Origin: a virus
Virus record (IMG/VR): IMGVR_UViG_3300022750_000191
Coordinates: 1 to 39,833 of that record
Length of the DNA: 39,833 nucleotides
Reading direction: 5' to 3' (one strand)
The notes under the pieces are model-generated. The model saw only the letters and a list, made by a program, of their open reading frames with translations, was not told the DNA's origin and made no database searches. This document shows positions 1 to 39,833 of the stretch, in pieces. Both the position numbers and the translations under genes were made by a program. The number at the start of each line of letters is the position of its first letter. Positions within the stretch are counted from its first letter, which is position 1.

Positions 1-1035
1 TCACTTTGTCGGTGTCACCTTCAGGCCCTTGCGCATCCGTATGTATTGCTCTGTCATGCCCACGGTAGTGTGTCCAAGTTGATCTCGCGCAGCGCGTATG
101 TTGCCTGTCGACTCTTCTTTATCTGTTGCTGCCTTCGCTCTTAAGTCGCGCATTTGAAAGTCCGCTTTCTCGATGCCAGCGGCTTCGCGGGCGTCATCAA
201 ATCTTTTTCTGAGCATACTGGTTGTCATTGGTTGGCCATTTTCCATCACCACCAGACGAGTAGAGCGGATCTTGTACCCGGCCTTACGGGCCAGAATGCG
301 ATCGATCACAGCTTTCAGTTCCCCGACTATCTCAATCCGTCGCTTTGCGCTGGTTTTTCCTTGTTGAACGGCGAGCTGGCCATCGCGGATATCTCGCTCG
401 TCCATTTTTAGCGTGTCCGCAATACGCTGAGCAGTGAGATAGAACAGATCCAGGGCGTCACGCAGCGGCTGTTCGGCGTTCTCATATACTTTCAGCAGCA
501 ATTCATCCTCGATGTAAATGTCTCTTCCCCGCTCTTTATTGCCTTTCACTCCTGAGCAAGGGTTGGCCAAGGCTGTGTATCCACTCTGGCGAGCGAAATT
601 CCAAATTGAGCTGAGCAGCGCCTTTTCACGGTTTGCTCGCACCGGTGCTGTTTTTGAGCGGTACCTCAAATACTGTCGCACATGCACTGGCTCAATCGCT
701 TCAAGGGGGGCTGGTGGGTCGTTGAAGAACACCAACAGTTGCTTCAACTCTCGGGCGTTGTCCTTTTGGGTCGCGGGTGCCTTTGTGGGTACGACTTCCT
801 TCATGTAAAGGTCGGCCACGTAATCGAAAGTGATCACAGTTCTCGCCAGCCCCGCGGACACCCGGGTTTTTTCCAGCTTCGCGTACTCGAGGATGGCCAG
901 CCCGTAATCGGAACCGAGTGGAATTTCACGGCGCGGCTTTGAGCCGGTGTCGTAGTAGTAATAAACAGTCCCACTACGCTGTTTGCGTTTTCTTAGGCGG
1001 GCAACACTGGCCGGTTTTGAAGGTTTACGTCCCAT
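1..1035 (-). CDS. int: Tyrosine-recombinase phage integrase
   Basis: Site-specific recombinase expected to integrate and excise the prophage at tRNA-Leu. The protein has 344 residues. The N-terminus is a lambda-Int-like arm-binding region: basic, with a YYYYD segment near residues 25-29. A core-binding region follows, then the catalytic domain. Visible catalytic elements are an arginine in TAQRIAD near residue 204, R299 in RDLRAK, H322 in QLGHTT and the nucleophile Y331 in EQYIR. The first box reads QMRDLR rather than the canonical HxLR, a variation I recall from other phage integrases. The ATG directly follows the TAA of the upstream DUF4224 gene, so the two are co-transcribed. The stop codon is at the window edge, and the gene's 3' end should face the intact tRNA just outside. 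The family call is very secure. Confidence 0.95.
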   Translation of the reverse strand: MGRKPSKPASVARLRKRKQRSGTVYYYYDTGSKPRREIPLGSDYGLAILEYAKLEKTRVSAGLARTVITFDYVADLYMKEVVPTKAPATQKDNARELKQLLVFFNDPPAPLEAIEPVHVRQYLRYRSKTAPVRANREKALLSSIWNFARQSGYTALANPCSGVKGNKERGRDIYIEDELLLKVYENAEQPLRDALDLFYLTAQRIADTLKMDERDIRDGQLAVQQGKTSAKRRIEIVGELKAVIDRILARKAGYKIRSTRLVVMENGQPMTTSMLRKRFDDAREAAGIEKADFQMRDLRAKAATDKEESTGNIRAARDQLGHTTVGMTEQYIRMRKGLKVTPTK

Positions 1036-1248
1036 TTAAAGCGCTTTCCTTGGCTGCCAGGATTTGGGCATTGTCGATTCGACCTGCTTGCTATCAGTCA
1101 AAGCGAATGTGGTCACGCAAGGCCATCCATTGCGTTTGACTGTATGTCGGATGCCATTCCGAGTGAGCACAGTCAATTGACCTGCCTTGGTACGGGCTGC
1201 CGTTAACTCGCACACTTGTTCGTGAGTCAAAAACTCAATGCTGCTCAT
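1036..1248 (-). CDS. DUF4224 small DNA-binding-like protein
   Basis: A 70-residue protein whose N-terminal part (FLTHEQVCELTAARTKAGQL) fits the DUF4224 pattern, 'FLT.eEl.elTg', followed by a short segment ending near a conserved NGI. DUF4224 proteins are small and often sit directly upstream of phage integrases; an excisionase-like or regulatory role is often assumed but unproven. Its stop codon abuts the integrase ATG, and its own start overlaps the end of the 41-residue gene upstream, so it belongs to the end of the early operon. Family assignment is from memory of the motif; the function is inferred. Confidence 0.75.
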   Translation of the reverse strand: MSSIEFLTHEQVCELTAARTKAGQLTVLTRNGIRHTVKRNGWPCVTTFALTDSKQVESTMPKSWQPRKAL

Positions 1249-1360
1249 TGCTCATCTCCTTGGCAAAACCGCTTTCCATGTGGGTGTGAGTTTTAGGGCT
1301 GAGTGCTGTTTGGTCTGTGATAGCCTCTGCAGCGCCAACGTTGAAGGTTTGGGCTTGCAT
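1235..1360 (-). CDS. 41-residue hypothetical protein
   Basis: A short gene starting at the ATG at 1358-1360 with a strong Shine-Dalgarno sequence, AAAGGAGAG, 5 bases upstream. An upstream in-frame start would add 19 residues across this ribosome-binding site and is unlikely. The product is polar with no cysteine and no transmembrane segment, and shows no motif I recognise. Its 3' end overlaps the start of the DUF4224 gene by 14 bases, which suggests translational coupling. The ribosome-binding region is a near-perfect copy of the one in front of the next small gene (1561). Reality is supported by the ribosome-binding site and operon position only. Confidence 0.5.
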   Translation of the reverse strand: MQAQTFNVGAAEAITDQTALSPKTHTHMESGFAKEMSNEQH

Positions 1361-1423
1361 GGTTCTCTCCTTTCTGTGGTGGTCGGTGTCGAGGGGTTGC
1401 AGCCCTCTCGGCACCACTTCCTG

Positions 1424-1561
1424 TTACTTGGCGAGCCAGATCAGTGCGTCAGGCACTTGCATGGCCACGAAGGCGATAAGCGCAACTGTCGCGATCGTGC
1501 TGATCAGGTTGCTCAACAACTCCCTGCTGCCCTGATGGGCTGTTTCGTTGGTGCGTTGCAT
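1424..1561 (-). CDS. 45-residue single-TM microprotein
   Basis: A short ORF beginning at ATG 1561 with the ribosome-binding site AAAGGAGAG and ending with TAA at 1424-1426. The N-terminal half is polar (MQRTNETAHQGSRELL). A hydrophobic helix follows at about residues 18-36, containing ISTIATVALIAFVAM, and the C-terminus is ALIWLAK. It is probably a one-pass inner-membrane microprotein. No family is recognised. It lies in the early operon between the 100-residue gene and the 41-residue gene. Confidence 0.5.
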   Translation of the reverse strand: MQRTNETAHQGSRELLSNLISTIATVALIAFVAMQVPDALIWLAK

Positions 1562-1599
1562 GGTTCTCTCCTTTCATTGTTGGCCGGTTGCAGCCGGAG

Positions 1600-1902
1600 T
1601 TACATGTCGCTGTCTGGCTGTCGCACCAGGTGCAGCTCCAAGCCTTCGAATTCGTTGTTGTCCTCTGAGGCTGACTGCCACTCCAGTACCGCCTGGATCT
1701 GTGAGCGCGAACAATTCAGCGCCACAATTTCGCGCTGACCGTCTGCGGCGCGAACCTCCAAAATGTCCACGAGGCCACCAGCGCCGTAGGCGTCGGCCTG
1801 CACGGTTTTTCGATGGTCGTTGCCGATCTGGTTCAGCAGCTGGTTAACGCGGTGTTGCAGGTTTGGCGCTGCATCACCACCGGCGAGTATTTGAATTTGC
1901 AT
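1600..1902 (-). CDS. Hypothetical early protein, 100 residues
   Basis: An acidic, soluble 100-residue protein directly downstream of the primase-helicase gene, separated by only 26 bases. It has an alanine/glycine-rich N-terminus, a central region predicted here to be alpha-beta, and a C-terminal segment rich in E and D (SASEDNNEFEGLELHL). There are no cysteines in a zinc-ribbon pattern and no membrane segment. I do not recognise the family. Operon position, codon use like its neighbours and tight spacing support a real gene with an accessory replication or regulatory role; the role is inference only. Confidence 0.65.
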   Translation of the reverse strand: MQIQILAGGDAAPNLQHRVNQLLNQIGNDHRKTVQADAYGAGGLVDILEVRAADGQREIVALNCSRSQIQAVLEWQSASEDNNEFEGLELHLVRQPDSDM

Positions 1903-1928
1903 TCACTTGTCCTGTGGGTGATTAACGT

Positions 1929-4736
1929 TCAGGCCTGGAAAATCCAGCACTTCACAATCGGTTGTTTGGTGATGGTGGCGTTGGAATGCTTGGCCTGGTG
2001 GGCACGCACCGCGCTGTCAGTTGCCTTGTTAGTGTCCAGCAATTTGCGAGAGCGGGAGTCCTTCAACCGATCTCTCAATTCGCTGATGTCGGCGACCTTC
2101 TGGCGGTGCTCGGCCGCGCACTTGACGAAATCATTGAGGTTGATGGCGATAGTGCTGTCCTTCTTGCTGTGGTTGACCACAGGGCCGTCAGCATCCAGGC
2201 CTTCGAGGTATTCGTAGACTTCCCAAAACTCAGCCACAACCGGGTGATCCGAACTGATCGAGGATTGGCGTTCGATCGCCATGCGGATGATTTGAGTCCG
2301 GGTGTGGCTGATTTGCGGATCGCCGAGAGGGACGATCAGGCGCAGGCAATCAAGCAGGGCGAGCAGTTGGGCGTGGTTCTTATTGATCCGCTCGACGCGG
2401 ATGTAGCCGCGCAACTTGTTGCCGCAATGGCCACAGTGATCGTGTTCGCTTTTGAATGGCGTTTCGCAGGCAAAGCAGTGGCTGTGAAGGGTGCGCAGCT
2501 TTGCTTCATAGCCGGGTATGCGCTGAGCAAAAAGCTCCATCACTTCCGACTCTTTACGAACGGCCTGCAGTAGGAAGTTGCTGAGCTTCGAGCCTTCGAG
2601 GGAGTTGAGAAGGTCCGCCGCCGCGCGGCTTTCAGCCGTCACGGTTGGCCGCACAAAGTGCAGCTTTACGATCCGGGTCATGATCGCTTCGGACGCTACG
2701 ACCGGTGCGTTTTGGCTGATGGCGATGGTGGCGCGGAACGGTGGCTCGTAGGTCTCGTTGCCTGCGGTTTTGACGCCTTTGGTCGCCAGTGTGCCGCCGC
2801 CGAAGTAGTCCTTCAGCTCGTCCCATTCGAATGTTTTGGCATGGGCCTTATCGTCGCCGCTGCGATCCGATTCCAGCAGCACGACGGGCATGCCGGAGAT
2901 TTGCCCCATCAGGCGACTACGGCCGGCCTTGGTGGATTTGGACGGGTCGAAACCTTCGTATCCCTCACGGCCCAGCAGTTTCCACAGCAGGGTGAGCAGG
3001 GTGGTTTTACCAGCACCGGCCTCGCCGGTGGCCTCAAGGAAAGGGAACGACTGGTAGCGGGCGCGGATCTGCTCGGCGAACAGCGAACCGAACCAGAAGG
3101 TCAGCGCCACGGTGCCCTGGGCACCGAAGCATTGCCAGAGCAAATCCAGCCAGCGGGTGTCGTAATCTTTGTTGTCCTTCTGCAGGGCGATTTTCACGCC
3201 TTTTTGCAGACTCTTGAGTTTCAGCTTGCCCATCTCAAAGAACTCTTCTTCGTTGATGGTAATAAGCTGGCCCTCACGGATAGCGATGTCGTTGAACACG
3301 TAGCAGCCGTACTCGCGGCTGTAGCCAACGTAGTCGATGGTTTGCACGGTTTTGATGCCGAAAAGCTGGTCTTTCATGATCTTGTCCAACTGTTGTCCGC
3401 TACCGGTGAATACGGCTCCGGCACCCATACCGAGAAGTCTTTTTTTAAATTCGCTGGCCGCCGCGACCTGGCCACCGGTGAAGGTGTTTTTCACCGAGCC
3501 GCCGTCGTGGGGAAAGTCGACGCGGAAGAAGTACCAGGACTCGTCGGTGATCTCGTTGCGCTGGAAATAGAGAGCCTTGGGGTAGCAGTTGGCGATCTCG
3601 ACCACGCACCCGGACATGCGCAGCGCCTTGGCGCGACGTGCTTTATCGTTGAGCTGTTGGTCTTCATGGTTGTCGCTGGCGTCCAGTGCTTGCATCGCAC
3701 TGTTGAACTTCGAGATGTCCAACTTCCACCAGTACAGGCGGGAGTCGAAGCCGAAGTGAAATTCCTCGCGCTCGCGCCACTGGTACATGAGCAGAGCCTT
3801 TTCCACGGCGCTTTCTGCGATCAGCAGGGCACCATGGTGCTTGGCGTCTTCCAGTTCCTTGTCGATCCGCTGGGCACGGACTTCGACGTCCTCCATGAAT
3901 CCCCAGCGCTGGTGCAGATCGTTCCAATCAACTTTGCGGGAGTCGGATTGTGGGATCTGCGCAGCCTCGCAGGTGAAACCAAGGTCACGCGCCTGACGGA
4001 CCCAGATGCGGGTGTATTTGTGCGCGCCTGGTTCATTGTCCAGCGCCCAAATCAGCTTCGGCGTTTTGCCGGCGCGGGCGGTGATCAGGGCTTTCAGCGA
4101 TTCTTCTGGATAGGCGTTCGAGGACAGTGCAGCAACGGCGGGAACGCCGTTTTGCACCAGGGCAATGGCGTCGAAGATGCCCTCAACAATCCACAGTTCG
4201 TCGACCTGCAGCAGGTCCACGCATGGCGGTACCCACCAGAAACCCTTGTAGCTTTCGCCGGGTTTGAAACGCGCCTTCTTCTTGCCGAAGCGGTTCGGCT
4301 TGTCGATGAGGCGTTCCCAGTAGCCGCCTTTGTCGAGTGGAAAGCGAATGGTGGCCGAGCCGATGTTCAGATCCCGATCAAAGTAATGCTCTTGGGAATA
4401 CCAGCCTTCAATCTGGCCAACGTCGAAGCCGCGGGCGAAGGTCAAGTAGGCCTTTGCACTGGCAGCAGGTTGATCGTCGGTGGCAGGAGCGCGCTTGCTC
4501 CAGTCGTCGAACAGGTCGCTGTACAGCTCTTTCACCGGCTCCATGTACCGGCATTTCTGTTCGCGGCCGCAGCGGATAAACCACGGCTCGTCGTAGCGGG
4601 AAAACAGGCGTCGTTGGTTGCACTGGGGGCACGTACCCTTGCGCATGTACTGGGTGCCAGCCATGTGCTGCAGACCAAAGTCGGCCTCGAGTCGCTGGAG
4701 CACATCGCTACGCAATTGATGATCCATCGTTTTCAC
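1929..4736 (-). CDS. Toprim-type primase-helicase (replication protein)
   Basis: A 935-residue replication protein. The N-terminus has a zinc-finger pattern (C36, C39, C56, C62). A Toprim domain follows: the WIVEGIFDA motif near residue 185 supplies the catalytic glutamate, and WALDNEPG near 230 supplies the DxD-like acidic site. The C-terminal half carries a P-loop ATPase: GEAGAGKTT (Walker A) near 570 and VVLLESDR (Walker B) about 50 residues later. A second four-cysteine zinc ribbon is at about 755-775 (CFAC...CGHC). This matches prophage primase-helicases of the P4-alpha/Toprim type rather than P2 gpA, a rolling-circle nickase. The GTG start at 4736 has a GGAG site 8 bases upstream and overlaps the previous stop as GTGA; ATG 4727 is the alternative. 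It presumably opens and primes the phage origin. Confidence 0.9.
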   Translation of the reverse strand: MKTMDHQLRSDVLQRLEADFGLQHMAGTQYMRKGTCPQCNQRRLFSRYDEPWFIRCGREQKCRYMEPVKELYSDLFDDWSKRAPATDDQPAASAKAYLTFARGFDVGQIEGWYSQEHYFDRDLNIGSATIRFPLDKGGYWERLIDKPNRFGKKKARFKPGESYKGFWWVPPCVDLLQVDELWIVEGIFDAIALVQNGVPAVAALSSNAYPEESLKALITARAGKTPKLIWALDNEPGAHKYTRIWVRQARDLGFTCEAAQIPQSDSRKVDWNDLHQRWGFMEDVEVRAQRIDKELEDAKHHGALLIAESAVEKALLMYQWREREEFHFGFDSRLYWWKLDISKFNSAMQALDASDNHEDQQLNDKARRAKALRMSGCVVEIANCYPKALYFQRNEITDESWYFFRVDFPHDGGSVKNTFTGGQVAAASEFKKRLLGMGAGAVFTGSGQQLDKIMKDQLFGIKTVQTIDYVGYSREYGCYVFNDIAIREGQLITINEEEFFEMGKLKLKSLQKGVKIALQKDNKDYDTRWLDLLWQCFGAQGTVALTFWFGSLFAEQIRARYQSFPFLEATGEAGAGKTTLLTLLWKLLGREGYEGFDPSKSTKAGRSRLMGQISGMPVVLLESDRSGDDKAHAKTFEWDELKDYFGGGTLATKGVKTAGNETYEPPFRATIAISQNAPVVASEAIMTRIVKLHFVRPTVTAESRAAADLLNSLEGSKLSNFLLQAVRKESEVMELFAQRIPGYEAKLRTLHSHCFACETPFKSEHDHCGHCGNKLRGYIRVERINKNHAQLLALLDCLRLIVPLGDPQISHTRTQIIRMAIERQSSISSDHPVVAEFWEVYEYLEGLDADGPVVNHSKKDSTIAINLNDFVKCAAEHRQKVADISELRDRLKDSRSRKLLDTNKATDSAVRAHQAKHSNATITKQPIVKCWIFQA

Positions 4737-4978
4737 TGCGCACGCTCCGCAGTGTTTACGTCGAGCTGCTTTTTCAGCTCATTGCGAGTCCGGCAAATGC
4801 CAGCCAGGTGCGGGATGTCCTTAAGTACCTTTGGCGCTCGCTGACCGCGCGGAACATCCCGATAACGGTCGGAATACCAAACGTCGGCCATGGTGGTGTC
4901 GTACTGGCTGTTAAGCCACTGCAGGTATTGCTCAGCCTGCTGTTGGTTCAGCTCCAGTTGGATGGTGATATTGCTCAT
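4733..4978 (-). CDS. Hypothetical early protein, 81 residues
   Basis: The ATG at 4976-4978 is chosen over a TTG at 4990 because it gives the more usual start. The product is soluble and polar: a helical N-terminus rich in glutamine (ELNQQQAEQYLQWLNSQ), then a basic middle (DRYRDVPRGQRAPK), with C-terminal charged residues. Its stop overlaps the primase start by 4 bases, which suggests translational coupling to replication. No known family is recognised. Confidence 0.65.
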   Translation of the reverse strand: MSNITIQLELNQQQAEQYLQWLNSQYDTTMADVWYSDRYRDVPRGQRAPKVLKDIPHLAGICRTRNELKKQLDVNTAERAQ

Positions 4979-5048
4979 TTCGGCCACCAATAAAGTGCAG
5001 TTTCCCCTTACCCACGCAAGGCGGGCATCTGTCAGGGGCGGGTCAGAT

Positions 5049-5423
5049 TTAGTTCGAGGTGTAGCGAGAGGTCAGCAAGCGTGCCGGTAAGAAGCGCGCC
5101 GGCACGGGATAGCGCTTCTGTGTTTGGGTATCTAACAACCAGACCAGGTACCGATAAGCGCTGCTTGCCGGATAGATGCCCAGCAGAGCCACACGTTTTG
5201 TGGTCATGCTTTCGAATTCGGAAACTGCCATTTCAGCGATTCGCTGCACCAGGTGTCCGGGTACTTCGAGCGACTGGACGAGAAAGCGTTTGCAGTTTTC
5301 AAGCAGGAGGTGGTCACCGGACAGGTGCTGTCCCTGTTGGCGGTACAGGTAGGCCACAGCCGCTTGTTGCATGGCAGCGCGGTAGTCGTTGGCGGGATTG
5401 ATCGTCAAGGTGATGGCGTTCAT
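5049..5423 (-). CDS. Hypothetical early protein, 124 residues
   Basis: Overlaps the Ogr-like gene by 4 bases (ATGA), so it is co-translated with it. The product has 124 residues, with a helical alanine/glutamine-rich N-terminus, hydrophobic central helices without an obvious membrane segment, and a basic C-terminus with several arginines. No catalytic motif is visible. It sits between the late-gene activator and the 81-residue gene in the early operon. I do not recognise the family. Confidence 0.65.
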   Translation of the reverse strand: MNAITLTINPANDYRAAMQQAAVAYLYRQQGQHLSGDHLLLENCKRFLVQSLEVPGHLVQRIAEMAVSEFESMTTKRVALLGIYPASSAYRYLVWLLDTQTQKRYPVPARFLPARLLTSRYTSN

Positions 5424-5713
5424 GCGTATTCAACCTCCATATCGAGTGAGTCCAGCAAATCAGGCTGATCGTCCTGGGACTTCATGGCCTGGCGTCGCAA
5501 TGCAACAGGGGCTACGGGAAGCTTTACGGTTGGGTTGGGCATACCGCTTGGGCTCATTTCATGAGTCATTTCAAACTCGGCACGCACGGACCATCCGCAA
5601 GCCTCGTTTGCGCATTGCAGATAGGCCACGCGAAGGAAAATGTGGGTGCCTTCGCTGGTACGGATACGCATGCGTCCCATGCAGTGGGGGCAGACCATTT
5701 TGTAGACGCTCAC
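5420..5713 (-). CDS. ogr: Ogr/Delta-type zinc-finger late transcription activator
   Basis: P2 Ogr and P4 Delta are small zinc-finger proteins that bind upstream of late promoters and contact RNA polymerase to switch on structural and lysis genes. This 97-residue product begins with the family signature: CPHC near residues 8-11, an R-rich stretch, then CANEAC about 20 residues on, giving CxxC...CxxxxC metal ligands and a short basic-aromatic connector (RVAYLQC). The GTG start at 5713 overlaps the upstream stop as GTGA and has a strong AGGAGG site 7 bases upstream. Unlike P2, where ogr lies next to gene D, this gene is inside the early operon between the CII-like gene and the replication genes, so late activation may be tied to early transcription. 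Its likely targets are the 19-bp dyads at 15427, 21174 and 28650. Confidence 0.85.
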   Translation of the reverse strand: MSVYKMVCPHCMGRMRIRTSEGTHIFLRVAYLQCANEACGWSVRAEFEMTHEMSPSGMPNPTVKLPVAPVALRRQAMKSQDDQPDLLDSLDMEVEYA

Positions 5714-6183
5714 TGGTCTGCCTCCTGTCTGTGCAGTTGAATCGTGGCCAGCACTTCGGCATGACGTGCGCTGAGGTATTTGCTGTGGGCAGCAAGAATT
5801 GCGGCCGCTTCGCCTTTCTCAATGACGCCATCAAGCAGCGCCTTTTCGATGATCTGATCGACCACCCCACGCTTGGCTGCGGTGCTGACTGAGCGGCTGT
5901 ACAACTCGATGTTGTCCAGGGTTTCGGGGGCAGCAATAGGCACGAACATGCCGTTGTATAGGGAGGCCACATATTCAGGAAAGAACGTGGTCCTCGTGTC
6001 ACGCTCGAGCATATGAATCTGGTCGTCGCTCAATGGCCGGCTGCCGGCGTTTTCGTAGAGGTGGTTGTCAAATTTCTTGAGTTCATAGCCAAGGCGCGCT
6101 GCGGCACATTCGCGGCCGCCTGGGTAAGCGCAAACAACTGCACTGACTACTTGGCGTCTGGTTTCTAGCACTGGGCGCTTCAT
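5710..6183 (-). CDS. CII/YmfL-type phage regulatory protein
   Basis: A 157-residue protein resembling the phage regulatory CII (P2-type)/YmfL family: an N-terminal segment in which the DNA-binding region includes AYPGGRECAAARLGYELKKFDNHLYE, typical of 'GG...aA..LG.s...l.n.l', followed by an alpha-helical C-terminal half. The ATG at 6183 has a GGAAGGGAAC ribosome-binding site; the upstream in-frame extension would overlap that site. It probably acts at early promoters to shift the lysis-lysogeny balance or to activate replication genes. It is followed with a 4-base overlap by the Ogr-like gene. The family call is good; the exact role is inferred. Confidence 0.75.
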   Translation of the reverse strand: MKRPVLETRRQVVSAVVCAYPGGRECAAARLGYELKKFDNHLYENAGSRPLSDDQIHMLERDTRTTFFPEYVASLYNGMFVPIAAPETLDNIELYSRSVSTAAKRGVVDQIIEKALLDGVIEKGEAAAILAAHSKYLSARHAEVLATIQLHRQEADQ

Positions 6184-6212
6184 GTTCTCGTTCCCTTCCT
6201 TGGCTCGCCGCA

Positions 6213-6413
6213 CTACTGTGCAACTTCGCCATCTTTGATCCCGAGCAGAACTGCTGCCCGGTGTGCCTCGCCTCGACGACCTTTCTTGCGTCCGTTGAGT
6301 AGATCACTGACCAAATTTTTGTTCAGGCTATGTTCGCGGCTAAATTCCGCGATAGTTTTTCCCTGGCGGTCTAGATCTGCGCGGGCTTGCTCGGGGGTTA
6401 GAAGGACATGCAT
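6213..6413 (-). CDS. Cro-like HTH regulator
   Basis: A 66-residue protein, first gene of the leftward early operon and divergent from the XRE repressor. The central region (GKTIAEFSREHSLNKNLVSD) looks like a helix-turn-helix, followed by a basic GRKKGRRGE stretch and a short C-terminal helix. I place the start at ATG 6413; TTG 6422 is an alternative that would run into the operator repeats. It probably serves as the Cro-like repressor that turns down lysogenic transcription. The genome position is the main support for the functional reading. Confidence 0.75.
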   Translation of the reverse strand: MHVLLTPEQARADLDRQGKTIAEFSREHSLNKNLVSDLLNGRKKGRRGEAHRAAVLLGIKDGEVAQ

Positions 6414-6414
6414 A

Positions 6415-6444
6415 GTGTTCAACCGTGTTTAATCGTGTTCGACA
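6415..6444. promoter_or_regulatory. Operator: three 10-bp direct repeats between Cro-like and repressor genes
   Basis: Three adjacent 10-base units read GTGTTCAACC, GTGTTTAATC and GTGTTCGACA, with a related TGTTCAAGTC further right near 6469. The exact 10-base period puts every unit on one face of the helix. They lie immediately upstream of the Cro-like start codon and about 40 bases before the repressor gene. That is where the repressor or Cro-like protein, or a Cox-type regulator, would control both divergent promoters. Which protein binds is not visible. Confidence 0.6.
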
Positions 6445-6485
6445 GTGAGGATTCTTGAGCAGAAAACTGTTCAAGTCAACTGGTA

Positions 6486-6842
6486 TTGATCAAAAAAGTG
6501 CTCATTTTATCTGGAGTAGGTGAACGCCTACGTGAAGAAAGGGATCGGCTGGGTTTGAACCAGACCGATTTTGGTATCGCTGCGGGTGTTAGCCGAGGAA
6601 CTCAGAAGGCGTATGAGCTTGAGTCAAGTTCGCCTGACGTACGTTACTTGACGGCTTTGCAGGGTATGGCTGTGGACGTTCACTTCGTCCTCACTGGCAG
6701 TCGGCACTCGATAGATGCCGCCAGCCTCAGTGAAGAGGAGTCAATGGTCCTCGACCAATTTCGCTCTCTTCCCGAGCATGACCGCGCTTCTGTCAAACGC
6801 CTCACGGGCGCACTCGCGGCTACTTCGCAGGTGAAGATGTAA
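6486..6842 (+). CDS. XRE-family prophage repressor (C-type)
   Basis: Lysogeny repressor candidate of 118 residues with an N-terminal helix-turn-helix (about residues 13-45: GERLREERDRLGLNQTDFG, then AAGVSRGTQKAYE), typical of XRE/CI proteins. No LexA-type autoprotease domain is present, so RecA-driven self-cleavage is not expected. The C-terminal segment 85-111 (containing FRSLPEHDRASVKRL) is likely the oligomerisation tail, and it resembles the core of the SOS-controlled microprotein at 7725. The start is uncertain: TTG 6486 and GTG 6498 both lack a clear Shine-Dalgarno site, and a GTG at about 6519 is possible. It is transcribed away from the early operon. Confidence 0.85.
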   Translation: MIKKVLILSGVGERLREERDRLGLNQTDFGIAAGVSRGTQKAYELESSSPDVRYLTALQGMAVDVHFVLTGSRHSIDAASLSEEESMVLDQFRSLPEHDRASVKRLTGALAATSQVKM

Positions 6843-6952
6843 TCGAGGAATCGACGGTATGCTGAGGGCACGCAAGGAATGCAGCGTCCGGCCTCTCTCT
6901 GAAGCGGACTTCTACCCAATCACTTTTATGCTGGTTTGCGGAAGGTACATGG

Positions 6953-7477
6953 ATGACTGAAGCGGAACTATTCACCTACTACGAAAAAATTTACTTTCAC
7001 GAGCACGGCCGGAAAGAGCAAATTTTCTCGCGCCTCAATATCCCTCTGGCTGTGATGGTAGCCATCGTTGGCTTCTATGCAGTGATCATTAGTAGCGACT
7101 ACAAGAGCTTGAGCTTGGATCCCGTAATCTGCTTCTGGGGTTTCTTTTGCTACTCAATAATCGCACTGCTGTTCGGTGCCGGCTTTTTCATCGATGCGTT
7201 GCTTGGAAAAATGGATCAGGGCATTCCAACGCCGAACGCTTTTGAGACGTGGAGACAGGATTTGCTAGCGTACTACCGAGAGGAACCAAATTCGGCTGAT
7301 ATCGTTGCCTCCGAGTTAAAGCGATCTCTTTATAAGGACTTCATGAATTGCGCGTCACTCATGACAGTGAACAATGACCGCAAGGCTTCCAGTCTTTACT
7401 ACTGCAATATCGCAGTAATCGTATCAGCAGGTTTTGCGGCGATTACCTACGCTATTGTCAAACTTCCCAGTCTTTAG
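6953..7477 (+). CDS. Three-TM protein, cargo module copy 1
   Basis: A 174-residue inner-membrane protein. Predicted membrane segments by eye are at about 29-46, 58-80 and 149-169, with a cytosolic loop of about 65 residues between TM2 and TM3. The N-terminus has YYEKIY (9-14). Just before TM3 lies a conserved-looking NCA-x4-VN-x2-R element (132-143). The same architecture and motifs recur in the 285-residue protein at 31702-32559, so the two are probably paralogues. The ATG at 6953 overlaps no other gene. It is followed 8 bases on by a proline-rich microprotein gene with its own GGAG site. The position directly after the repressor suggests expression in the lysogen. A role in defence or superinfection exclusion is inference; no named family is claimed. 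Confidence 0.75.
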   Translation: MTEAELFTYYEKIYFHEHGRKEQIFSRLNIPLAVMVAIVGFYAVIISSDYKSLSLDPVICFWGFFCYSIIALLFGAGFFIDALLGKMDQGIPTPNAFETWRQDLLAYYREEPNSADIVASELKRSLYKDFMNCASLMTVNNDRKASSLYYCNIAVIVSAGFAAITYAIVKLPSL

Positions 7478-7485
7478 GAGTAGTT

Positions 7486-7602
7486 ATGGCGCAAAAACCA
7501 CCACCACCGCCGCCACCGCCGACAAGGAACGTTCGTGGTGATGTCCGCCCGCCGCCTCCACCACCGCCGCCGCGAATGCCCCCAATCGTGCATAAGAAGT
7601 AG
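7486..7602 (+). CDS. Poly-proline microprotein, cargo module copy 1
   Basis: A 38-residue ORF with ATG 7486 and a good GGAG site 5 bases upstream, 8 bases after the membrane-protein stop codon. The product starts MAQK, then has eight consecutive prolines, a short TRNVRGDVR linker, eight more prolines and the tail RMPPIVHKK. It is basic and very probably extended (polyproline II). Such runs normally need EF-P for translation. The partner module at 31574 also has a small basic proline-rich ORF directly after its three-TM gene, which argues that this is a real gene and not a chance GC-rich repeat. It may bind the membrane partner; that is inference. Confidence 0.6.
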   Translation: MAQKPPPPPPPPTRNVRGDVRPPPPPPPPRMPPIVHKK

Positions 7603-7608
7603 ACTTGA

Positions 7609-7627
7609 GCCCGGCCCCGTGCCGGGC
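7609..7627 (+). terminator. Hairpin terminator after cargo module 1
   Basis: A perfect 7-bp stem, GCCCGGC with GCCGGGC, around a CCCGT loop, starts 7 bases after the stop codon of the poly-proline ORF. The following TTATTGATTT is a weak U-tract, so termination may be partial. It separates the repressor/cargo unit from the LexA-type promoter. Confidence 0.65.
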
Positions 7628-7661
7628 TTATTGATTTCTGACGCATTGGACCGTGACGTTG

Positions 7662-7702
7662 TTGGCAAAAATCGCGCTCCCGTGTACTGTATGCGCATAC
7701 AG
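7662..7702 (+). promoter_or_regulatory. Sigma-70 promoter overlapped by a LexA-type SOS box
   Basis: TTGGCA (7662-7667) and TACTGT (7685-7690) are spaced by 17 bases. Overlapping the -10 element is the perfect 16-base palindrome CTGTATGCGCATACAG (7687-7702), which fits the CTG-N10-CAG LexA consensus with the preferred TAT/ATA flanks. LexA bound there would block RNA polymerase until DNA damage. The first downstream gene starts at 7725 with GGAG 7 bases upstream. Confidence 0.8.
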
Positions 7703-7724
7703 TGCTTGCGTATGGAGTTTGCGC

Positions 7725-7904
7725 ATGTTGTCGATACGGAAGGCGGAAAGCAGTCCCGCCCAAGAACAGCCACATTCTCGCCGATACATGTCTCGAAAAG
7801 AGCGTGTGCTGCTGCGATGGTTCCGCCGCTTAGGGAAGGAGGATCGTGCTCATGTCCTGCGTTTTGTGTCGGCGATGGCCATAACGAAGCTGCCACTTAA
7901 GTGA
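7725..7904 (+). CDS. SOS-controlled microprotein resembling the repressor's C-terminal tail (candidate antirepressor)
   Basis: A 59-residue basic protein. ATG 7725 is preferred over upstream in-frame starts because GGAG lies 7 bases before it and because it sits downstream of the LexA-type promoter. Residues 26-52 align without gaps to repressor residues 85-111: F-R-x-L-x-x-x-D-R-A-x-V-x-R is shared, and 12 of 27 positions are identical. It has no helix-turn-helix. P2-like coliphage 186 is SOS-inducible through the LexA-controlled antirepressor Tum, which is known from the family; this gene could be an unrelated functional counterpart that forms mixed oligomers with the repressor. The LexA site and alignment are seen directly, and the antirepressor role is inferred. 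Confidence 0.7.
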   Translation: MLSIRKAESSPAQEQPHSRRYMSRKERVLLRWFRRLGKEDRAHVLRFVSAMAITKLPLK

Positions 7905-7920
7905 GTTGTCATAGATGAAC

Positions 7921-7945
7921 GAAGGCGCTCGAGGGCGTCTTTTTT
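7921..7945 (+). terminator. Rho-independent terminator after the SOS microprotein gene
   Basis: An imperfect stem of AAGGCGC with GGCGTCTT, including one G-T pair, is followed by TTTTTT. It terminates rightward transcription just before the convergent end of gene D. The opposite strand lacks a T-tract, so it is mainly unidirectional. Confidence 0.65.
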
Positions 7946-9213
7946 CATGCCTGCGCGTTTTGCATTCTCTTCCATTCCCTCTCTGTCGCCCGTTTCGCTG
8001 TCTTCTCACTGGCGTACAACCACCTGAGCCGTTTGGGTTGTGACTGGTCGCCTGCAGTCACGGTCTTTTCCTTTCCAGCCTTGTCATCTCTGTAGTAGGC
8101 GATGATGCCGGTGTATTTGCCTGAGTTTTCCTCCGCCAAGTCTTCCACCGCGTCCTCTGGCAGTTTGCTTTCGAGATCGAGACTCATGGTGTAGCCACTG
8201 TCCGCGCTGAGGCTGTGCTGCACGTTGCCCCCGTACCAGATAATTTCATCAATCTCGGCCTTCACGCCCTGGAGCGTGTAGGTCTGTTCTGGGATCAGGT
8301 CCGGGCGGCCTCGAGCAAGCGTGTAGCTCAGGGTCGCGCTGCCACGCTGCAGGCGATTGAACTCGGCCCGGGCGGCACGTAAAGCAGACTGCTGATCGCT
8401 GTAGGTATGGCGCAGGTCCTTGAGGTTCTCACCACCGCCGGCAATGGCGTCCTGTTTCATGGCGCTGTTCACGTCGTAGTAATAGGCGCGCACACCGTCG
8501 TAGCTGTCGCGATCGGCTTGCAGGTACCGGTGTTGGTCACCATCGGTGCGGATCAACGTGATATGGGGCAATGCCAGGCCGCTGACGGTCTTGCCTCCAC
8601 CAGCGGGCATGCACAAGAGACATCCTGCTTTGACCGTTGCCACGGCATCGAACTCCTCGCCCAGGCGACTGATCAAGTTGGCATCCGACTCGTTGGCCTG
8701 GTCCAGCTGCAGGATGGGTAAGTCGCCCAGGGCTTCGGCGATTGTTGCCTTGAGGCCATTATCGCTCGCAATCGCGCCAAGCACTTTCGCCAGGGTTGTG
8801 TTGCTCCAGCTGCGCTCGCGTTTGGTCTTGAGGCCTTTGCGCAGGTCCGCTGATCGGGCGCGAATACTGAGCACGTCTGGAGCACCACTGTGCTCTGTTT
8901 CATCGACGGTGTACGTGCCTTTGTCGACCAGGCCGGTGTCGCTCCAACCTAACCACAAATGTAGGACGGCGCCCTTGGGCGGGATGGTCAGCAGGCCATC
9001 GTGGTCACTGAGCGTAATGCTGAGCTGATCGGCTTCAATGCCGCGGTTGTCGGTTAGCTCCAGGCTCATCAGTCGCGGACTGATTAACTGGGCGATGTCA
9101 TTGCCGTCGACGGTCAGGCGAAAGGCCGGTACCGGATAGATCGCGTCGCGGCCGCCTTGTTCCAATGCGCTTTTCACATAGCCTGTCACGCGGTCAATCA
9201 CTGCATCCATCAC
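7945..9213 (-). CDS. D: Tail protein D (baseplate hub, gp27-like)
   Basis: P2 gpD homologue of 422 residues, last gene of the tail operon. It should form the central hub on which the spike V and tube assemble, equivalent to T4 gp27 / VgrG N-terminal domains. The N-terminal half (PAFRLTVDGNDIAQLISPRLMSLELTDNRGIEADQLSITLSD) and the later ARAEFNRLQRGSATLSYTLARGRPDLIPEQT are characteristic of the late-control gene D family. It starts at GTG 9213 or ATG 9210, overlapping the stop of U, with a GAGAGG site upstream. The C-terminus has a basic helix (KRATEREWKRMQ). The call is secure from synteny and sequence pattern. Confidence 0.92.
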   Translation of the reverse strand: MMDAVIDRVTGYVKSALEQGGRDAIYPVPAFRLTVDGNDIAQLISPRLMSLELTDNRGIEADQLSITLSDHDGLLTIPPKGAVLHLWLGWSDTGLVDKGTYTVDETEHSGAPDVLSIRARSADLRKGLKTKRERSWSNTTLAKVLGAIASDNGLKATIAEALGDLPILQLDQANESDANLISRLGEEFDAVATVKAGCLLCMPAGGGKTVSGLALPHITLIRTDGDQHRYLQADRDSYDGVRAYYYDVNSAMKQDAIAGGGENLKDLRHTYSDQQSALRAARAEFNRLQRGSATLSYTLARGRPDLIPEQTYTLQGVKAEIDEIIWYGGNVQHSLSADSGYTMSLDLESKLPEDAVEDLAEENSGKYTGIIAYYRDDKAGKEKTVTAGDQSQPKRLRWLYASEKTAKRATEREWKRMQNAQA

Positions 9214-9650
9214 AGCAGCCCTCTCAGAATGTTTAACCCGGCGCCGGTGCTCGCCCCGAGCAGATCTACGCGGCCGTCGTCGACGCGTTTCAGGCTCAAG
9301 TTGAATTCGATGCGGCGTGCTGCGCCGTTGGGGAAAAAGATCGTTCTGGTCTCAGTCAGGCCTTCGATCACCCAGAGCCCGTAGAGCCGACCAGTGCCCT
9401 CAACCATGGGCCAGGCTTTGCCGGTGTCGGCCATCTGGCGCAGAGCATCAAGGCTCAGGACTGTACCGGCCAACTCCGGCAGGATGATGCCGGGGAGGGT
9501 AATGGCATCTTCGCCACGCCCTAGGAACTGCAGGGCTGGCTGGGCGCCTATCCGATTATTACCGGGATGGCGCCATTGTGTTTGGCGCTGCATTTCCTGG
9601 TACGCGGCTGTGTGAAGGCTGAAAACGAACATGCCGAGGGCGAGCATCAT
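9210..9650 (-). CDS. U: Tail protein U (tail terminator/completion)
   Basis: P2 gpU homologue, 146 residues. It begins MMLALGMFVFSLHTAAYQEMQRQTQWRHP, the usual start of the family, and contains EDAITLPGIILPEL and a C-terminal segment about the DLLG sequence. It acts at the head-proximal end of the tail. It is transcribed between T and D with 4-base coupling to D and a 6-base gap after T. Confidence 0.92.
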   Translation of the reverse strand: MMLALGMFVFSLHTAAYQEMQRQTQWRHPGNNRIGAQPALQFLGRGEDAITLPGIILPELAGTVLSLDALRQMADTGKAWPMVEGTGRLYGLWVIEGLTETRTIFFPNGAARRIEFNLSLKRVDDGRVDLLGASTGAGLNILRGLL

Positions 9651-9656
9651 GCGGGG

Positions 9657-12600
9657 TTACTCCTGGTCGGACAGTTGGCTGCGTTTGCGGGCGGACTTTT
9701 CCCGTTCAATACGGCTCAACTCGGCGCGAACAGCGCGGGCAACAGCCTGGTTATCCATGCCCGGGGTGGGATGGATGTTGATTTCGTAGTGGTCGTGACT
9801 GTCGTAAGTCACGGCTGCAGGAGCTGTGACGGGGGTTCGGTTGTCGATCTCAACGCTAGGTGTTGCTGCTGTGCCCATCGCCATAACAGGTGCCGCGATG
9901 CCACCCAGTGCCAAGGCGCCGGCGGCTGTGATTTGCTTGCCGAGGTTGGCCAGCGTCGCCAGAACACCGGCATCAGCCTCAGCTGGACCAGCCGTGGGTA
10001 CCACTGTCTGCACAACTTTGAACGGTGGCGTAACACCAGCAGCTTGGGCAACTTTGACTGGGTGAGCTGCAGCAGCGATTTGAGCCGCCTTGATGGGTTG
10101 TTTGCCGAGGTTGGCCAGTGTCGCCAGAACACTGGAATCGCCCTCGGAAGGGCTTACTGTGGGCGCTGCGGCCTGTACAGCGCTTAGCGGATAAGTAACT
10201 CCAGCAGCTTGAGCGGCTTTGACTGGTTGAGTTGCTGCTGCGGTTTGAGCAGCCCTGATTGGCTGTTCTACACCGGCCGCTTGAGCTGGGGTACGTTGCT
10301 CCCCGATTGGGGAGGGGCCGGCGATCGCATTCATCACGAATGTTCCCGCGCTGGTGAGCTGTTTGCTGATCCGTGCAACGGCGTCCAACGGCCCTTGTTC
10401 ACCCGATTGCAGACCCTGCGTCAGACCCGCCATGGTGAATCCACCCAGCTCAGCAAACACCCGCGAGGGGCTATGAATGCCGAGTTTTTCCTTAAACCAG
10501 TCGATGGTCGATCCGCCGATCGAGGTGATGGCTTCCTTGATTTGCCCTGCGCCGGCCATCAAGCCGTTGACCAGACCATTGACGATCATGTTGCCGAACT
10601 CGGTGAAGCGTGTCGGTAGGTCAACGCCGAGGTAGCTCAGTACACCGGCGAAAGCTTGGTAGATCAGTCCGATCGGACTGAAGTTGGCCAGATTAGTGAG
10701 AATGCCGTCGATGCCGCCGCTGAAGCCGGCCTGAATCTCGGTCCAGGCATTGGCGAAGTACTGCTTCACCTGGTCCCAGTTCTGGTAGATCAGGTAACCG
10801 GCACCGGCCAGCACAGCGACCACGGCGGCGATGGCCAGCGCGACGGGGTTCGCTGCCAGTCCCCACAGCGCGATGCTGACCGCCCGGATAGCGGTCACCA
10901 GACCACCGCCGAAGGCCACAGCCAGCACTCTCAGCAAGCCCAGCAGAGTGGGGATCTTCAGCCCCACCATGGACAACGCGAAACGCACGGCGAGGAAGGG
11001 GCCAAGCACGCCGGCAATGCCGAGCGCGACAACACCAAAACCGGCTGACAGGGCGGCAATGCCTGCCGCCACTTTGAGCAAGCCAGAGACCAGCGCGGGG
11101 TTCTGAGTGGCCCAGGTGTTCACCCGCTCAATAATGCGATTGAAACCGTCGACCAGTTCGATAAGGGTTGGCCGCAATGTTTCGCCCAGGGCGCTGCTGA
11201 GATTGAACAGGCGGTTTTGTGTCATCTGCCAACGGGCTGACAGGGTCACCGCACGAATGTCGCCCTCGCGTTGCATCGAGCCGCTGCCTTTGGTGCTGTT
11301 CACCAGCTCGAGTTGGCGCCGGTATTCGCCGATGTTGGCCGCGAGCTTTGCCGCGTCGTCGCCATACTCCTTGCCGAACAGCTCAGTCATAACGCCGAGT
11401 TGCTCGCCCTTGGGCAGCTTGTTCACCGCATCCAAAACCGTCTGGATGGTGCCGGTCGAATCTTTGGCCATGCATTCTTGCACGGCCTTCGCCTCGAGTC
11501 CAACGGCCGCCAGCCCTTGCTGAAACCGCTTGGGTTGCTGCGTTGCGATCGCCAGTTCGCGGATCATGGCGTTGGTGGCTGTACCCGCGACTTCTGCCGA
11601 AGCCCCCAGGGTCAAGAAAGTCGAGCCCAGCGCTGCTGCGTCCTTGAACGACATGCCCACTGAGGCGGTAATACCTGCCGTGCGCTGCATCACGTCGATG
11701 ATGTCGGAGCCTTTCGACATGGCGTTGTCGTCAAGGTAGTTGATTGCGTCGCCCAGCTGGCTGACGTTCTGAATGGGCAGCTTGTAGAGCTGGGCGATCC
11801 GCGCCAGGTTCTCGCCTACCTGATCGGCGGGCAGTTCGAACGCCGTGGCGGCGGTGGCCGCGACGCGGGCGAACTCGAGGAGATTGTCTTTACCCTGAAC
11901 GCCCATGCGCGCGCCGCCCTCAACGAGCGCGGCAATGTCGGTGGTGGCCATGGGGATGCGTTCCCCCATCTTTTTGATGGCGGCGCCCATGTCGTAATAG
12001 GTCTGGGTCAGTTTGCCGTTGTCATCCCGGGCACCGTCGACCTGCTTGGCGACACCAGCCATGGCGTCTTCGAAGCTCGAGTAGTTCTTCACCATCGCCA
12101 GAATCGGCAGCCCAGCTGTCGCACCGGTTGCGACAGAGCTGGCGCCCGCAGTTGCAGTGACGCCCACCATCTCTCTATTCCTGCCGAAGTTGGCGCGCAG
12201 TTTCGCTGCTCGGGCTTGCTGGGAGTTTAGGGCCGCCATGCGCTTGCTTTGGGTATCGATGCTGGTGTTGGCAGCGTCGATTTGGCTCTTGAGTTTGAGC
12301 TCGTGTGCGCCGAGGGCGTTGGTGTTGATTCCCGCTTGTTTGAGCTGTGCGGCTAGGCTGGCCAGCTTGGCTTTCTGCTGTCCGTACTGTTCGCCCAACC
12401 GTTTGGATTCGCCGGTCTGCTGGCGCAACAGGGCAAGTTGGGTCTTGTGCGGTTGCTCCAGCCGGCGGAGCTCTTCGCGCAGGTTGGCATGTCCTGCACG
12501 GGCGGAACGTAGCTGCGCATTGCCGGCGGTGTAGCGTTCGGAAAGGGTTTTTTCTTTGGCTGCCAGTTGGTCGAGCTCAACCTTGCGGGCTCGTTGAACC

Positions 12601-13094
12601 GTGGTCAGTTGTTCGTATTCGACGCGCTGCTTGTCGGTCAGGGTGTTGCCCTGACTGGTCACGGCATTGAGGGCAGCAATCTGGGTGCGTGCCTTGTTGT
12701 ATTCCTCACGGACTGCGCCGAGCGCATCACGTGAGCCGGTGAGTTCGCGTTTTAGCTCGCCCTGAGTGTCCTTAAGCGCATCAAATTTCTGCTTGGATTG
12801 TTCAACCAGCGCCTGGGTGGGGGCGAGCTGCTGACGCACTTTTGCTGTAGCGCGACTCAGTTCGCCCAGCTTGGCGTTGCTGGCCTCCAGCGTGGCCGCA
12901 GTCTCGCGGTTGGCGGCCTGCAGCTCGCGCCAGGCGCTGATGTCCTTCTGCTGGGTGTTGAGTTCCTTGAGGCGATCGCGAGCGTCCTTCAGCGCTCGGG
13001 CAGTTTCGAGACTGCCCTGGCTGATTTGCTGCAGAGGTGCAGAGGCTTTGTCGATGGCATTGAGCAATACCTGAAGTCGTAGATCATTGGCCAT
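9657..13094 (-). CDS. T: Tail tape measure protein T
   Basis: A 1145-residue tape measure that sets tail length. The first 300 residues are alpha-helical and rich in A, Q, E, K and L (coiled-coil). The phage_tail_min domain follows (about 335-560: VKNYSSFEDAMAGVAKQ, MGERIPMATTDIAALVEGGARMGV). Hydrophobic segments lie at about 660-780 (VSGLLKVAAGIAALSAGFGVV; AVVAVLAGAGYLIYQNW), as expected for a protein ejected to cross the inner membrane. The C-terminal third is Ala/Pro/Gln-rich with a 55-residue tandem duplication (see 9936-10265). It starts at ATG 13094, overlapping the E' extension. The call is secure. Confidence 0.93.
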   Translation of the reverse strand: MANDLRLQVLLNAIDKASAPLQQISQGSLETARALKDARDRLKELNTQQKDISAWRELQAANRETAATLEASNAKLGELSRATAKVRQQLAPTQALVEQSKQKFDALKDTQGELKRELTGSRDALGAVREEYNKARTQIAALNAVTSQGNTLTDKQRVEYEQLTTVQRARKVELDQLAAKEKTLSERYTAGNAQLRSARAGHANLREELRRLEQPHKTQLALLRQQTGESKRLGEQYGQQKAKLASLAAQLKQAGINTNALGAHELKLKSQIDAANTSIDTQSKRMAALNSQQARAAKLRANFGRNREMVGVTATAGASSVATGATAGLPILAMVKNYSSFEDAMAGVAKQVDGARDDNGKLTQTYYDMGAAIKKMGERIPMATTDIAALVEGGARMGVQGKDNLLEFARVAATAATAFELPADQVGENLARIAQLYKLPIQNVSQLGDAINYLDDNAMSKGSDIIDVMQRTAGITASVGMSFKDAAALGSTFLTLGASAEVAGTATNAMIRELAIATQQPKRFQQGLAAVGLEAKAVQECMAKDSTGTIQTVLDAVNKLPKGEQLGVMTELFGKEYGDDAAKLAANIGEYRRQLELVNSTKGSGSMQREGDIRAVTLSARWQMTQNRLFNLSSALGETLRPTLIELVDGFNRIIERVNTWATQNPALVSGLLKVAAGIAALSAGFGVVALGIAGVLGPFLAVRFALSMVGLKIPTLLGLLRVLAVAFGGGLVTAIRAVSIALWGLAANPVALAIAAVVAVLAGAGYLIYQNWDQVKQYFANAWTEIQAGFSGGIDGILTNLANFSPIGLIYQAFAGVLSYLGVDLPTRFTEFGNMIVNGLVNGLMAGAGQIKEAITSIGGSTIDWFKEKLGIHSPSRVFAELGGFTMAGLTQGLQSGEQGPLDAVARISKQLTSAGTFVMNAIAGPSPIGEQRTPAQAAGVEQPIRAAQTAAATQPVKAAQAAGVTYPLSAVQAAAPTVSPSEGDSSVLATLANLGKQPIKAAQIAAAAHPVKVAQAAGVTPPFKVVQTVVPTAGPAEADAGVLATLANLGKQITAAGALALGGIAAPVMAMGTAATPSVEIDNRTPVTAPAAVTYDSHDHYEINIHPTPGMDNQAVARAVRAELSRIEREKSARKRSQLSDQE
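9936..10265. repeat. Tandem 165-bp repeat inside the tape measure gene
   Basis: Two successive units of about 165 bases encode a near-duplicate 55-residue segment: each has an Ala-rich A-A-x-x-x-PVK stretch, an AQAAGVT element and ends with VLATLANLGKQ. The nucleotide run around TTGCCGAGGTTGGCCAG recurs 165 bases apart. It lies in the low-complexity C-terminal part of T, where repeat number could change tail length or the ejected tail. Boundaries are approximate. Confidence 0.7.
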
Positions 13095-13559
13095 CGGCGC
13101 TACTCCTAATCCGCGCCCTCTCGCGCCAGTCCATCAATTCCTGCAGGCCCAGCCGATCCATGTCGGCTGGCGCCCAATGAAAGACCACGGCCAGATCGGC
13201 CATGGCGTCCTCTACGCAACGAGGGATGCGTCCGTCTTCGCCTGCTTCTGCAGCAAAAAACCAACGACCTTACCGCCGATGGCCAGCAAGTCAGCAGGGT
13301 CCATGCCGGCAGCTTCGGGGGCAGTGATGCCAGGCGAGCTGATGCGCGGAATGACCTTCATCAGGCTGGCCACGTCGAGGTTCAGCAGCTCGGCCAGGTG
13401 AATGCCGCGCAGTTCACCCGCGCAAGGTTTGCGCAGGGTGATGGTGCTGATGACTTGCTTGCCACGTTGGATCGGGGTGTCCAGTTCAACGGTGTTCTCG
13501 TCCGGCTTGATGTCCTCAGGGGCGACAACGGCAGACGCTGTGGTTTCGGGGGTGTTCAT
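13084..13559 (-). CDS. E: Tail assembly chaperone E+E' (-1 frameshift product)
   Basis: P2-like phages make gpE and, by -1 slippage at T TTT TTG, an extended gpE+E'. The heptamer is present here at 13254-13260 on the coding strand, inside gene E (codons GGT TTT TTG). After shifting, the second frame stays open to the TGA at 13084-13086 and encodes an extension ending with the E' signature MADLAVVFHWAPADMDRLGL, then MDWRERAR. The E' part can also be read from its own ATG at 13203. It overlaps the start of T by 11 bases. Such chaperones, like lambda G/GT, coat the tape measure during tube assembly. Frame 0 alone (13212-13559) is listed separately. Confidence 0.85.
13212..13559 (-). CDS. E: Tail protein E (frame-0 product)
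   Basis: P2 gpE homologue of 115 residues. The core reads TVELDTPIQRGKQVISTITL, then KPCAGELRGIHLAELLNLDV and MKVIPRISSP, as in the family's phage tail assembly chaperone domain. It ends shortly after the slippery TTTTTTG, at VGFLLQKQAKTDASLVA. The ATG at 13559 follows a CTCCTG-rich leader; on the coding strand the site is CAGGAG... 7-8 bases upstream. It sits between FII and T, the usual position. Confidence 0.88.
   Translation of the reverse strand: MNTPETTASAVVAPEDIKPDENTVELDTPIQRGKQVISTITLRKPCAGELRGIHLAELLNLDVASLMKVIPRISSPGITAPEAAGMDPADLLAIGGKVVGFLLQKQAKTDASLVA
13254..13260 (-). promoter_or_regulatory. -1 ribosomal frameshift heptamer in gene E
   Basis: The coding strand reads T TTT TTG, the same heptamer known in P2 gene E. 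Frame 0 continues 14 codons to TAG at 13212; frame -1 runs 57 codons as E'. Downstream pairing that could stimulate slippage was not resolved by eye. Confidence 0.85.
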
Positions 13560-13610
13560 AAGGTGCTCCAGGAGTGAGGGTTATATGGGCGGAATGGTGG
13601 CCGAACTGGA

Positions 13611-14126
13611 TCAGATGCCGAGGGCGGTGCGCTGCTTTTCAAGCATGTCGACACCGTTCACGATCTCGACGAAGTTGAGCAGGTCGATTTCGATGATGTC
13701 CTCACCGTCAACGGTCAACTTGTAGTAACTGCAGGTGGTGGTGATGCTGTGTTCGGTGTCTTCACCTGGTTGGGCATCACCCATTTCGATGGTCTCGTGA
13801 CGACCGCGAACAACGATCTCGACGTTGCTCATCTCTTCGGTGTCGTCCTGCTGGAATGCACCGGTAAAACGCAGCGGCACACCGGCTGCCTTGACCACGC
13901 CGAACTGGCGCAGCGAGATCAGATCGAGGCCGCCGGTCTTCCACTCCAACTGGATGCCATCGTCGGAAAAGCCCAGGTCAGCTTTGACCGGGCCATTCAT
14001 ACCGCCGCCCCGATAGGCTTCCATCTTGCGCCCAAGGGTTGGCAGGGTGACGGACTTGGCTACGCCCAGGTAGCTGTTACCGTCATTGAATAGGTTCATG
14101 TTCTTGAGTTTGCGTGGCATGGCCAT
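13611..14126 (-). CDS. FII: Major tail tube protein FII
   Basis: P2 gpFII homologue, 171 residues. It forms the inner tube of the contractile tail. The N-terminus (MAMPRKLKNMNLFNDGNSYLG) is very typical, as are TLPTLGRKMEAYRGGGMNGP and the beta-rich core. ATG 14126 has GGAG six to nine bases upstream; an in-frame ATG two codons later is the alternative. It follows the sheath gene after a 56-base gap and precedes E. Secure. Confidence 0.95.
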   Translation of the reverse strand: MAMPRKLKNMNLFNDGNSYLGVAKSVTLPTLGRKMEAYRGGGMNGPVKADLGFSDDGIQLEWKTGGLDLISLRQFGVVKAAGVPLRFTGAFQQDDTEEMSNVEIVVRGRHETIEMGDAQPGEDTEHSITTTCSYYKLTVDGEDIIEIDLLNFVEIVNGVDMLEKQRTALGI

Positions 14127-14182
14127 GGCGAGGATCTCCGGTCGGCTGGCGCAGGGTTACCTCCCCAGAGGGGAGGCCCGGG

Positions 14183-15352
14183 TTAGCTGTTGATGCGGCT
14201 GGCGAAGTCGACCAGGTAACGGTCGGTAATGCGCTGGCGCAGGGTGAGGTCTTCCAGCGGCGGCACAGGGGTGTAGTCGTAGTCGATATACAACTTACCG
14301 GCCTTGAGGGTGTCCTTGTCGTTGATGTCTTCCGGGTACCAGCATTGGCCATCGATCAAATAGCCCTGCGCTTTGAGTTCGCGGAACTTGGCATTGATGC
14401 CTTCGATGATGTCGCGCACCAGGGACGGGTGCATTGGCTTGTCCACGGCCCACATATGCGCCTCGGCCATGGTGTCGGCCAGCACCTGGGCGGTACGTGT
14501 GTAGTTCTCGAACGCGAACAGTGGATCATCGCTGCAGGTGCGACTGCCCCAGAAACGGTACCCGCCCTCGTTGATCAGGGTGGTGACCTCGTTGCCGTTG
14601 AGGTAGTTGGCGTCGGTGGCGGGGTTCTGTAGGTCCCAGAACACATCAGCGCTGATGCCGGTGACGCCGTTGACGGCGACGTTGGACAGAGTTTTATGCC
14701 AGCCCACTTCCTGGTCGATCTTGGCGCGCAGACCAAGAGCACGAGCCACCGCCGGCGCCTTCACAGTGGCGCTGGTGACGGTGCTCCAGTTCTGGAAATC
14801 GGGCCAGATGACCATGACTTCCCGGGCGCCGAAGTTTTCACGGTAGGCGACCGCCTCTTCCTTGGTTTTGCAGCCGGCGGCGCTGACATAGGCAAACGCG
14901 CGTAGCTTTTGGGCAATGGCCACCAGTGCGGTCGCGACGGGCTGGGTGTCCAGACCGGGCACACCGAGGATGCGGGGGACTACATGCAGGCGGGACTTAG
15001 CGGCAAGCAATGCCTTCATACCGGTGTACTTGCCGTCGGCAGTGGTGGTGCCAATCAGGTTGGTGACGGTCGCCGCCTCGGTGGCTCCTTTGGCGACACG
15101 CACAACCACGGTGAGCGGTTTGGTTTGGTCGGCAATGGCCTGCAAGCTCGCCGCGAGCGTGCCTTGCGTACCGGCCTTGCCGATCGCGGTTTGCACGTTG
15201 GTGATCAGGACAGGAGTGTCGAGCGGAAATACCGTTGCATCGGCGTCTTCGGCAGTACAAACCAGGCCGATAACAGCGGTGGAAACGGTGCGAATAGGGC
15301 GGGTGCCTTCGTTAATTTCGAGGACTCGCACGCCGTGAAGATAATCGGCCAT
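14183..15352 (-). CDS. FI: Tail sheath protein FI
   Basis: P2 gpFI homologue of 389 residues, the contractile sheath. Characteristic sequence includes YLHGVRVLEINEGTRPIRTVST at the N-terminus, VIGLVCTAEDADATVFPLD, and a C-terminal domain with FWGSRTCSDDPLFAFENYTR followed by DYDYTPVPPLEDLTLRQRITDRY. It is the first gene of the FI-FII-E-T-U-D operon. A 19-bp late-activator-type dyad is centred 84 bases before the ATG, and a hairpin between the dyad and the upstream gene isolates the operon. Confidence 0.95.
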   Translation of the reverse strand: MADYLHGVRVLEINEGTRPIRTVSTAVIGLVCTAEDADATVFPLDTPVLITNVQTAIGKAGTQGTLAASLQAIADQTKPLTVVVRVAKGATEAATVTNLIGTTTADGKYTGMKALLAAKSRLHVVPRILGVPGLDTQPVATALVAIAQKLRAFAYVSAAGCKTKEEAVAYRENFGAREVMVIWPDFQNWSTVTSATVKAPAVARALGLRAKIDQEVGWHKTLSNVAVNGVTGISADVFWDLQNPATDANYLNGNEVTTLINEGGYRFWGSRTCSDDPLFAFENYTRTAQVLADTMAEAHMWAVDKPMHPSLVRDIIEGINAKFRELKAQGYLIDGQCWYPEDINDKDTLKAGKLYIDYDYTPVPPLEDLTLRQRITDRYLVDFASRINS

Positions 15353-15426
15353 GGGCTATGCCTGCGCAGTGGGATGACAGTGCACAGGGTGACGCGCGCG
15401 CAAGGTTGGCTGTTAGTGACAGGACT

Positions 15427-15445
15427 TGTAAGAGGACGCCTTACA
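15427..15445 (-). promoter_or_regulatory. Candidate Ogr-type late promoter box for the FI operon
   Basis: The plus strand reads TGTAAGAGGACGCCTTACA, a dyad of TGTAAG with CTTACA. The same TGTA-N11-TACA layout and 19-base length is seen at 21174 and 28650. P2 Ogr sites are TGT-N12-ACA centred near -55; here the spacer is one base longer. With the centre at 15436, a start site near 15381 would leave a 29-base leader before the FI ATG. Confidence 0.6.
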
Positions 15446-15452
15446 ACGAATC

Positions 15453-15470
15453 GCCCCGCGTAAGCGGGGC
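15453..15470 (-). terminator. Hairpin between the lectin-fold tail gene and FI
   Basis: A perfect 7-bp GC stem (GCCCCGC with GCGGGGC) has a 4-base loop, 24 bases after the stop of the 370-residue gene. No T-tract follows on either strand. It may act as a terminator or messenger-stabilising hairpin; a similar small hairpin downstream of a variable region is also a feature of some diversity-generating retroelements. Confidence 0.5.
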
Positions 15471-15494
15471 TCTGAGAGGTAAGACGATCAGGCG

Positions 15495-16607
15495 TTAGAG
15501 CACGAACGCAGGGCGGGCGCCGAAGTCGCCAACCGCCAGCGTGCGGGTGCTGGCCAGGCTCAATGCACGAATGCCAGCGGCGGCGCCGTTGCCCCAGCTG
15601 CCACCACGAAGTGCCTGGCGCTCACCATAATTGCGCACGTATAAACGGTCGCCGTCCGCCAAGTCCTTGTGTCGATACACACCCAAGGCCAGGAGCAGCG
15701 CCGGTACAGTGACACCAGCAGCAAGGGTGGTGCCGTTGAACGTTGCATCCAACACGCCGGCCGCACTGGTGTTATCCCCAACGGCGCCGTTGCGGTTAAC
15801 GATGTTTGTACTGAGAATGGCAGCACCGCCGATGCCAACGGTGGTATCCGTCGGCGAGTCGAACTTGGCGGTACCCGCCGTGCCCGGCGCTACCAGGGCG
15901 CCGTCGCTCAGACGAATAGCCTTCCAAGCGGCCGACGCATACGACAAGTCGGCCGTCACCGCATCATTGTTGGGGATAATCTGGAGCTCACCTTCCACCA
16001 GTCGCATGCCCGCCTGCCACTCCCAAATATTGCCGGCCATATCGGAAATGCCGCCGGGGGTGTTGTCGTGACGCCAGCTTGCCGGGCCCGATCCCGTCAG
16101 AATGCCAGGGTTGCCAGTGGAGAGCCCTGGCGCGGCGCCATCATTGCGACGGGCTGTTTCGTAGGCGGCGTCCCCGCTGCGGCCATAACTGGAATTGCCG
16201 CGAGGGACGAAACCATTCTTGTGGCACCACAGCATCAGAGCGGCCCATTCGACATTGGTCCCCACATGCCAACCGGAGCCGTTCGCACGGGCGGTATTGA
16301 TGTAAGTGTCGAATTCTCTGGTACGGGATGGGTCGACGTTGGGCAGGCTCAGCAGCTCGCCGTTTTTGATGATGCCTTGATAGGTCCCGTAGAAGAACTC
16401 GCTTTTTTCGATGCCGTTGACGATGAATGCTGGATGTACACCCACGCCCAGGCTACCCGGGACATCAGCTACGTCCTCGAGGTTGAACTTGGGAATCACA
16501 TTCATGTAACTCGGCTGGCCCTTGGCCGTATACAACACGGTTTGTCGGCCACCCGAAGCGGCCTCAACAGCGGCGCGCAAATCGTCTTTGATAAAAATAG
16601 TAGGCAT
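15495..16607 (-). CDS. C-type-lectin / formylglycine-enzyme-fold tail receptor protein (DGR-target-like)
   Basis: A 370-residue protein last in the fibre cluster. Its middle carries the FGE-sulfatase/CLec signatures: W-x-x-x-M-W-C-HKNGFVPRGN near 125-140, the SYGRSG stretch, and ISDMAGNIWEWQAGMRL near 187-203. The C-terminal 39 residues (332-370) have the form of a diversity-generating retroelement variable region: RGGSWGNGAAAG, then a run of variable small residues, then FGARPAFVL. Such proteins, including Mtd of BPP-1, present a lectin-like ligand-binding surface at the tail tip. No reverse transcriptase or template repeat is seen in the window. It is most likely the receptor-binding protein; direct retroelement targeting is speculative. 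Confidence 0.75.
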   Translation of the reverse strand: MPTIFIKDDLRAAVEAASGGRQTVLYTAKGQPSYMNVIPKFNLEDVADVPGSLGVGVHPAFIVNGIEKSEFFYGTYQGIIKNGELLSLPNVDPSRTREFDTYINTARANGSGWHVGTNVEWAALMLWCHKNGFVPRGNSSYGRSGDAAYETARRNDGAAPGLSTGNPGILTGSGPASWRHDNTPGGISDMAGNIWEWQAGMRLVEGELQIIPNNDAVTADLSYASAAWKAIRLSDGALVAPGTAGTAKFDSPTDTTVGIGGAAILSTNIVNRNGAVGDNTSAAGVLDATFNGTTLAAGVTVPALLLALGVYRHKDLADGDRLYVRNYGERQALRGGSWGNGAAAGIRALSLASTRTLAVGDFGARPAFVL

Positions 16608-16632
16608 GTTGAAGAGTCCTTTTGTTGCGCGC

Positions 16633-16947
16633 TTACGCGGTCGGCCAGAGGGTGATAATGAGAGTGTTGGGGTCCAGGGGGAGACGTTGCGCCTGGGTGA
16701 TCAACTCCCCTTCGGAGCCGTGAACGGCTTCGCTGTACTGCGCCGGTGGTACTTCGATGATTGCCAGATAAGCGCCATCGCCGCCAACCATGACGGTCGC
16801 CCCGTTATGGCGAATCTCGACAATTTGGCCCGAATCGGATTCGTGCTCGCTTGCGTCGACCATCACGCCGGCAACGGTGATTTGGGTACCGCTAACGCCG
16901 AAGTCAGCCACTGGCTGGCCTGGCTGCATCAATTTAATCTGAGGCAT
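16633..16947 (-). CDS. Small fibre-associated protein, 104 residues
   Basis: A beta-rich 104-residue protein between the fibre (16960) and the lectin-fold protein. It has PADVSGT-like strands, many G/V/I residues and no cysteine or membrane segment. ATG 16947 has GAGAG seven bases upstream. Co-transcription and spacing of 12-25 bases to both neighbours suggest a tail-tip connector or fibre chaperone. No family is recognised, and there is no recognisable P2 gpG chaperone in the window, so this may fill that place. Confidence 0.65.
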   Translation of the reverse strand: MPQIKLMQPGQPVADFGVSGTQITVAGVMVDASEHESDSGQIVEIRHNGATVMVGGDGAYLAIIEVPPAQYSEAVHGSEGELITQAQRLPLDPNTLIITLWPTA

Positions 16948-16959
16948 GGAAATCTCTCG

Positions 16960-17889
16960 TTAGTTGTTGAGTTTGCTGACGCGGTAGCGCACCCGCACGT
17001 TGTCGGCCGCTGAGGCCAGCTCCAGGGTGAATCCGTTAGTGGCACGGCTTGCGACGTTCAGCGACTTGCGCTCACAGGGCGCGCCCTCGGCGCTAACCAC
17101 TTCAAAGTCGATCCGGTAGTCATTGGCCGACAGCGTGTTGATCGCCACAAACTGGCTGATAGGCGTGTCCAGGTACTGCGGAAACCCCAGCTCGACGCGG
17201 CGCACACTGGTCAACGTAATGTTGGCCAGGGTCGGATCAGTTGCATCGGTGCTGTTCGGTGGAATGGTGGCGGTGTACAGGCGGATCGCGCCGACGGGTA
17301 CCGCCTCACCGATGGCCGTCACGGCCATTTTCCAGCCATTGGCCGACAGGTACAGATAGACCACCACGCTTGCGCTACCGGTGGAAATGTTGCTCGGGAC
17401 TGAGGCCATGTTGTTGCCGCTGAGCACCGAGAAGGCCCGACCCTTGGCGAAACACACACCCGCGTCGAGGTTCAGGTTGCGCGCCGCCGTGGTGGATTTG
17501 GTGACCGTACAGCCGGACACCACACCCCGGTTTTCAATCAGCAGCTCGCCTTCCTGCTGGAGTTGCTGCTTCAGTGCCTGCACCGAGCGGTTAGCCACGC
17601 CGACCTGATCCAGGGCGTATTTCACCGCCGCCGTCAGTTCGTCGATGTATTCCGGCGACAGCGAAGCTTGCGTCTGCTCGATCGCAATCAGCCGATCCTT
17701 GAGGCTGACCTGGCCGCCCCGCGCGGCTGACACTTCGTCAGCGAATAGCTTGAGAAATACGTCGTTGTTGATCAGATCCTGGTAGTTCGGGTTCCAGGTA
17801 TCCGGGTGTTTCGGGTCGGTGGTTTCCAGTTTGCGCAGGAAACTTTTGAAGATCGCGAGGGCACCAGTGGCGCCATTAAGATTGGCCAT
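16960..17889 (-). CDS. Tail fibre / distal tail protein
   Basis: A 309-residue protein replacing the P2 gpH body. The N-terminal 120 residues are helical: ALAIFKSFLRKLETTDPKHPDTWNPNYQDLINND, followed by AARGGQVSLKDRLIAIE. The C-terminal 190 residues are beta-rich (SVVVYLYLSANGWKMAV, TIPPNSTDATDPTLANITLTSVR). These features suit a baseplate-attached fibre with an N-terminal coiled-coil and a C-terminal beta sandwich. Position, between the collar-fibre protein and the lectin-fold protein, supports it. I did not recognise a specific family. Confidence 0.75.
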   Translation of the reverse strand: MANLNGATGALAIFKSFLRKLETTDPKHPDTWNPNYQDLINNDVFLKLFADEVSAARGGQVSLKDRLIAIEQTQASLSPEYIDELTAAVKYALDQVGVANRSVQALKQQLQQEGELLIENRGVVSGCTVTKSTTAARNLNLDAGVCFAKGRAFSVLSGNNMASVPSNISTGSASVVVYLYLSANGWKMAVTAIGEAVPVGAIRLYTATIPPNSTDATDPTLANITLTSVRRVELGFPQYLDTPISQFVAINTLSANDYRIDFEVVSAEGAPCERKSLNVASRATNGFTLELASAADNVRVRYRVSKLNN

Positions 17890-17906
17890 GCGTACGGGCT
17901 CCGGGG

Positions 17907-18266
17907 TCAGTATTGAAAGGTCAGTTCAAAGTCCATTTCCGTTTCCGGCTCGAACTCTTTAGGGGTGATCACGCGACGACCGATCAAGGTGCCGTCAGAG
18001 GCCAGTGCCGCCACTTCACGCAATACCCGCACACCGACGATCGCGCCCGGCAAGGTGGCGATCGCTTTCACGGTGACACCGCTGACGGTGACCACGGCGG
18101 CAATACGGGTGAATTCGGCTTGTAGCGCTGTATCGTCCAGGCTGTAAGGCCGGTTGCCGGTGCCAAACGCCAGGTGTGAAATCTTTGGTAAGGCCGTGCC
18201 ATTGGCGGCCGCCAGAGCGACCTTGCGCCGATAGGCATTGCTGGCTGCAATTGCGGTGGTGCTCAT
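17907..18266 (-). CDS. Tail-collar fibre N-terminal-domain protein (gpH-like)
   Basis: A 119-residue protein resembling the N-terminal attachment domain of P2 gpH fibres: ALAAANGTALPKISHLAFGTG, then a central FTRIAAVVTVSG and LREVAALASDGTLIGRRVI. In P2 this domain is the start of a long fibre; here it is a separate protein ending with the sequence ELTFQY, followed by the 309-residue fibre. The start at ATG 18266 is chosen because it has GGAGG upstream and overlaps the stop of gene I by 4 bases; the longer in-frame ORF lies inside gene I. Confidence 0.8.
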   Translation of the reverse strand: MSTTAIAASNAYRRKVALAAANGTALPKISHLAFGTGNRPYSLDDTALQAEFTRIAAVVTVSGVTVKAIATLPGAIVGVRVLREVAALASDGTLIGRRVITPKEFEPETEMDFELTFQY

Positions 18267-19351
18267 AGAGCCTCCTGGATAACAGTTGATCCACGACGAA
18301 TCCGCACCACACCGCTGAACCACAACTGATCCAGGCCAGGCACTTCGCCGAGGTTGCTGGTGCCATCAAGGGTGTCCTCGGCGTCCGCCAGCGTGGGGTA
18401 GTAGAGGTTTCCACTCTCGATGCCGCCGAAGCCGTCGAGGGTTTCGCCGGCGATCGTGTAAGCGCCGTCGAGCAGGTCGGTGCTGTCGAGGGTTTCCGGC
18501 GCCTCCAAGCGGTTGCCGCCCAAAGTGGTGCCGCACAACTTGATGCGGCTGCGGCTGGTGAGGCCGAGTTGTCCGCCATCCAGTGGCTCGCCGGTGTAAC
18601 GTTCAGGAAGCAGATTGCTGGAGCCGTCCAAGGAGCCAATGCCATCGAGCCGATCCGGGAGGGTCTCGCCGCCGAGCAAATCGCAACCGTCCAAGGTGTC
18701 GAAGCTGGGCACGCTGACTCGTCGGCAGTTGGCGAGCTTCATTCGTCCGAGTGCCGTATAGCCAGTCAATCGTGAAGTGACATCGAACTCGGCGGAGGCA
18801 AACTGAATGATCGCCGCAAGGCGAGAACGTGCCGGTGCGTACGAGGTACAAACCGCCGCGATTTTGCGAAGCATTTCTGAGGTGCTGACGCCATCGACCA
18901 CGTTCAGTCGCAGCGCATATTCCGCCCAATGATTGGTAGCGAAACGGAACTGCCCACCTGGTGCTGACAGATCGCTGCTTCCATCCAGGGTGTTGCTGCC
19001 GTCCAGCAGCTCACCGCCCGCCGCGAGCCAGTCGCGTTGCAATTGGCGATGTTCCACCAGTTCACAACCCGGGTAGCCGTAGGCGGCCAACGCTTGTTGG
19101 ATTGCCCAGGACGTACCGCGTTTTTTGTGCCAAGCGATGGCGCCGCGAATCAGTTCGCGTCGTTGCTCGTCGGTGTCAGCGAGGCTCCAAAAATCGACGC
19201 TTAACGTCCAGGCCAGGTAGGCCAGGAATTCGGGCGGGCACTCGTCGACGTTCCACAGTTGGCGAGCTACAACCGGCAACCTGGACAGGTCGCCAACTTG
19301 GGCAAGGTTGCGCTCCAGCGTCGTGGATTGGACTGGCAGTAGGTTAGCCAT
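18263..19351 (-). CDS. I: Baseplate/tail protein I with LDG-repeat C-terminal extension
   Basis: P2 gpI homologue, 362 residues instead of the usual roughly 175-210. The N-terminal 110 residues carry the family pattern (LPVVARQLWNVDECPPEFL, LAWTLSVDFW, AWHKKRGTSWAIQQAL). The following region, about 110-362, has repeated LDG-type elements: LLDGSNTLDGSSDL, TLDGCDLLGG, RLDGIGSLDGSSNL, PLDGGQL, DLLDGAYTIAGETLDG, DTLDGTSNL. This could be a beta-helical or fibre-bearing extension of the baseplate wedge. The ATG overlaps the stop of J by 8 bases. The core is secure; the extension's role is unknown. Confidence 0.9.
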   Translation of the reverse strand: MANLLPVQSTTLERNLAQVGDLSRLPVVARQLWNVDECPPEFLAYLAWTLSVDFWSLADTDEQRRELIRGAIAWHKKRGTSWAIQQALAAYGYPGCELVEHRQLQRDWLAAGGELLDGSNTLDGSSDLSAPGGQFRFATNHWAEYALRLNVVDGVSTSEMLRKIAAVCTSYAPARSRLAAIIQFASAEFDVTSRLTGYTALGRMKLANCRRVSVPSFDTLDGCDLLGGETLPDRLDGIGSLDGSSNLLPERYTGEPLDGGQLGLTSRSRIKLCGTTLGGNRLEAPETLDSTDLLDGAYTIAGETLDGFGGIESGNLYYPTLADAEDTLDGTSNLGEVPGLDQLWFSGVVRIRRGSTVIQEAL

Positions 19352-20216
19352 AGTGCATCACGCTGCCGAGCTCGAGGCCGGCGCACCACGGAGCGATGCG
19401 GGGTTGCGGTTCGATGTCAGCCAGAGGCTCCAGCAGTTCGACGCGGAGCAGGCCTGGCTGGTGAAGCGCCGCATAGATGCCAGACAGTCGAACTGCAGCT
19501 CCCAGACGGTGCTGCTCACTGGTGTATCGAGCAGCCGCGCTGTTTGCAGCTGCGAGGATCGGCTCAGGGGCAGCGCCTGGGGAGAAGTGCAACTTGGCGC
19601 GGATGCGATATTGGACGATCTGCCCTGGCTCGATCACCACGTCATCATTCAAGGGACGGATATCGTCGGCATTTAACTTCTGTGTCACGGCAGTGAGGAC
19701 ATCCTGACTCGGCACGCCGTTACCAACGCGGCTAAGCACCGTCACCCGGACCACGCCGGGAGTAGGGCGGTCCGTCCCTGCGTCCAACACGTCGGGATGG
19801 GCGCTACGTGCGTGGTAGCGGTACGCCTCATGTGGCCCGGCCGTAGAAAAGGCGAACACGCTGAGCAACGCACGCTCGCGGTAGGCCTGATCCAGCTCAC
19901 CGGGCAGGCGTTTGACCTGCAACAGCGCAAGCAGGTGCTCGAGGTCGCTGTCCGTCGCGAACGCCACCAGATTGGCGCGGGCCGCGTCGTTAATGCGCTG
20001 GCGTAGGATCAGCTCGCGGTAGGCCGTCTCCTGCAGGAGCTTGGTCATTGGCTCCGATTCCAGGGCCAGGCGCGCGGCGATGTTGGCCTGCTGCTCAACT
20101 GGCCAGAGGCTGATCGCATAGAGCTTGCGCTCGGCGAGAATCTGCTCGTAGTCGATCTGTTCGATGACCTGCGGGGCAGGCAGTTGGCTGAGGTCGATCG
20201 CAGGGTTGTTGCTCAT
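19344..20216 (-). CDS. J: Baseplate assembly protein J
   Basis: P2 gpJ homologue of 290 residues, equivalent to T4 gp6. Typical sequence: DLSQLPAPQVIEQIDYEQIL at the N-terminus, then ETAYRELILRQRINDAARANLVAFA, then AYRERALLSVFAFSTAGPHEAYRYHARSAHPDV. It builds the baseplate wedge with W and I. It overlaps W by 4 bases at its start. Confidence 0.95.
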   Translation of the reverse strand: MSNNPAIDLSQLPAPQVIEQIDYEQILAERKLYAISLWPVEQQANIAARLALESEPMTKLLQETAYRELILRQRINDAARANLVAFATDSDLEHLLALLQVKRLPGELDQAYRERALLSVFAFSTAGPHEAYRYHARSAHPDVLDAGTDRPTPGVVRVTVLSRVGNGVPSQDVLTAVTQKLNADDIRPLNDDVVIEPGQIVQYRIRAKLHFSPGAAPEPILAAANSAAARYTSEQHRLGAAVRLSGIYAALHQPGLLRVELLEPLADIEPQPRIAPWCAGLELGSVMHYG

Positions 20217-20557
20217 ACGCTCGCTCCCAGCTGCAATGGAATGCTGAGGTTGTGTAGCTCATTGCTGTCGACCTGCTGCGCTTGTACATCCAGCACGATC
20301 TGGCCTTGCAGGCTGGCTTCACTGAACTGCACCTGGGTTAGGTGAATCCTGGGCTCCCAGCGCAGCAAGGCCATGGCGGTGGCCGCGTACACGCGCAAAC
20401 GGGTGACGTCGTTGAAGGGGTGGTCGACCAGTTCTGGCAGCAAGCTGCCGTATTCCCGACGCATGACGCGGGTGCCAATGCGGGTGGTCAGAATGTCGCC
20501 GATGGATTGGCGAATGTGGTCGATGTCATTGATGGCGCTGCCGGTTTCTCGATTCAT
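20213..20557 (-). CDS. W: Baseplate assembly protein W (gp25-like)
   Basis: P2 gpW homologue of 114 residues with the gp25-like lysozyme-fold signature of baseplates: DIDHIRQSIGDILTTRIGTRVMRREYGS, then LPELVDHPF, and AATAMALLRWEPRI. ATG 20557 has AGGAG eight bases upstream and overlaps the stop of V by 4 bases. Secure. Confidence 0.95.
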   Translation of the reverse strand: MNRETGSAINDIDHIRQSIGDILTTRIGTRVMRREYGSLLPELVDHPFNDVTRLRVYAATAMALLRWEPRIHLTQVQFSEASLQGQIVLDVQAQQVDSNELHNLSIPLQLGASV

Positions 20558-21126
20558 ACAGGCGCTCCTGACTGATCAGGGCCAGCCTTAACGCCGCCGT
20601 GCGGGTGTTTGACCAAGCTGATACCGGCCGCGACCACGTCTTGCGATACCTCAACCTTGCCGGTGATGTTCTGGTTGCCGGTTTGCGTGTAATCACCCTC
20701 GTGCAAAATCGGGCCAACGATATGCAGGCCGCCCTTGCTGATGATTTTTGAGGTTCCAGCGTCCGGCAGTACCGCACGCAGGTGATGCGCAACGCTGTCG
20801 TACTCGATGACAGCGCCGTCGCGGTAGGTGCGGCGCTGCAAGCCTGCGCGGTCGCCGTTGGCTGGATGTTCAGTGCTGTAGACGCCAGTGAGGGCGATGC
20901 CATTGGCGAGCTGCCCGGACGGACTGAATAGAATGACCTGTTCGTTCTCGGTGGGCGGATTCCAGTCCAAGTCCTGCCCTGCGCGCAGGGCGATCCATGG
21001 CAACCAGGTGGTCAGCAGTTCACCGGTTTTTACGCGCACGCGCGGCGGCTTCATCTGAACTTCAGCGATGGTGCCAAAGCGGATGAGGTTTTCAAGCATG
21101 CGGGCAAGGGCGGCGAGTTCGTTCAT
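20554..21126 (-). CDS. V: Baseplate assembly protein V (tail spike)
   Basis: P2 gpV homologue, a trimeric membrane-piercing spike. I use the ATG at 21126, which gives MNELAALARMLENLIRFGTI, matching the usual start of gpV with 190 residues; the longer form from ATG 21174 would add 16 unconserved residues and overlap the late-promoter dyad. Motifs include VRVKTGELLTTWLPWIALRAG and WNPPTENEQVILFSPSG. The C-terminal third is a repeating beta region, and it ends with HPHGGVKAGPDQSGAPV. The ribosome-binding site for 21126 is weak. Confidence 0.92.
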   Translation of the reverse strand: MNELAALARMLENLIRFGTIAEVQMKPPRVRVKTGELLTTWLPWIALRAGQDLDWNPPTENEQVILFSPSGQLANGIALTGVYSTEHPANGDRAGLQRRTYRDGAVIEYDSVAHHLRAVLPDAGTSKIISKGGLHIVGPILHEGDYTQTGNQNITGKVEVSQDVVAAGISLVKHPHGGVKAGPDQSGAPV

Positions 21127-21173
21127 GCCGTCGATAGTGGGGGCGCGCGTGCGCGCGTGCAGCTTTGCTGACA

Positions 21174-21192
21174 TGTACGGGAGGGGTTTACA
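21174..21192 (-). promoter_or_regulatory. Candidate Ogr-type late promoter box for the V operon
   Basis: The plus strand reads TGTACGGGAGGGGTTTACA, a TGTA-N11-TACA dyad with the same 19-base size as those at 15427 and 28650. The centre is 57 bases before the preferred V start codon (21126), so transcription from -55 geometry would begin almost at the ATG. This supports the shorter V start, since the longer start codon would overlap the box. Confidence 0.5.
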
Positions 21193-21286
21193 GGTGCTTC
21201 GTTTGTTGGACAGGGTAAATATTGAATAGTAGCCTTCTAGCCTATGGCCACCAATTAATAGGGTGGGATCTTACTTTGGAGGCTAC

Positions 21287-21991
21287 ATGGCAGATGAGGC
21301 CGGCACTAAACGGCTCTACCGCATCCTGGATTTTGCTCGGGTTGTGCAGATTTTCGAGAGAGGAGAGTTGTATTTTGCAAAACCTAGTACCTGGGAAGAT
21401 CCCTACGAGCAACGCATAAAACACTCTAAAGATCATGCTCTCTTTGCGCAGTGTTGGAGTGAGTTAGGTATTTCCGATGCGATGTGGCGCATTTACTCTC
21501 AAAACGGTATGGGTGTGCGCATTTCGACTACCACCGAGAAACTGGTTGGTGTAATGAAGGCGGCTTGTAAGGAGAAGGGGTATAAATATAGGGTTAAAGA
21601 AGTAGAGTATAAATCGCAGAGTGCTATCAATGTTGAAGCGAAGAAAATTGCAGCCGATTTACGGGGTGCATTCAATGTTAGTCGCGCCGCTGATATGCTT
21701 TATTTGAAGCGGGATGCATTCAGGCACGAAAATGAATGGCGTGCTACTTTTCTCGCTCTTTCTGAGGACCGTGCCAGCGACAAGAAAGGTCTCGCAATAA
21801 AGATTGATCCTCATGGTTTTATTGATCGAATTCTTTTGGATCCTCGTGCTCCTGACGAGTTGGTTAGCGCTTTCAAGTACTATTTCAAGTCAAAAATAAA
21901 GTTCAGGGGTGAAGTGGCGCGATCTGTTTTGTATAAATCGCCACCACCTTTTGAAATTGAGGATGATGTTATAAATATAGAAGATCTTTAA
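21287..21991 (+). CDS. DUF2971 accessory protein in the S-V locus
   Basis: A 234-residue protein read against the late operon. Sequence pattern: LYRILDFARVVQIFERGELYFAKPSTWEDPYE near the N-terminus, then FAQCWSELGISDAMWRIYSQ and YLKRDAFRHENEWRATFLAL. These fit DUF2971, a family of small cytoplasmic proteins often found among accessory genes and islands; the biochemical role is unknown to me. GGAGG lies five bases before ATG 21287, so the 8-residue upstream extension is rejected. The gene is more AT-rich than its neighbours and its stop codon overlaps the stop of S by 3-4 bases. In P2 the same interval holds the lone opposing orf30, a variable cargo slot; a defence or conversion role is inference. 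Confidence 0.8.
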   Translation: MADEAGTKRLYRILDFARVVQIFERGELYFAKPSTWEDPYEQRIKHSKDHALFAQCWSELGISDAMWRIYSQNGMGVRISTTTEKLVGVMKAACKEKGYKYRVKEVEYKSQSAINVEAKKIAADLRGAFNVSRAADMLYLKRDAFRHENEWRATFLALSEDRASDKKGLAIKIDPHGFIDRILLDPRAPDELVSAFKYYFKSKIKFRGEVARSVLYKSPPPFEIEDDVINIEDL

Positions 21992-22440
21992 TTGATGTGA
22001 GCAAGAATGCCGTCGCGGATTAAATCAAGATCCGCCTCGGTGAAACCTAATATTTCTCGCTTGTTGTATGTTACATGTGGGGCGTGACGTTCTGCACGAT
22101 CCTTCAGACCATACTGGTGAACTCGCGCAATGCGAGCAATACGGCCGGTGAAACCAATACTTATGGTATTGCTGTCAGCTTGAGCTTTTAGATAAGTTGT
22201 AGTCCGCAGTTTTTTAAACATTTTGAACTTACGTCGGATTCGGCCTTGCTTGCCACGCAGGTCGCGTGACTTGCGTGGGGTGTATTGGCTGTTGTCAGGG
22301 TTGCGCTGAGCGGTGACCCGTTGCTGCTGGTTGCGGCGCAATTGCTGGGCGATGGTCCTGGCCAGCGAGTTGCGGGCGGCTGGCTCCAGCCGCTGCAGGA
22401 GCGAGCCGGCCCAGTCCTCCAGCGCTTGTAAATCACTCAT
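21988..22440 (-). CDS. S: Tail completion protein S
   Basis: P2 gpS homologue of 150 residues: LQALEDWAGSLLQRLEPAARNSLARTIAQQLRRNQQQRV, then FKKLRTTTYL near 70-85, and ARIARVHQYGLKDR. It completes the tail and permits head joining. It is the last gene of the O-to-S operon, with a convergent DUF2971 gene at its end and an 8-base overlap with R. Secure. Confidence 0.93.
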   Translation of the reverse strand: MSDLQALEDWAGSLLQRLEPAARNSLARTIAQQLRRNQQQRVTAQRNPDNSQYTPRKSRDLRGKQGRIRRKFKMFKKLRTTTYLKAQADSNTISIGFTGRIARIARVHQYGLKDRAERHAPHVTYNKREILGFTEADLDLIRDGILAHIN

Positions 22441-22969
22441 GGGCGGGCCGCTGCGGATGCGGACTGGCTAACGCCATAGCGTCCGGTGCCTGTGGCGCTG
22501 ACCATTCAGCGATCAATTCTCCGCCGGAAAAGACCTGGATGGGGCCGGTGATTTCTTCGTACGGCGTGTACTGCGGCTCGGCCGAATGTTTGGCGTGGTA
22601 AGTACCGTCCGCCTGCTTTTTCACCAACACCCGCTCGGTCAACGGCAAGGTCACGCTCATGTCGACTTTGCTGTGATCGATGACGTCGGCTTCAAACTTG
22701 ATCCCCTCGGCGGACTTGTCCAGGTTGGCCAGCAATTCCGACTGATTGACCCGCAGCCAGCCGAGCAGCGGCAGCATCACGCTGTCGGGATTGCCGGCGA
22801 AGTCGGTCAGGATGATCTGCAGGTCATAGGCGTATTCAAAGGACAGACTGGCAGCCGCGGTGCAGCGCACTTTGCCCTTGTCGATGAAGATCAGCAGCCT
22901 GTCCGGGTTGTGTTTGAGTTCCGGGACGGAGGCCAGCAGGTGAGCGCGCAGACTATCGGGTTTGTTCAT
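22433..22969 (-). CDS. R: Tail completion protein R
   Basis: P2 gpR homologue, 178 residues, starting at ATG 22969 (MNKPDSLRAHLLASVPELKHN) with AGGTGC just upstream; the longer ORF overlaps the spanin genes. Typical elements are LIFIDKGKVRC, FEYAYDLQIILTDFAG and LLGWLRVNQSELL. The extended C-terminus ends with ALASPHPQRPAHE. Secure by synteny and pattern. Confidence 0.92.
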   Translation of the reverse strand: MNKPDSLRAHLLASVPELKHNPDRLLIFIDKGKVRCTAAASLSFEYAYDLQIILTDFAGNPDSVMLPLLGWLRVNQSELLANLDKSAEGIKFEADVIDHSKVDMSVTLPLTERVLVKKQADGTYHAKHSAEPQYTPYEEITGPIQVFSGGELIAEWSAPQAPDAMALASPHPQRPAHE

Positions 22970-23219
22970 ATTGCACCTGGTGTTGGTAAACCATATCGAC
23001 TTGAGCAGCGCAGGTGGCCCATGCGGCTTCGACGCGCTCCTGGTCGGTAAGGAGGGCGCCGTTACTGCTCGGCCCTGTCGCTGGCAAGCTGCACGGGACC
23101 ACGGCCGGACAACCACTGACGATAAGCCTCGGCGCCGGTGAGGGCGGGGCGCTCGCGCAACCGGCGAGCAGCATCAGGCAAAGGCTGAGCAGCCCAATTG
23201 CGCAGTTCAGAGTTTTCAC
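22953..23219 (-). CDS. lysC: Outer-membrane spanin lipoprotein (LysC/Rz1)
   Basis: An 88-residue lipoprotein encoded mostly inside the LysB frame, as with Rz/Rz1. The signal peptide (MKTLNCAIGLLSLCLMLLAGC) has an LAGC lipobox with lipidated C21. The mature part is proline- and alanine-rich with extra cysteines, then a helical C-terminus about the sequence VYQHQVQYEQTR. With LysB it should fuse inner and outer membranes in the last step of lysis. Its stop overlaps the start of R by 17 bases. Confidence 0.85.
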   Translation of the reverse strand: MKTLNCAIGLLSLCLMLLAGCASAPPSPAPRLIVSGCPAVVPCSLPATGPSSNGALLTDQERVEAAWATCAAQVDMVYQHQVQYEQTR

Positions 23220-23505
23220 GTTTTAGTGCCTCAATGGTGAGCTCGCGTTTTGCCAGACCTTGGCGCAACTGATCCTGCTGGGTGCGCAGAGTGGTTTGGG
23301 CTTCACGCTCCTGTTGCAGGGTGGCGCGCAATACATTGGTGTTTTCGAGGTTGCGATCGGATTCCTCACGGGCGGTTTTAGCCTCCTTCGCTGCCAGCTC
23401 GGTGTTCTTGTCAGCCACGGTAACGCGCTGTTCCTGGCTCCAGATCAGCAGCCCCAAGGCACCCAGCAAGGCGGTACCAAACAATGCCTGGCGCAGTGCG
23501 CTCAT
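23062..23505 (-). CDS. lysB: Inner-membrane spanin (LysB/Rz)
   Basis: A 147-residue protein starting at ATG 23505 (MSALRQALFGTALLGALGLLI). One N-terminal TM helix at about 5-22 anchors it, followed by a long charged coiled-coil (residues 30-110: NTELAAKEAKTAREESDRN..., EREAQTTLRTQQDQLRQ), the layout of Rz-type spanins. Its start overlaps the stop of the 68-residue gene by 4 bases. The LysC gene is nested in its 3' half. Confidence 0.85.
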   Translation of the reverse strand: MSALRQALFGTALLGALGLLIWSQEQRVTVADKNTELAAKEAKTAREESDRNLENTNVLRATLQQEREAQTTLRTQQDQLRQGLAKRELTIEALKRENSELRNWAAQPLPDAARRLRERPALTGAEAYRQWLSGRGPVQLASDRAEQ

Positions 23506-23708
23506 GCGCGGTACCAGCCGAGTTTGTTCATGGCTCCGACGTCCAGTTGCTGGACCGGACCGCGAACAATGATGACCCTGCACCCTGGCATCAAAAAGTG
23601 CAGTGCTTCACTCAGCAGTTCCATGCCCTGCTGTTCGGTGTTTTCCGGAACCACCAGCAGCTCGCCATCCTGGACGTTCAACCTGCGCACCTGGTCGATG
23701 TCGATCAT
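23502..23708 (-). CDS. Hypothetical protein between endolysin and spanin genes
   Basis: A 68-residue soluble protein, start ATG 23708, overlapping the endolysin stop (ATGA) and the LysB start. Sequence: N-terminal DQVRRLNVQDGELLVVPENT, then LHFLMPGCRVIIVRGPVQQ near 38-57. It looks alpha-beta and has no membrane or catalytic motif. It is translationally coupled on both sides, so it is likely part of the lysis cassette. No family recognised. Confidence 0.7.
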   Translation of the reverse strand: MIDIDQVRRLNVQDGELLVVPENTEQQGMELLSEALHFLMPGCRVIIVRGPVQQLDVGAMNKLGWYRA

Positions 23709-24550
23709 GCCGCCAACTCCTGGCCACAGCCGCAATCCGCATGCCGTTCAAAAGCGCGCTGCAGCTTGATGTCGTACAGGTTTCGTTTGTAGTCCGGACC
23801 GTTGTAGAGCTCGGCGAAGGTGGCCCACTTCTTGGCCTTCAGCGCCTTGTGCAATGCCTGATCGGTTTCGATGAATCGAATGAAAGCCTCGAACTGCTGC
23901 GATTCGCTGGCATTCATCGCCGTAACGAAGGCGTGCACGCTGGCATAGCCCAGGCGTTGCCAGTGATAACCCATGATCTGGAAGGCGCCCCAGGACGCCG
24001 ATTCCAGCGCGGCGATGTCATCGATCAGGCGCGCATTGGCCAAACGCTGATGTTCGGCGGTACCACCGGCATAACCACCCGGGCGTGGATTGACCAGCGC
24101 CGGGTTGCTGACGGTGAGCTGGTCGGCATGCTGCTGCAGCTGCGCCGCGTCGTCGCCGTCGTACCGGCACAGGGCCAGGCGGCGGTACATGATGTGGCGT
24201 TCAAACAAAATGACCGGCTTGCCGTTGTCCAAGAAACCACGGCCGTTGGATTCCACTTCATTGACGGCATAGACGCTGGCCAGCGGAACATCGAGGCGTT
24301 CGGCAGCCTTGACCAGGTCGGCGTTTTTCAACAGCGGCTGGCAATCGGCACCGGCCAGACTGGCTTGGGTTTTACTGCCGGCGATGCCATCGGCTACCAG
24401 TCCGACTTTCACCTGGTAGGCACGGACGGCAGCCTCTGTTGCGTCACCGTAGACGCCATCGGCGGTCAACTTGGCGCCGTGACTGTTCAGGTTCTTTTGC
24501 AGGATACGCACCGCTTGCGAGCGGTCGCCGTGACGCAGGGTGGTGGTCAT
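23705..24550 (-). CDS. Endolysin: peptidoglycan-binding plus N-acetylmuramidase
   Basis: A 281-residue endolysin. The N-terminal PG_binding_1 domain (about 8-65; VRILQKNLNSHGAKLTADGVYG) is followed by an N-acetylmuramidase domain (PF11860 type; 75-275). Visible elements are VYAVNEVESNGRGFL with glutamates E98 and E100, LFERHIMYRRL, and ASWGAFQIMGYHW near 185-200. It should cut the glycan strands after holin opening; there is no signal peptide, so it depends on the holin. P2's own K lysozyme is replaced. It overlaps the next gene by 4 bases. Confidence 0.9.
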   Translation of the reverse strand: MTTTLRHGDRSQAVRILQKNLNSHGAKLTADGVYGDATEAAVRAYQVKVGLVADGIAGSKTQASLAGADCQPLLKNADLVKAAERLDVPLASVYAVNEVESNGRGFLDNGKPVILFERHIMYRRLALCRYDGDDAAQLQQHADQLTVSNPALVNPRPGGYAGGTAEHQRLANARLIDDIAALESASWGAFQIMGYHWQRLGYASVHAFVTAMNASESQQFEAFIRFIETDQALHKALKAKKWATFAELYNGPDYKRNLYDIKLQRAFERHADCGCGQELAA

Positions 24551-24825
24551 TCGCTAGGCCTCAGCAGGGCGGCGACGTTGCCGCGAGAACGGAAAATAAG
24601 GGTGCAGAGCAGTACCGTTGTGGTCGCGTGCCAGATGCTGACGGGCGGGCGGTACAAGAGGATTTCCAACCCGGACAGGCACAGCGAGGCACCGAACAGG
24701 CTGGCCAGCAGCGAGATGCCTCGCCGAAAACGGGCATCCCCCCGGCTGTAGCAAACCAGGCGCAAGGCAGCGGCGAGGTAAGCCGCCGCCGTGAGCAACG
24801 GGATCAACAAAGCAATAGTCGGCAT
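24547..24825 (-). CDS. Phage holin-like membrane protein, 92 residues
   Basis: Starts at ATG 24825, which has a G-rich site upstream and follows the previous stop codon by 1-2 bases; the longer ORF lies inside the 117-residue gene. Membrane segments at about 4-22 (IALLIPLLTAAAYLAAALRLV), 36-55 and 62-80 make a three-TM topology, as in phage_holin_3-type proteins. It sits directly before the endolysin and could be a holin or antiholin. The pairing with the next gene supports a lysis role. Confidence 0.75.
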   Translation of the reverse strand: MPTIALLIPLLTAAAYLAAALRLVCYSRGDARFRRGISLLASLFGASLCLSGLEILLYRPPVSIWHATTTVLLCTLIFRSRGNVAALLRPSE

Positions 24826-24826
24826 A

Positions 24827-25180
24827 TCAGCTGCCCCCTTTGATGCGTCGCAGGATTTCCCACACGTCGGTCTGCTCGACCCAGACCATCGCTTTGATGC
24901 TGATGGGAATGATGACCAGGGCGCAGGCGAAGGCGGCGCCGCCGCTGGTGATGAAAGGCACCACCTGCAGGGCGACGGGCCCGAACAGGTAGCCGACGCC
25001 AGCCGAAAGCAGCAGCGAGCCCACCCGCTGCCAGGCCTTGAGGTCACGTTTGGTGCTGGTTACCAGCCAAGCCCCCAGCACTGCACCGAACAGCGCGTGG
25101 CCGTCGATCAGCGGTACAGCAGTGGCGAGGCCGAGACCGGTGAGTAGGCCGGCGATAGTTCCCGAGGTTGGATCAGCCAT
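24827..25180 (-). CDS. Putative holin, 117 residues
   Basis: The product has hydrophobic segments at about 7-24, 30-45, 57-75 and 78-95 (GYLFGPVALQVVPFITSGGAAFACALVIIP), then a charged C-terminus (EQTDVWEILRRIKGGS). It resembles the 'putative holin' of pseudomonad P2-like prophages. It occurs between X and the second holin-like gene, in the place of P2 Y. The precise subtype is not clear. Confidence 0.75.
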   Translation of the reverse strand: MADPTSGTIAGLLTGLGLATAVPLIDGHALFGAVLGAWLVTSTKRDLKAWQRVGSLLLSAGVGYLFGPVALQVVPFITSGGAAFACALVIIPISIKAMVWVEQTDVWEILRRIKGGS

Positions 25181-25207
25181 GGTCGTGGATTCCTTGATTG
25201 GCGATGT

Positions 25208-25423
25208 TCAGTCCCATAGGTTCACCATTTGCCTTTGCGGGGCGGTGGTTTGGGCGTTGGGCATGGTGACTGCGAGCCCCTGGGGCAGGGTGGGACCGTA
25301 GTCGGCTAGGCCAGGATTGGCTTTCAGTACGTCTTCAGTGACGCCGGCGGTACGCCCGTAATGACGCCAGCACAGGGCGTCAACGGTTTCGTTTTGATGA
25401 GCGCGAACGACGGTGGCCATCAC
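25208..25423 (-). CDS. X: Tail protein X (LysM-like)
   Basis: P2 gpX homologue of 70-71 residues, with the typical ATVVRAHQNETVDALCWRHYG and LKANPGLADYGPTLPQGLAV, a small LysM-like fold. Start GTG 25423 or ATG 25420, which overlaps the stop of L. Needed for tail assembly. Secure. Confidence 0.93.
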   Translation of the reverse strand: MMATVVRAHQNETVDALCWRHYGRTAGVTEDVLKANPGLADYGPTLPQGLAVTMPNAQTTAPQRQMVNLWD

Positions 25424-25884
25424 AGCAACTCCACGGTGGTGTGGCTGATGCCGAGTAGGCTGCGCAGTGCCTTACGCGAATCGCGACGCAGTTGGTCGGC
25501 GCTGCTTTCTTCCTCGGTGACCTTCTTCTCGCCGCTATTGGTGGCATCAAAACTGCTGTAACGCTCCACCAGCTCGGCCAATGCGCTGCAATAAATGACG
25601 CGCCGATAGAGGTGCAGCAGTTGACTTTCGTCTTTGATTTTTTCGGCAGACACGTCGGATAAAGTGGCAACGCCCTGGGCCTGCTGTGCAGTCCGGTAGC
25701 CTGCAAGCTCACGGTTTGCCTCGATCATGGCGTTGATAGTCGCGACCTCGAGGCGATCGTCAGTGACGACATCGGTGATACGCATGGCGGCGCGCAAATG
25801 CTGGCCGTCAATTTCTGGCCAGAAGGGGCTGTTGCCGATCGGGAAGGCAGTAGCTGGGATACCGCCGGCGATGAATCCGCTCAT
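25420..25884 (-). CDS. L: Head completion protein L
   Basis: P2 gpL homologue, 154 residues. It includes the pattern WPEIDGQHLRAAMRITDVVTDDRLEVATINAMIEANREL, and LHLYRRVIYCSALAELVERY near 90-115. It closes the connector after packaging. The ATG at 25884 is 105 bases after M, an unusually long gap that shows nothing else recognisable. Confidence 0.92.
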   Translation of the reverse strand: MSGFIAGGIPATAFPIGNSPFWPEIDGQHLRAAMRITDVVTDDRLEVATINAMIEANRELAGYRTAQQAQGVATLSDVSAEKIKDESQLLHLYRRVIYCSALAELVERYSSFDATNSGEKKVTEEESSADQLRRDSRKALRSLLGISHTTVELL

Positions 25885-25988
25885 GCTTGTCGCTCGAATA
25901 GGTCGGCGGTGGTCGAGACTTCACAGCAAGGAAAGGAGAAAACCTGCTGATCCGCCTCGAGCCGCCGGGGTTGCGTGGGAACGCTCGA

Positions 25989-26696
25989 TTAGCTGGCGGG
26001 GCCAGCGTGTTTTTTTAGGAGGCGATCAACGCGCTCCAAATCCTTTTTGCCGCCGCAGGAGGTGTGCAGCTCGATGGCGCGAGTGAGGTTGTCGCGGGCT
26101 GCCTTGAGTGCTTCCAACTGCTCTGCGCTCACGGCCTCGTCTGGCACCTGGCTGGCCAACGCTCGGCCAATGGCGAGATGCAACTTGGCACGGGCTTCGT
26201 CGGGCATGTCTTGATCGCGGGTGAGTTGCTCAGTTTCGAGCAGTGTCTGCAGGTCGAACTCACCGCCGGCCTTCTGTGCTTTGAGGGCAGCTTCGGCCAC
26301 CTCCTCAGCAATAAGGCAACCGGTGGAACGAGCAAAACGATCCGGCATGATCAAATTGTGCTTGAGCACATAGGAGGCGATTTTTAGGGCGTCGGGGAAT
26401 GTCCCCGCATCGATGGCCCAGACCATGAGGGTGGTCAACACTTTGTCCTGAGCACCGTTACCGCCGGCCAACACGCCTTCAACATAGGGCTCGTAAGTCG
26501 GCAGCAACTGAACTTTGAGCTTGGCCTTGGCCTCGTTGCCCTGGATGTTTTTCAGGCGCAGGCGATCCTGGATAAGTTGTGCCAGCTGCAGCTCATAGGC
26601 CGTAGCACCGGCCATGCTCGTCAACGGGAATGCAGCTGCGGCCTCTAGCTCCGCGAGTACGCGGAGCCGGTGGCGCTGAGCGAGTGAAAGCGCCAT
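25989..26696 (-). CDS. M: Terminase small subunit / endonuclease M
   Basis: P2 gpM homologue of 235 residues: SLAQRHRLRVLAELEAAAAF at the N-terminus, ELQLAQLIQDRLRLKNIQGNEAKAKLK, then LMVWAIDAGTFPDALKIASYVLKH. With gpP it cuts the cos site. A lysine-rich C-terminus (KKDLERVDRLLKKHAGPAS) may bind DNA. It begins 3 bases after the capsid stop. Confidence 0.93.
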   Translation of the reverse strand: MALSLAQRHRLRVLAELEAAAAFPLTSMAGATAYELQLAQLIQDRLRLKNIQGNEAKAKLKVQLLPTYEPYVEGVLAGGNGAQDKVLTTLMVWAIDAGTFPDALKIASYVLKHNLIMPDRFARSTGCLIAEEVAEAALKAQKAGGEFDLQTLLETEQLTRDQDMPDEARAKLHLAIGRALASQVPDEAVSAEQLEALKAARDNLTRAIELHTSCGGKKDLERVDRLLKKHAGPAS

Positions 26697-26699
26697 GGC

Positions 26700-27701
26700 T
26701 TATGCCTCTTCGATGTTCTCGACCACAGCACCCAGACCGAAGTCCTCGATGACGTAGGCGTCGTTGGAAGACTGGTAGTCCGCGATGCGATCCCACTCCG
26801 GCTCGTCCTTGATGTGACGGCGACGGGCGCTGATCTGCCAATAGATCGACAGGTTCTTCAGGGTGGTGACCATGATTGCGTTGTCCAGGAAGAACGGCGC
26901 ATCTTCGATCGGCAAACCGCCGAGGCGGGCCTTGGCAATGATCTGCGATGCGGCCAGTTCGTTCTCGTTGTCCGAGGCACCCTCGATGTTGGCCAGGAAC
27001 TTGGCGTGCAACAGGCTGCGATCGACCAGAACAACTAGATCCGGGCGCTTGCGGTGCCATGGGTCGAGCAGTTGGATGGCGTCATAGACCAGACCGTCGA
27101 GGGTCTTGTAGTCGCCGCCGGCACCGATCGTGACCTTGCCCGCCACCGCACCATGGCTCATCACCCGTTCCGGGGCATTGGTGCGGTACTTCTGAATCCA
27201 GCCGACGTTGACATCCTGCAGCAGTGGATTGGTCGCACGATTGGTGTCAGCCGCCGCATTGGTGCCGTTAAAACCAATCATGATGCGGTCGAGCGACTGG
27301 CGTTCAACGATGGCGCCTGACAGGCGCGCCTGGAAGTCCTGAAATTTGGCCCAGGCATCGAGCAGGGCATAGGGAATGGCGGTGTCAAAGTCGGTCTTTT
27401 TGCAGCTGTAAGTGTCCTTGCTCAAGGAATTTACATCACGCGGAGTCCGCGCCTTTTGACTGGTATCAGTCCGACCTGCGATGGAGCTTCCCACGCCGAG
27501 AACGATGGCTTCACCATCCTTTTCGTCCACGCCGATGACGTTGATTTTTTTCAGGAAGTCGCTGGCCTCCTGAATAGCGGTTTCCAACTTCTGTTGCACC
27601 GAAGGGGTGACCGTGAAGGACTCCGCTGCCGAGCCGACGCCGTTGAGTTTGGCGACTTGTTGCAAAAGGCCGGTGTAGGCCTGACGAGTTTCGTTACGCA
27701 T
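26700..27701 (-). CDS. N: Major capsid protein N
   Basis: P2 gpN homologue, 333 residues, typical start MRNETRQAYTGLLQQVAKLNG, and VIGVDEKDGEAIVLGVGSSIAGRTDT near 50-75. HK97-fold capsid protein; the N-terminal arm may be removed by the gpO protease. The C-terminus (EPEWDRIADYQSSNDAYVIED) is family-typical. A GGAGAACC leader precedes ATG 27701. Secure. Confidence 0.95.
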   Translation of the reverse strand: MRNETRQAYTGLLQQVAKLNGVGSAAESFTVTPSVQQKLETAIQEASDFLKKINVIGVDEKDGEAIVLGVGSSIAGRTDTSQKARTPRDVNSLSKDTYSCKKTDFDTAIPYALLDAWAKFQDFQARLSGAIVERQSLDRIMIGFNGTNAAADTNRATNPLLQDVNVGWIQKYRTNAPERVMSHGAVAGKVTIGAGGDYKTLDGLVYDAIQLLDPWHRKRPDLVVLVDRSLLHAKFLANIEGASDNENELAASQIIAKARLGGLPIEDAPFFLDNAIMVTTLKNLSIYWQISARRRHIKDEPEWDRIADYQSSNDAYVIEDFGLGAVVENIEEA

Positions 27702-27726
27702 AGGGTTCTCCGAATAAAGGCTGGGG

Positions 27727-28560
27727 TCAGAACTGGGTCAGCACCTGGTGTTCACCGCCGGTGACCTGAGGGCGTTGCTGTTGGCTGTGATCAGCGGTTT
27801 TGCCGAGCGTGGCTTCAAGGTCTGCAAACTTCTTGGCCAGTGCATCGTGTTTGCCGGTCAGCGCCTGTAGCTCGGATTGAGCTTTTTCATTGGCGTCGAG
27901 GGTGCTGCCCACAGCATCAGTCAGTTGGCTGATCAAAGTGCCCAGTTCGGCGAATTGCTCTTGGTCGGCGTCGTCTTTGCCTTTGAGACGGGCGAACAGT
28001 CCGTTCATTTTTTCCTTAAGGCCGGCGAACACCTGGGGCTGCTCGCTGACCTCCTCGAACTCCAGCGCGACCTCTTCGGCGGCGGTAAACAAATTGTCTG
28101 AATGAGCTTTTCGGCTGGCGAGGGTGCCGTGCTGGGCACTGAAAGAAAGCGCCTCTGTGCCCAGGCTGGCGGGGGTATCGGTAATGGCGAGGCCCACAAG
28201 GTAGGCCTTGCCGGTGTCCGCAAACTTCGGCTGAACCTCGATCGAGGTGTAGACCTTTTGCCCGGCCTTGTTCAGGGCCAGCAGGGCGTCGTTGGGCTGG
28301 AGCTGACCGAAAAGAGCGAGTTTTTTGGCGCCGTTGAGGTCGACCTCTTCTGCCTTCAAAGCCAGGACATCGCCATAAGCGCCGAACTCACCACCCGGCC
28401 AGTAGCCTTTGATGTGCTCGCAGTTAATACGGGCGCCGTAGGTGTTCGGGCTGTATTGGGTGGCCATGTCTTCGATCCAGCTGCGCTCGATCTGACGGCC
28501 GTCGGTGGTGGCGCCTTCGACGGCGATGCGAGTCCACTTGGAGCGAAATTTCTTTTTCAT
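27727..28560 (-). CDS. O: Capsid scaffolding protein / protease O
   Basis: P2 gpO homologue of 277 residues, first gene of the O-to-S operon. I take ATG 28560 (MKKKFRSKWTRIAVEGATTDG), the family's normal start with GAGG upstream, instead of the ORF's 28638 start. The N-terminal half is the protease (NCEHIKGYWPGGEFGAYGDVLAL, VGLAITDTPASLGTEAL with the conserved S region), and the C-terminal half is a helical scaffold (KAQSELQALTGKHDALAKKFADLEATL). A late-activator-type dyad is centred 99 bases before the start. Confidence 0.93.
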   Translation of the reverse strand: MKKKFRSKWTRIAVEGATTDGRQIERSWIEDMATQYSPNTYGARINCEHIKGYWPGGEFGAYGDVLALKAEEVDLNGAKKLALFGQLQPNDALLALNKAGQKVYTSIEVQPKFADTGKAYLVGLAITDTPASLGTEALSFSAQHGTLASRKAHSDNLFTAAEEVALEFEEVSEQPQVFAGLKEKMNGLFARLKGKDDADQEQFAELGTLISQLTDAVGSTLDANEKAQSELQALTGKHDALAKKFADLEATLGKTADHSQQQRPQVTGGEHQVLTQF

Positions 28561-28649
28561 GGGGAGAGGCCTCAATGCGTTGGCTGCGGTGGCAGTTGCG
28601 TTGAGGCTCATGGTCGGCAGCGCGCGCACGACGGGCAATGATGCTGGCC

Positions 28650-28668
28650 TGTAGCCGGCAGCCTTACA
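28650..28668. promoter_or_regulatory. Candidate Ogr-type box for divergent O and P promoters
   Basis: The plus strand reads TGTAGCCGGCAGCCTTACA; it shares GCCTTACA with the box at 15427 and the TGTA-N11-TACA form with that at 21174. It is the only such dyad between O and P and is centred 99 bases before the O start and 57 before the P start, so one site may serve both directions. Confidence 0.55.
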
Positions 28669-28715
28669 GGTTGCGGAGTTAGGGGGTTCGCGCGCGTGAC
28701 GGCAGCATCTGCGTC

Positions 28716-30473
28716 ATGAATGAAGCCGCCCACCCACCGATGGACCCTCGCCGCCAGGCCAAGTTTCTGTACTGGACGGGTTGGCGCGTCACCGATATTG
28801 CCGACTTCCTGAGCGAGAAAGAGAAAACCATCCACTCCTGGAAGGCCCGCGACGACTGGGACCGGGCGGACAACGTCGAGCGCATTGGCGGTGCACTGGA
28901 AGCCCGCCTGGTGCAATTGATCCTCAAAGAGGGCAAGACCGGAGGCGACTTCAAGGAAATCGACCTACTGCATCGGCAACTGGAGCGGCAGGCACGCATT
29001 CAGCGATTCCAGGGTGGCGGTACCGAAACCGACCTCAATCCGAAGTTGGCCGCGCGTAACGCCGAACCCAAAAAACAACCCAAGCGTAACGACTTCTCCG
29101 AGGAAGACTTCGAGAAGTTGGAAGAGGCTTTTCGAGACGGTTGCTTTGAGTACCAGCTTGACTGGTACCGGTCGATGAACCAGCGCACCCGAATGCTGCT
29201 CAAGAGCCGGCAGATTGGCGCGACTTACTACTTCGCCCGAGAGGCGTTGATCGATGCGCTTAAGACCGGGCGGAACCAGATTTTCCTGTCTGCCAGTAAG
29301 GCCCAGGCACACCAGTTCAAGAACTACATGCAGGCGTTCGTCAGCGATGTGCTGGGGCGGCAGCTGACGGGTGATCCGATCGTGCTGGCCAACGGCGCCG
29401 AGCTGCATTTTCTTGGGACCAACTACCGCACGGCGCAGGGCCGGTCGGGCAACTTCTACTTCGACGAATTCTTCTGGACCCACAAATTCGAAGAGCTCAA
29501 CAAAGTCGCTTCGGGCATGGCGCTGCACAAACACTGGCGAAAAACCTACTTTTCGACCCCGTCGAGCATGGCCCATGAAGCTTACAAACTGTGGACCGGC
29601 GAGCGTTTCAACAAGGGGAAGCCGACCGCCCAACACCTCAAGCTAGATGTGAGTCACGACGCGTTGGGGCAGGGCCGGTTGTGCGAGGACCGGATCTGGC
29701 GGCAGATCGTCACGATTCTGGATGCCGAGCAACGCGGCTGCGATCTGTTCGACCTAGAAGAGTTGCGCTTCGAGTACAACCCCGAGCAATTCGCCAATTT
29801 GCTGATGTGCCAGTTTGTCGACGACGGCGCCTCGATCTTCCCGCTGCAAATGCTTCAGCCGTGCATGGTCGATAGCTGGGTGGAGTGGGGTGAGGACTAC
29901 AAACCGTTCGCGGCGCGTCCCTTTGCCGATCGACAGGTGTGGGTCGGTTACGACCCGGCCGAAACCGGCGACAGTGCCGGGCTGATCGTGGTGGCGCCAC
30001 CGCTGGTACCGGGTGGCAAGTTCCGTGTGCTTGAGCGCCACCAGTTCCGGGGCATGGATTTTGCGGCGCAGGCCGAGGCCATCCGCCAGGTGACCAAGCG
30101 CTACTGGGTGACGTACATCGGCGTCGACGTGACTGGTTTGGGCAGTGGCGTGGCCCAGCTGGTGCGTCAGTTCTTCCCGGCAGTCACCACATTCAGCTAT
30201 TCGCCGGAAGTGAAAACCCGTCTGGTGCTCAAAGCCTACGACGTGATCAAGAACGGCCGTCTGGAGTTCGATGCGGGCTGGACCGACATGGCCTCCAGCC
30301 TCATGGCCATCCGCAAAACCATCACCGCCTCGGGGCGGCAATTCACTTATACGGCCGGACGCAATGACGAAACCGGTCACGCCGACTTGGCGTGGGCATT
30401 GTTCCACGCCCTGCACAACGAGCCGCTGGAAGGGCAGACCGCTGCCAACACCGGCATCATGGAGATTTGTTGA
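28716..30473 (+). CDS. P: Terminase large subunit P
   Basis: P2 gpP homologue, 585 residues. The N-terminal HTH (DPRRQAKFLYWTGWRVTDIADFLSEKEKTIHSWKARDDWDR, residues 9-50) is typical of gpP, then the ATPase core: LLKSRQIGATYYFAREALIDAL (variant P-loop, near 165-185), NFYFDEFFW with acidic Walker B residues near 245, and the RNase-H-like nuclease with VGYDPAETGDSAGLIVV near 410 (D residues). It drives packaging with M. A downstream ATG (28740) is an alternative start; neither has a strong ribosome-binding site. It overlaps Q by one base (TGATG). Confidence 0.95.
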   Translation: MNEAAHPPMDPRRQAKFLYWTGWRVTDIADFLSEKEKTIHSWKARDDWDRADNVERIGGALEARLVQLILKEGKTGGDFKEIDLLHRQLERQARIQRFQGGGTETDLNPKLAARNAEPKKQPKRNDFSEEDFEKLEEAFRDGCFEYQLDWYRSMNQRTRMLLKSRQIGATYYFAREALIDALKTGRNQIFLSASKAQAHQFKNYMQAFVSDVLGRQLTGDPIVLANGAELHFLGTNYRTAQGRSGNFYFDEFFWTHKFEELNKVASGMALHKHWRKTYFSTPSSMAHEAYKLWTGERFNKGKPTAQHLKLDVSHDALGQGRLCEDRIWRQIVTILDAEQRGCDLFDLEELRFEYNPEQFANLLMCQFVDDGASIFPLQMLQPCMVDSWVEWGEDYKPFAARPFADRQVWVGYDPAETGDSAGLIVVAPPLVPGGKFRVLERHQFRGMDFAAQAEAIRQVTKRYWVTYIGVDVTGLGSGVAQLVRQFFPAVTTFSYSPEVKTRLVLKAYDVIKNGRLEFDAGWTDMASSLMAIRKTITASGRQFTYTAGRNDETGHADLAWALFHALHNEPLEGQTAANTGIMEIC

Positions 30474-31480
30474 TGACCACCGATCTGGTTGAGGCGCTGC
30501 CCGCGCAGAGTCAGGCCCATGCATTCACCTTTGGCGATCCGGTACCGGTGCTCGATGGCCGCGAGATCCTCGACTATCTAGAATGCTGGTCGAACGGGCG
30601 CTGGTACGAGCCACCGCTGTCGCTTGATGGCCTGGCCAAGTCAACTCGGGCCAGCGTGTACCTGCAATCCGGGCTCAACTTCAAGCGCAATGCCCTGGCG
30701 CGGACGTTCATCCCGCACAAACTGCTCAGTCGTCAGGCCTTTGAGCAGGTCGCCCTGGATTTCATCTGGTGTGGCAATGCCTATCTGGAGAAGCGCGACA
30801 ACATGTTGCGCCAAGCCTTGGGGCTGTTGCCGGCCATGGCCAAATTTGTGCGCCGTGGCATCGAGGAGGGGAGTTACTTCCAGGTGCGTGGCTGGCGCGA
30901 CGAACACGAGTTTCGAAAAGACAGCATTTGCCACCTGCGGGAGGCTGACATCAACCAAGAGATCTACGGATTACCTGAGTGGTTGTCTGCGCTGCAGAGC
31001 GCCTTGCTCAATGAGGCGGCGACCTTGTTTCGACGCAAGTACTACCAGAACGGCAGCCACGCCGGCTTCATTCTCTACATGACCGACGCGGCGCAGAACG
31101 AGGACTTCGTCACGGATCTACGCGGCGCGATGAAGAGCAGTAAAGGCCCGGGCAACTTCCGCAACCTGTTCATGTATGCACCTGGTGGAAAGAAGGACGG
31201 CATCCAACTGATCCCGATCAGTGAGGTGGCGGCCAAGGATGATTTCGGTTCGATCAAGAACATCAGCCGTGACGATCTGCTGGCAGCCCTGCGCATTTAT
31301 CCGCAACTGATGGGCATTGTGCCGCAGAACTCCGGGGGCTTTGGTTCGATGCGTGAAGCCGCCCAAGTCTGGGGGCTGAACGAGTTGGAGCCGCTGCAGG
31401 CGCGCCTGCAGCAAATCAACGAGTGGCTGGGCGAGGAGGTTATTCGCTTCAAGCCTTTTGAGCTGGGAGAGGGGAAGTAG
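30473..31480 (+). CDS. Q: Portal protein Q
   Basis: P2 gpQ homologue of 335 residues, starting at ATG 30473 (MTTDLVEALPAQSQAHAFTFG), which overlaps the P stop; the longer ORF from 30392 would overlap P. Typical text: YEPPLSLDGLAKSTRASVYLQSGL, ALDFIWCGNAYLEKRDN-like, and the C-terminal PQLMGIVPQNSGGFGSMREAAQVW. It forms the connector ring through which DNA enters. Secure. Confidence 0.95.
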   Translation: MTTDLVEALPAQSQAHAFTFGDPVPVLDGREILDYLECWSNGRWYEPPLSLDGLAKSTRASVYLQSGLNFKRNALARTFIPHKLLSRQAFEQVALDFIWCGNAYLEKRDNMLRQALGLLPAMAKFVRRGIEEGSYFQVRGWRDEHEFRKDSICHLREADINQEIYGLPEWLSALQSALLNEAATLFRRKYYQNGSHAGFILYMTDAAQNEDFVTDLRGAMKSSKGPGNFRNLFMYAPGGKKDGIQLIPISEVAAKDDFGSIKNISRDDLLAALRIYPQLMGIVPQNSGGFGSMREAAQVWGLNELEPLQARLQQINEWLGEEVIRFKPFELGEGK

Positions 31481-31507
31481 ATTCAGCGCAGTGATAAACG
31501 AGGCGAC

Positions 31508-31531
31508 GAGCTGGTGCGTCAACACCAGCTC
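31508..31531. terminator. 9-bp hairpin between Q and the convergent cargo module
   Basis: A perfect inverted repeat, GAGCTGGTG with CACCAGCTC around CGTCAA, starts 28 bases after the Q stop codon and ends 43 bases before the stop of the convergent microprotein gene. There is no strong T-tract on either strand. Placement suggests a bidirectional transcription barrier. Confidence 0.6.
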
Positions 31532-31573
31532 GATGTAGTACCACTTGGGAGCCCTAACGATTCAGGCAGGATG

Positions 31574-31705
31574 TCATCGTCCCAGTGCTATCTCCCGATT
31601 GATGACTTTCTCGTTCACGATACGACGCACAACAGGCTCAGTAGGTTTTTTTGGCGGTGTTGGCCTTGTGGCTGTTGGCTTTGATTTACCAGCATCATTT
31701 TTCAT
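31574..31705 (-). CDS. Proline-rich microprotein, cargo module copy 2
   Basis: A 43-residue ORF, ATG 31705 overlapping the TGA of the three-TM gene (ATGA), so translationally coupled. The product starts MKNDAGKSKPTATRPTPPKKP, is basic and proline-rich in its first half, then continues TEPVVRRIVNEKVINREIALGR. The overlap and the parallel with 7486-7602 (three-TM gene, then proline-rich basic microprotein) are the evidence that this is a real gene too short for normal ORF calling. Its role is unknown. Confidence 0.6.
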   Translation of the reverse strand: MKNDAGKSKPTATRPTPPKKPTEPVVRRIVNEKVINREIALGR

Positions 31706-32559
31706 TTTGAACTCCGATTCGGGCCACCATTGACGTCATCGTACGTCATTCGTGACGGAGGTGCACTCGGCTTAACTGGAGCCTGCGGCTTTGGTTGTTG
31801 CTCGGTGTTACTGGTTTTTTTTGAATCGCTCAATTGGATTTCACCTGTTTCACGAAGAGCATTTTCTAAGATTATAGTTCTTTTTTCAAGATTCGCTATA
31901 ACGTCAACATTGGATGAAGTAGCTAGTTGGTTTTTCAAAGAGGCTATTTCACCGCCAACATAGCTATCTTTTATCGATAAGTTCTTCCGAGGGGATGAAG
32001 TATCCATATCAAAAATTACAAATAGCAAACTGGCGATGGCCAAGGGAACACACGCAAGCAGGAAACCAGCAAGCGCCTTGAAAACCCATCTGGAGCGCTC
32101 TTCGTTGACCAGCGCATTGTGAGTTGCGCAATTGATGTAGGTTTTTGAGATAAAGGCTTCGGTCTCTTTTTTAGGATCGATAAGTTCTACTTCATCGTCT
32201 GGTTCGACAGTAGTGTTGTATTGTTCAACATCAATATTGTATTGAACTTGTTCATCATAGTATTCTTGAACTTTTGAAGCATAGGGCATTCTGTTAAATT
32301 CAGATCCGCTAAAGGCTCGGAAGTTAAAGTAAGTTGAAAAGGCAGCGATAATTACCACAAGGCTTACAAGGAACGCGATAACGTAGGCGATGTCGGGTTT
32401 AACGGAGAAGTCCAAGAAGCGAGCAAGGTATACGGTTGTTGAAATTAGAATGAATATTGCTGTAAATATTAGTTGAGTTTTTATGCTTATACTGTCTTTT
32501 ATCTCCTCCTCGTAGGTGTACATTTTTTCATATGTTGAGTCTAAATCTACATTTGCCAA
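31702..32559 (-). CDS. Three-TM protein with coiled-coil and proline-rich tail, cargo module copy 2
   Basis: A 285-residue membrane protein, AT-rich relative to the phage. TM segments at about 28-47, 57-77 and 160-183. It shares with the 174-residue protein at 6953 the N-terminal TYEKMY (9-14), a YY-x-E after TM2, and NCA-x5-VN-x2-R (143-155) just before TM3. It has an extra cytosolic tail with a coiled-coil (about 207-245) and a proline-rich end (PKPQAPVKPSAPP). The start is TTG 32559 with AAGGA 8 bases upstream. It lies between Q and cos, where phiCTX is recalled to carry its cytotoxin gene. Role unknown; a defence, sensing or conversion function is inferred. Confidence 0.75.
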   Translation of the reverse strand: MANVDLDSTYEKMYTYEEEIKDSISIKTQLIFTAIFILISTTVYLARFLDFSVKPDIAYVIAFLVSLVVIIAAFSTYFNFRAFSGSEFNRMPYASKVQEYYDEQVQYNIDVEQYNTTVEPDDEVELIDPKKETEAFISKTYINCATHNALVNEERSRWVFKALAGFLLACVPLAIASLLFVIFDMDTSSPRKNLSIKDSYVGGEIASLKNQLATSSNVDVIANLEKRTIILENALRETGEIQLSDSKKTSNTEQQPKPQAPVKPSAPPSRMTYDDVNGGPNRSSK

Positions 32560-32659
32560 AATAATTGTCCTTAATTTTCAAGTTTTAGTAATTAAATCAA
32601 AAAACACCCTGCTCTGCAGCACTTTCGAATACCCAGCACTTTATGCTCTTACCGGACGA

Positions 32660-33247
32660 TCAACTGTGAAGGGTTCGGTTTTTGTGCAGGCATCGCGGGG
32701 AATGGCTTTGCCAAAGCGCTTGTCGTAGTGCGCTATCGAAGCGCAGAGGATGACCGTGATCGAGCAATTGGATATCTAACTCCCGCAGGTTGAGGGCCCG
32801 CATGTTGCTGGCTATTGCGTGATTGTACGCGACACCCCTGTCGTCGAGGAAAGCCAGCGCTTCCCAAAACAACTTCAGTACATCCGGAGCCTTGGGGCTA
32901 GAGCGTCCAAGGCTTTCGAGTTCCGGCGTGGGCAGGCCCATAGCCCGGGACACCTCATCAAGCTGCTGATGGATGACTTCACGCAGACCCGCATCGCGGG
33001 TGCGGTACAGCTCCTTGGCCAGGGCTAGGCGATGTCGGGATTGGGTGATGCGTTGAGTGACGGGCGGAGATGCAAGGCGTTGCCCTTCAAAGTAACCATC
33101 TACGAGCATGTCTTGCACCTGCCAGGACAGTTCATCGGCGAATGACTTCACCAGCAACAGGTAGCCACGTTGGGTCATAAGAATGACGTTTTCATGCGCC
33201 TTAGGGGAAAGATGAGTGAGCGGACTATCAGTGGTGCGCTTTGACAT
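32660..33247 (-). CDS. Rha/ORF6N-like phage regulatory protein (probable)
   Basis: A 195-residue protein. Residues 14-50 (AHENVILMTQRGYLLLVKSFADELSWQVQDMLVDGYFEGQR) match the second half of Rha/ORF6N-type domains (pattern 'L.T..GF.LLV..F......... .. Y'), while the first part, normally preceding, is missing or diverged. The rest is helical and charged. Rha-type proteins are antirepressors or regulators in temperate phages. ATG 33247 has AGGAGT 8 bases upstream. It lies between the membrane cargo and cos. The family match is partial, so the call is moderate. Confidence 0.5.
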   Translation of the reverse strand: MSKRTTDSPLTHLSPKAHENVILMTQRGYLLLVKSFADELSWQVQDMLVDGYFEGQRLASPPVTQRITQSRHRLALAKELYRTRDAGLREVIHQQLDEVSRAMGLPTPELESLGRSSPKAPDVLKLFWEALAFLDDRGVAYNHAIASNMRALNLRELDIQLLDHGHPLRFDSALRQALWQSHSPRCLHKNRTLHS

Positions 33248-33258
33248 AGCGGTTACTC

Positions 33259-33390
33259 CTACGAAGCGGTGTGTTTTCCGCTACCCAAACGCCAATTTGG
33301 GTGCGCGGAACCGTGCGGGTTGGCGTACCGGTCGTAGGGCCTGCATGCCCGAAGGCACCCACACACGGCCCGCCCAATACAGTCCACCAT
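33259..33390 (-). CDS. Possible leader ORF, 43 residues, before the Rha-like gene
   Basis: From ATG 33390 to TAG 33259-33261 the minus strand encodes a cysteine-, arginine- and glycine-rich 43-residue peptide (MVDCIGRAVCGCLRACRPYD start). Its stop lies just before the AGGAGT of the Rha-like gene. Prophages sometimes have a small 'Ash'-type ORF of similar position and composition; I suggest this resemblance only weakly. The surrounding sequence is GC-rich and structured, so it could instead be a noncoding leader. Confidence 0.3.
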   Translation of the reverse strand: MVDCIGRAVCGCLRACRPYDRYANPHGSAHPNWRLGSGKHTAS

Positions 33391-33715
33391 GCTGCGGGCA
33401 CAAAAAACCGCTCAATTGGCGGTCGTGTGCGCCTACGAATTATCTGACGCCAAGCCCAGGACTCTGGACTAACACCGACATGTGAGCCAAAGCGGTAGCG
33501 ATGCTAAGCCGTCAACCACTGAAGACGCCCACGAAGTAACCCAGCTCAGCAGCTGTTGCTGCCGCTCCTGAACACAATTCGTGCGCCCGTTTTTCGGACG
33601 CGCAAGGCCCACCGTGTTGCGACCCTCCCGCCCCGATGCAGTCTTTCATTTTCCGTGATCGAATCCTGAACGTGCCTGCGACCTGGCGGGAGTGAAACTG
33701 GGCCCGGCGCGCGCT

Positions 33716-33734
33716 GTCGTCCCCCCGCCACGCC
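33716..33734 (-). other. Candidate cos site
   Basis: On the minus strand the 19 bases read GGCGTGGCGGGGGGACGAC. Compared with the P2 cos sequence as I recall it, GGCGAGGCGGGGAAAGCAC, 14 of 19 positions agree, with a perfect GGCGGGG core. The position is right: between portal Q and the attachment site, in GC-rich noncoding DNA with several inverted repeats. The exact nick positions cannot be fixed from sequence alone. Confidence 0.6.
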
Positions 33735-33915
33735 TGCGGGCTAAATAGGGCGCTTTTTCTGCACGCCCCGCAGGTGCTGTCGCGCGGGCCTGGCTGGGCT
33801 TGCTCTGGCATTAATGGGGGAGAAAAAGCCTGCGAATCCCTGCGAGGGTAGCCCGTTTTGGAGATGTTGACTGGGGCGCAGTCTGGGGAAATTTTGAGAG
33901 GTGGCTCGGGAAAAG

Positions 33916-34185
33916 GGTTAGTTTTTAGAAAGGGGGAGGGAGGTGTTCTGGAGGCCCCATATTTGCTGGGTTTGAGGACTAACTTTGGAAGGTTAGTTAT
34001 GGTTAAGTTTGAGGTTAGCAAATCGTAAATTATTGATTTATATGAGTTTTTTTGTTTGGTTTTTAACAGTTATAAAGGTTAGGAAATTACCTATCATAAC
34101 CTTAAAGCTAACCCATGGCATCGACCGCAAAGCCGCGAAGGATAAGGCTTTCAGGGTGATTAGTAAAAAACTAACCTTCCTAACC
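33916..34185. repeat. Cluster of GGTTAG / CTAACC repeats (candidate replication origin)
   Basis: Within 270 bases the hexamer GGTTAG occurs on the plus strand at 33916, 33991, 34013 and 34077, then on the minus strand (CTAACC) at 34108, 34171 and 34180. Near-matches are GGTTAA at 34001 and CTAACT at 33979. The direct-then-inverted array flanks an AT-rich stretch (about 34018-34075). Iterons next to an AT-rich region are typical of origins for initiator/primase proteins such as P4 alpha. No P2 gpA nickase gene is present, so the primase-helicase at 1929 may act here. The assignment as origin is inference. Confidence 0.5.
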
Positions 34186-34348
34186 TCATTCCCGTGGGTC
34201 AACATGAAAAGCCAAAGGCACCTTGGGGGGCTGGCAAGGTCCATCACATATTGTGCATGCAAGCTGCAGCACAAACACACTCAGGGCTCCAGTAACTGTC
34301 ACCAGTCTCGCTTGACTTTACTTCTACCGCTGGAGGCCTTGAAAATAG

Positions 34349-34420
34349 TGGAGCGGGTGAGAGTATCGAACGCTCTTATCGGCCTGGGAGCTCGTACCCA
34401 TGGCTTCCCTACAAGGCCAT
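34349..34420 (-). other. tRNA-like 3' remnant or structured RNA
   Basis: The minus strand ends in CTCTCACCCGCTCCA, preceded by a T-loop-like GTTCGATA, as in the 3' end of tRNA-Gly (CACCCGCTCCA). Upstream, GGCCT pairs perfectly with AGGCC, but the loop between is about 28 bases instead of 7, and no matching 5' acceptor strand (AGCGGGT) is visible. It is therefore not a normal tRNA; a decayed tRNA-Gly or an unrelated structured element is possible. Confidence 0.3.
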
Positions 34421-34680
34421 CACAATAAGTTCATCAGTCCTAATATGACAGAATATTGTCGACACGAAAACGCCGCTAAATTTATCACGGTTCGTGATGT
34501 TTCATGTTGGCTTATCAAGTTGGGGGTTTTCTCTTGCAGTAAACGTTTTTCGATGTGATCAATTTAACTGCACTTCGATACATTGATTATTAGCAGGAGG
34601 TTTAAGGCTATACTTGCCTATTTAAATCTCCTGAATTTTGCCGTCGAATAGCAATAGCTAAATAAACGCGTATCAACCAA

Positions 34681-34710
34681 GCGCCATAAAGACAACATAA
34701 ATTATGGCGC
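34681..34710 (-). terminator. Hairpin terminator after the Shedu-like gene
   Basis: A perfect 9-bp inverted repeat, GCGCCATAA with TTATGGCGC, around a 12-base loop lies 21 bases downstream of the nuclease stop codon. TTGGTTG follows on the minus strand, a weak T-rich tract. Confidence 0.6.
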
Positions 34711-34730
34711 CCGGTCTCATGTGATAAATA

Positions 34731-35939
34731 TTATAGGGTCGATATGGCTGGAGGAGTATTAGCTTGCGTAAGGCCCATAAATAAGTGGGTTACCGTATCG
34801 TAATCAATGATTTGAAGGTTGGGTAGCAGTCTGCCTGCTTGTGAAACTTTAGCTGCGTCAAAATTCTCGTAATTCCCAACGATTAAAACTAAATTTGGCT
34901 CGCTGACCACTACGCCATATTTTTCCAGTGCATGTTTTGCATTTTTGGGGTAGCTAAAATATTCCAAATAGTTCCCTAGTTGAGCTACTCCGTCGCGGAC
35001 TGTATCAACAAACTGCCGTCTCTTACGATCAGAGATTGTAAGGCTTGGTTTCGTCAATAATGCTGTTTTTAGGTCGTAGATGTCATAGGTACCGTCTTTG
35101 CGCCGTACAAGCAGATCGGGGTTGATAGCTGTATCTTCGCAAGTGCCGTCATGTTCTTTCCAATCGAGAGACGGCTCGTAGATAAAATGATCAGTGTCAA
35201 ATGCTCGCTTGATTATATCAGGGTGTAGTCTGATAAATTCTCCGATTGTCGTTTCCCTCAGTCCATGGAATAAGAACGTGTTTTGAAGTTGGCTGGCCAC
35301 ATACTTTCGCTCCTCGATATCCCCCTCAAATCTACGGACTCCTCGAACGTCCTCTCCGTCAATAAAATATTCACATTCTTTAATTAGTGCCTTTTTGGTG
35401 AGCTTGCTTGAGAAAACAAATAGGCCCAGTATGAATTTGGCTCTGGTGGCTAGCTCATTTTTATTGATAAGAACAACATTGTGAAGTGCGCAAGATGTGA
35501 ATTCTTCGCCAAAGGAGAATAAATTGCTTGTGGGTTTCGAGCAAACCATCGTAGTTTCGTACATTTCTAAGGCAGGAAATCTTTCAATAGTCCCTTCGAG
35601 ATTTATATCGCTCGCAATGGTAACGGTGTCATATACCACGCCGCGTGAATTGAAGTGGATGAAAGAGGTGTCCCCTCGGGTGTGATCGTCAAACTGCCTA
35701 AAGTACCGATTAATCGACGGTTCATTGTGAGTTTTAAGCTTCAGTCCTGTATAAGTTTTAGACGCGCCCATGAGTTCTGCGATATAGTAACCATTGCAGT
35801 TTGTTAATAATAATATGTTTGGGTATAAAATAGTCGCATTAGCAGGCTCAAGTCTGCCAGCTTTTTGCTCATTTGATACATGCTCGAAATAACTGCCCCA
35901 GAACTCTTTAATTATATCCTTAAACTTATCAAACAACAT
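34731..35939 (-). CDS. Shedu-like (DUF4263) PD-(D/E)XK nuclease, candidate antiphage protein
   Basis: A 402-residue AT-rich cargo gene. The C-terminal third has a restriction-endonuclease-fold pattern: D275 in NPDLLVRRKDG, then D289-L-K291 in DIYDLKTALL, and Q320-x3-Y324 in AQLGNYLEY. This order (acidic, then D-x-K, then Q-x3-Y) is that of the Shedu SduA nuclease family, single-gene antiphage systems with variable N-terminal sensors. The N-terminal 200 residues are alpha-beta and unrecognised. The gene lies alone between cos and att, equivalent to the P2 tin/old cargo region. The ATG at 35939 is followed by AAATTT-rich AT-biased codons, unlike the phage core. The nuclease fold is fairly likely; Shedu membership and a defence role are inferred. 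Confidence 0.6.
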   Translation of the reverse strand: MLFDKFKDIIKEFWGSYFEHVSNEQKAGRLEPANATILYPNILLLTNCNGYYIAELMGASKTYTGLKLKTHNEPSINRYFRQFDDHTRGDTSFIHFNSRGVVYDTVTIASDINLEGTIERFPALEMYETTMVCSKPTSNLFSFGEEFTSCALHNVVLINKNELATRAKFILGLFVFSSKLTKKALIKECEYFIDGEDVRGVRRFEGDIEERKYVASQLQNTFLFHGLRETTIGEFIRLHPDIIKRAFDTDHFIYEPSLDWKEHDGTCEDTAINPDLLVRRKDGTYDIYDLKTALLTKPSLTISDRKRRQFVDTVRDGVAQLGNYLEYFSYPKNAKHALEKYGVVVSEPNLVLIVGNYENFDAAKVSQAGRLLPNLQIIDYDTVTHLFMGLTQANTPPAISTL

Positions 35940-37027
35940 TTTCCCCTCCCAGGGTCAGCTTGGTTTGCTTGCCGTTAAAAATTGAAGTTACCGGGTATCG
36001 AGCGTGTTGTCTCCTGGCATCACAAAAATAATTCGCGTTCTATTTCAAGACGGCACCACCAAGATTGCGCATTAGCGCCACCTTCGATGTACTCGATGCT
36101 ACTTAATACGATACCTGTGCACGCCATTCCTGAGAGAGTTGATCAAATAAGTGGGGCAAAAGATCTGTTTCAAGCGAGCTTTGCCACTCCTTCATGGTTT
36201 TCCATTTAGGCACGGAGGTGAGCAATTTGACTCTTATTGCATAGGTCCGACCGTATGCACGGACATCGTCTCAGTAAATGTCTTGTAACGCGCCTGTCCG
36301 ATGAAGCGCTGGGGGATCCTCTCTCCGATAGCCTCCAAATTGTGTTACCTCGCCCCAATCCACTGGACAAGGGCGAGTCTAGGGAGACCAAGGATGCCTG
36401 CCACGATGACCAACTCCCAGGGTGTAAAGAAATGCTCAACTTTTCAGATGCCCGCACTGATTTCAGACGTCAGTATGCCGCCACAAACTGACCTGCAATG
36501 AATCAAGACAGCCGGGGTGCTCCTTCCGGCTAAAAATCTATTGAATGCCAGAAATGGTGGCGGGGGCTGCAAGCCAGTCGCTTGTCATATCGTCGGTATT
36601 GTAGGTGTGGGTTGTGATACCGAGCATCAGAGGCAAGCCTCTGTAGCGAGATACAACTAAATTCTCCTTGAATTCGTAGGCACCTGCGACCGACAGAAAA
36701 TGGCCGTTATCTGCTTAATGTAAAAGCAGATATACATCTTAAAAAACCCCGCTTGCAAGGATCGGGATGGTACGAAATTGGTACGAGTGGGACAGAGAGT
36801 TTCTGTAATCCTCTGTTTTCAGGGTCTTTATGGTTGGTTGCTCCAATCCATCATCGATACAGCTGCGCTTCGTGCTTTTGACAGACTTGGTGCTGCCTGA
36901 GTAAAGGTGATTTTGCTCCGCAACTCACATTGCAAGGTAGGTAAATGGCGGAGGCAGAAGGGCGTAAAAAGATCCAGTTGCGTAGTAAAATACGCTTTAA
37001 GGTATTGATTTAATTAGAATTAAAGCT
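35940..37027. other. Accessory region without recognisable intact gene, up to attR
   Basis: About 1.1 kb between the nuclease gene and attR. Short ORFs are present but none has a convincing start, ribosome-binding site or family pattern. A protein-like fragment on the minus strand ends at 36538 (listed separately). Two TGGTACGA repeats at 36768 and 36779 and a GCGTA/TACGC inverted repeat near 36983 are candidate recombination-arm or regulatory sites. Base composition varies sharply, suggesting pieces of mixed origin. Confidence 0.5.
36538..36714 (-). pseudogene. Possible gene remnant (protein-like C-terminal fragment)
   Basis: The minus strand from 36714 to the TAG at 36538-36540 has an open frame of 58 codons without a good start codon; TAA precedes it. 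The translation looks protein-like (NGHFLSVAGAYEF, VSRYRGLPLMLGIT, THTYNTDDMTSDW). No family is recognised. It may be the end of a gene whose 5' part was lost during integration or by recombination. Confidence 0.3.
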
Positions 37028-37085
37028 GGACTTAAAATCCCCCGCTCGTAAGGGCGTGCCGGTTCGATTCCGGCTTCGGGCACCA
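37028..37085 (+). other. attR: 3' part of tRNA-Leu(UAA)
   Basis: This 58-base segment has the anticodon loop ACTTAAAAT (anticodon TAA), variable arm, T-arm (GTTCGATTC) and ending GCACCA of tRNA-Leu. The D-arm and 5' acceptor of a full tRNA are absent: upstream is AT-rich phage-side DNA. It is therefore the duplicated 3' end of the target tRNA left at the distal prophage end. The complete tRNA should lie left of base 1. Confidence 0.85.
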
Positions 37086-37094
37086 TCTTAAATC

Positions 37095-37128
37095 AAGGGT
37101 TTGCGGGCGAAAGCTGTCGCAAACCTTT
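37095..37128 (+). terminator. Host tRNA terminator just after attR
   Basis: An inverted repeat, GGTTTGCG with CGCAAACC around a 12-base loop, then TTTGTTTG. It would have ended the tRNA-Leu transcript before the phage integrated. Confidence 0.7.
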
Positions 37129-37282
37129 GTTTGTTTCTGATCCGCATTCGTCCCTTCATAAGCCCAGCCATCGCGCTGGGTTTTTTGTATCCGCCGTTCG
37201 TCCATCGTCTGGCACTTACGATCCTCGGCCGTCTCTCAATGCTAAGCACGCGCAATTCTGCGTTTCACAAGGGAGAGCGAGT

Positions 37283-37591
37283 ATGGACATTGATGAAAAT
37301 GCACCCGGGAATATTTCCCAGAAGGGCGTAATGAGTGGCACCGATAACGAAACGGGCCACGACCCTAGAAGAACTGATACAGAGGTCCCGTTACCGGCGG
37401 ACGATGAGTCGCCGGTCGATGAAGACATGGCCGACGTTGCTGCCACTGACTCGGTATCGAGTGAGCATCCAGAAGCGGGTACGGCCAGCCGCGTCGCTAA
37501 CCCGAAGGCCGACCCACAGATGAACGATCAGGACGAAAATGAACAGGAGGCTCGCGGCATGCCTGCTAGCGATCCTGAATCAGGCGCTTGA
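37283..37591 (+). CDS. Acidic disordered host protein, 102 residues
   Basis: Starts at ATG 37283 (MDIDENAPGNISQ) with GGGAGAGCG upstream; longer in-frame readings start in tRNA-flanking DNA and are rejected. The product is extremely rich in D, E, S, P and lacks hydrophobic segments, so it is intrinsically disordered. Similar small acidic proteins occur in pseudomonads; the function is unknown to me. A strong terminator follows 33 bases after the stop. Confidence 0.65.
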   Translation: MDIDENAPGNISQKGVMSGTDNETGHDPRRTDTEVPLPADDESPVDEDMADVAATDSVSSEHPEAGTASRVANPKADPQMNDQDENEQEARGMPASDPESGA

Positions 37592-37624
37592 ATGAGTTCG
37601 ACTGCTCTAGCGTAGTAAAACGCG

Positions 37625-37652
37625 AAAGCCCGGCACCAGGCCGGGCTTTCTT
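37625..37652 (+). terminator. Rho-independent terminator
   Basis: A perfect 10-bp stem, AAAGCCCGGC with GCCGGGCTTT, around a 5-base loop, followed by CTTTTG. It closes the acidic-protein gene. Confidence 0.85.
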
Positions 37653-37760
37653 TTGCACGTGGCCAAATCCTTTTGGCTGATTGCAGTGTGATTGGGCAGT
37701 GTGACGAGCACGTGACGGGTAAACAAAAAAAAGGTGACGGATTAGAGATGACTCAAGCAG

Positions 37761-37949
37761 TCAGCCCGCCATCGCAATTCTCAGCGCTACCGATGCCTCG
37801 AGCAATTTGTTGGCCTGATCCGACACGGTCGTTGACAGGACATCATTCCCATCGTCTTTGAGCATCGTGGCTAAATCGAGCAGTTTTCCCACCTCAATCT
37901 CTACGACACGAACGGATTCGGTTATCTGGTATTTGAGTGAGTGAGCCAT
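37761..37949 (-). CDS. Small helical host protein, 62 residues
   Basis: ATG 37949, 62 residues, mostly alpha-helical (ITESVRVVEIEVGKLLDLATML, then TVSDQANKLLEASVALRIAM). It overlaps the end of the 67-residue ORF upstream by 28 bases. Pairs of such small helical ORFs are frequent in pseudomonads, but I cannot name the family with confidence. Confidence 0.5.
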   Translation of the reverse strand: MAHSLKYQITESVRVVEIEVGKLLDLATMLKDDGNDVLSTTVSDQANKLLEASVALRIAMAG

Positions 37950-38125
37950 GGGATAAGCCTATTTTCAGATTCGTGGCGGTCATCAATTAAACCTCGCAAC
38001 CCTGCGACTTCGCCAATTCCGATCCGGTCCAGCGCCCGATTTAAAGAATCCAAAGCCTCATGGTGCACGCTTGATGTCGCTGTCGAGTAAAGCAACTGCC
38101 GGCAGTTTACCCGAATGAACAACAA
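37922..38125 (-). CDS. Small host ORF, 67 residues, possibly a DUF3077/DUF6124-like protein
   Basis: A minus-strand frame ending at 37922. It contains LYSTATSSVHHEALDSLNRAL and EVAGLRGLIDDRHESENRLI, a helical pattern that is vaguely like small pseudomonad DUF3077/DUF6124 proteins. The only starts are TTG-type, so the 5' end is uncertain. It partly overlaps the next gene. Low to moderate support. Confidence 0.35.
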   Translation of the reverse strand: MLFIRVNCRQLLYSTATSSVHHEALDSLNRALDRIGIGEVAGLRGLIDDRHESENRLIPWLTHSNTR

Positions 38126-38189
38126 CCTGACGGAGTCTCTGCAGGGTTGTCAGCTGCACCTTTGTAATGTTCAGCCAACTACCTGGCCT

Positions 38190-38618
38190 TTATCTGGTTT
38201 TCCAACTACCGCCACCGGTTTCGCAGTCGATCTTTGACTGATTCAACTGCTCGGCCCCGTAGTAGTACGTGGTGATTTGGGCATTGTTAGGGATGTTGAC
38301 CGACTGGCTGTTTTTGTCCTTGCTGATGGACTGGGGATTTGCCAGGGACTCTTGCGTGAGTGTGGCCAGGCAGGTGGCTTGATAATGATCACCACATTGT
38401 TCGACTTTTTTCTTGGTGCTGGTCAGCATCTCTTTGCTTTCATTGCTGCATGACCAGTCGATGGCGTCCACCGGCATGCCTTCGTATTCGTAACAAGTGT
38501 GAGATTCAACAACCGGGACCGAAGGGCTCTGGGACCGGGTCATCACGTCACACCCTTGGGCCATGACCAGGTTCGGACTCAGGCTGACGATGACGAGAAG
38601 CAGGAATCGACTGTTCAT
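38190..38618 (-). CDS. Secreted/periplasmic protein, 142 residues
   Basis: The N-terminus is a signal peptide: MNSRFLLLVIVSLSPNLVMAQ with likely cleavage after A20 or Q21. The mature part has seven or so cysteines spaced for disulfides (CDVMTR, CYEYEG, CSNESK, CGDHYQATC, CETGGG), and is polar. ATG 38618 has AGGAAAT upstream. A small exported host protein of unknown function; no family is recognised. Confidence 0.7.
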   Translation of the reverse strand: MNSRFLLLVIVSLSPNLVMAQGCDVMTRSQSPSVPVVESHTCYEYEGMPVDAIDWSCSNESKEMLTSTKKKVEQCGDHYQATCLATLTQESLANPQSISKDKNSQSVNIPNNAQITTYYYGAEQLNQSKIDCETGGGSWKTR

Positions 38619-38683
38619 CAGGATTTCCTCTGCAGCAAGGGCGGCTGAGCACCGATGACCGGATCCAGCCGCCGACCATCAAG

Positions 38684-38968
38684 CTAAACGAAAGGTTGAC
38701 CGGTAAATCCGCGAGGCAATCGCTGTCGTCCGGCCAGCGCGGTGAGGCGCTCGACCCAAGCCGCGCGCCAGTCATTGGCGGTATGCGTGACTTTGGTTTT
38801 GCGTGCAGCCCGGCGTGCCGAGTTGCGTTGATCTTTGCGTGCATCTTTGTACGCGTCGGTGTTTCGGCAGCTTCTGCATTTCACCCGGTTCAGTTCGCGC
38901 GTTGAAACCAGGTTTTTGCCTTGGTGACCGCAGGCAAGATGCCCGCTGACGCTGAAGTGAGTAACCAT
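38684..38968 (-). CDS. Small zinc-ribbon-like basic protein, 94 residues
   Basis: Start at ATG 38968 with AAGGAGACG seven bases upstream; the longer reading passes through the terminator-containing spacer. Near the N-terminus, HLACGHQ and VKCRSC provide a possible Cx-n-CxxC metal site, followed by a strongly basic segment (ARKDQRNSARRAARKTK) that could bind nucleic acid. The family is not recognised. Confidence 0.65.
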   Translation of the reverse strand: MVTHFSVSGHLACGHQGKNLVSTRELNRVKCRSCRNTDAYKDARKDQRNSARRAARKTKVTHTANDWRAAWVERLTALAGRQRLPRGFTGQPFV

Positions 38969-39040
38969 TAGACGTCTCCTTGTGACGTGTATGGTTTTGA
39001 CCCTCTGTGCTCGACGACGTTCGATGGTCCGAAAAAAGGC

Positions 39041-39069
39041 AAAAAAATGGCCCGCATGCGGGCGGGCCA
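39041..39069 (-). terminator. Rho-independent terminator
   Basis: TGGCCCGC pairs with GCGGGCCA around a 6-base loop. On the minus strand a run of seven Ts follows, so it ends leftward transcription arriving from 39270. Confidence 0.8.
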
Positions 39070-39269
39070 AGGGGATTCATCAAAGGAGTGATTCCACCTT
39101 AGGGCAAGCAATGTGAAAGCAACGTGAAAGGTATGGGCAAAAAAATCCCGGCGCGGGGCCAGGCGGTATTTGCAAGAGCACTCAGACAAGGACGCACCCG
39201 GTAGCGATAACGCCGCCGTTCATGCGTCCTGGATCAGGCCATGTCCGCGAATCGAGTATCCCGATCAGA

Positions 39270-39500
39270 CTATCTGAAACGTGGCAGCGGCCGGTCGACG
39301 GGTTTGAGCGAAGACAGGGTGTTGCGGATCAACGGTGTGTCTTTCTCGATATCGTTCAGGCGATCACGGATTCGCAGGGCAGTCGGGTGTCCGCCTTGGT
39401 GATCGACCCAGTCGGCAATTTCCTTGCACGCCGCAGCCAAACGCGCCTGGCGTGAATCAAGCAAGGTGAGCAGGGTGGTGATGGACTCTTTTTCGGACAT
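39270..39500 (-). CDS. Hypothetical helical host protein, 76 residues
   Basis: ATG 39500 with a clear GGAGGTGTTAC ribosome-binding site. The product is helical and charged (TLLTLLDSRQARLAAACKEIADWVDHQ, then RIRDRLNDIEKD). One cysteine, no membrane segment. No family recognised. Confidence 0.65.
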   Translation of the reverse strand: MSEKESITTLLTLLDSRQARLAAACKEIADWVDHQGGHPTALRIRDRLNDIEKDTPLIRNTLSSLKPVDRPLPRFR

Positions 39501-39611
39501 GTAACACCTCCGTTCAAGAAACCTGGCAATGGCAGCAAAAAGCCCGCGAGGTGCGAGCTTTCTGCCGATGGGGACGCTGTTCCTTCAGCTTTTTCAGTAT
39601 AGACCCGCCTT

Positions 39612-39833
39612 TCAGCCTTGTCGGGCCGTCACGCGGGACCTGGCATTAAGCAGCTGGCATGCGCGCCGGGCGTCTTCTTCAAGATCGAAGCCGTCACCGA
39701 TGAAGCCGCGAGTGCGGGTATCGGCAATTCGATACCAGACAGCAGCGTCGGGGGGTTGATGAGTGACTTCCCCGGCTCGGCGGCCATGGATGATGATCTT
39801 GTTGCAACGCTTCACGACGAAAATGTCTTCCAT
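39612..39833 (-). CDS. Hypothetical host protein, 73 residues
   Basis: The start codon CAT is the last three bases of the window, so a longer protein is possible. Sequence: EDIFVVKRCNKIIIHGRRAGEVTHQPPDAAVWYRIADTRTRGFIGDGFD followed by a helical C-terminus with LEEDARRACQLL. It looks like a small cytoplasmic alpha-beta protein, common in pseudomonads. Its upstream signal cannot be examined. Confidence 0.6.
   Translation of the reverse strand: MEDIFVVKRCNKIIIHGRRAGEVTHQPPDAAVWYRIADTRTRGFIGDGFDLEEDARRACQLLNARSRVTARQG

Follow-up and report, generated by a model that had tools for sequence, protein, structure and literature searches.

A two-part, horizontally mobile module, in which a membrane protein is followed by a small proline-rich partner, was found in mobile and defence contexts in several bacterial phyla, and two of its members lie in the DNA studied here. 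On balance, we read the module as an uncharacterised anti-phage or superinfection-exclusion system, formed by a three-helix inner-membrane protein and a basic polyproline microprotein. The DNA, referred to as the window, is the IMG/VR virus record IMGVR_UViG_3300022750_000191 in its full length of 39,833 bases. Its PHROG matches to a portal, a terminase, a tail protein, a CII-like activator and a primase fit a P2-like prophage, and the relatives of the two modules point to Pseudomonas as the host. The features of both modules are collected in Table 1; family loci are referred to by numbers with the prefix L.

Table 1. Features of the two modules and their flanking genes in the window
Feature	Position	Strand	Basis
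HTH repressor-like gene, co-directional with module 1, 110 nt upstream	6486..6842	+	PHROG transcriptional regulator / repressor
TM1, 174-aa membrane protein, phrog_36961 family	6953..7477	+	translation
mp1, 38-aa basic microprotein MAQK-P8-TRNVRGDVR-P8-RMPPIVHKK	7486..7602	+	translation
Terminator-like hairpin, immediately 3' of mp1	7606..7630	+	consensus match only
Portal gene (gpQ)	30392..31480	+	phrog_68 portal, E 2e-152
mp2, 43-aa basic microprotein MKNDAGKSKPTATRPTPPKKPTEPVVRRIVNEKVINREIALGR	31574..31705	-	translation
TM2, 285-aa membrane protein, TTG start, Pro-rich C-terminal tail	31702..32559	-	translation

Two modules of one membrane protein family

The first-pass annotation had described two membrane genes, each followed by a small ORF. 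Rechecking of the open reading frames returned both pairs, with 8 bases between TM1 and mp1 and an ATGA overlap between TM2 and mp2, and translation gave the annotated lengths of the two microproteins together with the paired eight-proline runs of mp1. An AGGAG was present upstream of mp1, in the gap behind TM1, and the hairpin after mp1 has a perfect, GC-rich stem of 8 bp (7608-7615/7621-7628). TM2 was found to end in a proline-rich tail, KPQAPVKPSAPPSRMTYDD, which the annotation had not recorded. The repressor-like gene upstream of module 1 matched HTH_31 weakly, and a related gene occupies the same place in L004 and L006. Since module 1 lies behind this gene on the same strand, as it does in those two loci, the lysogen probably expresses it, starting on the side of the repressor. 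Beyond module 1, a perfect CTG-N10-CAG palindrome, CTGTATGCGCATACAG, similar to a LexA/SOS box, was observed on the plus strand at 7687-7702, 22 nt before a 59-aa ORF (7725-7904, plus strand) beginning MLSIRKAESSPAQEQPHSRRYMSRKERVLLRWFRRLGKEDRAHVLRF; a stretch similar to the palindrome and this ORF was also seen 3' of module 1 in L003-L005.

The two membrane proteins had been taken as relatives, and profile comparison supported this. Both were recovered by a six-frame search of the record, and both belong to phrog_36961 (PHROGs v4), whose profile matched most of each protein with E-values of 8.4e-8 (TM1) and 8.9e-16 (TM2). The hhalign comparison of the TM1 and TM2 profiles, made without the bridging Photobacterium protein, gave a probability of 97.5% and an E-value of 7.5e-12 over 163 columns, and the Photobacterium protein itself bridged both (E 8e-7 and 3e-25). 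Plain BLASTP of TM1 versus TM2 was not significant (E 0.14), and the homology is therefore established by phrog_36961, hhalign and the Photobacterium bridge instead of by pairwise BLASTP. The phrog_36961 entry carries neither a function nor a named microprotein partner, whereas the set assembled here reaches several bacterial phyla.

Among the motifs proposed as common to the two proteins, YEK-x-Y was present at residues 10-14 of both, and NCA...VN..R aligned TM1 to TM2, its N being invariant or nearly so throughout the family. The YY-x-E copies did not align with each other and formed no family motif; on the alignment and on family conservation, this resemblance was attributed to chance and rejected as a homologous feature. 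In the N-terminal part, Y10, E11, K12, Y14, F15, E17 and R27 were invariant or nearly so, as was N141 in the central helix. The annotation had also regarded the modules as paralogous copies. In the tree, TM1 and TM2 fell into separate clades, each with a support of 1.0 and each with relatives from outside the window, and duplication within the phage was rejected on this basis. TM1 grouped with proteins of further P2-like phages and of Pseudomonas-group loci (L004, L006, L040, L049 and L037), and TM2 with L007, L104-L106 and L113; its relatives L007 and L008 were 86% identical to TM2. The simplest reading of these separate, supported clades is that modules 1 and 2 were probably acquired separately, in two independent events.

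AlphaFold2 predicted TM1 to be all-helical, with a mean pLDDT of 91.8 and a pTM of 0.76. The modelled helices span residues 3-27, 29-47 (first transmembrane helix), 55-84 (second transmembrane helix) and 94-107, followed by a long helix at 114-173 which includes the third transmembrane segment. Foldseek searches with the membrane protein model gave no significant match (best E 0.54 in the PDB and 0.24 in BFVD). The best VIA-align results, with Z of 11.0 and 11.7, were unrelated soluble helical bundles within the range stated for helical models, and the best match of a sequence profile search of the PDB was a kinetochore protein over 69 positions (E 0.02). Searches of Pfam, NCBIfam and PADLOC linked the module proteins to no named family, and none of the four proteins matched the HMMs of PADLOC-DB 2.0.0 up to E = 1. 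The identities STING_TM, 7TMR-DISM, T6SS ExIF and UBP were rejected, their scores being far under the curated cut-offs. For SLATT (SMODS and SLOG associating 2TM effector), only TM2 gave a match, to NCBIfam SLATT_1, with 12.7 bits against a cut-off of 41 (E 0.09), and Pfam SLATT gave none. Two N-terminal transmembrane helices and a helical part are common to SLATT and the module, whereas the third transmembrane helix and the polyproline partner belong to the module.

The polyproline microprotein and its arrangements

The pairing of the membrane gene with a downstream proline-rich ORF held at nearly all homologous loci and failed at L044, L121, L122 and L127, absence being judged only where the sequence sufficed (L030 and L039 end at a contig edge). 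Three of these four partnerless loci are distant members that lie within an integron or a type I restriction operon. Of the 62 non-redundant family loci, 41 had a small ORF with five or more prolines in a row downstream of the membrane gene, versus none of 488 other ORFs taken from the same and control regions (Fisher p about 1e-46); with in-frame tails added, 47 of the 62 loci carried such a proline run. Several of the remaining loci had softer proline-rich versions (L007, L018, L104-L106, L113, L116 and L128), and in L033/L124 the proline-rich ORF overlaps the membrane gene and starts further upstream than the scan range.

We found that mp1 differed from its counterpart in L003, the closest relative, by 7 synonymous and 0 replacement differences, from that in L004 by 17 and 2, and from that in L006 by 19.5 and 3.5. 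In the comparison with L006, the replacement rate of mp1 (0.042) was about a quarter of that of TM1 (0.153). Judged by these substitution patterns, mp1 is a real gene under strong purifying selection. It was kept in L003-L006, L037, L040 and L049, and mp2 was kept in the phages L007 and L008 and in the chromosomal loci L104-L106 and L113. Most microproteins carry a run of 7-10 prolines near the start codon, and their common signature reads polyPro-x-R-x-[VI]-[RK]-[GED]-x-V. Behind the prolines of the 63 scorable peptides, a few of those listed being visibly chance ORFs, R-x-[VI] was present in 51, [RK] in 47, [GED] in 48 and, after one free position, V in 33. The signature was complete in mp1 (P8-TRNVRGDV); mp2 has a broken proline run and the related EPVVRRIVNE, which is conserved within its own clade. 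A comparison with Rz/Rz1 spanins was rejected upon reading the sequences, since mp1, mp2 and their relatives lack a hydrophobic signal and a lipobox cysteine; they open with a short polar stretch that leads into the prolines.

The modules were arranged in five architectures. A membrane gene followed by one free microprotein is the form of module 1 and of most Pseudomonas loci; two free microproteins follow it in L027, L029, L034 and L128, and three tandem ones in the P2-like phages L017-L019 as well as in E. coli prophages. In window module 2, as well as in L022-L026, L031, L032, L048, L011, L020 and L116, the membrane protein bears a fused proline-rich tail and is accompanied by a free microprotein, and in L013, L114, L118, L120 and L028 there is a fused tail only. 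The fused forms have an in-frame start codon immediately before the tail, and a Shine-Dalgarno-like site preceded 10 of 14 tail starts versus 16 of 206 other internal ATGs (p about 7e-8). The pattern agrees with fusion of a microprotein gene to the membrane gene, its own start being retained. Nested translation of the tail may accordingly occur in these forms, or the codons conserved there could instead serve the protein sequence. When the naturally tailed L032 protein was modelled with AlphaFold2, the tail (pLDDT about 43-69) was not docked confidently on the membrane protein. Two of the three E. coli microproteins are missing from the RefSeq annotation.

Mobile elements and defence genes around the module

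The module occurs sporadically across genomes. Scanning genome contigs with an alignment query yielded 32 loci in Gamma- and Betaproteobacteria, Magnetococcales, Desulfobacterota and Campylobacterota; TM1 as a single query gave no match in the same contigs. Whole-genome searches found the family in 21 of 399 Pseudomonas and 11 of 228 Vibrio genomes, in 5 of 247 genomes of the family of Aliiglaciecola and in 2 of 141 of the order of Geomonas, and a wider class sample gave 1 of 369, the sole match being the query genome. Together, relatives were found in Pseudomonas, Vibrio, Alteromonadales, E. coli prophages, Gallionellaceae, Magnetococcales, Desulfobacterota and Campylobacterota. Searches of GenBank phages by tblastn with TM1, TM2, L016 and L017 as queries found no relatives.

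According to PMC9122126, the cos-proximal interval from the portal gene gpQ to the replication gene gpA is a defence hotspot of P2-like phages, and the systems described there include a three-gene one with 'no clear predicted domain'. Module 2 lies directly beyond the portal gene, on its distal side, and the homologous E. coli module is located exactly between gpQ and the replication endonuclease of P2 prophages, a gene order that places both among P2 hotspot cargo. They thus share a hotspot with the P2-type exclusion cargo (old, tin and the gpQ-gpA systems), and the module has no PADLOC or Pfam match to the named systems. Several ORFs between 31700 and 39800 of the window had no Pfam or PHROG match (e.g. 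33512-34021 and 34731-35939), and those between module 2 and the contig end are possibly further hotspot cargo. In L016, the module was seen by eye among tail- and baseplate-like genes.

Integron attC repeats flank the module in L011 (four copies), L013/L117, L114, L116, L120 and L122, which include Photobacterium and Vibrio, and similar repeats were recognised by eye around the Alteromonas module L033. On P. syringae plasmids the module stands beside an integrase. In a plasmid of P. syringae pv. actinidiae (L010:4080-4130), the membrane gene apparently carries a frameshift when compared with the intact L009 copy, and the L010 microprotein is still open with a longer proline run. Chromosomal copies were also found beside housekeeping genes (L026, L028, L030, L031 and L051).

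Many neighbours of the module are defence genes. Pairs of a ThsB_TIR gene and a caspase gene adjoin it in Campylobacterota and Pseudomonas (L035:2900-4274, L037:4589-5979 and L108:7976-9348), and type IV Thoeris is likewise composed of TIR and caspase (PMC12847820). Type IV Thoeris, with its ThsB TIR and caspase-like effector, is a neighbour in three loci of two phyla and not a homologue, as the TIR and protease domains are missing from the module. A caspase-EAD1 neighbour was found in L097, and in L107 (3797-6790) a caspase domain and a DEAD/DEAH helicase are joined in one protein of 997 aa. L103 has a CBASS operon on the opposite strand (8283-12065), with a patatin effector, a DncV-like cyclase and an E1/E2 fusion. 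An Eco57I restriction enzyme lies 1 nt upstream of the module in L029, an AbiU2 HEPN gene adjoins L128, and the neighbour of L048 is a weak AbiJ match. HsdR type I operons hold the distant membrane homologues at L121:7010-7579 and L127:6977-7549, the latter also with SIR2; these two have no polyproline partner and overlap their operon neighbours by 4 nt.

The 150 nearest neighbours matched 426 PADLOC families versus 15 for 147 control ORFs, many of the 426 being overlapping restriction models, so that the actual defence genes are fewer. As direct neighbours, caspases were counted in 5 of 150 versus 0 of 147 (p = 0.06). Caspases are rare in Pseudomonas, with 23 matches in 119 genomes or about 0.19 per genome, and four near about 20 Pseudomonas loci are therefore far above chance (p about 2e-11), in a test that presumes an independence which the clustering of defence islands violates.

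Proposed function and alternatives

From the anatomy of the module and its associations we infer that it is likely to serve defence or exclusion. The interpretation offered by the first-pass annotation was retained as far as it concerns an unnamed two-gene family, whose genomic surroundings speak strongly for a part in phage defence or exclusion, and was dropped with regard to the duplication and YY-x-E. The specific mechanism that we put forward, more tentatively, is that the microprotein restrains a membrane effector. The membrane protein would act at the inner membrane by ion leak or by blocking DNA entry, and the free microprotein would be its regulator, the polyproline II helix and the RxV[RK] motif keeping the effector inactive. 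Upon infection, the microprotein would be lost or titrated, altering control of the effector. The microprotein would be supplied by one to three free copies, by a tail of the membrane protein, or by both; the lysogen would express module 1, and module 2 would be carried as P2-type hotspot cargo. The microprotein shows stronger conservation than the membrane protein and is frequently multicopy, which suits an inhibitor or sensor over a structural subunit; these two traits and its own Shine-Dalgarno sites favour an independent partner. It is conceivable, at a similarly tentative level, that the module stands for a new class of defence module, whose regulator is one polyproline peptide (polyPro-x-R-x-[VI]-[RK]) in three forms, namely free, as a tandem set and as a nested tail remade by internal initiation.

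Phage-defence modules with small membrane effectors are already known as a kind. RexAB is likewise a two-gene prophage system, whose proposed effector is a small membrane protein with several spans, and is comparable in its way of working only. It has no database match to the module, and RexA is a much larger protein and not a 40-aa polyproline peptide. The positive-charge bias of the membrane protein suggests an N-in, C-out topology. With this topology the fused tail would be periplasmic and the free, signal-less microprotein cytosolic, so that a common binding site is not obvious. This predicted conflict between tail and free microprotein still stands as the main weakness of our proposal. 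Other points that weigh against it are the lack of a match to any known defence model, the chromosomal copies beside housekeeping genes, the four partnerless loci, the unconfident placing of the L032 tail and the p of 0.06 for caspases as direct neighbours.

The same topology would suit superinfection exclusion only, in which the membrane protein blocks DNA injection or masks an inner-membrane injection partner without killing, and the polyproline element, be it a periplasmic tail or the microprotein, is part of the block. Small inner-membrane prophage proteins are the classic form of exclusion, such proteins including T4 Imm, HK97 gp15 and Sie2009, and module 1 runs in the same direction as the gene of the lysogenic repressor. 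However, many members lie outside recognised prophages, some in integron cassettes and others near genes of TIR-caspase, CBASS and restriction systems, and free microproteins without a signal peptide are conserved at most loci, which makes exclusion as the sole function rather improbable. Maintenance of the mobile element rather than defence would be the role if the membrane protein were a toxin and the microprotein its antidote. The two genes are tightly coupled, their overlaps ranging between ATGA and 59 nt, and the small partner is often present more than once; the module resides on plasmids, integrons and prophages, and toxin-antitoxin genes occur near Vibrio and P. syringae loci. We consider this somewhat less probable again, because the microprotein of L013, L114 and L118 is only a tail, from which a separable antidote could arise only via internal initiation, and because the strong association with defence effectors would be unexpected under pure maintenance.

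That association could also mean that the module is no system of its own and anchors or modulates neighbouring effectors such as caspases, restriction enzymes or CBASS. An accessory role agrees with the direct, operon-like placement of the module in L029 (1 nt), L037 (21 nt) and L097 and with the overlaps within the hsd operons of L121 and L127. The type of neighbour is nevertheless not constant, the window and most loci have no adjacent effector, and some integron cassettes hold the module and little else, leaving such a role doubtful. The least probable of these readings, in our judgement very unlikely, is a translation sensor, in which the prolines form an EF-P-dependent stall, the peptide itself is of little importance, and failed translation during infection signals translational stress to the membrane gene. 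Long proline runs require EF-P, and the position of the runs close to the start would suit such a sensor. Yet RxV[RK][GED]xV is conserved behind the run and replacement changes are rare; moreover, mp2 and L018 have broken or short proline runs and still keep the conserved part that follows.

In the literature we found no paper on such a polyproline partner; as supplementary tables and most preprints were outside the scope of the search, an earlier listing is possible. If the module is a defence system, it has been overlooked by present tools, its partner of about 30-55 residues being under the usual limits of gene calling. The pair of module 1 needs about 0.7 kb and is thus directly clonable. 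A polyproline ligand that is conserved and comes in nested and tandem copies would be an unusual bacterial regulatory device. If the reading with three forms is true, a membrane effector in bacteria would be governed by a proline-helix ligand, by a logic comparable to that of eukaryotic proline-motif signalling.

Follow-up and report, generated by a model that had tools for sequence, protein, structure and literature searches.

How can a prophage be induced by DNA damage when its repressor carries no domain for cutting itself? The question is raised by the immunity region of a P2-like phage, in which the gene for a 59-residue microprotein lies downstream of the prophage repressor and behind a LexA box. 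A sequence-only reading of this locus had proposed that the microprotein mimics the C-terminal tail of its own repressor and acts as an antirepressor. The proposal is examined here against related prophages, family profiles and structure models.

The immunity locus and its LexA box

The window, meaning the whole stretch of DNA analysed (39,833 nucleotides, 39.8 kb), is assigned to a P2-like phage on the basis of its tail genes D and U; the closest relatives of its primase, 62% identical, come from Dobby-type Pseudomonas phages. Leftward from the middle of the immunity region follow a Cro-like gene, a CII-like gene and the primase. Rightward, up to the convergent tail gene D, follow the repressor, an optional membrane-protein gene, a small proline-rich open reading frame (ORF) and the microprotein (Table 1). 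An Rfam search of the window gave no match.

Table 1. Positions of the features of the repressor–microprotein locus in the window.
Feature	Position	Strand	Basis or remark
Cro-like HTH gene (PHROG 925), divergent from repressor	6213..6422	-	PHROG match
Prophage repressor	6486..6842	+	118 aa counted from TTG, but the start may lie further in, near 6510; HTH and two-helix tail
Repressor tail (residues 85-111), resembled by microprotein	6738..6818	+	Alignment and profile comparison
174-aa membrane-like gene (PHROG 36961) between repressor and microprotein, optional insert	6953..7477	+	
Terminator-like hairpin 5' of microprotein promoter, setting it apart from the repressor side	7606..7630	+	
-35 hexamer TTGGCA of microprotein promoter	7662..7667	+	Read from sequence
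LexA box TACTGTATGCGCATACAGTG	7685..7704	+	Overlaps -10 TACTGT (7685-7690); perfect palindrome 7687-7702
Ribosome-binding site GGAG, ATG 7 nt further on	7714..7717	+	Kept in 8 relatives
59-aa microprotein ORF, proposed antirepressor, predicted two-helix hairpin	7725..7904	+	
Repressor-tail-like part of microprotein (residues 26-52)	7800..7880	+	Alignment and profile comparison

The promoter elements named in the sequence-only reading were recovered as described: the 16-base LexA palindrome CTGTATGCGCATACAG is perfect and overlaps the -10 hexamer, 17 bp separate this hexamer from the -35 hexamer, and the ORF translates to the 59 residues given. The perfect motif CTGTAT-N4-ATACAG occurs at a single site in the window, and three sites are found when up to two mismatches are allowed (0.58 expected). 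The promoter has 8 of 12 consensus matches and is missing from a generic promoter scan because the threshold of that scan was 9/12. Two host genomes contain four perfect LexA-type sites each and none of the reversed-pattern control. One of these sites precedes a gene that we take to be imuA-like (no Pfam match), and the remaining readable sites precede yebG and radical-SAM genes (both by Pfam); these neighbours identify the motif, and with it the palindrome before the microprotein, as the LexA box of the host. A LexA box lying over the promoter is also the arrangement that characterizes the LexA-controlled class of phage antirepressors (Tum, AntC, GfoA/GftA).

The microprotein is encoded at 88-100% identity in eight viral contigs, all of which (8/8) keep the LexA box, the -35 hexamer and the ribosome-binding site, and its ORF is under purifying selection (dN/dS ~0.14; 36 pairs, 9 sequences). 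Further open frames lie at 7653-7904 and 7474-7896, on both strands; the frame described here, whose conservation was checked, is the one with a ribosome-binding site. The membrane-like gene is present in four of the nine relatives (the window, L002, L005 and L006) and absent from the other five, and all nine have repressor and microprotein. These two genes are thus a constant pair, and the intervening genes come and go. In the window, the optional insert (6953-7603) consists of two genes, one for the 174-aa membrane-like protein (PHROG 36961) and one for a 38-aa proline-rich ORF.

A two-helix module in repressor and microprotein

The claim that the repressor has no autocleavage domain is borne out: its 118 residues match HTH models only, S24 peptidase being absent, as expected of a non-cleavable repressor in the LexA-controlled antirepressor class. 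The alignment of microprotein residues 26-52 with repressor residues 85-111 (118-aa numbering) likewise stands, ungapped and with 12 of 27 positions identical. Its Smith-Waterman score is 61, against 23 +/- 4 in 5000 shuffles, none of which scored as high. BLASTP of the single microprotein against the single repressor returned no alignment; the single pair is therefore weak for a standard search, and it is the family profiles that make the resemblance unambiguous. Among 12,120 ORFs, a profile built from repressor tails only recovered 112 of 125 microproteins at E<1e-3 and 118 at E<0.01, and matched zero minus-strand ORFs. Profile-profile comparison of tail and microprotein (hhalign) gave a probability of 97.4% and E 1e-11 over 47 columns, and a microprotein profile scanned over the window found the microprotein first and then the repressor tail (2.5e-7). 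These comparisons show the resemblance to be real and general.

Structure models point the same way. Helices are predicted at residues 24-35 and 38-53 of the microprotein, in an AlphaFold model of modest quality (pLDDT 78, pTM 0.46), and, in the repressor model, at residues 75-86 and 89-109, so that tail and microprotein appear in these models as the same two-helix element. Like SinI, discussed below, the microprotein contains the C-terminal module of the repressor and lacks its HTH. A fold search with the microprotein alone gave four insignificant matches and is uninformative for a two-helix hairpin.

Other searches delimit the family. The microprotein profile had no credible match among PDB sequences; tblastn against GenBank phages gave a weak Shewanella match (E 1) for the microprotein and no match for its clade-B counterpart; and no genome matched when peptide patterns taken from just the microprotein were scanned for. 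PHROG 23693 (59 aa) matches residues 7-54 of the 59 (E 9.1e-5), matches the repressor tail weakly (0.033) and matches 22 of 40 microprotein family members, which suggests that it contains part of the family. Function, control and repressor partnership are not recorded for this PHROG.

Mimicry of the tail holds in part. The microprotein does resemble the repressor tail module, but it matches the tail of its own repressor barely better than the tails of other repressors (p 0.05-0.10). This preference is marginal, and "mimic of its own tail" is therefore too literal and was set aside; the microprotein is better described, on the sequence comparisons, as a free copy of a common tail module, one whose divergence has kept pace with that of its partner.

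The same module extends to the host. In host genomes, the microprotein profile matches the C-terminal tail of a conserved Arc-like regulator (E ~1e-5 to 2e-4). This Pseudomonas regulator (L186, L189), whose tail falls in the same two-helix module as the phage tails and microproteins, is presumably AmrZ. In its title, a paper by Xu et al. (2016; cited in PMC5907648) attributes the tetramerisation of AmrZ to the C-terminal domain. Tetramerisation through a matching tail supports, by analogy, the view that the repressor tail serves for oligomerisation.

Linked change of tail and microprotein in related prophages

Primase-anchored scans of genomes and viral contigs yielded 160 loci; this set plus relatives fetched earlier gave 142 loci with a placeable Cro-like gene, which were searched with a family profile grown from five microproteins. 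A tail-only ORF lies downstream of the repressor and on its strand in 125 of the 142, and several of the remainder are truncated contigs. Eight further loci, at first scored as lacking a microprotein, combine a divergent repressor tail, SVSEALA(T/S)F, with a 43-aa class of microprotein that is divergent too and lies at the expected position; an automated tail pattern missed three of these eight (L075, L141 and L142), which end in DSVSEALATF or DSVSEALASF. Overall, the tail-only partner is present in about 130 related viruses. A second microprotein-like ORF further downstream was seen in L156 (region 3721-4005) and L074 (region 2181-2363), as if antirepressors accumulate.

The sequence-only reading had suggested comparing microproteins with repressor tails among related prophages, and the co-variation is clearly positive. 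Between microproteins and tails, pairwise distances correlate at 0.62-0.67; the corresponding values for microproteins are 0.09-0.14 with the HTH of the same repressor, 0.20-0.21 with Cro and 0.16-0.22 with primase. HTH distances carry signal, since they follow those of Cro (0.53-0.65). The tail-microprotein correlation exceeds the tail-HTH correlation (bootstrap P<=0.0005), and does so too at loci where other genes fill 290 bp or more of intervening DNA. In 205 pairs the repressors have nearly the same HTH but unrelated tails, and their microprotein distance is 0.712, against 0.715 for random pairs; a swapped tail thus goes with a swapped microprotein. A microprotein found widely beside unrelated repressor tails would have spoken against partnership, and none was seen: the divergent 43-aa class occurs at 8/8 loci with the divergent tail and at 0/125 of the others. 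Because the tail tracks the microprotein and the HTH tracks Cro, the repressor looks, in these sequences, like two exchangeable halves, an HTH that goes with operator and Cro and a tail that goes with the microprotein.

Control of the microprotein is less uniform than its presence. The LexA control described for the window holds there and in two other clades, but it fails as a general rule, for the majority of relatives have no box. The boxed clades have TTGGC(A/G) or a close variant as the -35 hexamer, and LexA-boxed microproteins of the same kind adjoin repressors of two other tail types. In a tree built from a short alignment, the LexA-box label needs three changes and a single clade is weakly rejected (p-AU 0.036); L057, a LexA-box locus, was scored there as box-less, its chosen start codon falling inside the box. 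SOS induction is therefore not the general trigger of the microprotein, which is rather a general companion of the repressor, placed under SOS control in some lineages. Perfect LexA boxes also precede a phage-borne UmuD-like gene in L034, L057, L064 and L084, and a similar box lies at a distance from the repressor in L063.

Box-less relatives have other conserved elements 5' of the microprotein. In about 29 of them, a conserved bulged hairpin stands directly 5' of the ribosome-binding site (e.g. L113, L067, L025, L078 and L011; alignment A6). Eight of its 13 pairs are changed on both sides, and its covariation score is 0.475, against 0.28 in shuffled and 0.06-0.17 in slid alignments. Rfam had no match at this leader in the related loci, and the idea that the hairpin leader hides the ribosome-binding site more than other leaders do is unsupported (mean pairing 0.57 in this clade; 0.71 and 0.51 in others). 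In several dozen box-less phages (e.g. L037, L061 and L098), a conserved block resembling CCCCGATAACGTCGATTCAGCAATGCAC lies 5' of an MLDR-type microprotein start; it is possibly the site of another regulator.

Proposed mechanism, alternatives and known systems

Observed are the LexA box with its promoter, the conservation, the common module and a linked change of tail and microprotein that is independent of the DNA-binding domain. The reading that best joins them, at a probability of about 0.7, is that SOS induces the 59-aa protein as a SinI-like antirepressor, which would join the repressor in mixed complexes by way of their common oligomerisation hairpin. In the lysogen, LexA would sit on the promoter and keep the microprotein gene off; DNA damage would inactivate LexA, and the microprotein would be made. 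The two-helix module forms the tail of the repressor, and the microprotein, being a free copy of it, would enter the tail-tail contacts of the repressor and form mixed complexes unable to hold the operator cooperatively. The early promoter would thereby be freed, and lytic growth would start without repressor cleavage. That the tail multimerises the repressor, that the microprotein binds the repressor and that binding inactivates it are the steps we infer from sequence.

The same partnership could have the opposite sign: the microprotein may bind the tail and modulate or strengthen repression, as a co-repressor or in a dual role; it might then reset lysogeny after DNA damage. Co-variation with the tail indicates partnership and not its sign, most relatives have no LexA box and may make the microprotein in lysogens, and small phage co-repressors are known, MOR of TP901-1 and Lxc of P1 being co-repressor or dual-role partners (review PMC11323111). 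What makes this unlikely is the control in the window and two other clades, where a LexA-controlled gene, off in lysogens and on under damage, has the wrong logic for maintaining lysogeny; moreover, known LexA-controlled partners of non-cleavable repressors are antirepressors (PMC3121763). Partnership itself would be an illusion if tail and microprotein were mere neighbours that have a common two-helix module and are inherited on one DNA segment, the microprotein having another SOS job. In most loci the two lie side by side, and linkage accounts for part of the correlation; the Arc-like host protein contains the module as well, and similarity to the own tail is scarcely above background. Linkage alone predicts, however, that the tail should track its own HTH better than a microprotein at least 290 bp away, and the reverse was found: at loci where other genes take up 290 bp to 3.4 kb between the two, the tail correlates at 0.55 with the microprotein and at 0.25 with the HTH. 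The gene on the other side, gpD, correlates with the microprotein at just 0.33, and the divergent classes of tail and microprotein match without exception, all of which leaves mere neighbourhood quite improbable. The profile match to the Arc-like tail suggests yet another target, an AmrZ-like host regulator that would be pulled off DNA during SOS to alter host behaviour. A conserved host protein cannot explain why microprotein classes follow the repressor tail of each phage, and the gene sits downstream of the repressor; this last reading is accordingly very improbable.

The preferred reading, a tail-module antirepressor, has precedents for each of its parts. In SinI/SinR of Bacillus subtilis, SinI acts on the C-terminal oligomerisation helices and thereby splits the SinR tetramer, leaving a heterodimer (PMC6123443). 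There, too, a small HTH-less protein is paired with the C-terminal helices of an HTH repressor, a likeness drawn here from sequence and models. SinR is among the matches of the window repressor, mainly in the HTH; the repressor model, too, matches the HTH part of SinR from the SinR/SinI complex. The system differs in that it is neither phage-borne nor LexA-controlled and its tail sequences are another module; none of 40 microprotein members matched the SinI Pfam family.

For control, the nearest precedent is Tum of coliphage 186, also a P2-like phage, where the LexA-controlled tum promoter p95 is laid out like that of the microprotein, with the LexA site overlapping the -10 hexamer in the same way (TACTGTATGTTTATACAGTA). 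Tum is annotated as inhibiting DNA binding by CI, but it is a protein of 146 aa with a DinI-like half, and the C-terminal domain of 186 CI differs from that of the window repressor. The microprotein profile found no match in the 186 region containing tum; the analogy to Tum had been proposed for position and control and not for sequence, and it stands for control. Gifsy phages have LexA-controlled small antirepressors of non-cleavable repressors, and LexA-controlled antirepressors are also found in 186 and N15 (PMC3121763). The Gifsy/Fels-1 proteins GfoA, GftA, GfhA and FsoA resemble the microprotein in being small and under SOS control, and they inactivate the non-cleavable repressors of Gifsy phages (PMC3121763); they differ in that their genes share a transcription unit with dinI, well away from the repressor. 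No description of any of the four as resembling a repressor tail was found, and the microprotein profile had no match in 5 kb of Fels-1. Homology to Tum or to N15 or Fels-1 ORFs was also considered and set aside, with no match to any of them.

In linear plasmid phages, transcription factor-smORF modules encode antirepressors that are likewise small and act each on its own repressor, as does the quorum-sensing antirepressor Qtip; the transcriptional inputs can be exchanged (PMC10432266; PMC11323111). In the modules, the transcription factor is divergent and phage-encoded, control is SOS-independent, the repressors are autoproteolytic, and the smORFs are described as having no homologues or predictable domains (PMC10432266; PMC11323111). 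The present locus lies outside this class: the far-side neighbour of the microprotein is the convergent tail gene D, and its promoter has a LexA box. A LexA-controlled antirepressor and a SinI-type tail decoy are each known already, and their combination is new as far as could be found. The open-licence literature yielded no account of the combination, of its near-universal presence in these phages or of the exchange of two halves, and no description of tail-only repressor partners in P2-like Pseudomonas phages.

The finding thus offers P2-like Pseudomonas phages with short non-cleavable repressors a route to induction, none having been found described before, and the proposed induction partner is present in nearly all of more than 130 loci. 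A broader view, which has about even chances, is that these phages carry a cassette in which the HTH goes with operator and Cro, and the tail-only microprotein is a universal off-switch of the repressor, a plug-in input to lysogeny (LexA, RNA leader or other promoters), each tail class answering only its own microprotein. The many divergent repressor-microprotein pairs, with their natural domain swaps, make this specificity directly testable. Boxed prophages would be predicted to respond to DNA damage, and box-less ones to listen to something else.
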